DNA of 42,967 nt from a virus: positions 1-42,967 of the IMG/VR virus record IMGVR_UViG_3300005468_000010; one strand, given 5' to 3'. Shown in pieces: positions 1-42,967 of this stretch; the first letter of the stretch is position 1, and each line of letters starts with the position of its first letter. The position numbers and the translations under genes are program-made. The notes under the pieces are model-generated. The model was not told the DNA's origin. It worked only from the letters and a program-made list of their open reading frames with translations, and ran no database searches.

Positions 1-40
1 TGCACCACTTGTTTCTTAGGAATCTCAAAGCCTGCCGAAC
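1..40. repeat. Terminal direct repeat, left copy
   Basis: The first 40 bases are identical to the last 40 bases of the window. The tail gene that begins at 1111 continues in frame through this repeat into the other end, so the repeat marks the closure of a circular map or an assembly overlap. It is not evidence of a packaged terminal repeat. Confidence 0.95.
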
Positions 41-1111
41 GGTTCTGATGGTGGTATCAGTCCCGGTGTCAACCCCAGAGGCCATATTTCGATCCAGCAG
101 AGCATCAGCTATTGCGGTTCTTTCTCCGCTCGAAAGGTTTGTTACCGTGGTCGCAGCAGTAACCGTACCACAAATATCTCCTCTGATATCGCAGCCGGTT
201 CCATTCTTGACTGCTTTGATACCATCCGTGTTGTTGCCTCCCGAAAATTGATTACACAAAAGTCCTGCTGTTCCATCTGATCCTTGTGTCTGAAGAGTGG
301 CCCCATTCCCAAACAAACCCCCTAGACCCCTAATTCCTGATCCCACTCCACCGCCGAGAGCATTTAGACCATTCCCGCTTGCTCCGCCCGTAGCCTTTAT
401 GCCATCTCCAGCCGCGTTTCCAGAGGCATTGATCCCACTTCCCGCACCTCCAGTAGAGCTTGCTACGATAGCCGAACCCGCGCTGTTAACTACATTAAGC
501 TGTTTGAGGTTCAAGGTAGCATTGTTTCCATTCGTCGCCAAACCATCTATATCGGTCAAATCAACCTTTGGAACTCCTGTCACGCTTGGTGCTGGCACTA
601 CTTGTGCTTTCCAGTCTTCAACGTCAACCTTCAGCAAGTTATTTGCGTCCACAGCAGCCGCAGTATTGACAATGTTCTTGACATTCACGTCCAGAATTCC
701 AGCCGTGGCAGGAGCAGAGATAGCTGTGCCTAAAATATCACGAGCATCAGCAGGCACCATACCACTAGCATGCGAGGCGTTTGCCACACCATCCACCTGA
801 GTCAGATTGGCAGGGAGAGTATCCCCCAAGATATTTGCAGTGACTTGATCCACAAAATCTGTAGGATCTGCATTGGTTGCTGTGGCGTGATAAGCCAGAT
901 CTCCAAGTGTATTGGTATCTGTGGTATTGAGAGCCACTTTATACCACCCACTTGAGACTTCCGTAACTGCCCCACCAGCCGCAGCAAACGCACCACCAGC
1001 TTTGGAAAGAGTCAACGTAACGGTTAGACCAGTCTTCCCGGTCACATGATCGGTCGAATCGACCATCAAAAACATTCTAGTGTAGGCAGTTGATTGTTTT
1101 AACGTAGCCAT
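1..1111 (-). CDS. Tail fibre-like protein, N-terminal 370 residues (continues at 42815-42967)
   Basis: Seen: an open frame starts with ATG at 1111 (MATLKQSTAYTRMFLMVDS) and runs off the left edge. Across the terminal repeat it continues to a TAA at 42815, giving about 407 residues. The first ~95 residues contain TDHVTGKTGLTVTLTLSKAGG and a GWYKVALNTTDTNTLGDLA segment, which I recognise as an N-terminal module recurrent in phage tail and fibre proteins. The middle (about residues 220-300) is Gly/Ala/Ser-rich, as in fibre shafts. The C-terminus contains TLSVFKEDDATLD. Inferred: a minor tail or fibre protein near the distal end of the particle. The start overlaps the upstream gene by 13 bp. No enzymatic motif was seen. 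Confidence 0.85.
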   Translation of the reverse strand, partial: MATLKQSTAYTRMFLMVDSTDHVTGKTGLTVTLTLSKAGGAFAAAGGAVTEVSSGWYKVALNTTDTNTLGDLAYHATATNADPTDFVDQVTANILGDTLPANLTQVDGVANASHASGMVPADARDILGTAISAPATAGILDVNVKNIVNTAAAVDANNLLKVDVEDWKAQVVPAPSVTGVPKVDLTDIDGLATNGNNATLNLKQLNVVNSAGSAIVASSTGGAGSGINASGNAAGDGIKATGGASGNGLNALGGGVGSGIRGLGGLFGNGATLQTQGSDGTAGLLCNQFSGGNNTDGIKAVKNGTGCDIRGDICGTVTAATTVTNLSSGERTAIADALLDRNMASGVDTGTDTTIRTVRQALRFLRNKWC

Positions 1112-1860
1112 AGACCACTCTTATCACGATGATAGCCTTTTGTCCAATTATGAATCTGCCTAGAGCCGATTCGGGTTCCTACACTGGAAAGCGTCCTTCT
1201 AATCTTAATGCCCGCCGCCGCAGGTTGGCTAGCCGATATAAACGTAGCGGTCATCGCTCCCCAAAATCCTGACACCGAACTTGTAGCTGTAGCGTTGTAG
1301 GTTCCAGTAGCATTCACTACCTTGTCTTCAACAACTGTGGCATTGGTAATGTTATCTCTGATGGTAAAACCAGTTCCAGCACTTGTAGTCCCACCGCTCT
1401 GATTGTCTGAACCTCCCCAAATCAACTCGTTAGCTTTGGTAGTAGTGACTGCTCCCCCATCAATAGTCGTGGAGATTCCAGCAGCACTATTCGAGCCGTC
1501 TAAGAGGTTAACTAAATCCCCGCCGGAATACTCACTTACAAAACAGTTCGCGAAGTTGGTTGTATTGCCACTCCAGTTAAATGTAACTGTAGTCCGGCCT
1601 GATCCTATGTTTTTGGCATAATAAGCTCTCAAGCGTCCAAGATTAGCAACATATAACTGTGAGGCTCGAACTGCAACAAAGGTGTCACTTCCCGCACCAC
1701 CACTATCAGTTACAGAAGTAAGCTCAACATCTCCTCCTCCAATCCCCCACGCTGCGAAGGCCACGAGAAAATTACCTCCTACTGTATTGGCAATGGTGAC
1801 GTTCACTGATGACCCACCACCAGCGGCAGTATGGGCCGTTTGAATGTGAGTAATATCCAC
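1099..1860 (-). CDS. Beta-rich virion/tail protein, unknown
   Basis: This 253-residue protein is rich in Thr, Ser, Gly, Asn and Val, with alternating polar and hydrophobic stretches such as NFLVAFAAWGIGGGDVELTSV and RTTVTFNWSGNTTNF, typical of a beta-sandwich (lectin- or Ig-like) structural protein. No catalytic motif was seen. The last ~30 residues are basic and aromatic (TKGYHRDKSGLWLR). It sits directly upstream of the fibre-like gene and overlaps it by 13 bp, so a role in the tail or adhesion apparatus is likely by context. The exact fold is inferred from composition only. Confidence 0.75.
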   Translation of the reverse strand: MDITHIQTAHTAAGGGSSVNVTIANTVGGNFLVAFAAWGIGGGDVELTSVTDSGGAGSDTFVAVRASQLYVANLGRLRAYYAKNIGSGRTTVTFNWSGNTTNFANCFVSEYSGGDLVNLLDGSNSAAGISTTIDGGAVTTTKANELIWGGSDNQSGGTTSAGTGFTIRDNITNATVVEDKVVNATGTYNATATSSVSGFWGAMTATFISASQPAAAGIKIRRTLSSVGTRIGSRQIHNWTKGYHRDKSGLWLR

Positions 1861-1863
1861 AAA

Positions 1864-2229
1864 CTACTCCTCTACCAAGACAGCACAGATTCTAACCGTT
1901 AAGTTTGTGTTCAGATCACCGCCAGAGATCTCAGGACGTACTCTGTGGGGTACTTCGAGGATCTGTTTGAGGTCTTCGCCCGTGAACACTAAAAGAGAGT
2001 TGAAAGGGTCTCGCAAAGTGTCGTAGAGAGGACTTGGGCCGGGGTTATTACTGCCTTTAAGTGTAGCAGAGGCACCAGAGAAAGTTCCAGTAACTTGAAT
2101 AGTACGATCTGATTGATTGGAGATGTCCAAAGACCGACCAACATCACCCGACTTCATATTGGCCCACAAAATGACCGAGGCTCTGGTTTTGTCTCCATGA
2201 AACTCAACCACGTAGTCTATGGTTGCCAT
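1864..2229 (-). CDS. Small virion-cluster protein, unknown
   Basis: A 121-residue acidic protein starting MATIDYVVEFHGDKTRAS. It contains beta-like segments (TIQVTGTFSGASATLKGSN) and ends LTVRICAVLVEE. I do not recognise the family. It shares a 1-bp TAATG junction with the preceding gene at 2229 and is followed 3 bp later by the next gene, so it belongs to the late leftward operon. A small head or tail component is the likeliest role, from position alone. Confidence 0.75.
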   Translation of the reverse strand: MATIDYVVEFHGDKTRASVILWANMKSGDVGRSLDISNQSDRTIQVTGTFSGASATLKGSNNPGPSPLYDTLRDPFNSLLVFTGEDLKQILEVPHRVRPEISGGDLNTNLTVRICAVLVEE

Positions 2230-2459
2230 TAAAACGCCGTCTTCCCCGCCCTAAAACGCTGTGCTGATCTTACCCGTTGCTTTCCGCCGAGCTTCGGCAG
2301 ACCTCCAGTGGCTCGCGGTAACTTAGCTGGTTTGGATACCTTGATCTTGGGAGCCTTGGGCAGCTTGGTCATTGGGGGGAATACCCTTACTGAGCCAAGC
2401 GCCCTCGGAGGTCTTTCACCTTTTGGACGTGCGTACTTGGGGAGAGGCTTATCGACCAT
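2229..2459 (-). CDS. Very basic Pro/Lys-rich small protein
   Basis: A 76-residue protein of low complexity, dominated by Lys, Arg and Pro (for example KLPKAPKIKVSKPAKLPRA) and ending RFRAGKTAF. No domain is recognised. Basic tails of this kind are common among small phage virion or DNA-contacting proteins, but no function can be assigned. Its stop codon overlaps the ATG of the next gene (TAATG at 2229), which supports it being translated. Confidence 0.6.
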   Translation of the reverse strand: MVDKPLPKYARPKGERPPRALGSVRVFPPMTKLPKAPKIKVSKPAKLPRATGGLPKLGGKQRVRSAQRFRAGKTAF

Positions 2460-2466
2460 GCGTCAC

Positions 2467-3444
2467 TTAGAACGCGCCGCCGTTAGTAATCCCAACTGCG
2501 TCGTAGTTGCCAACATAGGTAATCTTCGTGCCGTTGATCTTGATGTTCGTGTTGTCAACTGCCGTGGTCTTTGCCACTCGATTGCCCATGATCGTGCCGC
2601 TCTGGTTACCCGCAGGACCGTCTTCGTTGGTGATGATGTCGATGTAGACAGCCTTGTTCTTGTCCTCGAAGCTGTTCTCAAGGATATTAACAAGCTGTAC
2701 TGAATAGTCTCCACCGGCGCCAGACTTCTCAGCGGTAATGTCGATGGTATTCGAGTAGAAGCGGTTTTTCACGATGTAGTTATCGGTCGAACCCACGCCG
2801 TTGTCAGGACCAGCAGCCGAGTCAAAGATCAAACCCTTAGCACAGCCACGGAACAGACAGTCTTGGATGCGCCCTTCAGATGCCGTCAGCTTGTGGTTAG
2901 TGTTCAAGCCTTGCAGCCGAACGCCGGCCTTATTAGCCGTGCCATCGCCGTCGAACACGCAGTCAATGTAGTTGAACCCGTTGCCGCGCTGTATGACCCC
3001 ATCAGCCGCAGTTGCAGCAAATCTCATGTGAATAGCGACAAAGCCTTGGGCCTTTACTTCGAGGGCTACTCCACTCGCCGGCTGAACGTCCGGTCGCTCA
3101 TATCCACCGTTGACAGAGCCGATAATGGTAACTGCGTCTTTCGTGACCAGCACATTCTCGGCGTATGTTCCAGGTTGCACGAGGATAACATCGCCACGAC
3201 CACTTACAGCAGCCGCAAGCGCCCCGTTGATCGACTTTTTGGCGGTTATAATGCCAAGACCACTATTCAGGTCGTCACCGGTAGAGGCATTGACGTAGAT
3301 CGGGATACCCGGTGACTGATATTGCCCTGGAATCTCACTAGGGCCGTCAGCAGGATCACGAAGAGTCATCACTTTGACGCCCTTTACAAACGCAACAAGA
3401 GTCTCGTGCGTATTAATGTCTATAGAAGGACCCCAACCAAACAT
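2467..3444 (-). CDS. Tail spike, right-handed parallel beta-helix
   Basis: A 325-residue protein. Residues ~60-110 contain IYVNASTGDDLNSG and then GRGDVILVQPGTYAENV, the typical entry into a pectate-lyase-like right-handed beta-helix. The following ~180 residues show repeated short strands with Asn/Gly turns (NGFNYIDCVFDGDG, RIQDCLFRGCAKGLIF, NYIVKNRFYSNTIDI). Known for the fold: such helices form trimeric receptor-binding or polysaccharide-degrading spikes. I see no definite catalytic pair, so depolymerase activity is open. The first ~50 residues probably attach it to the particle. A strong ribosome site (AAGGAG) lies 9 bases before the ATG at 3444. Confidence 0.85.
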   Translation of the reverse strand: MFGWGPSIDINTHETLVAFVKGVKVMTLRDPADGPSEIPGQYQSPGIPIYVNASTGDDLNSGLGIITAKKSINGALAAAVSGRGDVILVQPGTYAENVLVTKDAVTIIGSVNGGYERPDVQPASGVALEVKAQGFVAIHMRFAATAADGVIQRGNGFNYIDCVFDGDGTANKAGVRLQGLNTNHKLTASEGRIQDCLFRGCAKGLIFDSAAGPDNGVGSTDNYIVKNRFYSNTIDITAEKSGAGGDYSVQLVNILENSFEDKNKAVYIDIITNEDGPAGNQSGTIMGNRVAKTTAVDNTNIKINGTKITYVGNYDAVGITNGGAF

Positions 3445-3457
3445 TTTAACCGCTCCT

Positions 3458-3880
3458 TTAGATGCCCTTTAGTTCCGCTAGTTTTGCCTCAGCCGCTTTG
3501 ATACGAAGTTCAAGGGCAATAACTTCGTTCTCTTTAGCTGAGTATTCCTCTGATAACTGTTGCAAGGCATTCGCGTTGATCGCTTTTTGTTCGTTCAGCG
3601 ATGCGAGAGCGTCTTGAGCCGCCTTCAATGATGCAGCGGCCTGTCTGTTATATTCGTCTGTTTTAGCACTAGTGTCAAGTCTAAGCTGCTCAAGATCCAA
3701 ACTTAGACGCTTGTGCTCACTCTCGTACTGAGTATTCAACTCGTCAAGCTGTTGCTGACGTTGACTGAGAACCTGAGCCATTGCGTCAAGAGAAACCTGA
3801 AGTGAGTCCCTTTGACTGTGCTTTGCTTGAAGCACGTCAAGTAGCTCGTTCAGGCCGTCTCTGAGTTCTGATAGATCCAT
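3458..3880 (-). CDS. Coiled-coil protein of the tail gene cluster
   Basis: Essentially all 140 residues form heptad-like Leu/Ala/Gln/Glu-rich helix (for example DEYNRQAAASLKAAQDALAS and LELRIKAAEAKLAELKG). There is no signal peptide or membrane segment. It lies immediately upstream of the beta-helix spike and may be a structural stalk, an assembly chaperone or a spacer, as inferred from position. It starts at the ATG at 3880, 2 bases after the upstream stop. Confidence 0.75.
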   Translation of the reverse strand: MDLSELRDGLNELLDVLQAKHSQRDSLQVSLDAMAQVLSQRQQQLDELNTQYESEHKRLSLDLEQLRLDTSAKTDEYNRQAAASLKAAQDALASLNEQKAINANALQQLSEEYSAKENEVIALELRIKAAEAKLAELKGI

Positions 3881-3882
3881 TC

Positions 3883-4218
3883 TTACCTCGCTGCCGGTGA
3901 GGGCTTAGGACCATAAGGAATCGACTGAGTATTTGGTTCAGCCGTTACCTCGTGCTGCTCATAGCCTTTGTCGTCCTGATGACCATCAACATCTGGTGTA
4001 AAAGACATTCCGGTTGGACTTGCATCGGCCTCGGCCTGAGTTGCGGTCGAAGGGTAGCATTGCCAATCCTGAATGTCTCCGCTTTTGATCCGGCGAACGT
4101 CTTCACTCACGCCGGGGACTCCAGCCGAATGAGAACCTTCACTGTTGCCGGCTTTCGGGTCGGTCTGCCAGTTGATATCTCCACTTTCAGAATCTTGTCC
4201 TACAGAAGAACTTTTCAC
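3883..4218 (-). CDS. Acidic hydrophilic small protein with GTG start
   Basis: The frame is open further upstream, but the best start is GTG at 4218. The upstream homing endonuclease gene stops at 4221-4223 and an AGGGG motif lies 9 bases before this GTG, giving 111 residues (VKSSSVGQDSESGDINWQ...). The protein is rich in Asp, Ser, Gly and Pro and looks disordered (PNTQSIPYGPKPSPAAR at the C-terminus). The family is not recognised. It is one of a run of small soluble proteins between spike and portal genes. Confidence 0.6.
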   Translation of the reverse strand: MKSSSVGQDSESGDINWQTDPKAGNSEGSHSAGVPGVSEDVRRIKSGDIQDWQCYPSTATQAEADASPTGMSFTPDVDGHQDDKGYEQHEVTAEPNTQSIPYGPKPSPAAR

Positions 4219-4220
4219 GT

Positions 4221-4529
4221 TTATTGACCCCTTCCAAAACAGGTTTTGATCTGTTTCTGTCTTCGTGGTGACAAAAACCCGTAAATCGTCATTAAGAACC
4301 CACGTGCTCTGGGGCCATAGAGATTCCAATAATAATAACCTCTATTGTCCCTCAAAACTTTAGAGCCTCCAAACAAACTTCTTAACCTAAGAAGGAGCCA
4401 GGGATCTTTTTGAGTGATCCTGGTTTGCTCTGTTCGAGAGGCTCGGCCACAACTACCTTCTCCCTCATAAATACCAGCAGCCCAAGAAATGTCAAGGGTT
4501 GTGGGGCGAACCTCGGCAGGGGTACTCAA
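4221..4529 (-). CDS. Free-standing LAGLIDADG-type homing endonuclease (HEG 1)
   Basis: A 102-residue basic protein. Residues 15-26 (SWAAGIYEGEGS) are a LAGLIDADG-type helix with the acidic residue in the EGEG context. They are followed by ITQKDPWLLLRLRSLFGGSKV, then an aromatic strand pair (GYYYWNLYGP) and LMTIYGFLSPRRQKQI, the order usual in small single-motif endonucleases of this family. Such proteins act as dimers on long DNA targets and spread their own genes. The start appears to be TTG at 4529, one base after the upstream stop. It lies between two small virion-cluster genes and shows no intron-like flanks. Two relatives are at 33445-33816 and 41641-42042. Confidence 0.75.
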   Translation of the reverse strand: MSTPAEVRPTTLDISWAAGIYEGEGSCGRASRTEQTRITQKDPWLLLRLRSLFGGSKVLRDNRGYYYWNLYGPRARGFLMTIYGFLSPRRQKQIKTCFGRGQ

Positions 4530-4530
4530 T

Positions 4531-4758
4531 CTAGACCACTGCTTGATCGAAGTTCACTACATTGTCTTGCTCGCAGTAATGAACATCGGCCTTGTTTGTC
4601 ACTGAGCCGCTTCTGTATGAGAACGATCCAAGATGACTAACATCATGAGCGTTCTGGAATGCGCCGCTAGGCCCTGCAACCTGATCCGAGTTGCCTGACG
4701 GAGGATGAAGCTGCAAAAAGGACGCTACGGGCATCGTTGTAACTGTGGGTGCTGCCAT
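4531..4758 (-). CDS. Small protein, paralogue of the 4776-5012 product
   Basis: A 75-residue protein. It shares with its upstream neighbour an N-terminal TVTTM/TITNM motif, a PSG turn, the core VSH(L/I)G, and a C-terminal YC...N..N(F/I)D signature, indicating tandem duplication. Conserved His and Cys residues could bind a metal, but this is not established. The function is unknown. A GGGGTAAACTAAA leader precedes the ATG at 4758. Confidence 0.7.
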   Translation of the reverse strand: MAAPTVTTMPVASFLQLHPPSGNSDQVAGPSGAFQNAHDVSHLGSFSYRSGSVTNKADVHYCEQDNVVNFDQAVV

Positions 4759-4775
4759 TTTAGTTTACCCCTTTC

Positions 4776-5012
4776 TTAGCTAATTAAGTCGATGTTGAGC
4801 GCGTTGTGCTCCGCGCAGTAAGTCATGATCGCTCGACCACTGGATTGATCATTGAGGTAGCCGATATGCGAGACATGATGAGGTCGCGCCAAGGTCTCAT
4901 TGGGGCCTTTACCCTCATTGAAACCGTGTCTAGGGTCCTGATCGCCAGACGGATGAATGCCGCGAAAAGCCGCAGTATCCATATTAGTAATCGTCGGTGT
5001 TGACATAGCCAT
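4776..5012 (-). CDS. Small protein, paralogue of the 4531-4758 product
   Basis: A 78-residue protein (MAMSTPTITNMDTAAF...). It carries PHHVSHIGYLN and TYCAEHNALNIDL, matching the neighbour's DVSHLGSFS and HYCEQDNVVNFD. The pair arose by duplication and diverged considerably. It begins 1 base after the preceding stop, with GGGG as the ribosome site. No known domain is recognised; the position in the late operon suggests a virion-associated or assembly role. Confidence 0.7.
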   Translation of the reverse strand: MAMSTPTITNMDTAAFRGIHPSGDQDPRHGFNEGKGPNETLARPHHVSHIGYLNDQSSGRAIMTYCAEHNALNIDLIS

Positions 5013-5013
5013 A

Positions 5014-5364
5014 TTAACTTACCCCTTTTACTTTCTGTTCCGGCAGACAATCGCCTTCATCATCACGAGGCTGATCGCTGTCCGATTTGTAGACGCCGTA
5101 GTAAGATTGTTCTGGACTAACGCCCTCAACCTTGCCCTGAAACGTCATTGACTGTCCAGGGGAACAACTCTCAAGGCTTCCAATCTCTTGCTTCACCGGA
5201 ATACCTACCTGACCCTCAGCCGAGATGTAGTTCGAGACCTTTACATACTCGTCTTCACCAACAACCTCGCCAGCCCAAGGATCAGGCTGGATCTGTTGGT
5301 TATGATCGGTGTCTGGAATCGAGATGTTCGACTCAGACTTCTTTGTGCCGGGAGAGTACATCAT
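5014..5364 (-). CDS. Acidic small protein, unknown
   Basis: A 116-residue hydrophilic acidic protein starting MMYSPGTKKSESNISIPDTD, with a central EGQVGIPVKQEIGSLESCSPGQSM region. It joins the upstream gene through a TAATG overlap at 5364-5366. There is no signal peptide, membrane segment or recognisable motif. By context it is part of the late operon. Confidence 0.7.
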   Translation of the reverse strand: MMYSPGTKKSESNISIPDTDHNQQIQPDPWAGEVVGEDEYVKVSNYISAEGQVGIPVKQEIGSLESCSPGQSMTFQGKVEGVSPEQSYYGVYKSDSDQPRDDEGDCLPEQKVKGVS

Positions 5365-5681
5365 TAGAACTTCACTTTACCTTTCCTTAGAGACGAGAGT
5401 TGCTTCTCAAGCTTGGTCACTTTCTTCAATCCTATCACGTGTTGCTTGGCCTCGTCAAGATGGTCTTTGGCGTGTGATAGGTTGAAGGCCACAGACTCGC
5501 GGTGGTGCTTCATTGACAGCTTGGCGTCTTTTTTGGTCGTAGGAAGCTTGTGATTCTTGCGCTTCTTTTTAGGAGCCGCAACGTGCATTCCCATGTCCGA
5601 CCCAAGCATGCCACTAGAGCTTACTGAGCCAGCACCCGATCCTGCGGTTGACCCGCCGCCTGAAACATCCATACAAGCCAT
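5364..5681 (-). CDS. Ser/Gly-rich N-terminus with Lys-rich helical tail, unknown
   Basis: A 105-residue protein. The first ~35 residues are Gly/Ser/Met-rich and flexible, followed by a strongly basic patch (PKKKRKNHKLPTTKKDAK) and a helical C-terminal half (HAKDHLDEAKQHVIGLKKVTKLEKQLSSLRKGK, in part). The layout fits a nucleic-acid- or scaffold-associated protein, but the family is unknown. The basic patch resembles a nuclear localisation signal only by composition and has no such meaning here. Confidence 0.65.
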   Translation of the reverse strand: MACMDVSGGGSTAGSGAGSVSSSGMLGSDMGMHVAAPKKKRKNHKLPTTKKDAKLSMKHHRESVAFNLSHAKDHLDEAKQHVIGLKKVTKLEKQLSSLRKGKVKF

Positions 5682-5684
5682 TAT

Positions 5685-6002
5685 CTACTTTCTATACTCA
5701 TGAATCAAGAGCCTGAGAGTCACAGGAGAACCCTCTGAGACTAGACGAAGCTGCAAGACTTCCCGCCTAGAAAAAGTCTCTTCCTTCAATAGGGCACCGT
5801 GTCCTAGAGTTGGATCTTGGCCGTCGCTGCGCCAACGAACCGGTGTATCCGACTCATTTATTACCGTGATAGCCTCTAGGTGCTGAATCTCGTGGATCTC
5901 CTTATCGAGACCAGACGGAACAGAGCCTACAACGTGTTCTCTGTAGCTGGTTTCCCTGTAGGTCTCAAAATACTTGTGTAGCGTAAAGGGGGGCGTATCC
6001 AT
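5685..6002 (-). CDS. Small beta-rich virion-cluster protein, unknown
   Basis: A 105-residue protein (MDTPPFTLHKYFETYRETSY...). Strand-like C-terminal segments (EAITVINESDTPVRWRSDG and LLIHEYRK) suggest a beta-barrel or Ig-like fold. AGGATAAACCA precedes the ATG at 6002. I do not recognise the family. Its place among structural genes makes a particle component plausible. Confidence 0.7.
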   Translation of the reverse strand: MDTPPFTLHKYFETYRETSYREHVVGSVPSGLDKEIHEIQHLEAITVINESDTPVRWRSDGQDPTLGHGALLKEETFSRREVLQLRLVSEGSPVTLRLLIHEYRK

Positions 6003-6078
6003 TGGTTTATCCTTTCCTCATTATTAGAACAGTTTTGGTTTGTCCGCAAGACCTACAGACGCGAGTGATCCGGCCAAG

Positions 6079-6240
6079 TCAGCCGGCAGGGATATCCTCA
6101 GTCAGTCCACCACACTTGGAACACTTATGACCTTTAACCTCACTGCCAGAGACCATCTCATCCCTTAGCAGTCGGTATTCCTCACCTTCGACAATCTTGC
6201 GAGTGGAACCGTCTACGTGTTGAATGATTATGTATTTCAT
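6079..6240 (-). CDS. 53-residue CxxC protein
   Basis: A short frame starting with the ATG at 6240, which overlaps the TGA of the preceding gene (ATGA). It begins MKYIIIQHVDGSTRKIVEGE and ends with HKCSKCGGLTEDIPAG, so it carries one CxxC knuckle that could bind zinc through a dimer or a partner. The overlap and sensible composition support translation. The function is unknown. Confidence 0.6.
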   Translation of the reverse strand: MKYIIIQHVDGSTRKIVEGEEYRLLRDEMVSGSEVKGHKCSKCGGLTEDIPAG

Positions 6241-6899
6241 TTCTGTCCCAAAGACCGTGATACGGAGGTGCCCGTTGAATCAGTAACCGTTACGACAGCG
6301 CCGAGCATTGACACAGCACAAGGATTACAGCCGGCAGCGATCATAGGAGCAGTTCTTAGGTCTGAGATAGTGCCCTCAAACGGGTGTGTGGCTAGATAGC
6401 TTGCAGTGTCGGTAGCGATTGCTGTGAGAGCGCCACAGCCTCCAGACGTACAGTGGGTGTTTGGTGCGTCAACAAACGTGCGTGATCCAAAGCCTGTCAG
6501 CGGAGATCCACCACAGACCGTATCTCCCGTAGTCGTAACAACATCATTACAACCAAACTTAGTATTGCCCCCCTCAATATCTTTACAGTCTGGATTGGCA
6601 ACACAAACCGGATCGGCGGGTGGAGTACAAGAACATAACGCAGGACAGTTAGCTGTGGCAGTTCCGATACCAACCTTAATCGCCACAGACTGATAAGCGT
6701 CTCCTGCTACACCGCTGCCTGGGTTTGGTGGAGCCGTGAGAGTAGCTGTTTGTCCTGGAGGTGTTTGAGTGATTATGCCCTTGGTTGTGCTCCACACGAA
6801 GGGAGGCCGACCCCCGCAGACAATCACACGTAAGATTTTTGTAGTGCTACAGGGAAACTTTCCGTCGTTATTTCCGTCTGTGATTATCGTTAGTGCCAT
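6237..6899 (-). CDS. Cysteine-rich beta-type virion-cluster protein
   Basis: A 220-residue protein with 13 cysteines, which is very high for an intracellular phage product. They cluster as NCPALCSCTPPADPVCVANPDC near residue 85-105 and as HCTSGGCGA and GCNPCAVS later. Segments such as ILRVIVCGGRPPFVWSTTKG and TATLTAPPNPGSG are typical of Ig-like beta domains. There is no signal peptide. Possible roles are a disulfide-hardened external decoration or fibre protein, or a metal-binding structural protein. It is in the late operon upstream of the tail genes. Confidence 0.7.
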   Translation of the reverse strand: MALTIITDGNNDGKFPCSTTKILRVIVCGGRPPFVWSTTKGIITQTPPGQTATLTAPPNPGSGVAGDAYQSVAIKVGIGTATANCPALCSCTPPADPVCVANPDCKDIEGGNTKFGCNDVVTTTGDTVCGGSPLTGFGSRTFVDAPNTHCTSGGCGALTAIATDTASYLATHPFEGTISDLRTAPMIAAGCNPCAVSMLGAVVTVTDSTGTSVSRSLGQK

Positions 6900-7066
6900 T
6901 AGTGTTTGATGATCCCCCGTTCCTCTAACTCCATCTCAAGCCAGGTTATAACGGTTCGCTGATGTGGAGTGTGTGCTTGTGGTAAGTCAGCCCAAAGGTG
7001 TTTTAGGTCCTCAGTGTTTGCGGCCACAATCTCCGCACGATTAACGGGCCAACGAATAGGTGACAT
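6899..7066 (-). CDS. 55-residue helical protein, unknown
   Basis: The frame extends upstream, but the ATG at 7066 has a good AGGGG site 5-6 bases before it and gives MSPIRWPVNRAEIVAANTED... . The product is mostly helical and contains HTPHQRTVITWLEMELEERG. It overlaps the preceding small gene (7041-7172) by 26 bases. No family is recognised. Confidence 0.6.
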   Translation of the reverse strand: MSPIRWPVNRAEIVAANTEDLKHLWADLPQAHTPHQRTVITWLEMELEERGIIKH

Positions 7067-7172
7067 ATATGCCCCTGATCTCAACTGAGTCGCTCGTCGC
7101 AACAACAGTGAAAGTTCCAGCCCTTAAATTACTGATCAGTTTGTCGAACGCTGCTTGGTCTATGGGTATCAT
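7041..7172 (-). CDS. 43-residue small protein, unknown
   Basis: The ATG at 7172 lies immediately after the stop of the upstream gene (TAA then ATG). The product is MIPIDQAAFDKLISNLRAGT followed by TVVATSDSVEIRGIYVTYSLAR. Strand-like periodicity suggests a small folded domain. The function is unknown; support comes from tight packing and composition only. Confidence 0.5.
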   Translation of the reverse strand: MIPIDQAAFDKLISNLRAGTFTVVATSDSVEIRGIYVTYSLAR

Positions 7173-7331
7173 TTAGAACTTAGTCTTGCCTTTCTTGAAT
7201 GGAATCTTGGCGCCAGCCTTACGAGCCTGTGAGAGAGCAATAGCGACCTTCTGTTTGCGCGGGCGTTTGGTCTTAGAGGTGTTAAGCTCTTCCATTATCT
7301 TGCCAACGTTTTTAGTTTTAGGCAGTGGCAT
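7173..7331 (-). CDS. DUF6496-like basic protein
   Basis: A 52-residue Lys-rich protein with the pattern GKIMEELNTSKTKRPRKQK followed by VAIALSQARKAGAKIP. This matches my memory of the DUF6496 family (KxxxxAIAIALSEARKxGAKIP), small proteins frequent beside portal and capsid genes in environmental phages, with unknown biochemical role. It overlaps the upstream gene by 14 bp. The family assignment is from motif recognition, not a search. Confidence 0.7.
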   Translation of the reverse strand: MPLPKTKNVGKIMEELNTSKTKRPRKQKVAIALSQARKAGAKIPFKKGKTKF

Positions 7332-7530
7332 CGTCGTGCTCCTGTATCGTCATGAGAGTCTCCGGCAGGTTGCGCAACTCCTCAATCATCTTAAGGCGTC
7401 CGACGTTTGCCAGGTGACTGTTCATGTCGAAGTCAGTTCGTATCTTCTCGATTGCTTGCTTCTCCAGACGATCTAAGTGAGCCTGGAAAATGTGAGTGGG
7501 GATCTGAACGTGATAGTTGTACTTAGCCAT
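7318..7530 (-). CDS. 70-residue helical protein downstream of portal
   Basis: MAKYNYHVQIPTHIFQAHLD... is predominantly helical and charged, ending TLMTIQEHDDATA. It is joined to the portal gene by a TAATG overlap at 7530 and overlaps the next gene by 14 bp, so it is probably translated by coupling. The function is unknown. Confidence 0.65.
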   Translation of the reverse strand: MAKYNYHVQIPTHIFQAHLDRLEKQAIEKIRTDFDMNSHLANVGRLKMIEELRNLPETLMTIQEHDDATA

Positions 7531-9407
7531 TACATACCTCCGCCTTCTTGTTCGTTATTGCCTTGAGACATTTGAGTGATTAGAGCTTGTAGGTCTTGTG
7601 GATTGAAGCCTGGTCCACCAGTAGCGCCCTGCTGACCACCCTGACCGCCCTGAGCCTGTGCTGCGGCTTGCGTCTGTTGCATCTGTTGTATCTCATCAGG
7701 CGTCATCTTTCGGATCAGTGTGTCGGCGCCGCGCTCACCGAGACCATCTCTCCAGATACGTTTCAAGAGACCGACCCAATTTATCTGATAGCCTAGCTGA
7801 GACATCTGAGGCACAACAAACTGAGCAATGCCGCCAAACGCCTGCAAGAACTGCGTGAGTCTCTGTGCTCGCTGTTGATACTCTTGAGACTGTAGTGAAC
7901 CGGTCCAGTTGAACTCAAAGTCACCTTCGAGATCTTTGGTGGTCAGACGAGCACCAACCGGGAAGTCACGTGTGCCAGGAATCTTGAAGACCTGTGCGCT
8001 TGGAACGAACTCAACAGTAAGGTCGTACAAGTCCTGTAGCATTGGGGTTAGAATCTCGTCCTCAATCTCACGCGCAACATCACGCACATCAGATAGTGAA
8101 AGACTTAACAAGCTTGATACGGCAAACCCTGCTCTTGGTAAATTCCTCTGGGTTTGTCCCTGAGCCAGCCCCGAAGAGCCGCTGTACTGATCCATGAGGC
8201 CCATCGTAAACTGCATACCCGATAAAGCGGTACGTTGACTTTGATCGGCAGTGTTTGCGAGAACCTTAACACCGTCCGGTGGTACTAGCCACTTCGCTCG
8301 CGGTCTGAATACCAATGAACCTGTACGAGTCACCAAGTTTGGATCTACAGCGGTGGGTGGAGCAAACCCAATCGCCTGAGCCTCCATGAACATATTCACT
8401 TGATCGTTGAAGAGGATCTGAAGCGGTTCGAGATCATCTGCCTGCGACGTAGTGTACTGTTCGCCTGGAGCTTTACGCGCAACTGTCCACCTGTAGTTAG
8501 GTCGGGCAAACTTCTTGTCGCTGATCTTGACGACCTTCGGGCCGGCATTGAGGTTCCAGATGACCCAACAGTATTGCCAGTAGTCACCTTCATTGACCCA
8601 CACCTCGGACATATAGACCCAATCGTAACCTTGGCCTGGAGATGCGGTATCGAGCGATTGTGTTGACACTGTTCCACTGACTGCACTACTACCAACCGCT
8701 TCTGAAGGCGGTGAAGCAATGCCGGACTGCTGAAGCCGGCGTACAATATAGTGCGGCCAACTGACGGACGCCAAAGCATCACGTCCGACAATCTCAGCCT
8801 TTGCAGTCTTCGCCATCGAGTTATATTGTTCATAGGGCATTATCGCGTCTTCTACTACTAACATCGCTTGTTCGAGACTGGCTACAGTCTCAGGCCACAC
8901 AGTAAACATGAACGGGTCAACTGATCGACTGTGAGGCCATACTTTGTCGTTCTCAACTTTGACGTGCTGCTTTGTGATTGCTCGACCGTATAATGAGTAA
9001 GTACGTACCAATTCCTTGACGAGAGAATAGATCTTGATCCGCTTGCGCATGAGGTATAGCAAGTATTGATTGACGGACTCAGCACCTTTACCAGCATCGT
9101 CATCGAGCGTGTCTAAAGGATAGACCTCAAAGAACTCATTAGTAGGGACAACCATCTGCGCAGTGTTGATAACAAACTTCTCGACGGTTTTACGGAATGC
9201 TGGTACGTAGTGATTGAACACGTCGCTGCGGTAGAAACTGCGGGTGTAGGTGCCTCTCCAAGCTGCGTAGTTCTTCAGCCAGACCTCTACTTGGAACAGC
9301 CTTCGGTTTCTGATTCGGGTGACAAGAGAGTTTAACTGATCTCCAACAGCCTTTTTGCCGGCGTCATCTCTGACGTTGCGGAGGGTGATCTCGTGAGTCA
9401 ATGCCAT
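7530..9407 (-). CDS. Portal (head-tail connector) protein
   Basis: At 625 residues it is the size of podovirus-type portals. Residues ~1-100 are helical (DQLNSLVTRIRNRRLFQVEV). The segment FVINTAQMVVPTNEFFEVYPLD is the usual portal wing region. The long central helix bundle (DLEPLQILFNDQVNMFMEAQ) and RTALSGMQFTMGLMDQYSG are typical of crown/clip neighbourhoods. The C-terminal ~50 residues are Gln/Gly-rich and low complexity, as in many portals. The portal forms the dodecameric DNA channel at one capsid vertex and docks the terminase encoded just upstream. The context (terminase 1 base upstream) fits fully. Confidence 0.9.
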   Translation of the reverse strand: MALTHEITLRNVRDDAGKKAVGDQLNSLVTRIRNRRLFQVEVWLKNYAAWRGTYTRSFYRSDVFNHYVPAFRKTVEKFVINTAQMVVPTNEFFEVYPLDTLDDDAGKGAESVNQYLLYLMRKRIKIYSLVKELVRTYSLYGRAITKQHVKVENDKVWPHSRSVDPFMFTVWPETVASLEQAMLVVEDAIMPYEQYNSMAKTAKAEIVGRDALASVSWPHYIVRRLQQSGIASPPSEAVGSSAVSGTVSTQSLDTASPGQGYDWVYMSEVWVNEGDYWQYCWVIWNLNAGPKVVKISDKKFARPNYRWTVARKAPGEQYTTSQADDLEPLQILFNDQVNMFMEAQAIGFAPPTAVDPNLVTRTGSLVFRPRAKWLVPPDGVKVLANTADQSQRTALSGMQFTMGLMDQYSGSSGLAQGQTQRNLPRAGFAVSSLLSLSLSDVRDVAREIEDEILTPMLQDLYDLTVEFVPSAQVFKIPGTRDFPVGARLTTKDLEGDFEFNWTGSLQSQEYQQRAQRLTQFLQAFGGIAQFVVPQMSQLGYQINWVGLLKRIWRDGLGERGADTLIRKMTPDEIQQMQQTQAAAQAQGGQGGQQGATGGPGFNPQDLQALITQMSQGNNEQEGGGM

Positions 9408-9408
9408 A

Positions 9409-10899
9409 TTAGTTTACTTTCTCCATCCACTGCCAAGGTTTCTGTTCCTCATCGTCGTTGCCCATCTGAATACCGAGAACATCTGATACTTGATCATTCA
9501 CGTCTGCCATACCATTCATGATGGGCCTGTAGAACAACTCGTGTGTATATCGGACAGTATCAGCAATGTTGTCATAGAATCCATCCTTGACCGGCTTGCG
9601 ACCTTTCTCTTTGCCGACGCGCTCCTTGGGGTAGTGATAGCCTCCTGCCATCGACTCGATCATGACCCGGTTGCGCCGGTGTGTCATGAATAGATAATAA
9701 CCGCATTGGCACCTAATGCGCAAGAGCTTTCTAGTGAGGTCCAGGCCAGGATCAATGTCAGGGAACTTTCTGTAGCGGAATCTCAGAGACCAGGGGGGCT
9801 TTGCGAGCCTAATTATTGGGCCAGGCCCCTTATCGTTGACTTGTGCGCCAGCGGCATCGCCCCCGTCGATTATTAAAGACTTTGGGTGGGTAGGGAACAT
9901 TAGAGAAGTCTCAGCGAGCACTCGGTTCGCCAGAGCCTCGGCCTCTACGTTCTGAGGCGTAATCTCATGCAAGAAAACTATGTGTATGTTTCCCTTTGTG
10001 CATCGAAAGATCTGACTCATGCTGACTGCGGGATTGTGGAACCCAAAGTCCCACGTGCGGTAGAGAGTCATCAGACGCAGCGGTGGATCTCCAACGTGCT
10101 TCATGAAGTCGAAGGACGGATATACGGGTTCGCCGTCTTGGACAAATCCGTACTGCCCTTCTATGATTCGTCGTGCCTCAGCAGGAGTGTTTTGGGAAAG
10201 AACGGCTGCCACGTAATCAGGTCTGAGGAACGGATTGTCATAGGTCGAACTGCGGATGAGCCGCCACGTCGTCGAGACCTTCTTACCATTGCGGATCTCG
10301 ATTGTTTTGGTCTGCGAACCTTCTTTAGGCCAGTTCTTTGCGATCCAATGCTGATTAGAGGGTGGATTTGTAGCAATGAAACCTCGTAGGTATCGAGATG
10401 CGCGGGGTAGTCGTAGCCGACCAACAAGGTCCTTAAATGTTTTCTCAGGCTCTTCCTGAGCCTCGTCAATGTAGAACCATCCATACTCAGGTCCAAGGAA
10501 ACGCCCAAGATCTTTTGTCTCACGGAATGCTACCTCCGATCCATTGGGATATATTATTCTGTGGGGCCAGCCGTCTCGAAGTTCTCGGTATCTGACATCG
10601 ACTCCAGACCGCTCAAGGACTTCGAGGTAGATCCGTTCAGTTGAATCGTGAAGCTTGGGAAGGGATCGTCTGAGAATGATGCCCATATTTCCCGGTATAG
10701 TTGTTGAGAGAAGATGTCCCATGATACATAAGGGTAGAGTCTTTCCACTGCCATAACCTCCTACTAGTGCGATAAACCTTTCAGTGCTGTCTAGTAACTC
10801 CTGCTGCAATGGTAAGATATGCCAGTGCGGATGATCCTTGCGGTCACAGTCTGGATTGTTAGTCTTGTTGCAGGCCGGGAATAAGGTTTCTACTTTCAT
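9409..10899 (-). CDS. terL: Terminase large subunit
   Basis: The packaging motor ATPase plus headful/cutting nuclease. Seen, numbering from the ATG at 10899 (496 residues): Walker A VGGYGSGKT (46-54), Walker B WFYIDEAQ (141-148), coupling motif IATNPPSN (175-182), then an RNase H-like nuclease domain with Asp in TWDFG (284), LIIDGGD (345/348) and YDNIADTVRY (443/447). All core residues are intact. A TTG two codons earlier (10905) overlaps the upstream stop and is an alternative start. The small terminase subunit is not recognised; one of the short genes just upstream is the natural candidate. Confidence 0.95.
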   Translation of the reverse strand: MKVETLFPACNKTNNPDCDRKDHPHWHILPLQQELLDSTERFIALVGGYGSGKTLPLCIMGHLLSTTIPGNMGIILRRSLPKLHDSTERIYLEVLERSGVDVRYRELRDGWPHRIIYPNGSEVAFRETKDLGRFLGPEYGWFYIDEAQEEPEKTFKDLVGRLRLPRASRYLRGFIATNPPSNQHWIAKNWPKEGSQTKTIEIRNGKKVSTTWRLIRSSTYDNPFLRPDYVAAVLSQNTPAEARRIIEGQYGFVQDGEPVYPSFDFMKHVGDPPLRLMTLYRTWDFGFHNPAVSMSQIFRCTKGNIHIVFLHEITPQNVEAEALANRVLAETSLMFPTHPKSLIIDGGDAAGAQVNDKGPGPIIRLAKPPWSLRFRYRKFPDIDPGLDLTRKLLRIRCQCGYYLFMTHRRNRVMIESMAGGYHYPKERVGKEKGRKPVKDGFYDNIADTVRYTHELFYRPIMNGMADVNDQVSDVLGIQMGNDDEEQKPWQWMEKVN

Positions 10900-10901
10900 C
10901 T

Positions 10902-11117
10902 TCAATCATCGTAGTAGTCGAAGGGTGTGTAGACAGGCTGTGGTATATGATCAGGACAGAACCACTCTTCTTGCATCACTCGCATTGCCTCGCCGTATAC
11001 CTTGCTGCCCCAGGCTTCCTTGTTGATCTCATGGTTGGTGAGCTTGTCACACTTCGCACACTTGCGGATCACTACAATCATCTTCGGGTCCTTTACTACG
11101 TAGTCTGCCATCGTCAT
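10902..11117 (-). CDS. Small zinc-finger-like protein upstream of terminase
   Basis: The frame is open upstream, but the ATG at 11117 forms an ATGA overlap with the preceding gene, giving 71 residues (MTMADYVVKDPKMIVVIRKC...). It has CAKCDK and later FCPDH, so a C-x2-C...C-x2-H set could bind zinc. Its place directly before terL is where small terminases often lie, but the sequence does not show a helix-turn-helix, so that role is only a possibility. Confidence 0.65.
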   Translation of the reverse strand: MTMADYVVKDPKMIVVIRKCAKCDKLTNHEINKEAWGSKVYGEAMRVMQEEWFCPDHIPQPVYTPFDYYDD

Positions 11118-11380
11118 CGGCGTATCCAAATCTTTGTTGAGGGGTTCTTGATCACGTATAGCAGCGTAGAGAAATCTGTGTCGCCCTTGCCGCTGACACC
11201 GCGCCATGCCGCGAGCACATAATATCGAGCAGTTTGCTTGACGAGGTAGCCCACGACCTTCATCACTGGAGGAGCATCAATCTTATCGCCAGTGCCAAGC
11301 CAGCCGTCGTTGTCCATCGTGGCGTGATCAAGCGTCATGATCTCAATCAGATCGCCAGGTTTAGCTCGTCTCTTCTTCAT
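11114..11380 (-). CDS. 88-residue protein, unknown
   Basis: A compact protein beginning MKKRRAKPGDLIEIMTLDHA, with strand-like segments (VMKVVGYLVKQTARYYVLAAW). It may form a small SH3-like or OB-like barrel. It overlaps its upstream neighbour by 20 bp and its downstream neighbour by 4 bp. The function is unknown; it lies in the packaging-gene neighbourhood. Confidence 0.65.
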   Translation of the reverse strand: MKKRRAKPGDLIEIMTLDHATMDNDGWLGTGDKIDAPPVMKVVGYLVKQTARYYVLAAWRGVSGKGDTDFSTLLYVIKNPSTKIWIRR

Positions 11381-11615
11381 CTTGATCTCCAGTCACAGCC
11401 GGCGTGAAGTCTTCAGGCGTGGCAAGAAACTTAGGCTTGTTCTTCTTGACAGTGGCAACCCATTTGATTAGGCCAATCAACTCTTGGCCGTCTAAGACTA
11501 TCGGCCTTGGACTAGCTTCGAGTGTTATGGTTCCTGAGCGTAGTGCTTCATCGACCATTGCCCAAGCTACCTCACTGAGTTCTGATGCGTCACGAACGTT
11601 TACGGATTTGGCCAT
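11361..11615 (-). CDS. 84-residue acidic protein, unknown
   Basis: MAKSVNVRDASELSEVAWAM is followed by helical and strand segments (ELIGLIKWVATVKKNK) and an acidic tail (GDQDEEETS). It overlaps neighbours on both sides (16 and 20 bp). Size, charge and position upstream of terL would allow a small terminase-like or regulatory role, but no DNA-binding motif is visible. Confidence 0.6.
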   Translation of the reverse strand: MAKSVNVRDASELSEVAWAMVDEALRSGTITLEASPRPIVLDGQELIGLIKWVATVKKNKPKFLATPEDFTPAVTGDQDEEETS

Positions 11616-11839
11616 TTGAGTTGAATCTTTCTGATGGGGAATTTCTCGCCGGCTTTCTTGGCGAGCTTGATGAACTTGCGCTCGGCGTAGTTCGGACGGC
11701 CTACTGTAATCAACACAGACTCTTTGTTGACGAACGTGGCCTTGATGGTTAGCTTAGGACTGAGATATCCCGTTGCTCTGTAAGCTCCCGACTCAGCCAA
11801 AATCTTAAACACCTTTGCCACTGCCTGATAACCTGTCAT
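11600..11839 (-). CDS. 79-residue basic protein, unknown
   Basis: The ATG at 11839 is preceded by a consensus AGGAGG four bases upstream, so this start is preferred over the longer frame. The product MTGYQAVAKVFKILAESGAY... is basic, with strands such as LTIKATFVNKESVLITVGRP and a Lys-rich C-terminal third. No known family is recognised. Confidence 0.65.
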   Translation of the reverse strand: MTGYQAVAKVFKILAESGAYRATGYLSPKLTIKATFVNKESVLITVGRPNYAERKFIKLAKKAGEKFPIRKIQLKWPNP

Positions 11840-11978
11840 CGTGCCTCCTTCTGACCTTATTATATAGATACTCACTGATCGCGTAGATCCCGCCAATGAC
11901 TGCCAGTGGGATGAACGCTAGACCTATCAGTGCGAGATACAAGACTACCACGATCCAGTAGATTGCCTCGCCAATCAT
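11805..11978 (-). CDS. Single-span membrane protein (holin-like possibility)
   Basis: The ATG at 11978 overlaps the TAA of the lipoprotein gene (TAATG). The 57-residue product has one long hydrophobic segment (residues ~7-35, YWIVVVLYLALIGLAFIPLA then VIGGIYAI) and a basic cytoplasmic-type tail (NKVRRRHDDRLSG). A small membrane protein directly after a lipoprotein resembles lysis or superinfection-exclusion modules, but there is no specific signature. It overlaps the next gene by 35 bp. Confidence 0.55.
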   Translation of the reverse strand: MIGEAIYWIVVVLYLALIGLAFIPLAVIGGIYAISEYLYNKVRRRHDDRLSGSGKGV

Positions 11979-12289
11979 TATCTGGTCAGTGTCATCGTGG
12001 AGCCAGCCGGAAGCTGATCCAACAACGAGGGAGCTTGAGGTACGATATGACACCCATCACCGAACACCGGAAGCTGTGCTCCCTTGGGGAGCACCATGAA
12101 CACTGCATTGCCGGCAGGCGGTGGTCCACCCACATTCAAGCATACGATCACGTCCATGTTAGCACTTTGATATGCCTTGATCTGGTCAGGCGTCATCTGC
12201 GCGGCTTGCGTGGGATTTAACAGCGCACACCCAGACGCTAGAATAACAACCATGAGTAGTGAAACGAGACTAGAAATAAACTTGTTCAT
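11978..12289 (-). CDS. Predicted lipoprotein
   Basis: A 103-residue protein with an N-terminal lysine, a hydrophobic core and a lipobox-like ASGC (Cys21), typical of signal peptidase II substrates: MNKFISSLVSLLMVVILASG then C. The mature part contains QMTPDQIKAYQSANMDVIVC and a Pro/Gly-rich stretch. Ala at -3 of the lipobox is acceptable but not optimal. Lipoproteins at the head of a phage operon are often superinfection-exclusion factors or outer spanins; neither can be chosen here. It implies a host with lipoprotein processing, probably Gram-negative. Confidence 0.75.
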   Translation of the reverse strand: MNKFISSLVSLLMVVILASGCALLNPTQAAQMTPDQIKAYQSANMDVIVCLNVGGPPPAGNAVFMVLPKGAQLPVFGDGCHIVPQAPSLLDQLPAGSTMTLTR

Positions 12290-12299
12290 TGAAAACCTC

Positions 12300-12512
12300 C
12301 TACTGAAGATATCTATGACTTACCACAATAAGATCCACTTTACCACCCTCGTCGTAGTAAAGCTCGATCTCCGGGAAGCAAGGGCAGTCTTCGTTGTGCT
12401 CTGTGTTGTGGTTGAGGATCTCATCAGGAGGCCCCAGGACGTACACCTCCGTACCATCTTGCTCATTAAGTGACTCCAGAGTTGGAATCCGTGGAAAGTC
12501 TGGCTGTGTCAT
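12300..12512 (-). CDS. First gene of the leftward arm, acidic 70-residue protein
   Basis: Two ATGs are possible (12521 and 12512). The ATG at 12512 has AGAAG at a workable distance and gives MTQPDFPRIPTLESLNEQDG... . The protein is acidic, with NHNTEHNEDCPCFPEIELYY in the middle (His and a CPC pair that could bind metal). Being the first gene after the intergenic region, it is the most promoter-proximal member of the leftward operon. The function is unknown. Confidence 0.6.
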   Translation of the reverse strand: MTQPDFPRIPTLESLNEQDGTEVYVLGPPDEILNHNTEHNEDCPCFPEIELYYDEGGKVDLIVVSHRYLQ

Positions 12513-12527
12513 TTCTATCATCTTCTC

Positions 12528-12557
12528 TATTAACGGGCGCACTAGCCTCAATGTCAA
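12528..12557 (-). promoter_or_regulatory. Candidate sigma-70 promoter for the leftward arm
   Basis: On the minus strand TTGACA (12557-12552) is followed after 18 bases by TTAATA (12533-12528). The predicted transcription start near 12521 is very close to the first gene's ATGs, which weakens the assignment or implies a very short leader. Confidence 0.4.
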
Positions 12558-12763
12558 GCCGTGGGGCGCAGTGAGCTACATATAAGGATAGCCAGCGGCG
12601 AGTCCGCGAGCCGCCGCAACGCTTCTAAGGACCTTGAGACTCTCAATATGGCTGATCAGTGACCACCCTGGAGGTCTTAGGGAGCAACGCGGGCGTACAC
12701 CGGCCCGGTCCACTGGCCCATACGGACCTGCGCAAACTGGTCTCCTGGAAGTACCGGGGCGGC

Positions 12764-12780
12764 TTGGCACGATACTTGCT
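12764..12780 (+). promoter_or_regulatory. Sigma-54 (RpoN) -24/-12 promoter element, P1
   Basis: TTGGCAC-GATAC-TTGCT matches the established consensus YTGGCACG-N4-TTGCW at every defined base, with the required 10 bases between GG and GC. A transcript would start near 12791, right at the first TGTACA repeat. Confidence 0.65.
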
Positions 12781-12791
12781 TGCGGTGAGAG

Positions 12792-12904
12792 TGTACAATA
12801 ATGTACAACGTACAATTCTGTACTACAAGTTTGTACTACAAAAATGTACAGCGCATTGTCCCAGAGTTAGGACACTGTACAATTCTGTATCACAAATATG
12901 TACA
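12792..12904. repeat. TGTAC/TACA repeat cluster (iteron- or operator-like)
   Basis: TGTAC or its close variants occur at 12792, 12802, 12810 (GTACAA), 12819, 12832, 12845, 12876, 12886 (TGTAT) and 12899. The triplet 12819/12832/12845 and the pair 12886/12899 are each spaced by exactly 13 bases. TTTGTACTACAAA (12830-12842) is a perfect palindrome. The half-unit TACAATTCTGTA recurs (12811 and 12879). The pattern indicates cooperative binding of a dimeric protein: a repressor, an enhancer-binding activator or a replication initiator. Units are too short for CRISPR. Confidence 0.75.
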
Positions 12905-12925
12905 CACTGAAAATACTTTCAGTGT
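12904..12925. promoter_or_regulatory. 22-bp perfect palindrome (operator-like)
   Basis: Nine-base arms ACACTGAAA and TTTCAGTGT flank ATAC with no mismatch. There is no following T-run, so it is a poor terminator. It lies about 120-140 bases upstream of the second sigma-54 element, a normal distance for an activator site, and abuts the TGTAC cluster. Confidence 0.6.
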
Positions 12926-13044
12926 CGCGGGTGTAGCTGCCTGAGTTGTGACAAACTTTGGTGTACGTCGCAGCATTTCCCGGTATAGTAACAAAACGTG
13001 GCAAGTCGAGGTGTGGATATCATTAGGTTTTTTATCACTAACAC

Positions 13045-13061
13045 TTGGCACCGCGATTGCT
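13045..13061 (+). promoter_or_regulatory. Sigma-54 (RpoN) -24/-12 promoter element, P2
   Basis: TTGGCAC-CGCGA-TTGCT has the full TGGCAC and TTGCT blocks with the correct spacing. Expected transcription start is near 13072, about 20 bases before the first gene of the rightward arm and upstream of its GGGAGG ribosome site. This positions it to drive the early operon. Confidence 0.7.
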
Positions 13062-13092
13062 ATTCTAACTTAGTGACTGGGAGGACACTAAG

Positions 13093-13248
13093 ATGATGAA
13101 AGTATGGAGTTATCGACACGGGCAGTTCGTTGAGGTACTAGCCGTTGACCACGACTTGCAGACCTACGTTGTACGGGTTCTGACGACTAAGGGCCATCGT
13201 GACACTATTCTCAAAATGGACGACGCTTCAACGGCGTATACCTTATAG
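13093..13248 (+). CDS. First early protein, 51 residues
   Basis: Two consecutive ATGs (13093, 13096) follow a strong GGGAGG site. The product is MMKVWSYRHGQFVEVLAVDHD... . Alternating strands suggest a small beta-barrel. It lies directly downstream of sigma-54 element P2, so it should be among the first products made. Small leading proteins of phage early operons often modify host functions, but nothing in the sequence assigns a target. Confidence 0.65.
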   Translation: MMKVWSYRHGQFVEVLAVDHDLQTYVVRVLTTKGHRDTILKMDDASTAYTL

Positions 13249-13259
13249 AGGTGAGAACA

Positions 13260-13466
13260 ATGATAACTAGCTCAAAACAATCGTGGAACGAAGGGGATAC
13301 GGTTCGGGTTGGGTTTATGACACTGCGAGTTGTAGCATTCAAGGCAGTCAAGGATTACTTGCCTGATCTATACTTGCTTGAGTCTCTAGATCATCAGAAG
13401 TTTTATGAGTTTATACCGCACAACGGGTTGAACCGGATTAGTCGTGAGTTGGCAGCGAACTGGTAG
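13260..13466 (+). CDS. Early protein, 68 residues, unknown
   Basis: The ATG at 13260 follows AGGTGAG. The product (MITSSKQSWNEGDTVRVGFM...) contains strand segments that look like a small SH3-type barrel (EGDTVRVGFMTLRVVAFKAV). The downstream half is LYLLESLDHQKFYEFIPHNG. The family is unknown; it is second in the early operon. Confidence 0.65.
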   Translation: MITSSKQSWNEGDTVRVGFMTLRVVAFKAVKDYLPDLYLLESLDHQKFYEFIPHNGLNRISRELAANW

Positions 13467-13475
13467 GAGTGTGAC

Positions 13476-13553
13476 ATGGCTGAGGTCATAATCACCATTA
13501 CGATCATACTGTTCATTAGAGACTGGCTGAAAGACTGCGGCAAAGGGGATTGA
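13476..13553 (+). CDS. 25-residue membrane peptide
   Basis: A TAGGAG site precedes the ATG at 13476. The product is MAEVIITITIILFIRDWLKD and then CGKGD, with one short hydrophobic segment. It fills the gap between two early genes and nearly abuts the next ATG (TGATATG). The ribosome site and packing support it, but the length is at the limit of what can be called. Confidence 0.4.
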   Translation: MAEVIITITIILFIRDWLKDCGKGD

Positions 13554-13554
13554 T

Positions 13555-13749
13555 ATGCGCTTATTTAACTGGTTCAAGTGTCCTAACGAAAGAGAACACG
13601 CATTTGACGGCATTCAAGGTGATATCGTTGCGCTGATTAAAGATAGTATGTCCGTCAACCGATGCACTGAAGTAACTCGTTGTGCGTGGAAGGGTCCGAG
13701 GCAGGCAACAGCTAACCAATCAATCGAGGTGTCAAATGATAAAGCATAA
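13555..13749 (+). CDS. Early protein, 64 residues, unknown
   Basis: MRLFNWFKCPNEREHAFDGI... starts 1 base after the preceding stop, with AGGGG upstream. Three cysteines are scattered (KCP, RCTEVTRCAW). The N-terminus is amphipathic and aromatic. The function is unknown. Its 3' end overlaps the next gene by 14 bases. Confidence 0.55.
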   Translation: MRLFNWFKCPNEREHAFDGIQGDIVALIKDSMSVNRCTEVTRCAWKGPRQATANQSIEVSNDKA

Positions 13750-13945
13750 GGGTAAGTTTGATGATTGTCACTATTGCCAGAGTTACGTTAGGCTTGGTGA
13801 ATCCTTTGGTGATAGTAAGGGATATGCTGCGACTACTCGCAAGCTTCACCGAATCGCCATTGCCAGACGAGAGAAAGACTCAGTAATGCGTGATATGGGA
13901 CTAGAGAAGGGACGTGACAGTCTTGGCCGTGTGATTTGGGATTGA
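13736..13945 (+). CDS. Early protein with CxxC knuckle, 69 residues
   Basis: The ATG at 13736 follows GAGGTG. The product MIKHKGKFDDCHYCQSYVRL... has one C-x2-C and a basic helical middle (TTRKLHRIAIARREKDS). It may be a small nucleic-acid- or zinc-binding early protein. The family is not recognised. Confidence 0.6.
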   Translation: MIKHKGKFDDCHYCQSYVRLGESFGDSKGYAATTRKLHRIAIARREKDSVMRDMGLEKGRDSLGRVIWD

Positions 13946-13986
13946 GCAACCATTAACCACTAACCGCAGTCATAGGAGAGACAATC

Positions 13987-14304
13987 ATGGAACTGAATAA
14001 CGTGACAGATTTGCACAATAGAAGGCGCAATCTTGAACTGGTATCACGACGCGCTAAAGAGATGGGCATACCACTGTTGATTTGGCCCGAAGATAAGCTA
14101 ATCGTCAAGCAAGATGATTTGCCTGTTTTAGACACTCACGTCAACAAGGCGCCTGATTGGAAGCGTATGTTTGATTTGGGATCTTTCCTCGTTAGGTCGG
14201 ATGACGAGTTGAGAGACCATGTTCGGGAAGGGTATGCCTATGCTATCACTGATCAGGATAGTGTCTTCGACTACGTGACTGAGTATGAGGTGAAATCACG
14301 ATGA
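13987..14304 (+). CDS. Early protein, 105 residues, unknown
   Basis: MELNNVTDLHNRRRNLELVS is a charged helix, followed by a strand region (GIPLLIWPEDKLIVKQDDLP) and an acidic C-terminal half. There is no known motif. AGGAGAGACAATC precedes the ATG. It overlaps the next gene by 4 bp, consistent with coupled translation. Confidence 0.7.
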   Translation: MELNNVTDLHNRRRNLELVSRRAKEMGIPLLIWPEDKLIVKQDDLPVLDTHVNKAPDWKRMFDLGSFLVRSDDELRDHVREGYAYAITDQDSVFDYVTEYEVKSR

Positions 14305-14552
14305 ACTACGACGTATTGGTTAAGCAGTTAAAGCAGGCACGTGTTGACTGTCTAAAGGCAGGCAAGAGAGTTATGCACGATGGTTGGGCAATTACTGCCA
14401 GGGCTGTTGCAAACTCATTCACGCACGAAGACAAGGAACGATTCTTGCAGGATATCGGTATCAATGATCCATACGACGACATGAAGCAACCGATTGATCT
14501 GAGGCACACTTACTACTCTCCACCAACAGAAAAAGGGACTAAGATCACATGA
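14301..14552 (+). CDS. Early protein, 83 residues, unknown
   Basis: MNYDVLVKQLKQARVDCLKA is helical; the remainder includes DGWAITARAVANSFTHEDKE and a Pro/Tyr-rich end (TYYSPPTEKGTKIT). It has 4-bp overlaps on both sides. The family is unknown. Confidence 0.65.
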   Translation: MNYDVLVKQLKQARVDCLKAGKRVMHDGWAITARAVANSFTHEDKERFLQDIGINDPYDDMKQPIDLRHTYYSPPTEKGTKIT

Positions 14553-14815
14553 AGACAACACTCTATCGCATTCTGACAGAGGACAAGAACTACAACGGCA
14601 TTCAATCGCTGGTTTATCTGTACTTCCCGGACGGTGCTAGTATCTACTTCGGACGTGGGTTATGGAATGGCGTAGATGAAGCGTTATTAACCATTGAAGT
14701 ACAGGGCCTGAATCTTAGCGCCAAGGTTCGCAAACTCGCCAAGGCAATCAAGACCCTGAACAAGCAAGAGGCAGTTCTAGTACAATGGTTCGATATACAC
14801 GGAGAGTTTGTATGA
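14549..14815 (+). CDS. Early protein, 88 residues, unknown
   Basis: MKTTLYRILTEDKNYNGIQS begins a small alpha/beta protein with strands (LVYLYFPDGASIYFGRGLW) and a helix (LSAKVRKLAKAIKTLNKQEA). The beginning YRILTEDKN resembles other small phage early proteins, but I cannot assign a family. It shares ATGA with the next gene. Confidence 0.65.
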   Translation: MKTTLYRILTEDKNYNGIQSLVYLYFPDGASIYFGRGLWNGVDEALLTIEVQGLNLSAKVRKLAKAIKTLNKQEAVLVQWFDIHGEFV

Positions 14816-14969
14816 CACGAAAAATAGGCTATTGTTTTCGCATTGTGTTTCCAGATCGTCCGAAAGTATAAGGGTCTTCAGCGAACCTTTAGCCGTTCGG
14901 ATTGCCCGACAATGGCACGGTATCGCGTGGGTTGAACCCGATGGCGTTATAGCAGGATATCCAACATAA
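14812..14969 (+). CDS. Small early gene needing a -1 frameshift (broken or recoded)
   Basis: The ATG at 14812 (ATGA overlap) encodes MTRKIGYCFRIVFPDRPKV and stops at 14869. The -1 frame just before this stop continues as IRVFSEPLAVRIARQWHGIA and ends GYPT at 14969, where the TAA overlaps the next ATG (TAATG). A -1 slip at the AAA codon (14863-14865, CCGAAAG context) would join both parts into about 52 residues. The two overlaps show the gene ancestrally spanned the whole interval. It may be programmed frameshifting, a real disruption, or a missing A in the data. Confidence 0.5.
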
Positions 14970-15040
14970 TGGACCTATTAAATAAAATCTCGTTGATTGT
15001 TTTGGTCATTGCGATTGTCTTGAGGTATCTCGGACTATGA
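14969..15040 (+). CDS. 23-residue membrane peptide
   Basis: MDLLNKISLIVLVIAIVLRY then LGL is almost entirely one hydrophobic helix. It has TAATG overlap at its start and ATGA overlap at its end, which argues that it is translated. The function is unknown; it may be a small inner-membrane early peptide. Confidence 0.45.
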   Translation: MDLLNKISLIVLVIAIVLRYLGL

Positions 15041-15723
15041 AGACTAAACAGACACAACTAAGCTTTCAGACGGTACTTGACACTTCATTCAGGACACACG
15101 AGAGAAAACTGCTGCAATATATGACTGACAACGTAGAAGTCTATCGTGTCAACGCTAAGTTTATCACCCCAGACACAAGCAATCGAGAGGCAGTGTTTAC
15201 TAGACTGGCTTTTGCGATACTGTCGGCCAACAGTCCTTTTGAAGATAGTGTCAAAGCGTTGAATGTTGTGCTGGATTCTAGAGGTAGTGTTAAGCCGGCA
15301 GATTTGACGCCATTCAAAATGGTGCCGGCAAAGGCCAGCTATATCAACTACATTTACCACAAGATCTATACGAGTGGTCAGGGGTGGTATCTGCGGTGGG
15401 CAGGCGAAACATGGAACGAATACCGTGAAAGACTAATACAAGTGAAGGGTCTAGGACGCGCCAAAGCCTCTTTTGCTGCCTGTTTGCTGTATCCTCTTGA
15501 CGCGGATTTAGCTTGTGTCGATACTTGGATACAGAAAGTTTTCCTCGGACACAAGGGTTTTAAGTCGTTGTCAAAAGGAACGTATGAGCAGGTCGAATCT
15601 AAGATCCGGGTCTATGCACGGAAGTTTGGTATCAGTACGTTCCTAGCGCAATGGTTGATATGGGATCATGCACGTGGAGGTACAGTAAACAATCATGCGA
15701 TATTTCCAGGGAGCCATAAGTAA
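15037..15723 (+). CDS. Helix-hairpin-helix DNA glycosylase-like protein
   Basis: A 228-residue helical protein. Residues ~136-146 (VKGLGRAKASF) form the hairpin motif of HhH base-excision glycosylases. ADLACVDTWIQ (~156-165) places Asp162 where that superfamily has its catalytic Asp, and Lys143 within the hairpin could serve a lyase step as in OGG1/AGOG-type enzymes. The C-terminus is helical (FLAQWLIWDHARGG). Known: relatives excise damaged or modified bases, and a branch of the fold works in phage thymine hypermodification. No other hypermodification genes were recognised, so repair or attack on modified DNA is as likely. ATGA overlap at the start. Confidence 0.75.
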   Translation: MKTKQTQLSFQTVLDTSFRTHERKLLQYMTDNVEVYRVNAKFITPDTSNREAVFTRLAFAILSANSPFEDSVKALNVVLDSRGSVKPADLTPFKMVPAKASYINYIYHKIYTSGQGWYLRWAGETWNEYRERLIQVKGLGRAKASFAACLLYPLDADLACVDTWIQKVFLGHKGFKSLSKGTYEQVESKIRVYARKFGISTFLAQWLIWDHARGGTVNNHAIFPGSHK

Positions 15724-15972
15724 GTGAATTACAAGAAGCCTCGAAAGCGACGGTCTCTTAACAGTGAATTGAAAGACTATTACGCGATAGGTCGGGCATT
15801 ACGCGCAGAGTCAAAAAGGACAACCATGTTTCAAGCTTGTGATGAGTGTGGTAATCACTCGCAACAGTTTAGATGTAACGATTGCTTCGGATTGTACTGC
15901 GCTATCTGTATCAAGCCAGACAATCATCGGCCATGTAACGAGGTGAAAGACGATGACCACCCGCGAACGTAA
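15724..15972 (+). CDS. Multi-zinc-finger small protein
   Basis: The likely start is GTG at 15724, directly after the glycosylase stop. After a basic N-terminus the protein has CDECGNHSQQFRCNDCFGLY followed by CAICIKPDNHRPC: four Cys pairs plus His/Cys, laid out like a B-box or FYVE-like double zinc module. In phages such modules usually mediate protein or nucleic-acid binding. The specific role is unknown. It overlaps the next gene by 20 bp. Confidence 0.65.
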   Translation: MNYKKPRKRRSLNSELKDYYAIGRALRAESKRTTMFQACDECGNHSQQFRCNDCFGLYCAICIKPDNHRPCNEVKDDDHPRT

Positions 15973-16204
15973 CCACGACTACATCTTTACATTCGACGTG
16001 AAAAAAGAGTGTGTTTGTGGTCACAGTCTTGACAAACATGACGAGAGCAACAAGAATTTCACGCCCTGCAAAGAGTGTGAAAGTTGCGATGACTTCAAGC
16101 GACGGCAGGTATCAATCGAAGCCTACAACATTTGGAACGCGATTGAGAAGTTGAAAGTATCGCAGTTCGATGTCCTGTATGTTACAAAGGTTATAGTGAG
16201 ATGA
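15953..16204 (+). CDS. Zinc-binding small protein with CxCGH motif
   Basis: MTTRERNHDYIFTFDVKKEC is followed by VCGHSLDKHD and TPCKECESCDDFKRR, a C-x-C-G-H-x4-H...C-x2-C-x2-C-x2-F pattern that recurs in small actinobacterial and phage proteins. The C-terminal half is helical (AYNIWNAIEKLKVSQFDVLY). It likely binds zinc. The function is unknown. Confidence 0.65.
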   Translation: MTTRERNHDYIFTFDVKKECVCGHSLDKHDESNKNFTPCKECESCDDFKRRQVSIEAYNIWNAIEKLKVSQFDVLYVTKVIVR

Positions 16205-16362
16205 TCAAAAAGCTTGTGACTGATTACGTCTTCCCGCCAATACCAGACCGCTGTTATGACTGGATTGCCTATATCGACGGTGACGAAGAGAAGCGTGAGT
16301 ACGGTTGGGGTAAGACTGAGGCTGAAGCAATCCAAGACTGGAGAGATCAATATGGAGAATGA
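16201..16362 (+). CDS. 53-residue acidic protein, unknown
   Basis: The ATG at 16201 forms an ATGA overlap with the preceding gene. The product MIKKLVTDYVFPPIPDRCYD continues with WIAYIDGDEEKREYGWGKTE and ends AEAIQDWRDQYGE. The shape (short strands plus a TEAEAIQDW helix) is familiar from many small phage proteins of unknown function. It overlaps the next gene by 11 bases. Confidence 0.65.
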   Translation: MIKKLVTDYVFPPIPDRCYDWIAYIDGDEEKREYGWGKTEAEAIQDWRDQYGE

Positions 16363-16675
16363 CAACGACGATATCATTGAACGCGAGCTAAAGATAGACG
16401 AGATAGTCACTAAAACGCGAGAGATGTTCTATCAGACTGTTCAAGGGCTGGATACAAAGCAAACACTTATATCCCCGCGTGAAGGCGACAACGAGATACT
16501 TAGCCAACTGATTGCCGATGCATTGACGATAACCATAGGCGAGGCTGGCTTGAAGAATGAAGCCACGCTGAGGATTGCGGCACAGTTATTGCAACAGGGC
16601 TACTTCATCGGTTTGTTTCTCGCGCAGCAAAACCGGGCTGAGTTAAAACCCCACGACCCTATTGACATACACTGA
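16352..16675 (+). CDS. Helical early protein, 107 residues, unknown
   Basis: MENDNDDIIERELKIDEIVT begins an acidic, largely helical protein with ATLRIAAQLLQQGYFIGLFL near its C-terminus. No DNA-binding or catalytic motif was seen. The start at 16352 lies inside the end of the previous gene, and the stop shares TGATGA with the next gene. Confidence 0.65.
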   Translation: MENDNDDIIERELKIDEIVTKTREMFYQTVQGLDTKQTLISPREGDNEILSQLIADALTITIGEAGLKNEATLRIAAQLLQQGYFIGLFLAQQNRAELKPHDPIDIH

Positions 16676-17079
16676 TGAAGTCAAAGCCAATACAGAAGCT
16701 TGAACAGGTAGTAATCGAAGCCCTAGAATCACGTGGCTTCAGTCGGGGAGAAGCGCAGTCGGCAGTCGAGCGTCTGGAGTCGTTGGCTGATAAGCTAGTT
16801 AGTGACAATAAACACTTTGACGCTGACGGTCACATGCGCAAACAGGAATATCAACGGGAGTATTATGGTGATTTCAAATCCACTTGGGGTCAGTACAAAA
16901 CTGTCAGTCACGTCGTCTGTACTGTCGAAACTGCTGACGCAATCTTCGTCAAAGTGGCCGGCAAAGGTGTATGGATTCCCAAATCTCAAATGGCACGAGA
17001 TTCGCAAGTAAGACATAGAGGTGATGTAGGAGATCTGAAAATAACAGAGTGGCTATATAACAAGCGTCAATGGAGGTGA
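16675..17079 (+). CDS. Early protein, 134 residues, unknown
   Basis: An N-terminal helix (KLEQVVIEALESRGFSRGEA) is followed by a strand-rich C-terminal domain (VCTVETADAIFVKVAGKGVW then IPKSQMARDS). The C-terminal part resembles a small OB- or SH3-like domain by pattern. The function is unknown. Its last part includes a partial sigma-54-like match that I do not consider a promoter. Confidence 0.65.
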   Translation: MKSKPIQKLEQVVIEALESRGFSRGEAQSAVERLESLADKLVSDNKHFDADGHMRKQEYQREYYGDFKSTWGQYKTVSHVVCTVETADAIFVKVAGKGVWIPKSQMARDSQVRHRGDVGDLKITEWLYNKRQWR

Positions 17080-17083
17080 GATC

Positions 17084-17536
17084 ATGGAAGCGTTAAAGGG
17101 CCATGTCAGTGTTGAGACTGCGTACGTGGTTGATGATTATCCTTATGGATTCACACTGCGTACGAAAATCCGCTACTGGCTGGAGTTCAAGAAGGGCAAA
17201 GGGTTCCGATTCGTAAGCCAGACTCTAAACCCTAAAGTGGCCGGCGAGAAGTGGAACAAACCGAAAGCTTCGACTTACTCAAGACTCGGCGGCGTCATGT
17301 TGCGTAATCCTGAGAACGGTCACATCACTTGGAATGGTCTGAGTGAGTATGATGACGCGACACAGTGTCAAGCTTTCCTCGACAAGTACGCGCCCTATTT
17401 ACCAGAAGAGGGTCTCTTCGAGCTAGAGAGGTTCGTCCGGCTGAAGAGATCCTATGAGCGCAACAGGGAAGCCGGCGAGGACATGAGCAGTGCTGCGATA
17501 CACGCCGAGATCGAAGAGGTGAATCGTGGATCTTAA
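17084..17536 (+). CDS. Early protein, 150 residues, unknown
   Basis: MEALKGHVSVETAYVVDDYP is followed by YGFTLRTKIRYWLEFKKGKG, FRFVSQTLNPK and a C-terminal helix with GLSEYDDATQCQAFLDKYAP. Proteins with this YVVDDYPYGFxLR(T/C)KIRYWLE opening recur in phage genomes, but I know of no characterised role. GAGGTGAGATC precedes the ATG. Confidence 0.7.
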   Translation: MEALKGHVSVETAYVVDDYPYGFTLRTKIRYWLEFKKGKGFRFVSQTLNPKVAGEKWNKPKASTYSRLGGVMLRNPENGHITWNGLSEYDDATQCQAFLDKYAPYLPEEGLFELERFVRLKRSYERNREAGEDMSSAAIHAEIEEVNRGS

Positions 17537-17771
17537 CATACAAGACATATACTCGTTGGCAGGCAGTAAGAGTGATATCGCAGCATCCGAGCCTGGGGCG
17601 GGCGCAGCAACCGAGCCATCAATAAAACAGCGGAATGGAGCCGCAGTTGTAGTCCCAAGTACCTACGACACCCCAACTCTTAATGGTGCATGGCCTGTCA
17701 ACACTTGGTTCCAGCGCAGAATAAAGCTAGTCTATCGGTTGAAGGCGGAGGGTAGATTCTATGGACGCTAG
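17526..17771 (+). CDS. 81-residue protein with GTG start, unknown
   Basis: The GTG at 17526 lies inside the end of the previous gene. The product has an Ala/Gly/Pro-rich, probably disordered first half and an aromatic and basic end (WPVNTWFQRRIKLVYRLKAE). The family is unknown. The end overlaps the next gene by 11 bases. Confidence 0.5.
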   Translation: MDLNIQDIYSLAGSKSDIAASEPGAGAATEPSIKQRNGAAVVVPSTYDTPTLNGAWPVNTWFQRRIKLVYRLKAEGRFYGR

Positions 17772-18171
17772 AGACGAGATCGAGAAAGTCACCGAGCAGG
17801 TAAAGCAGTCATATGGCTCTGATGAGGCTCAAAACCTCGCCGTTCTCATGCTGGAGCGCGAGAGAGACGGAAGACTGTACCACCACAATCTAAAGTTCTG
17901 GGCTAAACAGAGAGCACAGCGCAACACTCGTGATAGACTGCGTAAAGAGCTTCGTGAAGTGAGCATACCGACCTACCCGGACGGTCAGAGTGACGCAGAT
18001 CCAGCCTACATCCCAAAGTCACCGGAGAACCAAGAAGCCAGTGTCCTGCTCACTGAGGTCCTGAACACACGGCAGGGTAAAGCCATCTATCGACACCTAA
18101 CCGGCGAGAAGCCTATCCGATCACGTCAGTACTTGCATCAACTACGCCGAGAACTGAAGGGATTGCTATGA
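17761..18171 (+). CDS. Helical basic protein, possible sigma-like or HTH regulator
   Basis: A 136-residue, almost entirely helical and basic protein. Residues ~18-60 (SDEAQNLAVLMLERERDGRL, then KFWAKQRAQRNTRDRLRKEL) loosely resemble a region-2-like helix bundle of small sigma factors. The C-terminal ~45 residues (ASVLLTEVLNTRQGKAIYRH and RQYLHQLRRELKGLL) could fold as a helix-turn-helix. This is pattern resemblance only; an unrelated helical DNA-binding protein is equally possible. It has a 4-bp overlap with the cupin gene. Confidence 0.55.
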   Translation: MDARDEIEKVTEQVKQSYGSDEAQNLAVLMLERERDGRLYHHNLKFWAKQRAQRNTRDRLRKELREVSIPTYPDGQSDADPAYIPKSPENQEASVLLTEVLNTRQGKAIYRHLTGEKPIRSRQYLHQLRRELKGLL

Positions 18172-18818
18172 CTCCCACTGAGATTGAAGCACAGCAAGCG
18201 CATATCCGGCGACATCTCCGCCTGCACATTGTCCCTAACTTCATGAAGCTGAGGAAAAAGACTTGCTTGGATCTGGCCGCGTTATCCAAGTACATCGGCA
18301 CTGAGTATCCAGCACTGGTGGATACACTTATAGACCCATGCCATAGCCGTGAAAGCTTCCCTACACGTCCGACTATCCTGATACACGATGGATTGTCAAC
18401 TGACCTGCCCGACGTATGGTTGCTCGTCTGGCGCCGTGAGACTCAGGACAAGTGTGAAGCTACTGAGATCCACGACCACGGCAAATCAATGGCAGGCATA
18501 TACGTCTACACTGGAGCAATCAAAGAGGTGATATACGCCACTGATCACAGCGTTGTGCGTCGCCTCTCGAAGACTCGACAGGCTCCTCAGCGTATCGAGG
18601 TCCGCAGTGAGCAACGAATAGCCGGCAGTGGTTCTACACTCATGATTGGAGCACCGTATATTCACACTGTCGAGGGCTTGTCGCGTGAAGACTTCAGCGT
18701 AACGATACACTCTTACTATCCCCCGCTGATTGAGATGAGGATATTCAGGCAGCTAAAACCCAACTTCTTAACCGTCACCGATCATTGGATTGATGACATG
18801 AAAGGCAGAATAAAATGA
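18168..18818 (+). CDS. Cupin, cysteine-dioxygenase-like
   Basis: A 216-residue protein. After ~85 helical residues a cupin barrel begins: VWLLVWRRETQDKCEATEIH (83-102) with EIHDHGKSMAGIYVYTGAIK giving His102 and His104, then GSTLMIGAPYIHTVEG with the third metal ligand His166, and VTIHSYYPPL at 178-187. The HxH + late His arrangement, the HDHG-S-G-VYTG-KEVIY block and the final H-x-Y-x-P-P match bacterial cysteine dioxygenases, which oxidise cysteine or other small thiols to sulfinates with Fe(II) and O2. The substrate is not deducible. Overlaps of 4 bp on both sides place it firmly in the early operon. Confidence 0.7.
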   Translation: MTPTEIEAQQAHIRRHLRLHIVPNFMKLRKKTCLDLAALSKYIGTEYPALVDTLIDPCHSRESFPTRPTILIHDGLSTDLPDVWLLVWRRETQDKCEATEIHDHGKSMAGIYVYTGAIKEVIYATDHSVVRRLSKTRQAPQRIEVRSEQRIAGSGSTLMIGAPYIHTVEGLSREDFSVTIHSYYPPLIEMRIFRQLKPNFLTVTDHWIDDMKGRIK

Positions 18819-19012
18819 GAGACTATCAACCACCGTCTGAGATCGAGCACACGTCACCCATACAGCGCATGATCTTCGGAGGCTTACTGTTGCTCGCGAT
18901 GATGCTCATAGGCATGTCAACTGATCACATTACAAATCCATACCTAGAGGCTCGTCCTGGGAAACAAACCAAAGTCCCGACGCCGTGCGCTTCAGTTGTA
19001 GATCAGCACTGA
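18815..19012 (+). CDS. Single-span membrane protein
   Basis: A 65-residue protein with one hydrophobic helix (residues ~20-38, MIFGGLLLLAMMLIGM) between polar ends. It is the last rightward gene before the leftward island. Its 3' third overlaps the 3' end of the opposing ATPase gene by 83 bp, so the two transcripts are convergent here. The function is unknown. Confidence 0.6.
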   Translation: MRDYQPPSEIEHTSPIQRMIFGGLLLLAMMLIGMSTDHITNPYLEARPGKQTKVPTPCASVVDQH

Positions 19013-19646
19013 TAACACGACCGAGGATCTTTAGTTGTCTGGGTGAGAGGTCATAGAGTGTCGAAACACCGGCACCTAAAGCTACACCGCCGATGATCGA
19101 TTGCTGCGTACGATCTGGGATACCAGCTTGAGTCTTTCTCTTGTGGTGAATGAGCCAAATCGGGCCGGCGAACAACGAGCGTATTACTGTGAGCGCATGT
19201 CCCATGACCTTGTTGCTATTTATGTCTGGATATGCAAACAGTGACAGCAATGCGTCTAGGATTAAGAAGTCGTATGGCTTTGATACTGTCTGTAGCTCTC
19301 TTACAATCTGCGGCTGCTGAAGTGCTCCGGGTTCTAGGATTACCGTGTCCCACCCTTCTACCCGGTCTAGACTTTTTAACTGGTGCGCCCACTCCATCGC
19401 TGGCAGATCCGCTTGTGCGTATAACACTCGCCATTGTTTTCGTTCTGGTGAGTGAGGCATTACAGCGTGATCCAGAAACGACGCTCCAGTCGCGAGAGAA
19501 TGCGCCAACTGAACCGACATGATTGACTTGCCGACTTTGGGGTCAGCGAAGATCAAAGAGATACCATACGCAGGGACTAGCTTGTCTACTGCCCAAGGTA
19601 CTTTAAGATTAAGCTCGCTGAATGCTTTAGCTGTGATGACTTTCAT
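18930..19646 (-). CDS. RepA/AAA_25-type P-loop ATPase (helicase-like)
   Basis: A 238-residue RecA-fold ATPase on the opposite strand to its surroundings. The N-terminal KVPWAVDKLVPAYGISLIFA leads into Walker A DPKVGKSIMSVQLAHSLATG (35-54). A Walker B-type YDFLILDALLSLF follows, and then PIWLIHHKRKTQAGIP with the conserved His pair. This is the layout of plasmid RepA/AAA_25 hexameric helicases and related RadA-like ATPases. Likely role: replicative helicase or loader. No separate DnaB or primase was recognised in the window. A good sigma-70 promoter (19706-19734) lies 60 bp upstream. Confidence 0.8.
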   Translation of the reverse strand: MKVITAKAFSELNLKVPWAVDKLVPAYGISLIFADPKVGKSIMSVQLAHSLATGASFLDHAVMPHSPERKQWRVLYAQADLPAMEWAHQLKSLDRVEGWDTVILEPGALQQPQIVRELQTVSKPYDFLILDALLSLFAYPDINSNKVMGHALTVIRSLFAGPIWLIHHKRKTQAGIPDRTQQSIIGGVALGAGVSTLYDLSPRQLKILGRVISADLQLKRTASGLWFVSQDEPLGMDL

Positions 19647-19705
19647 TAAGGCATATCGCTGCCCTCGAAAGTCAGACGTTGCTGCTTTCTTAGTGCGGTC
19701 AGAAT

Positions 19706-19734
19706 ACTAAAGGCTATCAGAGATCAAATGTCAA
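19706..19734 (-). promoter_or_regulatory. Sigma-70 promoter of the ATPase gene
   Basis: On the minus strand a consensus TTGACA (19734-19729) is followed after exactly 17 bases by TTTAGT (19711-19706). It sits correctly to drive the ATPase gene at 19646 and lies inside a pair of direct repeats. Confidence 0.65.
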
Positions 19735-19745
19735 TATCAGAGATC
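19715..19745. repeat. 11-bp direct repeats spaced by two helical turns
   Basis: TATCAGAGATC occurs at 19715-19725 and again at 19735-19745, 20 bases apart on the same face of the helix. One copy lies in the promoter spacer and the other just upstream of the -35, which is the arrangement of an operator pair controlling the ATPase promoter. Confidence 0.6.
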
Positions 19746-19868
19746 CATACTCAAAAGCTCTTTGCGCCTTCTCTTGAAGAGACGACGCAGAGGGATTTTG
19801 TTTTTCCAGAATGTTGGGCTAGTGATCCTCCACACTAAGATCAGAATGATTGCTTCTATCAGTGTCAT
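19737..19868 (-). CDS. 43-residue membrane-anchored basic peptide
   Basis: The ATG at 19868 has AGGGAGAG upstream. The product MTLIEAIILILVWRITSPTF has a short hydrophobic N-terminus followed by a strongly basic tail (PLRRLFKRRRKELLSMDL). It overlaps the upstream leftward gene by 50 bp and ends within the operator repeats of the ATPase promoter. The function is unknown. Confidence 0.45.
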   Translation of the reverse strand: MTLIEAIILILVWRITSPTFWKNKIPLRRLFKRRRKELLSMDL

Positions 19869-20094
19869 TATACTCTCCCTTAACCACCTTGCGAAGTGTG
19901 CTCCACTGTTCAGGCGTAAAGAATTCTTTATGATGAAAGACGAACACCGCGAGTCTTATAACCTCAATCAAAACATTGTGCCAGTCTCTCCTATTAGGGC
20001 TATTCTTCGTTCCAACGAGTCGAAGCCAGAGAGGGTATTCAGTCTCTTTGTTAAGCCCAGGGTAAACGGTAAAGCCACTAAATTTGAATGTCAT
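19819..20094 (-). CDS. Leftward-island protein, 91 residues, unknown
   Basis: MTFKFSGFTVYPGLNKETEY is followed by PLWLRLVGTKNSPNRRDWHN, a helical segment and an acidic tail (DTDRSNHSDLSVEDH). The composition looks coding and there is no competing frame on the other strand. It could be a regulator of the island, but no DNA-binding motif is clear. Its ribosome site (GGAGT) is unusually close to the ATG. Confidence 0.55.
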   Translation of the reverse strand: MTFKFSGFTVYPGLNKETEYPLWLRLVGTKNSPNRRDWHNVLIEVIRLAVFVFHHKEFFTPEQWSTLRKVVKGEYNDTDRSNHSDLSVEDH

Positions 20095-20148
20095 ACTCCA
20101 CTAAAGGATTTGGACGCCGTCTTGTCCGGTATATATGATATATTATCA

Positions 20149-20168
20149 ATCCCCCTTAGAGGGGGGAT
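20149..20168. terminator. GC-rich hairpin between divergent units (possible terminator)
   Basis: ATCCCCC (20149-20155) pairs perfectly with GGGGGAT (20162-20168) across a 6-base loop. On the + strand only a weak T-rich tail follows. It may stop rightward read-through into the promoter region or act in the leader of the leftward gene at 20094. Confidence 0.35.
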
Positions 20169-20195
20169 GAATCTTTGTATCTGCGGACGCCTCAC

Positions 20196-20225
20196 TTGAC
20201 ACCGCGCACCCCCGGCGCCTTTAGT
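20196..20225 (+). promoter_or_regulatory. Sigma-70 promoter for the recombination/replication genes
   Basis: TTGACA (20196-20201), an 18-base spacer and TTTAGT (20220-20225) precede the gene at 20269. The -35 and -10 hexamers are the same as in the opposing promoter at 19706-19734, so the island is flanked by matched promoters. Confidence 0.55.
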
Positions 20226-20268
20226 ACATTGAACCCAAATTAACCCCAGAGTAAAAGGAGATCATTTT

Positions 20269-20415
20269 ATGCTAAGATACACCGTAACTGTGCAGTTTGA
20301 CGTAAGCGCGGACAGTCCTGAGAGGGCCAGTTCGATTCTTAATCGGATCAGCGAGGTCGAAGGCGTACAGATCGTCGAGACTAAGGCGAAGAGCGTAAAA
20401 ACGCCTAAAAACTAG
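20269..20415 (+). CDS. 48-residue small protein, ferredoxin-like pattern
   Basis: AAGGAGATC gives a strong ribosome site before the ATG at 20269. The product MLRYTVTVQFDVSADSPERA continues SSILNRISEVEGVQIVETKA with a strand-helix-strand pattern. It could form a tiny dimeric alpha/beta domain. The function is unknown; it is the first gene after the promoter. The 132 bases that follow hold no convincing gene. Confidence 0.6.
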   Translation: MLRYTVTVQFDVSADSPERASSILNRISEVEGVQIVETKAKSVKTPKN

Positions 20416-20547
20416 GCAACAGGCCGAATTTGAGCCGTAGCATTGAATATAGGCCATCGAAAGCTCTTGAGGCCACTCTACCATTACCCAGGTCGAGATC
20501 GTATCAGGAGCTTAAAGCCTACCTTGTTTGTCGGGGGGTTTTGAACC

Positions 20548-21387
20548 ATGTCTGATCTGCCCATCTCCCCAACCATCACCTCAGAGTGGCTCCTGTGCCC
20601 TACCTACGGTCACCTGAATCGTAGGTGGACCCCCTTTCGTCACTGGACCCCTTACTTTGCTATGGGACACGCCATACACGAGGCCATAGAGACTACTCTG
20701 AAGGGCACGGAGTCAGATCAAGCCATACTCGCAGCAGTCACCCGACTGAGCATGGAATACGAGGAGCAAGACGAGTGGCCTCTTGACACTCTCGAAGCCC
20801 TCCTACGCAAGGGCATAGCTGCGATGCTAAAGAAAGACGGCGGACTGCGCTATATCCTCGATCACGAGAAAGTGATCGGTACTGAGGTCAAGCTTGGTCG
20901 AGAAGATGCTCATCCTGGCGAGTGGGACGATGCAACCGCAGACTTGATAACAGAGCGCGGTGAAGACTTCATCATCACCGATCACAAGAACAGCCTCAAA
21001 CTTGAAGCCCGGTATATCCAGCGCAATCTGGCTGAGTCCGAGGTCGATTGGCAGTTGTGGGACTACGCTATCAGAGCGCAGCAAAAGTATGGTCGTCTCG
21101 TAACTCACACTCGGCGCCACTTGATTATCTTCTCTCCGACTGCTAAAAGTATTCTACACGAGACGAGACTAAACCAAGACGTACTACAATCCTGGTATCG
21201 TGGTGCACAAACAGAATGGGACTACATTCACAGCTTGAGAGACAAACCACTCGAAGAATTACCTATGAGACTGCCCTCTTGTACGACTCGCTATGGCCGT
21301 TGCAAGTTTTGGGCCGCATGTCACGAAGCTAACCGAGATCCAGAGAAAATGTCGATGCTTTACAAACCCCGCGATGAGTCCCTTTAG
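20548..21387 (+). CDS. Cas4/RecB-like Fe-S PD-(D/E)XK nuclease
   Basis: A 279-residue protein. Active-site residues are in order: His44 in GHAIHEA, Glu113, Asp132 in WDDATADL, Asp145 and Lys147 in FIITDHKNS, and Gln169 in DWQLWDYA. A cluster of four cysteines brackets the domain: Cys17 (LLCPT) and Cys245, Cys252, Cys258 near the C-terminus, the ligand pattern of the [4Fe-4S] cluster in Cas4/AddB-type nucleases. Known role: single-strand or end-resecting exonuclease. Next to a Sak4-like ATPase and a putative ssDNA-binding protein it forms a phage recombination module. No Cas1/Cas2 is present, so a CRISPR role is not indicated. Confidence 0.85.
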   Translation: MSDLPISPTITSEWLLCPTYGHLNRRWTPFRHWTPYFAMGHAIHEAIETTLKGTESDQAILAAVTRLSMEYEEQDEWPLDTLEALLRKGIAAMLKKDGGLRYILDHEKVIGTEVKLGREDAHPGEWDDATADLITERGEDFIITDHKNSLKLEARYIQRNLAESEVDWQLWDYAIRAQQKYGRLVTHTRRHLIIFSPTAKSILHETRLNQDVLQSWYRGAQTEWDYIHSLRDKPLEELPMRLPSCTTRYGRCKFWAACHEANRDPEKMSMLYKPRDESL

Positions 21388-21391
21388 TACG

Positions 21392-21586
21392 ATGATGGAA
21401 AAAGAAAGACTGATACTTGCTTTTCAACTGGCCGATGCTCTGTGCCTCACAGTATCTGATCGTCCTGAGTATGGAATGGCATATGAGATTCGACATCGGC
21501 TGTACAAAGAGCTTGAACATGATGTTAACTTCATCTCCACTAAACAATATCTAGAGGTACAGAATGCCCTTCAAAGTCCTCGATAA
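21392..21586 (+). CDS. Helical 64-residue protein, unknown
   Basis: MMEKERLILAFQLADALCLT is followed by a helical remainder ending in KQYLEVQNALQSPR. A start at 21374 inside the nuclease gene is also possible; 21392 was chosen because it lies 4 bases past the nuclease stop. The ribosome site is weak for both. It overlaps the ATPase gene by 23 bases. The function is unknown. Confidence 0.55.
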   Translation: MMEKERLILAFQLADALCLTVSDRPEYGMAYEIRHRLYKELEHDVNFISTKQYLEVQNALQSPR

Positions 21587-22454
21587 AGACGCCTGGAAAA
21601 AGGGTGTCTCTCGCTCTCTAATCGTAGGTCCGCCAAACTCATTCAAGACGACCTCCATCGCTACGTGGCAAAGACCAATTCATTGGGTCAGCTACCCCGG
21701 TGAGAAAGGTCACTCTTCCATCCCCGCGAGCGAAGAGGGCATCCACGCCTACGTTTGGGAATCCGATGACCTGAACAAGTTTTCCCCTTCTGCTGTCGTC
21801 ACCGAGATAGAAAAGTTGACCCTGGAGATCTTAACTCTCAAACACGGTCCCATCACTACATTCGCCGGTGACGGTCTTCACAAACTGTACGAGTTCTACT
21901 TCCTCCAAGAGCTTGCCGCATTGAAACAAGTCTTTGGCGGAAGCCCTGAGTTTGCTGGAGCTACAGACGAGGAGCTTGAAGAGAAGTTGTCGGGTAAAGC
22001 ATACGGTCGCGCCCACGCTTCCTTCAAGCACTACCTCGACATTATCGGCTTCTCCTCTGTGCCACACGCCGTATTCACAATCTGGGACGGTGAAGAGAAA
22101 GACAACCCAGACAACAAGCGTGGTGGGACCTCTCACGTGTTCCCTGATCTTCCCGGTAAGATGGCCCGCCGAATCATGGGAGAGTTTCCCATTGTCCTCG
22201 CGTCCAAGATCACACTGCCTGGTCCTGATGGTCGGTCCACTGGAACGTGGCAGACTCGTCCTGGTGGTAAGATCTGGGGCGCCGGCATAAAAGTCCCGCC
22301 TGAGGTCGCGGCACGTATCCCGGCTGAAGTCCCGCAGAACTGGCCGGCACTGTACGCTAAGATCATCGGTGAAGACATGAGCATTCCAAAGTCTGCACCA
22401 GCACGACCCTTACCTGTTCAACCCGGTCCAACAGTCAAAATTGTTCGACCCTAA
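21564..22454 (+). CDS. Sak4-like RecA-family ATPase (annealing/recombination)
   Basis: A 296-residue protein with Walker A VGPPNSFKTTS (21-31) followed by IHWVSYPGEKGHSSIP. A central TTFAGDGLHKLYEFYFLQEL carries the Walker B-type acidic residue, and PHAVFTIWDGEEKDN and KMARRIMGEFPIVL follow. This is the AAA_24/Sak4 architecture, a minimal RecA core. Known Sak4 proteins promote single-strand annealing together with a phage SSB. Its neighbours (nuclease upstream, SSB candidate downstream) fit. The C-terminus is Pro-rich (APARPLPVQPGPTVKIVRP). Confidence 0.75.
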   Translation: MPFKVLDKDAWKKGVSRSLIVGPPNSFKTTSIATWQRPIHWVSYPGEKGHSSIPASEEGIHAYVWESDDLNKFSPSAVVTEIEKLTLEILTLKHGPITTFAGDGLHKLYEFYFLQELAALKQVFGGSPEFAGATDEELEEKLSGKAYGRAHASFKHYLDIIGFSSVPHAVFTIWDGEEKDNPDNKRGGTSHVFPDLPGKMARRIMGEFPIVLASKITLPGPDGRSTGTWQTRPGGKIWGAGIKVPPEVAARIPAEVPQNWPALYAKIIGEDMSIPKSAPARPLPVQPGPTVKIVRP

Positions 22455-22471
22455 AGAAAGGAGAAACGACA

Positions 22472-22738
22472 ATGGATGAGAATCAGTCTAGAAGCGATGT
22501 AGAGCGCAATCAGCACCTACTCAGTCTTGTGTCTCATGTGTTGCTTCACTTCATTACTGAGTTCAGCAACGAGACGATATCACCTCATACCTTTGATCCA
22601 CGAAAGCCAGAGCACCGTGAGTTTGCAGTGAACCAGTTCGGCAAAGTTGTGGACGAGATCGGTGTGTCGATCACCAACTTTGAAGCCGGAACCAAGCTTA
22701 CCGGCTTCGTTGTTCCTGGCACCGACCGAGTTCAGTAA
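22472..22738 (+). CDS. 88-residue protein in the recombination module, unknown
   Basis: MDENQSRSDVERNQHLLSLV is helical (LLHFITEFSNETISP) and is followed by short strands near the C-terminus (TGFVVPGTDRVQ). AAAGGAG lies 9 bases before the ATG. It sits between the Sak4-like ATPase and the SSB candidate. No family is recognised. Confidence 0.65.
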   Translation: MDENQSRSDVERNQHLLSLVSHVLLHFITEFSNETISPHTFDPRKPEHREFAVNQFGKVVDEIGVSITNFEAGTKLTGFVVPGTDRVQ

Positions 22739-22815
22739 TAATGAGATCAGTTGACTACTATGTGCCAGCTTCGATTATTGAGTGGCAACAAACTATAGAA
22801 AGGGGTGATACTAAG

Positions 22816-23355
22816 ATGAGTGAAGAATTGAATGGAAGCAGTGTGCAAAGTGCTGAGGAGGCTCAAGCCGCACAAGACGCAATTAACAGCGAGCTTGAAG
22901 AACCTGAACTGACCCTTGACGATCTGTTTCAGTCCACAATCGACGAGGAAGAGACCAAGGCGGCAGAGCGTGAGTTGTTGTTGCCAGTGGGCACCTATAC
23001 AACCGTTCCGCCGTTCTCTCCGACAGTTGGGAAAGACAAGACTGGCCGTCCGCAGGTCCGTCTATGGGGAACAGTTCAGCTTGGCGACGTGACCGGCAAG
23101 ATCGGTTTTCGTCTGTCATGGGTTCGTCGTAATGCAGTGGACTTCGAGACCGGCGCCGAGACCGACAAGCCCGACCGAAGCTACAAGAACTACATCATGG
23201 CAGCAAAAGCGTTCCGCGCAGCATACGGTCAAGATCCTTCCAACGTGGGCGAGTTGATTACCTACCTCAGAGACTTCCCTATCCGCCTGCGAATAATCCA
23301 AACCAGTGACGGCGAGAATATGCCTGTTACTATCTCCGCCGTGCGAGCCAGCTAG
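22816..23355 (+). CDS. Putative single-stranded DNA-binding protein
   Basis: The start at ATG 22816 is supported by AGGGG; the frame is open to 22741 but upstream codons look non-coding. The 179-residue product has an acidic N-terminal ~55 residues and then an OB-fold-like domain (ELLLPVGTYTTVPPFSPTVG; RPQVRLWGTVQLGDVTGKIG; SWVRRNAVDFETG) and NYIMAAKAFRAAYGQ. Unlike classical SSB the acidic region is N-terminal. Assignment rests on fold pattern and on its place beside Sak4-like and Cas4-like genes. Confidence 0.6.
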   Translation: MSEELNGSSVQSAEEAQAAQDAINSELEEPELTLDDLFQSTIDEEETKAAERELLLPVGTYTTVPPFSPTVGKDKTGRPQVRLWGTVQLGDVTGKIGFRLSWVRRNAVDFETGAETDKPDRSYKNYIMAAKAFRAAYGQDPSNVGELITYLRDFPIRLRIIQTSDGENMPVTISAVRAS

Positions 23356-23359
23356 TCCA

Positions 23360-23575
23360 ATGGCTGATCAAATCGCATACTCTCCCTCGGAAAACCCCGG
23401 TGTCTCTGAGGGAGAGTTATTCATTTGGAAGGGACACACCTGGCGTGTCGTCAACACCGGCATTACTCAAGATACAGAGCAGTTCGCTGTGATGATAGTC
23501 AAACACGGCGAGACTTCCAATCACAGATTCAAACGACTGAAAGGAGAACAAACACATGGCAAACGTAGTGCGTAA
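23360..23575 (+). CDS. 71-residue beta-type protein, unknown
   Basis: MADQIAYSPSENPGVSEGEL is followed by FIWKGHTWRVVNTGITQDTE with strands throughout, then a basic end (RFKRLKGEQTHGKRSA). Possibly a small SH3-like barrel. It starts 4 bases after the SSB candidate's stop and overlaps the next gene by 20 bases. The function is unknown. Confidence 0.6.
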   Translation: MADQIAYSPSENPGVSEGELFIWKGHTWRVVNTGITQDTEQFAVMIVKHGETSNHRFKRLKGEQTHGKRSA

Positions 23576-23732
23576 GCCGAGCGACGTTAACTTCACTAAA
23601 GACGAGTTGCTGTCGATCAGATTCCAGTATGAGAGCCTCAGTATTAAAGGCCCTCTTACCAAAACCATCGTCGCTAAGATCGACCAACTGTATCCACGAG
23701 AGGCTCAAGCAACTCCTAACCGAGGGTGCTAA
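23556..23732 (+). CDS. 58-residue basic protein, unknown
   Basis: AAAGGAG precedes the ATG at 23556. The product MANVVRKPSDVNFTKDELLS continues IRFQYESLSIKGPLTKTIVA and ends PNRGC. A TAATG junction links it to the next small gene. The family is unknown. Confidence 0.55.
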   Translation: MANVVRKPSDVNFTKDELLSIRFQYESLSIKGPLTKTIVAKIDQLYPREAQATPNRGC

Positions 23733-23875
23733 TGCGTTGTCCAAAGCACCCAAAGTACATGGCGAAGAGGAAACCACACGCTAGATGTCATTGGTGCTGG
23801 TTTCTCTACATCTGGAATAACTACCTCATTAACGAGTTATTTAGAGAAGTAGCCTACGACCCTGATGATTCCTAA
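23732..23875 (+). CDS. 47-residue zinc-ribbon-like protein
   Basis: MRCPKHPKYMAKRKPHARCH then WCWFLYIWNNYLINEL carries C-x2-H and C-x2-C knuckles about 15 residues apart, a compact zinc ribbon. It overlaps the preceding stop (TAATG) and the start of the UDG-exonuclease gene (11 bases), so it may be translationally coupled to the replication enzyme. Confidence 0.55.
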   Translation: MRCPKHPKYMAKRKPHARCHWCWFLYIWNNYLINELFREVAYDPDDS

Positions 23876-25235
23876 ACCTAGCGCATGTCACGGCTGCCCC
23901 TTCTACGGCGATGGGAAGGGGTTCGTGCCGGACATCATCAACGATCAAGCGGAGGTCTTCATCTATGCTCAAAACCCAGGAGCTTCAGAGGAGAGTGGAG
24001 AACGCTGGACTGGTACTAGCTACGAACCTTTTCCACCTCAGCCGCTTATTGGCAAGACTGGCCTGGAGATGGAGCGAACGTATCTACCTCAGGCGGGACT
24101 TGAGAGAGCGCAAGTCAGCCTTGGCAATGCGTTACGTTGCCGATACAAACACCGTGACGCGCTGCCGCCCTTGAAGTCCGTGATTGTTCGAGAGGCTCTC
24201 GAACACTGTCACAAAGCACACTTCAAACTGCCGGCTAAGACTAAGATCATCTCTGTTCAAGGTGAGTATGCCCTCTACGCGATGACACAAGAGGGAATGG
24301 ACAAGTACCGCAAAATCTCAGACTGGAGAGGATATGCTCTACCTTATCGCCCTTTGGGGGTGCCTCGTGTTGTTGACACCGAGATTTTTACTCCGACACC
24401 CGCTGATATTGTCGTACTTGCTTCTTATCACATTGCTTATACTTTCCGTGATCCTATTGTTAGATTGGTGACCAAGAGTGACTGGCACAAGATCAGGAAA
24501 GTACTGAATGGAAAATGGCCCGTTAAACTGCCGGCTATCAAGAGTGGCCCACCCTCTGTGTGGCCTACTACCTCAGCCTTCGATACCGAGTTTGTCCCAA
24601 CCACTAGACACTTCATTTGCTACAGCCTTTATGATGGTAGGACTCTGCGTGTCTCGGAGGAATTGAACGGTGGAATTACTGATACCGACAATGCTTACAC
24701 TGTTATTATGCATAACGCTGTGGTTGACATTCCATTTCTTCATCGAATGCTACCACCGAACGCTTTCAGGATATTGGTTGAGGACACGATGTTTTCGCAC
24801 AGTGTTCTTTGGAGTGATTTCGATCATGACCTTGGTTTCCTTGGGTCTCTATACTCATCCCTCAACAAGTGGAAACACCTCGACCGGCTCAACCCGAAGA
24901 TGTATTCAGCAGCAGACGCTTTCGCTACGTGGGAGGCTTTTGAGCAACTAAAGAAGGAGCTACAGCGCGATCCCGGTAGTCAATATGTTTACGAGATTCA
25001 AAAGAAACTTATTCCTATTATCATGGCTTCTGAGGAACGCGGGATACGAGTCAACCCTGCACGATCTAAAGAGGCATATCTCGACAGACTGCACAAAGTC
25101 GAAAAGCTGCGGGCGAGGGCTGAGGCTATTGTTGGTTGGCCTATCAATCTGGCTTCCAATCCTCAAGTGGGTCATCACCTTTTCAAAGTCGAGGGTCTCT
25201 TAAAGCTAGTGGAGAATGTGAAACCTCATGGCTAA
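23865..25235 (+). CDS. UDG-like plus 3'-5' exonuclease part of a split family A polymerase
   Basis: A 456-residue protein. Residues 1-225: family 4-type uracil-DNA glycosylase domain with Cys8, Cys11, Cys92 and Cys115 in Fe-S ligand spacing and AQNPGASEE as the substrate-loop motif. Residues 235-365: DnaQ-like exonuclease with Asp240/Glu242 (FDTEF), Asn284/Asp288 (HNAVVDIPF) and Tyr347/Asp351 (YSAADAFAT). Residues ~365-450: thumb entry (IQKKLIPIIMASEERGIRVN, INLASNPQVGHHLFKVEGL). Then VENVKPHG and TAA. UDG-polymerase fusions are known in phages; here the palm and fingers are in a separate gene downstream in the same frame (25371), beyond three or more in-frame stops. Confidence 0.85.
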   Translation: MIPKPSACHGCPFYGDGKGFVPDIINDQAEVFIYAQNPGASEESGERWTGTSYEPFPPQPLIGKTGLEMERTYLPQAGLERAQVSLGNALRCRYKHRDALPPLKSVIVREALEHCHKAHFKLPAKTKIISVQGEYALYAMTQEGMDKYRKISDWRGYALPYRPLGVPRVVDTEIFTPTPADIVVLASYHIAYTFRDPIVRLVTKSDWHKIRKVLNGKWPVKLPAIKSGPPSVWPTTSAFDTEFVPTTRHFICYSLYDGRTLRVSEELNGGITDTDNAYTVIMHNAVVDIPFLHRMLPPNAFRILVEDTMFSHSVLWSDFDHDLGFLGSLYSSLNKWKHLDRLNPKMYSAADAFATWEAFEQLKKELQRDPGSQYVYEIQKKLIPIIMASEERGIRVNPARSKEAYLDRLHKVEKLRARAEAIVGWPINLASNPQVGHHLFKVEGLLKLVENVKPHG

Positions 25236-25386
25236 AACTGGTGACAAGAAAGCAAAGGGTCCCTCGCCTGTTAAAAGGCTTGACGATAAGGGTCACGTGT
25301 TGAAGGCGTACCGGATTGTCCCACCGAAAGGCTCTCCACGAATGCGCTGGTACTGCGAGGAATGTGCTAAATGGCAACCCGCCTAG
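25228..25386 (+). CDS. 52-residue basic CxxC protein inserted between polymerase halves
   Basis: A short frame in a different register overlaps the exonuclease gene by 8 bases and the polymerase gene by 16. The product starts MAKTGDKKAKGPSPVKRLDD and ends MRWYCEECAKWQPA: a Lys-rich N-terminus and one C-x2-C knuckle. The double overlap suggests translational coupling with both halves. It occupies exactly the gap between sequences matching the two sides of the thumb tip. I infer it may be a structural or processivity partner, but nothing proves this. Confidence 0.6.
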   Translation: MAKTGDKKAKGPSPVKRLDDKGHVLKAYRIVPPKGSPRMRWYCEECAKWQPA

Positions 25387-26477
25387 ACGAGACCACCAAC
25401 GCTGACAATCTCATCGAGCTACACAAGCGTCTCGAACTTCGCGGCTTTGAGTCTAGCCTCTTACAAATAAGGTTGAAACACAATGAAGAAGCGACGGTCT
25501 TGCAGCAACATCTTAGCCATGTCTACGATCCCGAAAAGGACGATTCCCCAGAGCGTATCTACCCTCATATGCTCCCCACTCAAACCAGTGGTCGCTGGAG
25601 TACGACCAATCCCCCGCTCACAAACTTTCCAGACGACATACGAGACGTTATCTGGCCTGATCCGGGATGGCCTTGGATTGTCTGGGACCTTGACGCTATC
25701 GAAGGTAAGATTGTCGCCGCGTATACGCATGATAGAGATGACCTGGACGCATTCAACAAAAACTACGATGTCCACTTAATCACCGGTTGTCGAATGTCAA
25801 AGATGGAGTTGCCCTCTATCTTGACCAAAGAGATCCACACCTCAGACAAACCAGAAGCAGTCGAATGGAGAAAGCGTTATGGTTGGAAAGGCGAGTACGA
25901 CAAGCGCAGAATCGCAGCGAAGGCTCGATATGGTCTTCTCTATGGCCGGGACCACCGAGCTATCCTTGGCTCAAAGTATTATCGAATCCTGGCTCAGTCG
26001 GGTCTCACGCACAATGAGATTCTCAAAGCTAGCAAAGCATTCCTCGACTCTAAGCCAAATCTTATCTCTATACGCCGTAAGTATTGGGACCAATGTGCTC
26101 GTACCAACGAAGCTAGAACTATCCTTGGTAGAAGACGAAGGCTTTTTGGTGACTATTGGAGCCGAGCAAAAGAAGGATGGAATCATATGGTTCAGGGTCT
26201 CGTGGTTGACATGTCTAACCTTGCGATCATAGATCTGTGCCAACCACCGAACCGATTGATTGCACAGGCGCATGACGGCGTTAAGGTTGCGGTGCCGCAT
26301 GGTGAGTTGATTGCTCAATCAACAGGGCTTCAACAAATGGGCTTAGGTGTGGTATTGCCAATAAAAGATCGTTTCAAGCAATCAGTCGAGCGTGTTTGGG
26401 AGATCGAGGGCGAGAAGATCATCAGCACAGCGTCGTGGGCTATCTATTACCCGGACGGTACACATGGAAAGTTTTAA
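25371..26477 (+). CDS. Family A DNA polymerase, palm-fingers subunit
   Basis: A 368-residue protein starting at the second side of the thumb (RLDETTNADNLIELHKRLEL). TSGRWSTTNPPLTNFP (72-87) is the primer-template motif. Motif A is WDLDAIEGKIVA with Asp106 and Glu111; motif B is RRIAAKARYGLLYG (179-192) with Lys184 and Tyr187; motif C is AQAHDGVKV with His301-Asp302. Both catalytic Asp residues are present, but the usual HDE is HDG. Tyr187 corresponds to the position that governs dideoxynucleotide discrimination (Tyr in T7). The gene is in the same frame as 23865-25235, so the ancestral single gene has been divided. Confidence 0.85.
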   Translation: MATRLDETTNADNLIELHKRLELRGFESSLLQIRLKHNEEATVLQQHLSHVYDPEKDDSPERIYPHMLPTQTSGRWSTTNPPLTNFPDDIRDVIWPDPGWPWIVWDLDAIEGKIVAAYTHDRDDLDAFNKNYDVHLITGCRMSKMELPSILTKEIHTSDKPEAVEWRKRYGWKGEYDKRRIAAKARYGLLYGRDHRAILGSKYYRILAQSGLTHNEILKASKAFLDSKPNLISIRRKYWDQCARTNEARTILGRRRRLFGDYWSRAKEGWNHMVQGLVVDMSNLAIIDLCQPPNRLIAQAHDGVKVAVPHGELIAQSTGLQQMGLGVVLPIKDRFKQSVERVWEIEGEKIISTASWAIYYPDGTHGKF

Positions 26478-26628
26478 CGAAGATGAAGAGGTCGTTGTCT
26501 GCTGGCGTTGTGGTACACTACTTGAAGTGGAGTTCCTCGACACAACCCTCTGGGACCGCGAGCTTGAATGTTGTGCGCTGTGCAAAGAAGAGATAGAAAG
26601 GAATCAGCGACGTGGGCAAAACCAGTAA
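26464..26628 (+). CDS. 54-residue zinc-ribbon-like protein
   Basis: The ATG at 26464 overlaps the end of the polymerase gene. MESFNEDEEVVVCWRCGTLL contains C-x2-C, and CCALCKEEIERNQRRG supplies the second C-x2-C with a neighbouring Cys: a small zinc ribbon with an acidic N-terminus. Probably a nucleic-acid- or protein-binding accessory factor. It overlaps the next gene by 17 bases. Confidence 0.6.
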   Translation: MESFNEDEEVVVCWRCGTLLEVEFLDTTLWDRELECCALCKEEIERNQRRGQNQ

Positions 26629-26959
26629 GCCTCTCACAATCGTAGCTATCGGTGACGTTGCCCTGTGGGAAGAACTACAGAAGTTGGCCGATCAGGGTCA
26701 CACTGTCTGGCGTATCACCGACAATGATGACACTATGACCGGAGAGGTTTTGTTGAAGGCCGATATTGTCTTGGGTCCTAATGCTTGGCGCATGGACCCC
26801 GCCCACCGAGACTATCTACCTCTTGCAATCAAGGAAGCGAGGATGCTAAGATACTCCCATGAAGACCGACACGATAAAAAGAAACGCGCTGCGGCTGCTC
26901 TTGACATTGGCCTTGAGCCTGAGTCTGACGACCTCAGCATTGTCCCAGGAGATAGTTAA
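26612..26959 (+). CDS. 115-residue alpha/beta protein with GTG start, unknown
   Basis: AAAGG precedes a GTG at 26612. The product opens VGKTSKPLTIVAIGDVALWE and continues with ELQKLADQGHTVWRI and EVLLKADIVLGPNAWRMD, a Rossmann-like strand-helix-strand pattern without a P-loop. It vaguely resembles nucleotide-binding or nucleoside-transferring domains, but no catalytic residues can be named. Its last third overlaps the next gene by 101 bases. Confidence 0.6.
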   Translation: MGKTSKPLTIVAIGDVALWEELQKLADQGHTVWRITDNDDTMTGEVLLKADIVLGPNAWRMDPAHRDYLPLAIKEARMLRYSHEDRHDKKKRAAAALDIGLEPESDDLSIVPGDS

Positions 26960-27260
26960 AAAGTTTCCTGATAAATCAATCACGGCTGAGCCTGTCGGCA
27001 CCGGAGAGAAAGTTTGTCCTAAAGGTGCTCACGTAGCGGCCATTGTTTACGAGAATGAAGATCACACCTACCGCAAAGAGATTTATCTGCTCGTTGGCAG
27101 TGACGCTCTTTTGTTTGCTGTGTCCATCTTCAGTGAGCAGCAAGTTTTTGGGGTCTTCATCCTTCAACCCAATCGAACCATCAAAAGATTCGGCGCTAAC
27201 GATCTTAAAAAACTTCGTGCCGTCTGTGATGACGCGCAAGCACTACTTGACAAAAAGTAG
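26859..27260 (+). CDS. Exported protein with Sec signal peptide
   Basis: A 133-residue protein with a classic signal peptide (two Lys/Arg patches, LRLLLTLALSLSLTTSALSQ, cleavage likely after ALS). The mature domain has two Cys (VCPKG and AVCDDAQ) that could form a disulfide in the periplasm, and strands such as HVAAIVYENEDHTYRKEIYL. It overlaps the preceding gene by 101 bases in another frame, a long overlap here. It lies just upstream of the endolysin, so a lysis or envelope role is possible, but no family is recognised. Confidence 0.65.
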   Translation: MKTDTIKRNALRLLLTLALSLSLTTSALSQEIVKKFPDKSITAEPVGTGEKVCPKGAHVAAIVYENEDHTYRKEIYLLVGSDALLFAVSIFSEQQVFGVFILQPNRTIKRFGANDLKKLRAVCDDAQALLDKK

Positions 27261-27279
27261 ACCCAGAACTTTAGTAGAT

Positions 27280-27780
27280 ATGGCAATCGACTCGCAACAA
27301 TTTCGTCTGCTGGTAGTTCGGCCAGTTTTATTCCAGCTTGACCCAGAGATCCCTTACAATCGAATTGCGGAAGAACTCTTAATGTTTACCGTAGCCCACG
27401 AATCAGACATGGGGGGATACCTAAAGCAACTCGGCGGAGGGCCGGCGCTTTCGGTGTACATGATCGAGGCACCAACCTTTAACTGGCTATACAACTCAGT
27501 TCTTTCCCGGCCCGCAGAACCCAATATCAACTGGCCGAATATACGGCTAAAGGTTCGCGGCCTCACTACTACTAAAGGTGCCCACGAAGAGACCATCTGG
27601 AATCTTCAGTTTGCAACAGCTATGGCGCGTCTCAGATACTTTGTTGTCAAAGAACCCCTGCCGACTATTATCAGCCCTGATGCTCTTGCCGACTATTGGG
27701 GCCGCAACTATCAAACCACCAATGACCCTAAGAAGATCCGCGAGGCCATCCAAGACTATCTGAGGTACATCAAACAATGA
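27280..27780 (+). CDS. Endolysin, transglycosylase/lysozyme-like
   Basis: The ATG at 27280 gives 166 residues; the open frame reaches further back without a good start. LLMFTVAHESDMGGYLKQLG (33-52) followed by GGPALSVYMIEAPTFNWL matches the signature of phage endolysins with HES..G.YL.QL.GGPALG..Q.EP.T, in which the Glu (here Glu41) is the presumed catalytic acid. The end AMARLRYFVVKEPLPTII...LADYWGRNYQT is also typical. It cleaves peptidoglycan. There is no signal peptide, so it needs a holin. It has a 4-bp overlap with the phosphoesterase gene. Confidence 0.75.
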   Translation: MAIDSQQFRLLVVRPVLFQLDPEIPYNRIAEELLMFTVAHESDMGGYLKQLGGGPALSVYMIEAPTFNWLYNSVLSRPAEPNINWPNIRLKVRGLTTTKGAHEETIWNLQFATAMARLRYFVVKEPLPTIISPDALADYWGRNYQTTNDPKKIREAIQDYLRYIKQ

Positions 27781-28610
27781 TCATCCACAAAAGAAACATC
27801 GTCCTTGTTAAGGATCAACTGCTCTTCATGATCCCTTGGGGCGACGTACAGAGTGAGTCAGAGTATCCTCGGCTGATTGGCTTAGTTAATTGGATTGAGA
27901 AGCGTAAGAAGGAAGGCCACCGAGTCTTGATGTTTGGAATGGGGGATTACATTGAAGCGCCGTCACCTTCTGATCAGGCTGCATTACGTGCCTCTAAACG
28001 TGGCTTTGGAATGTATGATGACCTCCAGAAAGGCATTGATGAGTTGTATCTGGATCGGATTCAACAAATGGTTGAGATCCTAAGGCCAGTAGCATCCAGC
28101 ATCGAGGGCCTTCTCTCCGGTCATCACTGGCACAACTTTTCTGGACTGCTTCCTGCGCTGCCTGAAAGGATCACCACCGATGAATATCTCGCTCGGTCAT
28201 TGGGCACCCAGGAATTTGGCGCGGTCGTGGCGCTCGATCTTTCTATCAACGCTTTACCGTTTCGTATCTTCGCTTCTCACGGCTATGGCAGTGCTCGTAC
28301 TCCTGGTGCTCGCGTTACTAAGCGTGTCAGAATGAGAGACGTGTATGGACAAGCTAATTGGTACGTCATGGGGCATGATGATGAAAAACTGGTTTATGTC
28401 CTTGAGGCTATCGAGCCAGATGGATCTTATAAGAAGCAATACTTTACCGGCAGCGGTTCGTTCCAGAAGTCTTATGATATCGGCAACAAGAATGGAACAT
28501 ATGTTGAGCGACTTCTCCTGCCCCCTGCTTCGATGGGTGTTGTGATCTGTGCTTTGAAGATTGTCCAACACGAAGATCACTCAAGACTCGACTACCATAT
28601 ATCATCGTGA
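27777..28610 (+). CDS. Calcineurin-like metallophosphoesterase
   Basis: A 277-residue protein with the metallophosphoesterase motifs in order: IPWGDVQ (19-25, first metal Asp), FGMGDYIE (53-60, GD), SGHHWHN (114-120, replacing GNH-E), FASHGYG (165-171) and MGHDDE (198-203, replacing GHTH). The substitutions in motifs III and V are seen in phage branches of the family, where the substrate is usually unknown (DNA ends, nucleotides or phosphoproteins). It starts inside the endolysin gene end and is followed by a GTG-start gene with 4-bp overlap. Confidence 0.75.
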   Translation: MIIHKRNIVLVKDQLLFMIPWGDVQSESEYPRLIGLVNWIEKRKKEGHRVLMFGMGDYIEAPSPSDQAALRASKRGFGMYDDLQKGIDELYLDRIQQMVEILRPVASSIEGLLSGHHWHNFSGLLPALPERITTDEYLARSLGTQEFGAVVALDLSINALPFRIFASHGYGSARTPGARVTKRVRMRDVYGQANWYVMGHDDEKLVYVLEAIEPDGSYKKQYFTGSGSFQKSYDIGNKNGTYVERLLLPPASMGVVICALKIVQHEDHSRLDYHISS

Positions 28611-28861
28611 GAAAGCGCGGTCGTGACTACATTCGATACTGGCGTAAGCGTGACTCAGGTGCCCTATCATTTGAGGCCAAGGGATACAAAAGCCAAGAGG
28701 ATTACAACGCACAGTGTCGTCGAGCTAAGGTCATCTTTCGTGCGAAGTGGGGAAGTGATGAACGTTCCGCCGAGTATCATCTACTTAGATCCACCGGGAA
28801 GCGTCTGGGTCTTCCAAACCGGGAAGCCGTCAAAACTTACCTGAGAGAACACGGACTATGA
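28607..28861 (+). CDS. 84-residue basic protein with GTG start, unknown
   Basis: VRKRGRDYIRYWRKRDSGAL is followed by a helical Arg/Lys-rich body (AQCRRAKVIFRAKWGSDERS) and KTYLREHGL. The basic character suggests nucleic-acid contact. Its GTG overlaps the phosphoesterase stop. The family is unknown. Confidence 0.6.
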   Translation: MRKRGRDYIRYWRKRDSGALSFEAKGYKSQEDYNAQCRRAKVIFRAKWGSDERSAEYHLLRSTGKRLGLPNREAVKTYLREHGL

Positions 28862-28998
28862 ATGAGCTATTTCCCTTTCTGCTAGCTGTTGAGTCAATCG
28901 CTGCTATGGTCGTTGACATCGCCTACAAAAACTATGGGCGTGCGTTGTATTGGCTTGGCGCCGCAATCATCAACGCAAGCCTGCTGAGGTTTCACTGA
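28858..28998 (+). CDS. 46-residue membrane protein, holin candidate
   Basis: The ATG at 28858 overlaps the previous stop (ATGA). MNELFPFLLAVESIAAMVVD and YKNYGRALYWLGAAIINASL form two hydrophobic segments separated by a short polar turn with Lys/Arg. A two-span small protein one gene away from the endolysin region could be a holin, but this is by size and location only. Confidence 0.55.
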   Translation: MNELFPFLLAVESIAAMVVDIAYKNYGRALYWLGAAIINASLLRFH

Positions 28999-29204
28999 TG
29001 GGTGGATACGAAACTATAATAAAGTGGAAGGGCAAGCGGTATCTCAAGATGCAGATGCTTCACCTGACTATACCTATTGGCAACAAGCTTACCAAGAAGG
29101 GCGAGAAGTTGCGAGATGAGATGGTAGAGGACATCGCCACTGCTCTCTTCAAGCGAGCCAAGAAGAAAGGGTTTATCAAAGATGACGGTACGAATCTTTC
29201 CTGA
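28998..29204 (+). CDS. 68-residue basic protein, unknown
   Basis: GAGGT precedes the ATG at 28998, which overlaps the previous stop by one base. The product MGGYETIIKWKGKRYLKMQM is followed by a Lys-rich helix (NKLTKKGEKLRDEMVEDIAT) and ends KKKGFIKDDGTNLS. No family is recognised. Confidence 0.6.
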   Translation: MGGYETIIKWKGKRYLKMQMLHLTIPIGNKLTKKGEKLRDEMVEDIATALFKRAKKKGFIKDDGTNLS

Positions 29205-29349
29205 CGATGAGACCACTGATGTTATATACAAGGGTGTTACTCACTGTTTTTGGGAAGCCAATAATACGGTCTTGACAATCTGTCTTCCTAGAGACAACCG
29301 ACATATTCATTGGCTTAGAGAAAGAATCAGGCACTACGATGTCTACTAG
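29182..29349 (+). CDS. 55-residue protein, unknown
   Basis: The ATG at 29182 lies within the end of the previous gene. MTVRIFPDDETTDVIYKGVT is followed by HCFWEANNTVLTICLPRDNR and a basic helix, a compact strand-rich fold. The function is unknown. Confidence 0.55.
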   Translation: MTVRIFPDDETTDVIYKGVTHCFWEANNTVLTICLPRDNRHIHWLRERIRHYDVY

Positions 29350-29364
29350 AGAAGGGCATTATCA

Positions 29365-29676
29365 ATGAGTGATGGAGCTAAGAACGATCTTGGAAAGCTG
29401 CGTTACGATCTAATACCAGCAAGACCACTTGAAGAGCTTGCTCGCGTCTATTCCATCGGCGCCAACAAATACGGTGACAGAAATTGGGAGAAAGGCCTGT
29501 CTTGGGGTCGGATCTTTGCTGCCATGATGCGTCATGCTTGGGCCTACTGGCGAGGTGAGGCTTATGATCCAGTTGATGGTCAGCACCACTTATCATCTGT
29601 GGCTTGGTGCGCTTTTGCGTTGATGGAATATGAAACCACGCACCCTGAACTTGACGACCGCAAAACAAAGGCGTAA
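29365..29676 (+). CDS. dATP/dGTP diphosphohydrolase-like domain protein (DUF5664 type)
   Basis: A 103-residue protein with the recurrent phage pattern NDLGKLRYDLIPARPLEELA, VYSIGANKYGDRNWEKGLSW, MMRHAWAYWRGEAYDP and DGQHHLSSVAWCAFALMEYE. Conserved Glu, Asp and His residues suit an all-alpha metal-dependent nucleotide pyrophosphatase. Related proteins are annotated as dATP/dGTP diphosphohydrolase N-terminal domains. A likely role is shaping the dNTP pool during replication. No PurZ or DatZ was seen, so its presence does not imply diaminopurine DNA. Confidence 0.75.
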   Translation: MSDGAKNDLGKLRYDLIPARPLEELARVYSIGANKYGDRNWEKGLSWGRIFAAMMRHAWAYWRGEAYDPVDGQHHLSSVAWCAFALMEYETTHPELDDRKTKA

Positions 29677-29685
29677 AATCTGTCT

Positions 29686-30411
29686 ATGGCTATGAACCGC
29701 TTACAGCGCGATCAGATCCTCAACCGCGCTCTTGACCGACTTGACTCTGCTGTACTAGACGCTAAAGACCGACCAGCCGGCACGATTGTTCCTGCTGCTC
29801 TCTCGATCACCTGGCTACAAGAGGGTGTTGACTACTTCGCCAAGAAGTTTCCTTGGTCTCAGATGGTAAAGAATATACCGTGGAGCTTGGCCACGAATGC
29901 AAACACAATCGCACAACCCTCTGACTTCATCCTCGACTACCGAGATGGTCTTGTCATCGACTCACTACCTGGCACCTCTACACCTACTACCAATGAGTTT
30001 CGACTGAGAAAGCGGTCTCTCTTCAAGATCCTAGAACTGCCTGACTCAAGCCGGGACAGACCCCATCTCTACACTGTTGTCGCAACTGTGATCCAGGTCT
30101 GGCCACGAGCCAATCAAGCTTACACCGGCACTCTCTACTACTACTCTCTGCCGGCTGTTCTAGGGGCTACGGACACGCCGATCTTCCCTGACGACTCGAT
30201 CTTGGTTGACTACGTGTGGATCAAGGGCCGCGAATGGCATCGAACGGCTGAGGTCGGATCTGCTATGGCCTTCGCTGACAAGATGATCAAAGAGATGCAG
30301 ACTGCCGGTATTGGCAATGAGGCTGAAGACGATCAACTTGGCATGGACTCTGATTACGCGCAAGAGAAGCCGGTTGATCCGTATAACTGGATGGGCCGAC
30401 CTGTCTTATAA
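29686..30411 (+). CDS. Adaptor/connector-type head-tail protein
   Basis: A 241-residue protein beginning MAMNRLQRDQILNRALDRLD with a helical N-terminus. It then has ITWLQEGVDYFAKKFPWSQM and VKNIPWSLATNANTIAQPSD, PSDFILDYRDGL, LRKRSLFKILELPDSSRDRP, VIQVWPRANQAYTGTLYYYS and a C-terminal helix with MAFADKMIKEMQTAG. This order is typical of podovirus adaptor (tail tubular A-like) proteins that form the ring below the portal. It is the only recognised virion gene on the rightward strand and lies at the far end of that arm. Confidence 0.7.
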   Translation: MAMNRLQRDQILNRALDRLDSAVLDAKDRPAGTIVPAALSITWLQEGVDYFAKKFPWSQMVKNIPWSLATNANTIAQPSDFILDYRDGLVIDSLPGTSTPTTNEFRLRKRSLFKILELPDSSRDRPHLYTVVATVIQVWPRANQAYTGTLYYYSLPAVLGATDTPIFPDDSILVDYVWIKGREWHRTAEVGSAMAFADKMIKEMQTAGIGNEAEDDQLGMDSDYAQEKPVDPYNWMGRPVL

Positions 30412-30417
30412 CTGAGA

Positions 30418-30484
30418 CACCTCACCGTAGGATAAACGGCGGGCGGGGTGGTCTTCGTCCCTTCCGAGGGAGCTTGCTGAGGTG
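30418..30484 (+). ncRNA. Possible structured RNA element after the adaptor gene
   Basis: CACCTCA (30418-30424) pairs perfectly with TGAGGTG (30478-30484). Inside lie two small hairpins: CCGT/ACGG (30425-30439) and TCCCT/AGGGA with loop TCCG (30458-30471). This would form a three-way junction in the 77-base gap before the next gene. No known class was matched. Confidence 0.3.
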
Positions 30485-30488
30485 ATAA

Positions 30489-30686
30489 ATGACACGTAGA
30501 AGAAACGCTGAAGTTCAGGGATATAACTACTTCCCCAGACTTGCACCAGGCCACGGCTCACAGCACAGCGAGAAGGTCGGTGGTCGTCAGTGCAACAATC
30601 GTGAATGTGAGAACGGTTTGAGTCAACGTCACTTCCAAAACCCCGCCGAGAAGCTGTCAGAGTTCTATGAGGAGAAACATGGCTAG
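30489..30686 (+). CDS. 65-residue polar protein, unknown
   Basis: MTRRRNAEVQGYNYFPRLAP is followed by GHGSQHSEKVGGRQCNNREC and an acidic end. It is rich in His, Asn, Gly and charged residues and has two Cys four residues apart. AGGTGATAA precedes the ATG. Function unknown; next-to-last gene of the rightward arm. Confidence 0.55.
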   Translation: MTRRRNAEVQGYNYFPRLAPGHGSQHSEKVGGRQCNNRECENGLSQRHFQNPAEKLSEFYEEKHG

Positions 30687-30855
30687 AAACGCAGATCAGA
30701 TACTCGCAGTACAGTTGGGCAATATGCAGATCCAGCTTGCAGTGCTCCAAGCTCAAGTCGAGACCTTCAACGAAGAGAATGAGAAGCTAAAGGCCGAGAT
30801 CGAAAAGCTGAGAGCTTCTCTGCTCGCGCTTGATAGGATGTCATCTAAGCCCTAG
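30679..30855 (+). CDS. 58-residue coiled-coil protein, last rightward gene
   Basis: GAGGAGAAAC precedes the ATG at 30679. After MARNADQILAVQLGNMQIQL the heptads run to the end (ETFNEENEKLKAEIEKLRAS). This could be a bZIP-like dimerising or structural adaptor peptide. Its TAG shares CTAG with the stop of the opposing fibre gene, so the two arms meet with a 4-bp overlap and no intrinsic terminator between them. Confidence 0.6.
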   Translation: MARNADQILAVQLGNMQIQLAVLQAQVETFNEENEKLKAEIEKLRASLLALDRMSSKP

Positions 30856-31934
30856 CCGCTAACCTGCGCCATCTCAAAGTGAGTCTCTGAAAAGCTTGCG
30901 GTAAGATCCAAAGCTCCACCTGAGTTCTGGAAGACCCAAAGCTCAACATAGTCACCAACTGCCAAATCAACAAGTCCTGTAATCACATAAACAGTTGGAA
31001 CGCTAGCATTTGGTGCAGCAGGCTCAAGCAACGAGTAGATGGATGTGCCATTCTTCTTTATGTAAAGCTGTCGTCTTCCGGTGCCGTTAGTGTCAAACCT
31101 TGCTCCACCACTCACCTGATACTTTCCCGCCACTTGAGCAGTTAGCCTAGAGTTGTTTACCGCGTTGTCATGCAAGCCATTAGTATCAAAGGTCTCAGTG
31201 TTCCACGTGAGAGCAGTGTCAGTGTTGTTGCTTATACTCTGACTGGCTGACTTTGTAACCCGAACAGCTTGAGTAAATCCGCCCGATGAAGCAGCTTGCC
31301 ATGTTGCCAGTCCGTTGCTGTCCGAGGTCAGCACCTTCCCCGAACCTGGAGACCCACCGTCGATCTGTATCTGACCAAAGAACTCGACCTGCTTATTGAC
31401 CTTCAGCTCCATCACCTCGTTCAACGTATGTGTGGCATCAGCGATGAAGAACTGCATAGGGCCAGAGCAGTCTCCGGTATTGTGGACCCTGATACGAGCT
31501 ACCGGGGTCGGGCAAAAGTTAGGGAAGAAGTCTTCGTCTACATCTGAGGTTGGGCCGCGAACAGCTACTACCTTAGAGTCACAGTTCTGCTCGTTGATAT
31601 CGAGAGCAAAGGTCGGCGTACAGGTGTTGACTCCGACTTGACGCGCTCCTGCGTCCACATTCAAGACCTGATCGCCTGTGGTGATCTGAAACTGAGGACC
31701 CAGGATCAGCACGTTCCCCGCGCAACCTGATACTTTATTGCCGATGAACTCTGTACCATTGGGAGATCCATCACCAAAGAATGCGACGAGAGGGGAATTG
31801 GCGCCGGCAAGTTGAGCCTGTAACGCCTTGATAGCTCGCCACAAGACTAACTCATTATCACCCGAACCTGTGCCAGCCGGACCTGATAGGTCTTCTGGGA
31901 AGATCAGACCGGGGTTCAGTGCGGTCATGCTCAT
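30852..31934 (-). CDS. Fibre protein with C-terminal C1q/TNF-like head domain
   Basis: The ATG at 31934 follows the nozzle stop by two bases (a longer frame exists but overlaps the upstream gene); 360 residues. The N-terminal third is Gly/Pro-rich linker. Central segments (VLNVDAGARQVGVNTCTPTF, EFFGQIQIDGGSPGSGKVLT) resemble shaft repeats. Residues ~225-360 form a beta-sandwich of C1q type: QSISNNTDTALTWNTETFDT, LTAQVAGKYQVSGGARFD, RRQLYIKKNGTSIYSLL, VDLAVGDYVELWVFQNSGGA, TASFSETHFEMAQV. C1q-like heads in phages are trimeric receptor-binding tips. It is the last gene of the leftward arm. Confidence 0.75.
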   Translation of the reverse strand: MSMTALNPGLIFPEDLSGPAGTGSGDNELVLWRAIKALQAQLAGANSPLVAFFGDGSPNGTEFIGNKVSGCAGNVLILGPQFQITTGDQVLNVDAGARQVGVNTCTPTFALDINEQNCDSKVVAVRGPTSDVDEDFFPNFCPTPVARIRVHNTGDCSGPMQFFIADATHTLNEVMELKVNKQVEFFGQIQIDGGSPGSGKVLTSDSNGLATWQAASSGGFTQAVRVTKSASQSISNNTDTALTWNTETFDTNGLHDNAVNNSRLTAQVAGKYQVSGGARFDTNGTGRRQLYIKKNGTSIYSLLEPAAPNASVPTVYVITGLVDLAVGDYVELWVFQNSGGALDLTASFSETHFEMAQVSG

Positions 31935-31936
31935 GA

Positions 31937-33445
31937 TTAGGACTCGGTTTCTTGTGCTCTCAGCACGGCGCCGCGATACTTGATGGTCGATGCGCTTGTC
32001 CACTCAAGTCTCATACCTATAAACCTACCACGGGCATCAAGGCCCACGATTGTCTTAGGTGGAGTAAGTGTTAGGTCGATTGAGGCTCCAGTACTGAGCA
32101 CGCCATTGATGTTGTCCAAGATGTTCGAGGTGACAGCCTTCATTGTTACTGTGCCAAACCCACCACCGCGTTCAAGGAACGGTTCAATGGGCAGAACACG
32201 GTCGATACCCTGCTGCTGGTTAGGCAGGATCATACCAGTCTGAATGAAGCCGCTGACCGCCGTACCGTCATCAGTAAGCCCGGAGATCGTGTAGAGCTTC
32301 TGAGTGTCAGACGTGAAAGCCACGGACGTAGTAAAGTTATTATCGTAGATCTCACAGCCAGCCGTGACCGATTTGCCCATGCGACCGGGAAAAGCAGCGT
32401 AAGGCCGACCCATCTGTTTGTTCTCAAGCCTTAAGATCACCATGCCATCAGTGATCGACTGGCCGGCTCGCTGATAGTAGAACCTCACCTCTTCAAGCTG
32501 TGGTATCCAGATCCCATGAACACGAAAAGGCGCATTCAGATCTATCTCGTCCTTAACCGTCTTCCACGCACCGTCTACGACCCACTTGTGCATGAAGCCG
32601 TTGAAGTATCCGATACGTCCGTTTCGAGTCATGTAGTAATGACGACCACCTGCGTTGACTACTGCATTAGAGCCAGCAGGACCTTCCACGTAATCGAACA
32701 AAGACCATCTGAAACTAGAGCCGCCCGGCAAGCCTGTGACTTCTCCAAGCCAGATAGAATCTTTCTTATAGGCTACTCCGCCGACTGTTCCCATAGTCTT
32801 GATAGCTATCAACGGCGCCGCCGTCTCACCAAAGACTCTCTGATTCAATGAGGGCCAACCTGAGACCGTACCATCATCTAGTGGCTCGCTCCACTGAATA
32901 GCGTGTGAGCCAACGATGCCGACCAACCTATCCGCAATGACCGTCAGATCACGCATGATGGGAGGTTGATTTCCTGTGCCAGAAACAACCGTACTGACTG
33001 TTGCATCTCCAACTTTCCAGGTCTTAAGTGGATCAACACCGTTGACAAAATAGATTCGATTCTTTAGGGGACTGCCAAAAGCAAACTGCTCAACGCTCAC
33101 TGGGTTATCAGCAGTTCCAGTCAAGCCTCCGTCGAGATCCGCCCACACGCCAGATGATACGGTGTAAACCCAAGCCTTGGCTGTAGTCACTACAAAGATA
33201 TAATCTGCCGTCACGTTATCCCAGAAGTTCAAGGACCCCATTGGACGAGCACCAAGAACTTGAGAACTAAGCTGAGTTAGACCTCGGCGTCCCTGAAGTG
33301 TGCCATCCTCGATATCCGCGTTGGAAGAATCGAAGAGACCATCAGGCGGGATCTTGATATCTTGATAACCACGAAGTACGCCCTTGATCGGCAAGTCCCA
33401 CTGGCCGACTATTGGTTCTTCGCGGTATCTGGCCCCGACAGCGAT
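31937..33445 (-). CDS. Tail nozzle/tubular-like protein with displaced, non-ATG start
   Basis: About 500 residues of repeated strand motifs (ADYIFVVTTAKAWVYTVSSG, NRIYFVNGVDPLKTWKVGD, MRDLTVIADRLVGIVGSHAI, GVAYKKDSIWLGEVTGLPGG), as in beta-propeller-like nozzle proteins of short-tailed phages. MPIKGVLRGYQDIKIPPDGL is the usual near-N-terminal sequence. No ATG exists in frame: the first standard start is TTG at 33394, but coding continues upstream to ATC at 33445 in a TAATC overlap with the homing endonuclease stop. ATC GCT GTC GGG GCC AGA copies the codons left at 33833-33816. A GAGG ribosome site stands 9 bases before the ATC. See findings. Confidence 0.75.
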   Translation of the reverse strand: MAVGARYREEPIVGQWDLPIKGVLRGYQDIKIPPDGLFDSSNADIEDGTLQGRRGLTQLSSQVLGARPMGSLNFWDNVTADYIFVVTTAKAWVYTVSSGVWADLDGGLTGTADNPVSVEQFAFGSPLKNRIYFVNGVDPLKTWKVGDATVSTVVSGTGNQPPIMRDLTVIADRLVGIVGSHAIQWSEPLDDGTVSGWPSLNQRVFGETAAPLIAIKTMGTVGGVAYKKDSIWLGEVTGLPGGSSFRWSLFDYVEGPAGSNAVVNAGGRHYYMTRNGRIGYFNGFMHKWVVDGAWKTVKDEIDLNAPFRVHGIWIPQLEEVRFYYQRAGQSITDGMVILRLENKQMGRPYAAFPGRMGKSVTAGCEIYDNNFTTSVAFTSDTQKLYTISGLTDDGTAVSGFIQTGMILPNQQQGIDRVLPIEPFLERGGGFGTVTMKAVTSNILDNINGVLSTGASIDLTLTPPKTIVGLDARGRFIGMRLEWTSASTIKYRGAVLRAQETES

Positions 33446-33816
33446 TAGAGTGAACCTCGATCCTGTCTAAAGTACCGCCGATTATAGCCCTCTTGTCTTA
33501 AAGGACTGTGTGCCGTTCTTCGAGACACATACATCGGTAGCCGATTGATTTGATCTAGTCTTCTTGGACTCATATAAGGTTTGATACAAGTTATTATCAA
33601 ATGAGCAAGCCATCCATTAGCTTCCCATCTCCAACTATCTCTATCGGGATAAATTTCTCCGCCCCACCATTCTTGAAGCCTTTCAAGAGGCCAACGCTGC
33701 TTTTGACTTGCTGAGATAGAAGCCTGTCCTCTGCCCTTTTTCTTTGTTCCAAAGCCGCCTTCACCCTCCAAAAAGGATGCGGTGTAGACAACCTTTTCTT
33801 TCACACCTAATATCAT
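33445..33816 (-). CDS. Free-standing LAGLIDADG-type homing endonuclease (HEG 2) inside the nozzle gene
   Basis: A 123-residue basic protein. VVYTASFLEGEGGFGTKKKG (9-28) is the LAGLIDADG-type helix. It is followed by ASISASQKQRWPLERLQEWW, GGEIYPDRDSWRWEANG, and LIITCIKPYMSPRRLDQI, which parallels GFLSPRRQKQI in HEG 1. The C-terminal ~30 residues are Arg-rich. The ATG lies within the sixth codon of the interrupted nozzle gene. The whole interval is coding, which leaves no room for a group I intron core, so this is a free-standing gene, not an intron or intein. Confidence 0.8.
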   Translation of the reverse strand: MILGVKEKVVYTASFLEGEGGFGTKKKGRGQASISASQKQRWPLERLQEWWGGEIYPDRDSWRWEANGWLAHLIITCIKPYMSPRRLDQINRLPMYVSRRTAHSPLRQEGYNRRYFRQDRGSL

Positions 33817-33833
33817 CTTGCGCCTACTGCCAT
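33813..33833 (-). pseudogene. Stranded first six codons of the nozzle gene
   Basis: ATG GCA GTA GGC GCA AGA TGA encodes MAVGAR and then stops inside HEG 2. The same peptide (after the initiator) is encoded in recoded form immediately after HEG 2. The ATG lies 3 bases after the stop of the upstream YvrJ-like gene, the normal position for the nozzle start before the insertion. Confidence 0.7.
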
Positions 33834-33836
33834 TGT

Positions 33837-34007
33837 TTAGTCCCTGATGATCGGCTGTTTGAGAGCAATCTCCAGTAACAGAATGATCTTATCCAGCCGC
33901 ACGGATAAGATTGACATAAACTTTGCGTCTCTCCACATGAACCAAACACAGACAGCGATAGGAAACCCAAGCTGACTGATTAATTTTATAGCTGTGTCAA
34001 GATCCAT
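33837..34007 (-). CDS. YvrJ-like small membrane protein
   Basis: AGGGA precedes the ATG at 34007. The 56-residue product MDLDTAIKLISQLGFPIAVC then VWFMWRDAKFMSILSV has one membrane helix and an amphipathic tail, and resembles the YvrJ family (LIxxxGFPIxVxxxLL). In phages such proteins are holin-like or of unknown function. It lies between an ejection-type protein gene and the nozzle gene. Confidence 0.6.
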   Translation of the reverse strand: MDLDTAIKLISQLGFPIAVCVWFMWRDAKFMSILSVRLDKIILLLEIALKQPIIRD

Positions 34008-34008
34008 C

Positions 34009-35226
34009 TTAGTGTCCCTCTCCCATTGTTGAGCGCCAGAGATATCGAGTGATGAAGTAGTGTGTCATGTATCCGGCGCCCGCATACTTCGCGATGTTGA
34101 TAAGTCGTTCTGTTTTAGTCTGAGGATCGCCAGCAGACGCGGCTTTCTGTATCAGATCAGTGAACTCCTTAATCTGTTGCTCACTCTGAATGCCAAACGC
34201 CTTCTTCATGACAGGATCAGTTTCAAGCTGAGAGCGGATCTTGCCTGCGACCGCTTTTCCACCAGTCCACAAGTTGTCTACGAGTTCATCGCCGTAGACC
34301 TTAGTGAGATAGTTCTGGTTTGCCTGCTTGACCAGCGGAGAGATCTTGTCCATCTCGTCCAAGATAATCTGACGTGCGGTGTTGAGCTTAGTTGCCGCGT
34401 TCGAGTCCGGGTTAGCAGACTTCAACAGATCTCGTGCTTGCTGACCGAGACGCTGTTCCTCGGACATGAGATAACGCAGTGATCCCTGTCTGTTGCCATA
34501 AGTGTCAACCGCATTGGTGAGTAATCCACCAGACCACTGACCAGTTTCTTTGTTCAGCTTACCCAGGAGTAGCTTACTTGGCGTGGAGGCTTGAGCTTCC
34601 TTGGACACAAGATCACGGATCTTATCAGTCACTCCGCGCAGAGGAATTGCCCCCTGTACTTTCTCAGCCTGCTCATAGAGACCAGCGCCCTGGCCCACGT
34701 CTTTGATTCTCTCAGCGTAGCCGGCTGCGCGACCTGCATACTTGTTGACGATATCACCAATGACTTGCTCTTTGTTAGTACCTTGAATCAAGCCCTTCAC
34801 GCCCTGAAGGATCTCAGGAGCGGCTTTCATCAATTGTCCAACTACACGGCCTGTAAACTCTCCACCCATCAGATTGCCCGCCGCGCTAGCTACGGCAGCA
34901 CCGGCAGCAGGTACGACCCCGCTTGGCCCACCTAAGCCGGGTATGGTAGATAAGACATTGTGAGTATAGGTTCCAGAAGCCTCGCCAACACCAGCACCTA
35001 TAGTCCCTAAAGATCCAAGAGGCTTTTGAAACTCTTCACCAGCGGCTTGCATTCCACGCTCTATGGGTTGATTACCTCGTCTGAGTTCTTCAGCCGGCGT
35101 AGTGTATGCGGGCTTCTGCTTCTGAACTTGCTCATGGACAGCGTTCAATGTATCAGACATAGGACTCTGCTCGCCCTCAAGCTGACTCAGGATATTCGGA
35201 TCTGTAACAACGTCGCCCTTAGCCAT
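34009..35226 (-). CDS. Internal virion (ejection-type) protein
   Basis: The ATG at 35226 overlaps the preceding TAA (TAATG); 405 residues. The N-terminal ~80 residues are polar and Gln/Pro-rich. Ala/Gly-rich hydrophobic stretches follow (VVPAAGAAVASAAGNLMGGE), and then long helices (RAAGYAERIKDVGQGAGLYE, NAATKLNTARQIILDEMDKI). A C-terminal IAKYAGAGYMTHYFITRYLW looks membrane-active. Together with the two upstream genes it resembles the internal core/ejection set of podoviruses. The assignment is by composition and synteny. Confidence 0.65.
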   Translation of the reverse strand: MAKGDVVTDPNILSQLEGEQSPMSDTLNAVHEQVQKQKPAYTTPAEELRRGNQPIERGMQAAGEEFQKPLGSLGTIGAGVGEASGTYTHNVLSTIPGLGGPSGVVPAAGAAVASAAGNLMGGEFTGRVVGQLMKAAPEILQGVKGLIQGTNKEQVIGDIVNKYAGRAAGYAERIKDVGQGAGLYEQAEKVQGAIPLRGVTDKIRDLVSKEAQASTPSKLLLGKLNKETGQWSGGLLTNAVDTYGNRQGSLRYLMSEEQRLGQQARDLLKSANPDSNAATKLNTARQIILDEMDKISPLVKQANQNYLTKVYGDELVDNLWTGGKAVAGKIRSQLETDPVMKKAFGIQSEQQIKEFTDLIQKAASAGDPQTKTERLINIAKYAGAGYMTHYFITRYLWRSTMGEGH

Positions 35227-36740
35227 TATTGTTCCACCCACTGATTTCCTTGTTTGATGTAAGTCTTTCCACCGACTGATCGAGGTCTACCACCAGCTAT
35301 GTTAATACCACGACTTGACCAACGAGAGCCTACGTTAAGGATCTGCTCATTGACCTTTGCAGAGGCGCTTTCGACCGTATCTTGAAAGCTTGGCAATCCA
35401 GTACCTAAGCGATTAAACAAGCCGACCGTCTCACGACCTCCGGGGATGCCTTGAGCTTGAGGAGCCGCAATCATGAAGTCAGTCATATCAGCCGCGAATC
35501 TTGCCAACTGAGGGTCACCAGCAGCGGCTTTGGACTTAATGACCAACCTGTTTCCCTGTACGTCGAAGATATCACCCATACGCTGGCCTTTGTACTTCGA
35601 GAGAACCGGCTGAGCATTCTTTATCAAACGATCACCAAGTTCAGGTAAAGCACGTGCTGACCGCAGAGCATTGATCTCAGTCTGTCCACCCAACTTAACG
35701 GCGCCCTCTGGAAGCTCGGATGCGCTCTTGCCAACGATATCCTTGGGTGACAGACTCTGACCATACTTATCAACCCACATAGCGGCCTGTTCAGGTTTGA
35801 TTTTCTCTCGTGCGGTCTCAGCAGTGTCTATCCTGAAGGCAATGTTCTGTTGTTGACGCTGTTGATCGGCTTTGATGCTAGTCTGTAGGGACTTTGCAAT
35901 CTGGTCGTGGCTCATACCAGGGAAAGCATCTTGTATGCGCTTAGGAACAGGCTGGCCGGCTGACTTAGCTTGCTGAACTGCATCGAGAGCCGCTTGAGCC
36001 GCGAAAGCCGTACTAGGGCCAGCAGGAGGCTCGGCTTTACTTTCCAATCCAAGCATCTTGTGAAGCTCTGGATCATTGAGACGAGGATCTTGTTTGTCAG
36101 CCGGCAGTAGTTTGTTCTGGAGCACGGCGTCTGTAAGCTGGCTCTTAAACGCAACCTCTTTCTGCGCTCGTTGGTTCCTGATCCACGCGTCAACAATAGC
36201 AGGAGGAACACCCTGAGCGTTCATTTGTATAGCCTTTGACATTACAGGATCATCTTTGTACTGCTCTGCAAGCTGATTCATCTTCACGTTTTGACCAAGC
36301 TGTTGACCCGCCTTGATAGCTAGATCAGCGAAATGCTTCTGTACTTCGGGTTCAGCGCCCTTCAACATCTCACCGAGAGACTTATGGGCCGCAGAGATGA
36401 CCTTGTGATCACCAGACTCATAGGCTTGACCAAGAAGGGTAGAAGCCGCATTCAACTGATCGCCTGCTCGCTGTTGTCTAGCCTGTTCGAGGTTTCGGGC
36501 CACGGTCTGTGATATGTTTGCTGAGGCTTGTGGAGCCTGACGACTTATTCCACCTCCGATGAACGAGGCCGCGAGGTTTGCAAGACTCTGAAACACACTC
36601 ATGCCCCCACCACCAAGAGTAGTCGGCGCAATCTGTTGACCAGGTTTGTCGGCAATCACATTGGGTGAGGACTCGCGAGCACCAGTCAATAGTTCGGGGG
36701 CCTCAGAGGTCCCAGGAAAATCTGAATCAAAGCCAGCCAT
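35226..36740 (-). CDS. Internal virion (ejection-type) protein, large helical
   Basis: A 504-residue, Ala/Gln/Lys-rich and mostly helical protein (SQTVARNLEQARQQRAGDQL, MLKGAEPEVQKHFADLAIKA, AFRIDTAETAREKIKPEQAA), with a short hydrophobic N-terminal part (SVFQSLANLAASFIGGGI). The C-terminus has a small beta segment (SVGGKTYIKQGNQWVEQ). No lytic domain was seen. It is flanked by the two other ejection-type genes and probably forms part of the core that enters the host envelope during infection. Confidence 0.65.
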   Translation of the reverse strand: MAGFDSDFPGTSEAPELLTGARESSPNVIADKPGQQIAPTTLGGGGMSVFQSLANLAASFIGGGISRQAPQASANISQTVARNLEQARQQRAGDQLNAASTLLGQAYESGDHKVISAAHKSLGEMLKGAEPEVQKHFADLAIKAGQQLGQNVKMNQLAEQYKDDPVMSKAIQMNAQGVPPAIVDAWIRNQRAQKEVAFKSQLTDAVLQNKLLPADKQDPRLNDPELHKMLGLESKAEPPAGPSTAFAAQAALDAVQQAKSAGQPVPKRIQDAFPGMSHDQIAKSLQTSIKADQQRQQQNIAFRIDTAETAREKIKPEQAAMWVDKYGQSLSPKDIVGKSASELPEGAVKLGGQTEINALRSARALPELGDRLIKNAQPVLSKYKGQRMGDIFDVQGNRLVIKSKAAAGDPQLARFAADMTDFMIAAPQAQGIPGGRETVGLFNRLGTGLPSFQDTVESASAKVNEQILNVGSRWSSRGINIAGGRPRSVGGKTYIKQGNQWVEQ

Positions 36741-36748
36741 AGTAATCC

Positions 36749-37750
36749 TTATAGAGCTTGCGGCGACAATCGAGCCAGTGAGTCCACTTTTCGATTGAGA
36801 GCCTTCAAACCAGCAAACAGGAAGCCGTTGTAGTCTACCAAATCCAACATCTTGCCGTCATCAGAGACGATCAGCTTAGGTGATTCCTCCGTGATCGGCC
36901 CGGTATGAAGTCTGGTATCACCTTTGTAGCGCCAGCGATAGATCGGAGTCTTGTCAACCATGTCAAGAATGTCATCGCGGGTTAGAGGTTGAATGCCTTC
37001 CTTGAAGTCACGGCTGGAGAACAAGCCCGCTATGCCTGCACCCAGAGAGCTTATACCACCCCAGATACCGCTTCCGATGCTTGCGAGACCTCCGCCTAAA
37101 GTACTCAATCCACTCATTGCCGACGAGTTACCCAACAAGCTTAATCCACTTCCAATCGCACCGCCCCAGTTGAACGGCTGAGATTGCTGTGTCGTAGTCG
37201 TGCCCCCACCACCAAATGTCGGAGAGCCTGTTTGTAGCCCTTGTGATATCTGAAGCTGTTGAGCCTGCTGACCTGTTACCCAATTAGCCAGGTTAGCGAC
37301 ATTAGCTTCTCGTTGCTGTTCAAGGGGAAGAGCTATCTGCGCTCCATACTTCGCTGCGGTCTCACCAACAGCACCGGATCTACCTAGACCACTCGCTGTT
37401 AATGAGGCCAACGCACCTGGAGCTACGATCTTGTTGTAATAGTCAGTTGCGGCTCCAGTCAGCTTACTCATGTCAGTTAGGCCGAGGAGTGACCCTGCGG
37501 CTGCGGCTGAATACGGAGAAGCATACTTCAGTGACGCATAGGGCTGCTCGGTTGACGCGAGGTTCAAGCCCTGTAGAGCTTGCGGTGATATTGAAGTGTT
37601 TGGAGTGATAGCGCCGGCAATCGGACCCTGTAGAGCCGCCGACCGATAAGGCGCCTGCTCCTGGGCTAACTGAAGCGCCAGATTATTAAGAGCTACCTGC
37701 GAGGGGTCTAACCGCTGCGTCACCTTTGTTTTGCTGGATTTGCCGCCCAT
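36749..37750 (-). CDS. Virion protein with C-terminal S74-type chaperone domain
   Basis: A 333-residue protein. The first ~190 residues are Ala/Gln/Ser-rich and helical. Residues ~190-245 are Gly/Ser-rich and hydrophobic (GGLASIGSGIWGGISSLGAG). The end has SSRDFKEGIQPL, TPIYRWRYKGD, TGPITEE and VDYNGFLFAGLKALNRKV, matching the intramolecular chaperone (Peptidase_S74) domain with the Ser...Lys dyad position. S74 domains usually trimerise fibres and then cleave themselves off; here one is attached to an ejection-like protein. It overlaps the upstream gene by 65 bases; AAAGGA supports the ATG at 37750. Confidence 0.75.
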   Translation of the reverse strand: MGGKSSKTKVTQRLDPSQVALNNLALQLAQEQAPYRSAALQGPIAGAITPNTSISPQALQGLNLASTEQPYASLKYASPYSAAAAGSLLGLTDMSKLTGAATDYYNKIVAPGALASLTASGLGRSGAVGETAAKYGAQIALPLEQQREANVANLANWVTGQQAQQLQISQGLQTGSPTFGGGGTTTTQQSQPFNWGGAIGSGLSLLGNSSAMSGLSTLGGGLASIGSGIWGGISSLGAGIAGLFSSRDFKEGIQPLTRDDILDMVDKTPIYRWRYKGDTRLHTGPITEESPKLIVSDDGKMLDLVDYNGFLFAGLKALNRKVDSLARLSPQAL

Positions 37751-38210
37751 CGTCTATGTTCCTTTCAAAACTGTAGGCCACGATCTTGTACCCGTATTTG
37801 CGTAAGAGTCGAGTGGCAGACTTCTCACTAAACTGCCAAGAGAATGACTCTGTGCGCACCAGAGCACAGTTATTGGACCTAGCCCAATTATCCAGCACTG
37901 AAAGGGATTTGTCAAGAACACCTGGGACTTCTGACTTCCACTGGCCGACGAAACACACTCTCACGCCGTCTATTTCGAGGATCTCCGCGATACAGTGCGC
38001 AACGATGTTGTCTTCGTTGTCCGTGGCAAAAGCCATCATAATAGTAGGGTCTTCAACAGCAAACCGAGCCATAAGACCAGATGTCATGACCTTATACTGC
38101 GGTGAGCGATTCACAAGCTTGAGGAACTGACTGATCCGGTGTCTTAGTTGTGGTAGAAATCGCGCGGTCTCTTCTCGATACATGCTGAAAATGTGAACGT
38201 CATACTTCAT
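37686..38210 (-). CDS. GNAT-fold acetyltransferase-like protein
   Basis: A 174-residue protein: an N-terminal helix pair, then TIMMAFATDNEDNIVAHCIA and RVCFVGQWKSEVPGVLDKSL as the central strands, LDNWARSNNCALVRTESFSW, and KYGYKIVAYSFERNI at the end, the strand-helix order of GNAT acetyltransferases. The acetyl-CoA loop (Q/R-x-x-G-x-G/A) is not obvious, so activity is uncertain. It has ATGA overlap with the beta-hydroxylase gene. Such domains are common beside phage capsid and ejection genes with unknown substrates. Confidence 0.6.
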   Translation of the reverse strand: MKYDVHIFSMYREETARFLPQLRHRISQFLKLVNRSPQYKVMTSGLMARFAVEDPTIMMAFATDNEDNIVAHCIAEILEIDGVRVCFVGQWKSEVPGVLDKSLSVLDNWARSNNCALVRTESFSWQFSEKSATRLLRKYGYKIVAYSFERNIDDGRQIQQNKGDAAVRPLAGSS

Positions 38211-38707
38211 GGCCGAGCCTGCCGCTTGAAGTCACAGACTAGGAGGTATCTATCGTGTTGAGTATGGTTCCAAGCTTGATGATGGAGTCTGTCGTTGAAT
38301 ATCCACGCCTTTCCCTCTTCCCACTCACGTATCTCGTCACGCACCTTGAAGGCTACGTCACCTGGAGGCACTACCAGTGGTAGATGAATGCGTAGGATCG
38401 CCCCAATCAGACCACGGTGAGGGAAGATCTCCGCGCCGGGCTTCAATAGCGTGAATCCAGCAGCGCCATGATTAGGCACATACTTCTTGATGATCTTAGC
38501 TGTAAGAGGAGCAGCGTGTTTGTACTCATCACGCCCAAACGGATAGTCGTAGATCCCATACACGTGCCAGAGACCATTGTGATATTCAGTCTCAGGCCAC
38601 GGCTGGAACTCACTGACCACTGACTGACACTCTTCACGAATAACGTCTGTGTAGTCCTCAAGATCTTGTAGCCAGGGAAACTCTTCTTTGCCCATGAAGT
38701 TCTTCAT
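38207..38707 (-). CDS. Aspartyl/asparaginyl beta-hydroxylase (2OG-Fe(II) oxygenase)
   Basis: A 166-residue protein with the compact Asp/Asn hydroxylase domain. Fe ligands are His97 (EIFPHRG) and His143 (LHHQAWN); 2-oxoglutarate-binding Arg is Arg153 (HDRYLLVCDF), with Arg106 in LRIHLPL and the REWEEGKAWIFND block between. Spacing His97-His143 (46) and His143-Arg153 (10) equals human AspH His679-His725-Arg735 as I recall it. Known reaction: hydroxylation of Asp/Asn side chains, or related small-molecule and lipid hydroxylations in bacteria. Its place among virion genes suggests a virion or host protein substrate, which is inference. Confidence 0.85.
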   Translation of the reverse strand: MKNFMGKEEFPWLQDLEDYTDVIREECQSVVSEFQPWPETEYHNGLWHVYGIYDYPFGRDEYKHAAPLTAKIIKKYVPNHGAAGFTLLKPGAEIFPHRGLIGAILRIHLPLVVPPGDVAFKVRDEIREWEEGKAWIFNDRLHHQAWNHTQHDRYLLVCDFKRQARP

Positions 38708-38853
38708 CCGTCGTCTCTCCCAAGTGCAAGCTCGATAGCATCAATAATCTGTTGTGTGAGAGGACTTCTCACATCATGATGCTCCTGATAGTGTTTAAGG
38801 AGCTTCTCTGCCGTCTCACGCTGGATCTCAATGCTGATTAAGTGTCTACTCAT
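38704..38853 (-). CDS. 49-residue ribbon-helix-helix-like protein
   Basis: The ATG at 38853 gives MSRHLISIEIQRETAEKLLK followed by HYQEHHDVRSPLTQQIIDAI and ELALGRDDG: an N-terminal strand plus two helices, the shape of a small ribbon-helix-helix DNA-binding protein. ATGA overlap with the hydroxylase gene supports translation. A regulatory role is possible but unproven. Confidence 0.55.
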   Translation of the reverse strand: MSRHLISIEIQRETAEKLLKHYQEHHDVRSPLTQQIIDAIELALGRDDG

Positions 38854-38897
38854 AAGTGCCTCGCGTAGGTTTTACGGCTTATTAATCCAGAAGTGTC

Positions 38898-39341
38898 TCA
38901 TTCAGCAAGCTCTTTTGTGAGGACGTATCTCGCCACATCAAAGTCATACTTCTTCTGCCACTTAGGATCGAGACGCTTAGAGATAAGTGTGATCCTCTTG
39001 GCACCGAGAGACTTGGCCCACTCTTCGATACGCTCAATCATCTCAGCAATGGCGTCATTGGAGGTCGGCTCATCGAGTCGCGGCTGGATCATAATGACCT
39101 CAGAGCCATTCGTACCAGCAGCAGCGTAACCTTTGACCTTGCCGGCAGGTGTCACAGCAGCGAGAAGTATCGCACCCTTATCACCAGCATGTAGGCGGGT
39201 CATGAACTCTACAACGGTGTTAGAGCCATCACCAAAAGCCTCAACTGCCTCAAGAAGCCGCTGGATCAGCGCTGGCACCAACATGCCATAGACCTTATGA
39301 TAAGGATCTACGACGACAACGGAGACCTTCTCTGCGCTCAT
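38898..39341 (-). CDS. GNAT-fold acetyltransferase-like protein (second)
   Basis: A 147-residue protein with VEFMTRLHAGDKGAILLAAV, KVKGYAAAGTNGSEVIMIQP, a helix DAIAEMIERIEEWAKSLGAK, and RITLISKRLDPKWQKKYDF, the core strand-helix pattern of GNAT proteins. The pyrophosphate loop is again degenerate. It resembles the 37686-38210 product in size and plan, so the hydroxylase is bracketed by two such genes. ATGA overlap with its upstream gene. Confidence 0.6.
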   Translation of the reverse strand: MSAEKVSVVVVDPYHKVYGMLVPALIQRLLEAVEAFGDGSNTVVEFMTRLHAGDKGAILLAAVTPAGKVKGYAAAGTNGSEVIMIQPRLDEPTSNDAIAEMIERIEEWAKSLGAKRITLISKRLDPKWQKKYDFDVARYVLTKELAE

Positions 39342-39727
39342 AGACTCACATCAGGAGGAAGATCACGACCAGCAGCTTCTTCCTTGAGACGAGCAATCTC
39401 AGCCTCGCGCTCAAGTTTGTCCTGCTCCAGAACTGAGTCAACAGCCGGCCCTGGCTTACGACCGTGGAGAATATCCCAGATCTCTGCTACCAACATAGCA
39501 GCTTCCGGTGATACCGCAGCGAGTTTCCGCTGGTAGTATCCAGCCGCCATCACACGCTTGTTAACCTCGAATGTGCGCTCGTCTGCCAACGCAAAGAACT
39601 TGTCAAGGAGTTTGCGCAGAGTCATCCCCTTATCAAGCAGGTCGTAGTCTCGCTTTTCCAGCGTGATCTCCTGACTGATCTGCTCGCCATCAGCCGAGAC
39701 CTTGTGAATCACTATTTTGTTAGCCAT
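39338..39727 (-). CDS. Helical protein downstream of capsid, 129 residues
   Basis: MANKIVIHKVSADGEQISQE is a short strand region, followed by KRDYDLLDKGMTLRKLLDKF and long charged helices ending EREAEIARLKEEAAGRDLPP. It may be a head-completion or assembly factor, but no family is recognised. A GGGGG ribosome site precedes the ATG. Confidence 0.65.
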   Translation of the reverse strand: MANKIVIHKVSADGEQISQEITLEKRDYDLLDKGMTLRKLLDKFFALADERTFEVNKRVMAAGYYQRKLAAVSPEAAMLVAEIWDILHGRKPGPAVDSVLEQDKLEREAEIARLKEEAAGRDLPPDVSL

Positions 39728-39737
39728 GAAAACCCCC

Positions 39738-40139
39738 TTATCCTTTGAACGTCATTGCTATACTAGAGTCTTGGTCGAGAGTAGTGTCGAATGTTTCGAC
39801 CGGAACTTGATGGGTGCTGTGTGCACTCTGATTGCCTATTGTGCGAGGAGGGCCAACAATAACTCCCTTAGTGCCATAGAAAGCCGTGTCTGCCTCACGC
39901 TGCTTCTCTTCCTCAAACTGAAACTCACGAGCGAGAGTAGCTGAGACCACGACCTTACCGGGTCCATAGGTTTGACCCAGACGATAATGCGGCATGTGCA
40001 GGAAAACGGTGGTAGCTCGGTTCTGCTGTAGACGGGCTTTGGAGGCTTGTCGCTGTTCGGGAGTGAGCGTCTTGCGGCCAGGACGCGCTATGACACGCTT
40101 TTTGGTCTTCGGATCGACTTTGTACTTTTTTTGGGCCAT
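39738..40139 (-). CDS. Basic N-terminus protein downstream of capsid, 133 residues
   Basis: MAQKKYKVDPKTKKRVIARP is a Lys/Arg-rich opening, followed by RKTLTPEQRQASKARLQQNR (helix) and a beta-type second half (YRLGQTYGPGKVVVSATLAR, FYGTKGVIVGPPRTIGN). Position just after the capsid gene suggests a minor head protein. The 94-base gap upstream contains a possible RNA structure. Family unknown. Confidence 0.65.
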   Translation of the reverse strand: MAQKKYKVDPKTKKRVIARPGRKTLTPEQRQASKARLQQNRATTVFLHMPHYRLGQTYGPGKVVVSATLAREFQFEEEKQREADTAFYGTKGVIVGPPRTIGNQSAHSTHQVPVETFDTTLDQDSSIAMTFKG

Positions 40140-40160
40140 TGGAGTCCTATAATACTAAAG

Positions 40161-40233
40161 GGTGTGCCTTGAGGTGCGTCAAGTGTGGATACTGCAATCG
40201 TCGAGATGGGTCCGACGACTGTGTATGCACACC
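40161..40233 (-). ncRNA. Possible structured RNA immediately after the capsid stop
   Basis: In the transcript, GGTGTGC (40233-40227) pairs with GCACACC (40167-40161). Between them lie hairpins TCGTCG/CGACGA (40218-40198) and CTTGA/TCAAG (40183-40168). All arms are perfect. The outer arm begins at the base after the capsid TAA. It could be an RNase processing or mRNA-stabilising element; there is no T-run for a classical terminator. Confidence 0.4.
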
Positions 40234-41526
40234 TTAGCTCGGCAATTGAGCAGAGAAGGCGCTGGCGCTTTCGATACGTGCGAAGAAGTTGTTATCAATG
40301 ATAAAACTCTTCCACATGATCTTGGTGCCGACCTTCCGACCTTGTGCGAGAGGATTGGAGAAAGACGCGCCCGGAGGAGTAATATAGGACTCAAGGGACA
40401 TGCCGTTAAGTTCTACGCGACCGAACGAATCCAAACCAAACACCCAAGCAACGAAGACTTCCCGCTGGTTAGCAGGAGCCGAAGGAGGAGTTGCAAGTGT
40501 TGCCGCTGCGTAAATCGCCGCGCTAATAGCGTTAACAGAGCTAGCCGCTACACGTGAATAGAGCTTCTTAAAGTTCAAACCAGAGGTATCCGACAGATAA
40601 ATGTCGTACACATAGTTCGTACTCGTAGGAGCAGTCACGTTGAAAAGACCATCAGCATCAGACACCGTATGGGTCTGACTGATTTTCCTCTCAAAGTTCG
40701 TGGTGATATCACGAGCCACTACCACAAGCAGACTACCATCGAGAGCACCACCAGCACCAACTTCACTGGTCTGAGCTTTCTCTAAGGTAGCAGCCGTAGT
40801 ATCAGGCGCGGGAACACCCTTGAAGATAGGCAGAAAGTTTCCTCTCGCCCATCGAACTCCCATCCAGATCCCGATCTCACCAAATTGCAAAGCACGGACA
40901 TTGGCAAAGTTACTCGCGTCTTTGAAGGTTTGATCCGCAGACAGTACATCACCCTCCTGTTGAGGAGACATGACACCGCCAAACAAACCACCTTCTTGCT
41001 CACCGGCTCCAAGGTTTCTCAGAGCAACGGTAGACTTCAACACGGTAGCCGTATCCATCTTATCAGATGCGCCAATCGTGGGCCGCGAGGTTGCGCTGCC
41101 GGGAAAGTAGACCTGAGTACCAGACAAAAGCACGTTAGCCATTTCACGTTCCAGAACCTCAGCGATAGCCAAGCTGGTACGATCAATAGCGATTTGCAAT
41201 GCTGGATGGACAGTCGTGATCAGAGCCACGTCTGTCAACAGGACCACGATACCCCACTGCTCAACAGTCACGTCTACGTTTTCAGTCGCTAAAGCCACTG
41301 CATCGGGAGGCGTTCCTTCAGTGAGGGTCGAGAACGGCAAGTTAAGCCTCTTATATCGAACCACACGGAGGGTCTTACTCATCCGCTGCGGGAGCGTATG
41401 CAACTTTGCGTACTTACCAATTCGCAGATTACGCTCGGAAAGACGAAACATCTCACGAGCGATATATACGTTCGGTGCGTCGTTGGACAAGGTACTAAAG
41501 GTTGTTGCTACATCAGCCGTAAAAAT
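40234..41526 (-). CDS. Major capsid protein, irregular start
   Basis: About 420-430 residues. Recognised capsid signature: NVYIAREMFRLSERNLR, LHTLPQRMSKTLRVVRYKRL, TEGTPPDAVALATENVDVTV, EQWGIVVLLTDVALIT, FGEIGIWMGVRWARGNFLPI and the C-terminal NPLAQGRKVGTKIMWKSFII, the order seen in HK97-fold capsids of environmental podoviruses. An inserted domain (residues ~255-340) is a small beta unit. The first ordinary start is TTG at 41490, but FTADVATTFSTLSNDAP upstream of it is conserved-looking coding sequence. That points to ATT at 41526, or ATG at 41533 one base out of frame across a T5 run. Frame-wise it follows a TGA at 41542. Confidence 0.9.
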   Translation of the reverse strand: MFTADVATTFSTLSNDAPNVYIAREMFRLSERNLRIGKYAKLHTLPQRMSKTLRVVRYKRLNLPFSTLTEGTPPDAVALATENVDVTVEQWGIVVLLTDVALITTVHPALQIAIDRTSLAIAEVLEREMANVLLSGTQVYFPGSATSRPTIGASDKMDTATVLKSTVALRNLGAGEQEGGLFGGVMSPQQEGDVLSADQTFKDASNFANVRALQFGEIGIWMGVRWARGNFLPIFKGVPAPDTTAATLEKAQTSEVGAGGALDGSLLVVVARDITTNFERKISQTHTVSDADGLFNVTAPTSTNYVYDIYLSDTSGLNFKKLYSRVAASSVNAISAAIYAAATLATPPSAPANQREVFVAWVFGLDSFGRVELNGMSLESYITPPGASFSNPLAQGRKVGTKIMWKSFIIDNNFFARIESASAFSAQLPS

Positions 41527-41541
41527 ACACCATCTTTCTAG

Positions 41542-41628
41542 TCAGGGTAAGGTCGTCGCCTGGTATAACACAATCGCGCTATGACCAAGCGGTTGAACAA
41601 GTTTCCCATCATCGGCTGAGACCTTCAT
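41542..41628 (-). CDS. 28-residue leader peptide in frame with the capsid
   Basis: ATG at 41628 encodes MKVSADDGKLVQPLGHSAIV then LYQATTLP and ends at TGA followed by CTA. The capsid frame continues directly after this TGA. It could be a translated leader, part of a damaged capsid N-terminus or a chance frame. There is no strong ribosome site. Confidence 0.35.
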   Translation of the reverse strand: MKVSADDGKLVQPLGHSAIVLYQATTLP

Positions 41629-41640
41629 AACCGATATCAC

Positions 41641-42042
41641 TCATTCAACAACACTGTTAGACGGTTTGTTCGACTGACAAGATCGAGGCCGTCCAATGAT
41701 TCGTTTATCTCTTTTCCAGGCGAGTATAGCTATCTTGGCTTGCTCGCGCTTTTGCGTACTTAACCAATTCCACAACAAGGCTATCACAGCTTGAGCCTTA
41801 TGTCCACTGGTCTTGTAGACATAGTGAGGTTTACGTCTTGGTTGCTTACTTTTAATGGGACCATAAACCTTGCCTAACTCGCCAGTAGCTTTGTCGAATC
41901 TATCTAGTTGCTCTCGCTCAACTTGAGAGATCCCCACTCTTACTGAAGGAGCCCCTTTCTTCTGCTTGTTAATCCAAGTGCTTCCTTCGCCGTTGAAGAA
42001 GCCTGCTGAGCAAGCCAACTCTTCACGGTTGATTTCAATCAA
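41641..42042 (-). CDS. Free-standing LAGLIDADG-type homing endonuclease (HEG 3)
   Basis: A 133-residue basic protein. The helix ELACSAGFFNGEGSTWINKQ (8-27) carries the LAGLIDADG-type acidic motif. It is followed by RVGISQVEREQLDRFDKATG, GKVYGPIKSKQPRRKPHYVY and a helix ending LSTQKREQAKIAI, the same plan as HEGs 1 and 2. The start is TTG at 42042, which overlaps the scaffold stop (TTGA). It separates the scaffold and capsid genes, a pair that is usually adjacent. Confidence 0.8.
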   Translation of the reverse strand: MIEINREELACSAGFFNGEGSTWINKQKKGAPSVRVGISQVEREQLDRFDKATGELGKVYGPIKSKQPRRKPHYVYKTSGHKAQAVIALLWNWLSTQKREQAKIAILAWKRDKRIIGRPRSCQSNKPSNSVVE

Positions 42043-42599
42043 AAGGCCACGTCTTTCAAGCCGCCTTTAAGCTCCTCATCGGAAGCGTCAAAAGCCTGCT
42101 TGCGCTCGCCGCCCTGTGGACGGACACCGCCGTCAACGGTGGTGAACTCCTTGGCCGCTTCTAGTTTCTTCTTATCAGCCTCGACACGCTTCTGGAAGAA
42201 CTTGTCTTCGTTCTTTCCTTTGTACCATTCCCAGATGGTTTGGTGCGTCAGAGGTGTTCCGTTCTGAATCATCGTGTTAAAGGCGCCTTCTACCTCGGCC
42301 TGATGCTCCACGGCTTCAGGGTGAGTGGCGTAGAAGATTGAGGCGTCATAGGCCGCGTTCGCCTTCGTGTCGATGTTCTTCAGTCGAGGGTTGATAATCG
42401 GGTCGATGATTGGAGCCAGTGGGTTCTCAACCGCCGTTGGTCGAGCAGAGACTTCAGCCTCTCGCTGTCTCTGCGACTCCATTGCTCGCGCCAGACCCTC
42501 ATCAATCGCAGTCTGCAACTGTGCAGGATCTATCGCGGGAGCCGGTCCTTTGTCCTCGCCGGTTTTAGCATCCACATTTGGTTTGTCGTTCTCAGGCAT
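42039..42599 (-). CDS. Scaffold-like protein
   Basis: A 186-residue, highly charged protein with an acidic disordered start (MPENDKPNVDAKTGEDKGPA), a helical body (ARAMESQRQREAEVSARP; KRVEADKKKLEAAKEFTTVD) and a C-terminal end DASDEELKGGLKDVAF. Size, charge and position just upstream of the capsid are those of capsid scaffolding proteins. A consensus AGGAGG lies 8 bases before the ATG. No protease domain was seen. Confidence 0.7.
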   Translation of the reverse strand: MPENDKPNVDAKTGEDKGPAPAIDPAQLQTAIDEGLARAMESQRQREAEVSARPTAVENPLAPIIDPIINPRLKNIDTKANAAYDASIFYATHPEAVEHQAEVEGAFNTMIQNGTPLTHQTIWEWYKGKNEDKFFQKRVEADKKKLEAAKEFTTVDGGVRPQGGERKQAFDASDEELKGGLKDVAF

Positions 42600-42636
42600 A
42601 TAACTAACCTCCTTTAAGGTTTGGGTTGATAATACA

Positions 42637-42813
42637 TTACCGTCTGCGTCTACGCAAGATGTTCACATAAGGGAAAATCGCTGTGACAACTGTGCTTGGA
42701 ATGCCAATACCCAAAACAAACATTGATGAACCAAATCCTGATGGAGGGGTTGAGGCTGTTCCCGCCGACAAACCAAGCATCCACATTGGCGATAAAGGTC
42801 CGATTGTTGGCAT
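42637..42813 (-). CDS. 58-residue membrane protein, unknown
   Basis: The ATG at 42813 follows the tail gene's TAA by one base. The product MPTIGPLSPMWMLGLSAGTA continues STPPSGFGSSMFVLGIGIPS and TVVTAIFPYVNILRRRRR: one hydrophobic segment and an Arg-rich end, resembling a small tail-anchored protein or holin. It sits between the fibre-like and scaffold genes. Function unknown. Confidence 0.5.
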   Translation of the reverse strand: MPTIGPLSPMWMLGLSAGTASTPPSGFGSSMFVLGIGIPSTVVTAIFPYVNILRRRRR

Positions 42814-42814
42814 A

Positions 42815-42967
42815 TTACACCGGAGTATTACAGGTTACGGGCGACGCACCTGCCGTAGTTGCTAAGGACGAAGTGTGATCCAGGGTTGCGTCATCTTCCT
42901 TAAACACTGACAGCGTACTACCAGTTATGCACCACTTGTTTCTTAGGAATCTCAAAGCCTGCCGAAC
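42815..42967 (-). CDS. Tail fibre-like protein, C-terminal end (joined to 1-1111)
   Basis: This is the in-frame continuation of the gene that starts at 1111. It reads through the terminal repeat as RQALRFLRNKWCITGSTLSV then FKEDDATLDHTSSLATTAGA and ends SPVTCNTPV with TAA at 42815. KEDDATLDHTS is a common ending of phage fibre-type proteins. It is only a fragment here because the circle was opened inside the gene. Confidence 0.85.
   Translation of the reverse strand, partial: VRQALRFLRNKWCITGSTLSVFKEDDATLDHTSSLATTAGASPVTCNTPV
42928..42967. repeat. Terminal direct repeat, right copy
   Basis: Identical to bases 1-40. One copy should be removed when the map is closed, giving 42,927 unique bases. 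Confidence 0.95.

What the first reader, a model, noticed from the sequence alone, without database searches (positions are those of the whole stretch)
33443..33833. Homing endonuclease gene splits the nozzle gene; the six lost codons are rebuilt in recoded form with ATC in place of ATG
Seen: before the endonuclease gene, ATG GCA GTA GGC GCA AGA encodes MAVGAR and runs into TGA. After it, ATC GCT GTC GGG GCC AGA TAC CGC continues the nozzle protein. The four codons GCA, GTA, GGC and GCA all differ at the third base yet encode the same residues. The junction is TAATC where this genome elsewhere uses TAATG. Known: endonuclease-bearing alleles escape self-cutting by altered target sequence, and AUC/AUU can initiate at low efficiency. 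Inference: the original start region is the cut site, and the copied 5' end is an immune, low-expression version.
Basis: partly seen in the sequence, partly recalled or inferred. Interest (0 to 1): 0.88.

Follow-up and report, generated by a model that had tools for sequence, protein, structure and literature searches.

The report
Endonuclease gene that rebuilds its target
In this phage a small DNA-cutting "homing" gene has inserted itself six codons into an essential tail gene and carries a rewritten copy of the lost start of that gene, apparently so that the gene still works but can no longer be cut; the same trick turns up around related endonuclease genes in at least seven other phage contigs.

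Summary
The nozzle gene's original start (ATG GCA GTA GGC GCA AGA, 33833-33816, minus strand) is cut off after codon 6 by a 123-codon gene. At that gene's stop (TAATC) the nozzle frame resumes with the same five residues, recoded at every third base except AGA, and ATC in place of ATG. HEG-free relatives start the nozzle with MA[K/R]GARRREE directly after the same upstream gene, so the upstream copy is the original. The inserted protein has an I-CreI-like LAGLIDADG fold; no intron was detected. A screen of 279 LAGLIDADG-gene loci gave seven more gene-end-rebuilding insertions in other phage contigs: three at 5' ends and four at 3' ends, also recoded. One (L200, DNA-polymerase exonuclease subunit) recodes six of six conserved codons and has ACG where orthologues have ATG/TTG, six bases after a perfect AGGAGG. 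Best reading: natural "home-and-rescue" elements. Yeast WHO elements and fungal mitochondrial mORFs do this at 3' ends; 5' versions in phages, with a new translation start, are a new variant as far as I could find. Immunity to cutting, use of AUC/ACG as start, and low expression remain untested; the ATC has a typical ribosome-binding site.

The parts
33837..34007 (-). Small holin-like membrane gene that directly precedes the nozzle gene here and in HEG-free relatives
   Evidence: same gene order (small membrane ORF, a few bases, nozzle ATG) in L009 and L046
33841..33845 (-). Original nozzle ribosome-binding site AGGGA, 7 nt before ATG
   Evidence: similar context AAGGATTAACCAATGG in L046
33813..33833 (-). 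Original 5' end of the nozzle gene, ATG GCA GTA GGC GCA AGA, now a mini-ORF MAVGAR ending in TGA that overlaps the endonuclease ATG (ATGA)
   Evidence: orthologues begin MAKGARRREE / MARGARRREE
33445..33816 (-). HEG1: 123-aa single-motif LAGLIDADG-type homing endonuclease gene (catalytic-acid motif FLEGEGG)
   Evidence: phrog_5046 E=8.5e-9; AlphaFold2 pLDDT 86, LAGLIDADG secondary-structure order; Foldseek best PDB hits I-CreI and other LAGLIDADG enzymes, E 4e-5, probability 1.00
33455..33458 (-). GAGG ribosome-binding site inside the 3' end of HEG1, 9 nt before ATC
   Evidence: duplex -6.6 kcal/mol, genome median -6.9
33428..33445 (-). Rebuilt, recoded nozzle 5' end: ATC GCT GTC GGG GCC AGA; ATC (33445-33443) overlaps the HEG1 stop as TAATC
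31937..33445 (-). Nozzle (tail-tube) gene, read from ATC; otherwise intact
   Evidence: phrog_3287 E=6e-9; 41% identical to L009 and L046 over the whole length
41641..42042 (-). HEG2, same family, between scaffold-like gene and major capsid gene
4221..4529 (-). HEG3, same family, just behind the stop of a structural gene

Best explanation
HEG1 is a gene-end-replacing homing element, a natural analogue of an engineered 'home-and-rescue' drive. SHOWN: a LAGLIDADG-family gene sits after codon 6 of the nozzle gene; it takes over the gene's original start, whose six codons are now a mini-ORF overlapping the endonuclease ATG; the inserted segment ends with a recoded copy of those six codons, so the nozzle reading frame is whole again. 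INFERRED: the enzyme cuts empty nozzle alleles at the 5' end of this conserved gene. Break repair from the HEG-bearing phage copies the endonuclease plus the rebuilt end. The recoded end keeps the protein sequence while removing the cut site, the direct repeat that would allow clean excision, and the homology that would let repair finish without copying the endonuclease. Nozzle translation then starts at the AUC, which overlaps the endonuclease stop and has a normal Shine-Dalgarno sequence, helped by translational coupling.
For: Position, frame and third-base-only differences. HEG-free orthologues with the start at that exact place. LAGLIDADG fold and I-CreI-type matches; siblings give weak Pfam LAGLIDADG hits. 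Recurrence in other phage contigs. 5' ends: L203 prohead protease (MPVKSCQRNGKGGW / MPVKKCQRNGVAGW), L100 (EIKLHIPAC / EIAIHIPAC), L200 DNA-polymerase exonuclease subunit (KILLLDI / RILLLDI, six of six identical residues recoded). 3' ends: L151 capsid protein, L349 ThyX, L163, L160. Scores: L203 62, L100 43, against at most 34 in 1,674 mispaired controls; L151 96, L349 47, against at most 42. Sequences and recoding; gene identities. No intron in any. Ribosome-binding site at ATC typical of the genome.
Against: No cleavage, homing or empty allele of the same species could be examined; the nearest HEG-free nozzles are 41% identical. The match in the window is only five residues. AUC is a poor initiator in most E. 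coli measurements (from memory: Hecht et al. 2017; PMC6925171 reports widely scattered values), odd for an essential tail protein. HEG1 departs from the family at two nearly invariant sites (W11 to Y, G14 to S), so it may be losing activity. Codon differences are not clearly above random synonymous choice. All examples are metagenome contigs; six isolate-phage LAGLIDADG loci and 98 bacterial or archaeal motif hits showed none.
Confidence: 0.74

Rival explanations
1. The insertion and rebuilt end are real, but the ATC is a sequencing error or strain variant of ATG, so the true junction is an ordinary TAATG overlap.
For: A single base would turn it into the junction type this phage uses elsewhere (e.g. 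6899, 7530); L203 and L100 have ATG in the rebuilt copy; metagenome contig, reads not available.
Against: L200 independently has a non-canonical codon (ACG) at the rebuilt start with a perfect AGGAGG in front, and the capsid gene behind HEG2 in this same contig has ACG where 31 relatives have ATG/GTG/TTG. Independent errors hitting just these codons are unlikely.
Confidence: 0.13
2. Intron-like or bypass mechanism: the 390 nt between the two AGA codons are removed from the RNA or skipped by the ribosome, joining MAVGAR to YREEP; the second AVGAR copy is silent.
For: The copies end at the same codon, so exact removal would restore the frame; phage T4 gene 60 bypassing is a precedent (from memory).
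Against: No Rfam intron at permissive threshold; the 369 coding bases of HEG1 fill the gap, leaving no room for a group I core; known bypass spans about 50 nt (from memory); a silent copy would not keep AVGAR (0 residue changes, 4 third-base changes besides ATG/ATC) nor ILLLDI in L200 (conserved residues identical, six of six recoded).
Confidence: 0.05
3. Translation of the nozzle starts at the TTG at 33394; the upstream recoded stretch is untranslated debris and the protein has lost 17 N-terminal residues.
For: TTG is the first canonical start in frame.
Against: Almost no Shine-Dalgarno sequence there (-1.7 kcal/mol versus -6.6 at ATC); residues MA.GAR.REE, conserved in both HEG-free relatives, would be lost; debris would not show third-base-only divergence.
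Confidence: 0.08
4. The rebuilt end arose by a local duplication of the gene start when the endonuclease gene inserted and then drifted synonymously; it is not cargo that moves with the element and has no role in immunity.
For: Synonymous divergence is at but not clearly above saturation (46/65 versus 39.6 expected); L100 still shares 15 identical bases between its copies.
Against: Recurrence at both gene ends and the HEG-fused original ends (L100, L200, L203, L160, L163) fit a repeated invasion mode; in WHO elements the equivalent duplicated end is what homing copies (PMC7282813).
Confidence: 0.2

Closest known systems
WHO homing elements of Torulaspora and Lachancea yeasts (PMC7282813)
   Same: A homing endonuclease gene next to a partial copy of its conserved target gene; each homing event replaces the gene's end with a sequence-diverged, cleavage-resistant one; no protein or RNA splicing.
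   Different: Eukaryotic nuclear element, 3' end of FBA1, large intein-derived endonuclease with zinc finger; here a 123-aa phage enzyme, 5' end, and a new translation start had to be supplied.
Fungal mitochondrial mobile ORF elements (mORFs), e.g. Allomyces macrogynus atp6 and Glomus atp6/cox2/nad3/atp9 (PMC3630166)
   Same: Endonuclease gene (mostly LAGLIDADG) inserted near a gene end with a duplicated end that differs mostly synonymously; hybrid gene is expressed.
   Different: 3' ends in the cases described there; mitochondrial; larger replaced ends than the six codons here.
Free-standing phage homing endonucleases (T4 seg/mob genes, Aeh1 mobE; PMC2988022)
   Same: Promoter-less endonuclease genes in phage operons, overlapping start/stop codons, homing by cutting neighbouring genes.
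   Different: No rebuilt copy of the invaded gene's end in the passages read; Aeh1 mobE leaves nrdA in two pieces (from memory, Friedrich et al. 2007).
Engineered home-and-rescue gene drives (HomeR, PMC7968924)
   Same: Target an essential gene and carry a rescue that restores its function.
   Different: Synthetic, CRISPR-based; here a natural protein endonuclease.

Membership tests
LAGLIDADG homing endonucleases | LAGLIDADG motif with catalytic acid | tested here: met
   TASFLEGEGG; A13, G18, E19, G20 invariant in 32 aligned relatives, though G14 is S in HEG1
LAGLIDADG homing endonucleases | alpha-beta-beta-alpha-beta-beta-alpha fold | tested here: met
   pLDDT 86, I-CreI and related chains as top PDB matches, TM-score about 0.6
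LAGLIDADG homing endonucleases | site-specific double-strand cleavage | not testable with these tools
   needs purified protein
Gene-end-replacing homing elements (WHO, mORF) | endonuclease gene between two copies of the same end of the host gene, one of them restoring the gene | tested here: met
Gene-end-replacing homing elements (WHO, mORF) | copies diverged at nucleotide level but coding the same residues | tested here: met
   5 of 5 differences at third positions
[quoted passage not shown]
   here it is the 5' end; 3'-end cases exist in other phages (L151, L349, L163, L160)
Gene-end-replacing homing elements (WHO, mORF) | rebuilt allele resists the element's own endonuclease | not testable with these tools
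   needs cleavage assay
Group I intron with endonuclease ORF | catalytic intron core | tested here: not met
   no Rfam match at E up to 5 (region) and 1 (window); no room outside the ORF
Intein | in-frame insertion with splicing domain | tested here: not met
   upstream part stops at TGA; HEG frame differs from the nozzle frame
phrog_5046 'HNH endonuclease' | HNH nuclease fold, as the family name implies | tested here: not met
   profile match E=8.5e-9 but the predicted fold is LAGLIDADG; the PHROG name appears to be wrong

The most novel reading that the evidence does not exclude
Phages carry a recurrent class of natural home-and-rescue elements that replace either end of essential genes. At 5' ends they re-create a translation start at the tail of the endonuclease gene, sometimes with near-cognate codons (AUC in the nozzle gene, ACG in L200) that work in the infected cell through a strong ribosome-binding site and coupling to endonuclease translation.
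Probability: 0.4. Interest if true: 0.85.

Novelty: new variant of a known kind. Interest (0 to 1): 0.74.

Why it matters
It shows how an intron-less, intein-less selfish gene can settle inside an essential phage gene: it brings its own replacement for the part it destroys, recoded so that it is neither cut nor looped out, the design rule gene-drive engineers arrived at separately. Finding it at both gene ends and in capsid, protease, polymerase-exonuclease and thymidylate-synthase genes suggests a general route by which homing endonucleases rewrite the ends of conserved phage genes. It also offers natural cases of AUC and ACG at the expected start of important genes, a direct test of near-cognate initiation in bacteria.

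Tried and rejected
Direct searches with nozzle and HEG proteins in IMG/VR and isolate phages found nothing; a major-capsid search opened the family. A degenerate DNA search for MAxGARxREE found only the two known orthologues in nozzle context. Search for a pseudo-palindromic I-CreI-like site in the joined flanks: nothing convincing at the junction (5 of 11 at the insertion point). Single-sequence structure prediction was useless (pLDDT 44) and was repeated with an alignment. HEG2 and HEG3 were tested for rebuilt neighbours: none found, so the ACG of the capsid gene is not explained by this mechanism. Other top hits of the screens (L155, L108, L142, L085) are low-complexity or unanchored and were rejected. 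L430 was a chance motif. Frameshifting from HEG1 into the nozzle frame: no slippery sequence seen at the junction. The L100 host gene had no relatives in isolate phages or genome contigs.

Full report
CHECK OF THE OBSERVATION. On the minus strand the codons ATG GCA GTA GGC GCA AGA (33833-33816) run into TGA. A 123-codon gene starts inside that stop (ATGA) and ends at 33445 in TAATC. From ATC (33445-33443) the nozzle frame reads IAVGARYREEP and onward. The two 18-base stretches differ at five bases, all third codon positions. AVGAR occurs nowhere else in the six frames of the window. In a blind screen, however, a five-residue match is not remarkable (score 23), so the case rests on frame, position and orthologues.

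WHICH COPY IS ORIGINAL. The contig is a podovirus-like phage with SU10-type portal and adaptor. A capsid search produced 43 related loci. In the two nearest nozzle relatives, both without the endonuclease, a small membrane gene is followed at once by the nozzle ATG: L009 MAKGARRREEQ, L046 MARGARRREEE. The window's upstream copy sits in the same place, after the same kind of gene, with a similar ribosome-binding site. It is therefore the original start, and the copy after the endonuclease is the rebuilt one. The rest of the nozzle protein is intact and about 41% identical to both relatives.

WHAT THE INSERT IS. It matches phrog_5046, named HNH endonuclease. One sibling gene in the same window and two in relatives give weak Pfam LAGLIDADG hits. 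With an alignment of 32 homologues AlphaFold2 gives a confident model (mean pLDDT 86), and its best matches among solved structures are I-CreI, I-CvuI, I-MsoI and other LAGLIDADG enzymes. No intron family matches the region or the window.

RECURRENCE. I collected about 280 phage loci with the LAGLIDADG-type motif from IMG/VR and asked whether the start of the gene after the endonuclease is repeated before it, against mispaired controls. Three further cases are clear on inspection. In L203 the endonuclease begins with MPVKSCQRNGKGGW and the prohead-protease gene restarts as MPVKKCQRNGVAGW (score 62; highest of 1,674 controls 34). In L100 the pair is MPANEIKLHIPAC / MPSKSEIAIHIPAC (score 43). 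In L200 the endonuclease begins (TTG)KILLLDI and the DNA-polymerase exonuclease gene restarts (ACG)RILLLDIETSPN. L200's score of 28 is not significant alone, but the gene family is known from 1,509 phage records and the three orthologues examined start with TTG or ATG at that codon, and all six identical residues use different codons. The mirror screen for 3' ends gave L151 (capsid protein, score 96; highest control 42) and L349 (ThyX, 47). L163 and L160 score within the control range but were accepted because both copies end at stop codons and the original end is fused to the endonuclease. Gene identities are; no introns were found in these loci. Over all eight cases 46 of 65 identical residues use different codons, 39.6 being expected if codons were drawn at random: the copies are saturated with synonymous change rather than fresh duplicates. 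No case was found among 98 bacterial or archaeal motif hits or in six isolate-phage loci (five of these by inspecting translations, the sixth being an annotated group I intron).

THE START CODON. ATC has a GAGG nine bases upstream with pairing energy -6.6 kcal/mol against a genome median of -6.9; the TTG at 33394 has -1.7. In L200 the rebuilt start is ACG, six bases after AGGAGG (-11.8). So in two independent cases the codon at the exact start position is near-cognate, with a good ribosome-binding site. In addition the capsid gene behind HEG2 in this window reads ACG GCT GAT GTA where all 31 relatives inspected have ATG, GTG or TTG; no rebuilt end was found there. Published E. coli measurements of AUC and ACG initiation are low to variable (PMC6925171). 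L009 has TAATCATGGCT where the window has TAATCGCT, so the ATC might be the scar of a deleted ATG; this is speculation.

HOW IT PROBABLY WORKS. Shown: insertion after codon 6, takeover of the original start, restored frame with recoded codons, LAGLIDADG fold, recurrence. Inferred: cutting of empty nozzle alleles, repair copying endonuclease plus rebuilt end, resistance of the recoded end, translation from AUC coupled to endonuclease translation.

COMPARISON. Yeast WHO elements replace the 3' end of FBA1 at each homing (PMC7282813). Fungal mitochondrial mORFs carry C-terminal replacements with mainly synonymous change (PMC3630166). The T4 review consulted describes overlapping starts and stops for phage endonucleases; in the passages read I found no rebuilt gene ends (PMC2988022). 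Paper searches found no phage example, but the library lacks most subscription journals. I file it as a new variant of a known kind: it works like WHO/mORF elements, but at the 5' end, in phages, with a new start of translation.

Noticed in passing
41518-41520 (minus), capsid gene 40234-41520: The major capsid gene reads ACG GCT GAT GTA GCA at the exact position where 31 relatives have ATG/GTG/TTG, with GGTG seven bases upstream; no canonical start until TTG 41490, which has no ribosome-binding site. It lies behind HEG2 but without a rebuilt copy.
   Followed up: partly
L006, L004, L009, L019, L008, L010, L013, L021: between scaffold-like and capsid genes: Relatives have a 100-450 nt intergenic stretch that looks rich in self-complementary segments before the capsid gene, possibly a structured leader RNA; in the window it is partly displaced by HEG2.
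   Followed up: no
L151, L349, L163, L160: 3'-end-rebuilding LAGLIDADG insertions in phage capsid, thyX and two unknown genes; in L163 and L160 the original gene end became the C-terminus of the endonuclease.
   Followed up: partly
4221-4529 and 41641-42042: Three endonuclease genes of one family in one structural operon; HEG2 and HEG3 are 21% and 29% identical to HEG1, and each starts within two bases of the stop codon of the preceding ORF.
   Followed up: partly
phrog_5046: PHROG family labelled HNH endonuclease appears to be LAGLIDADG by predicted fold.
   Followed up: yes
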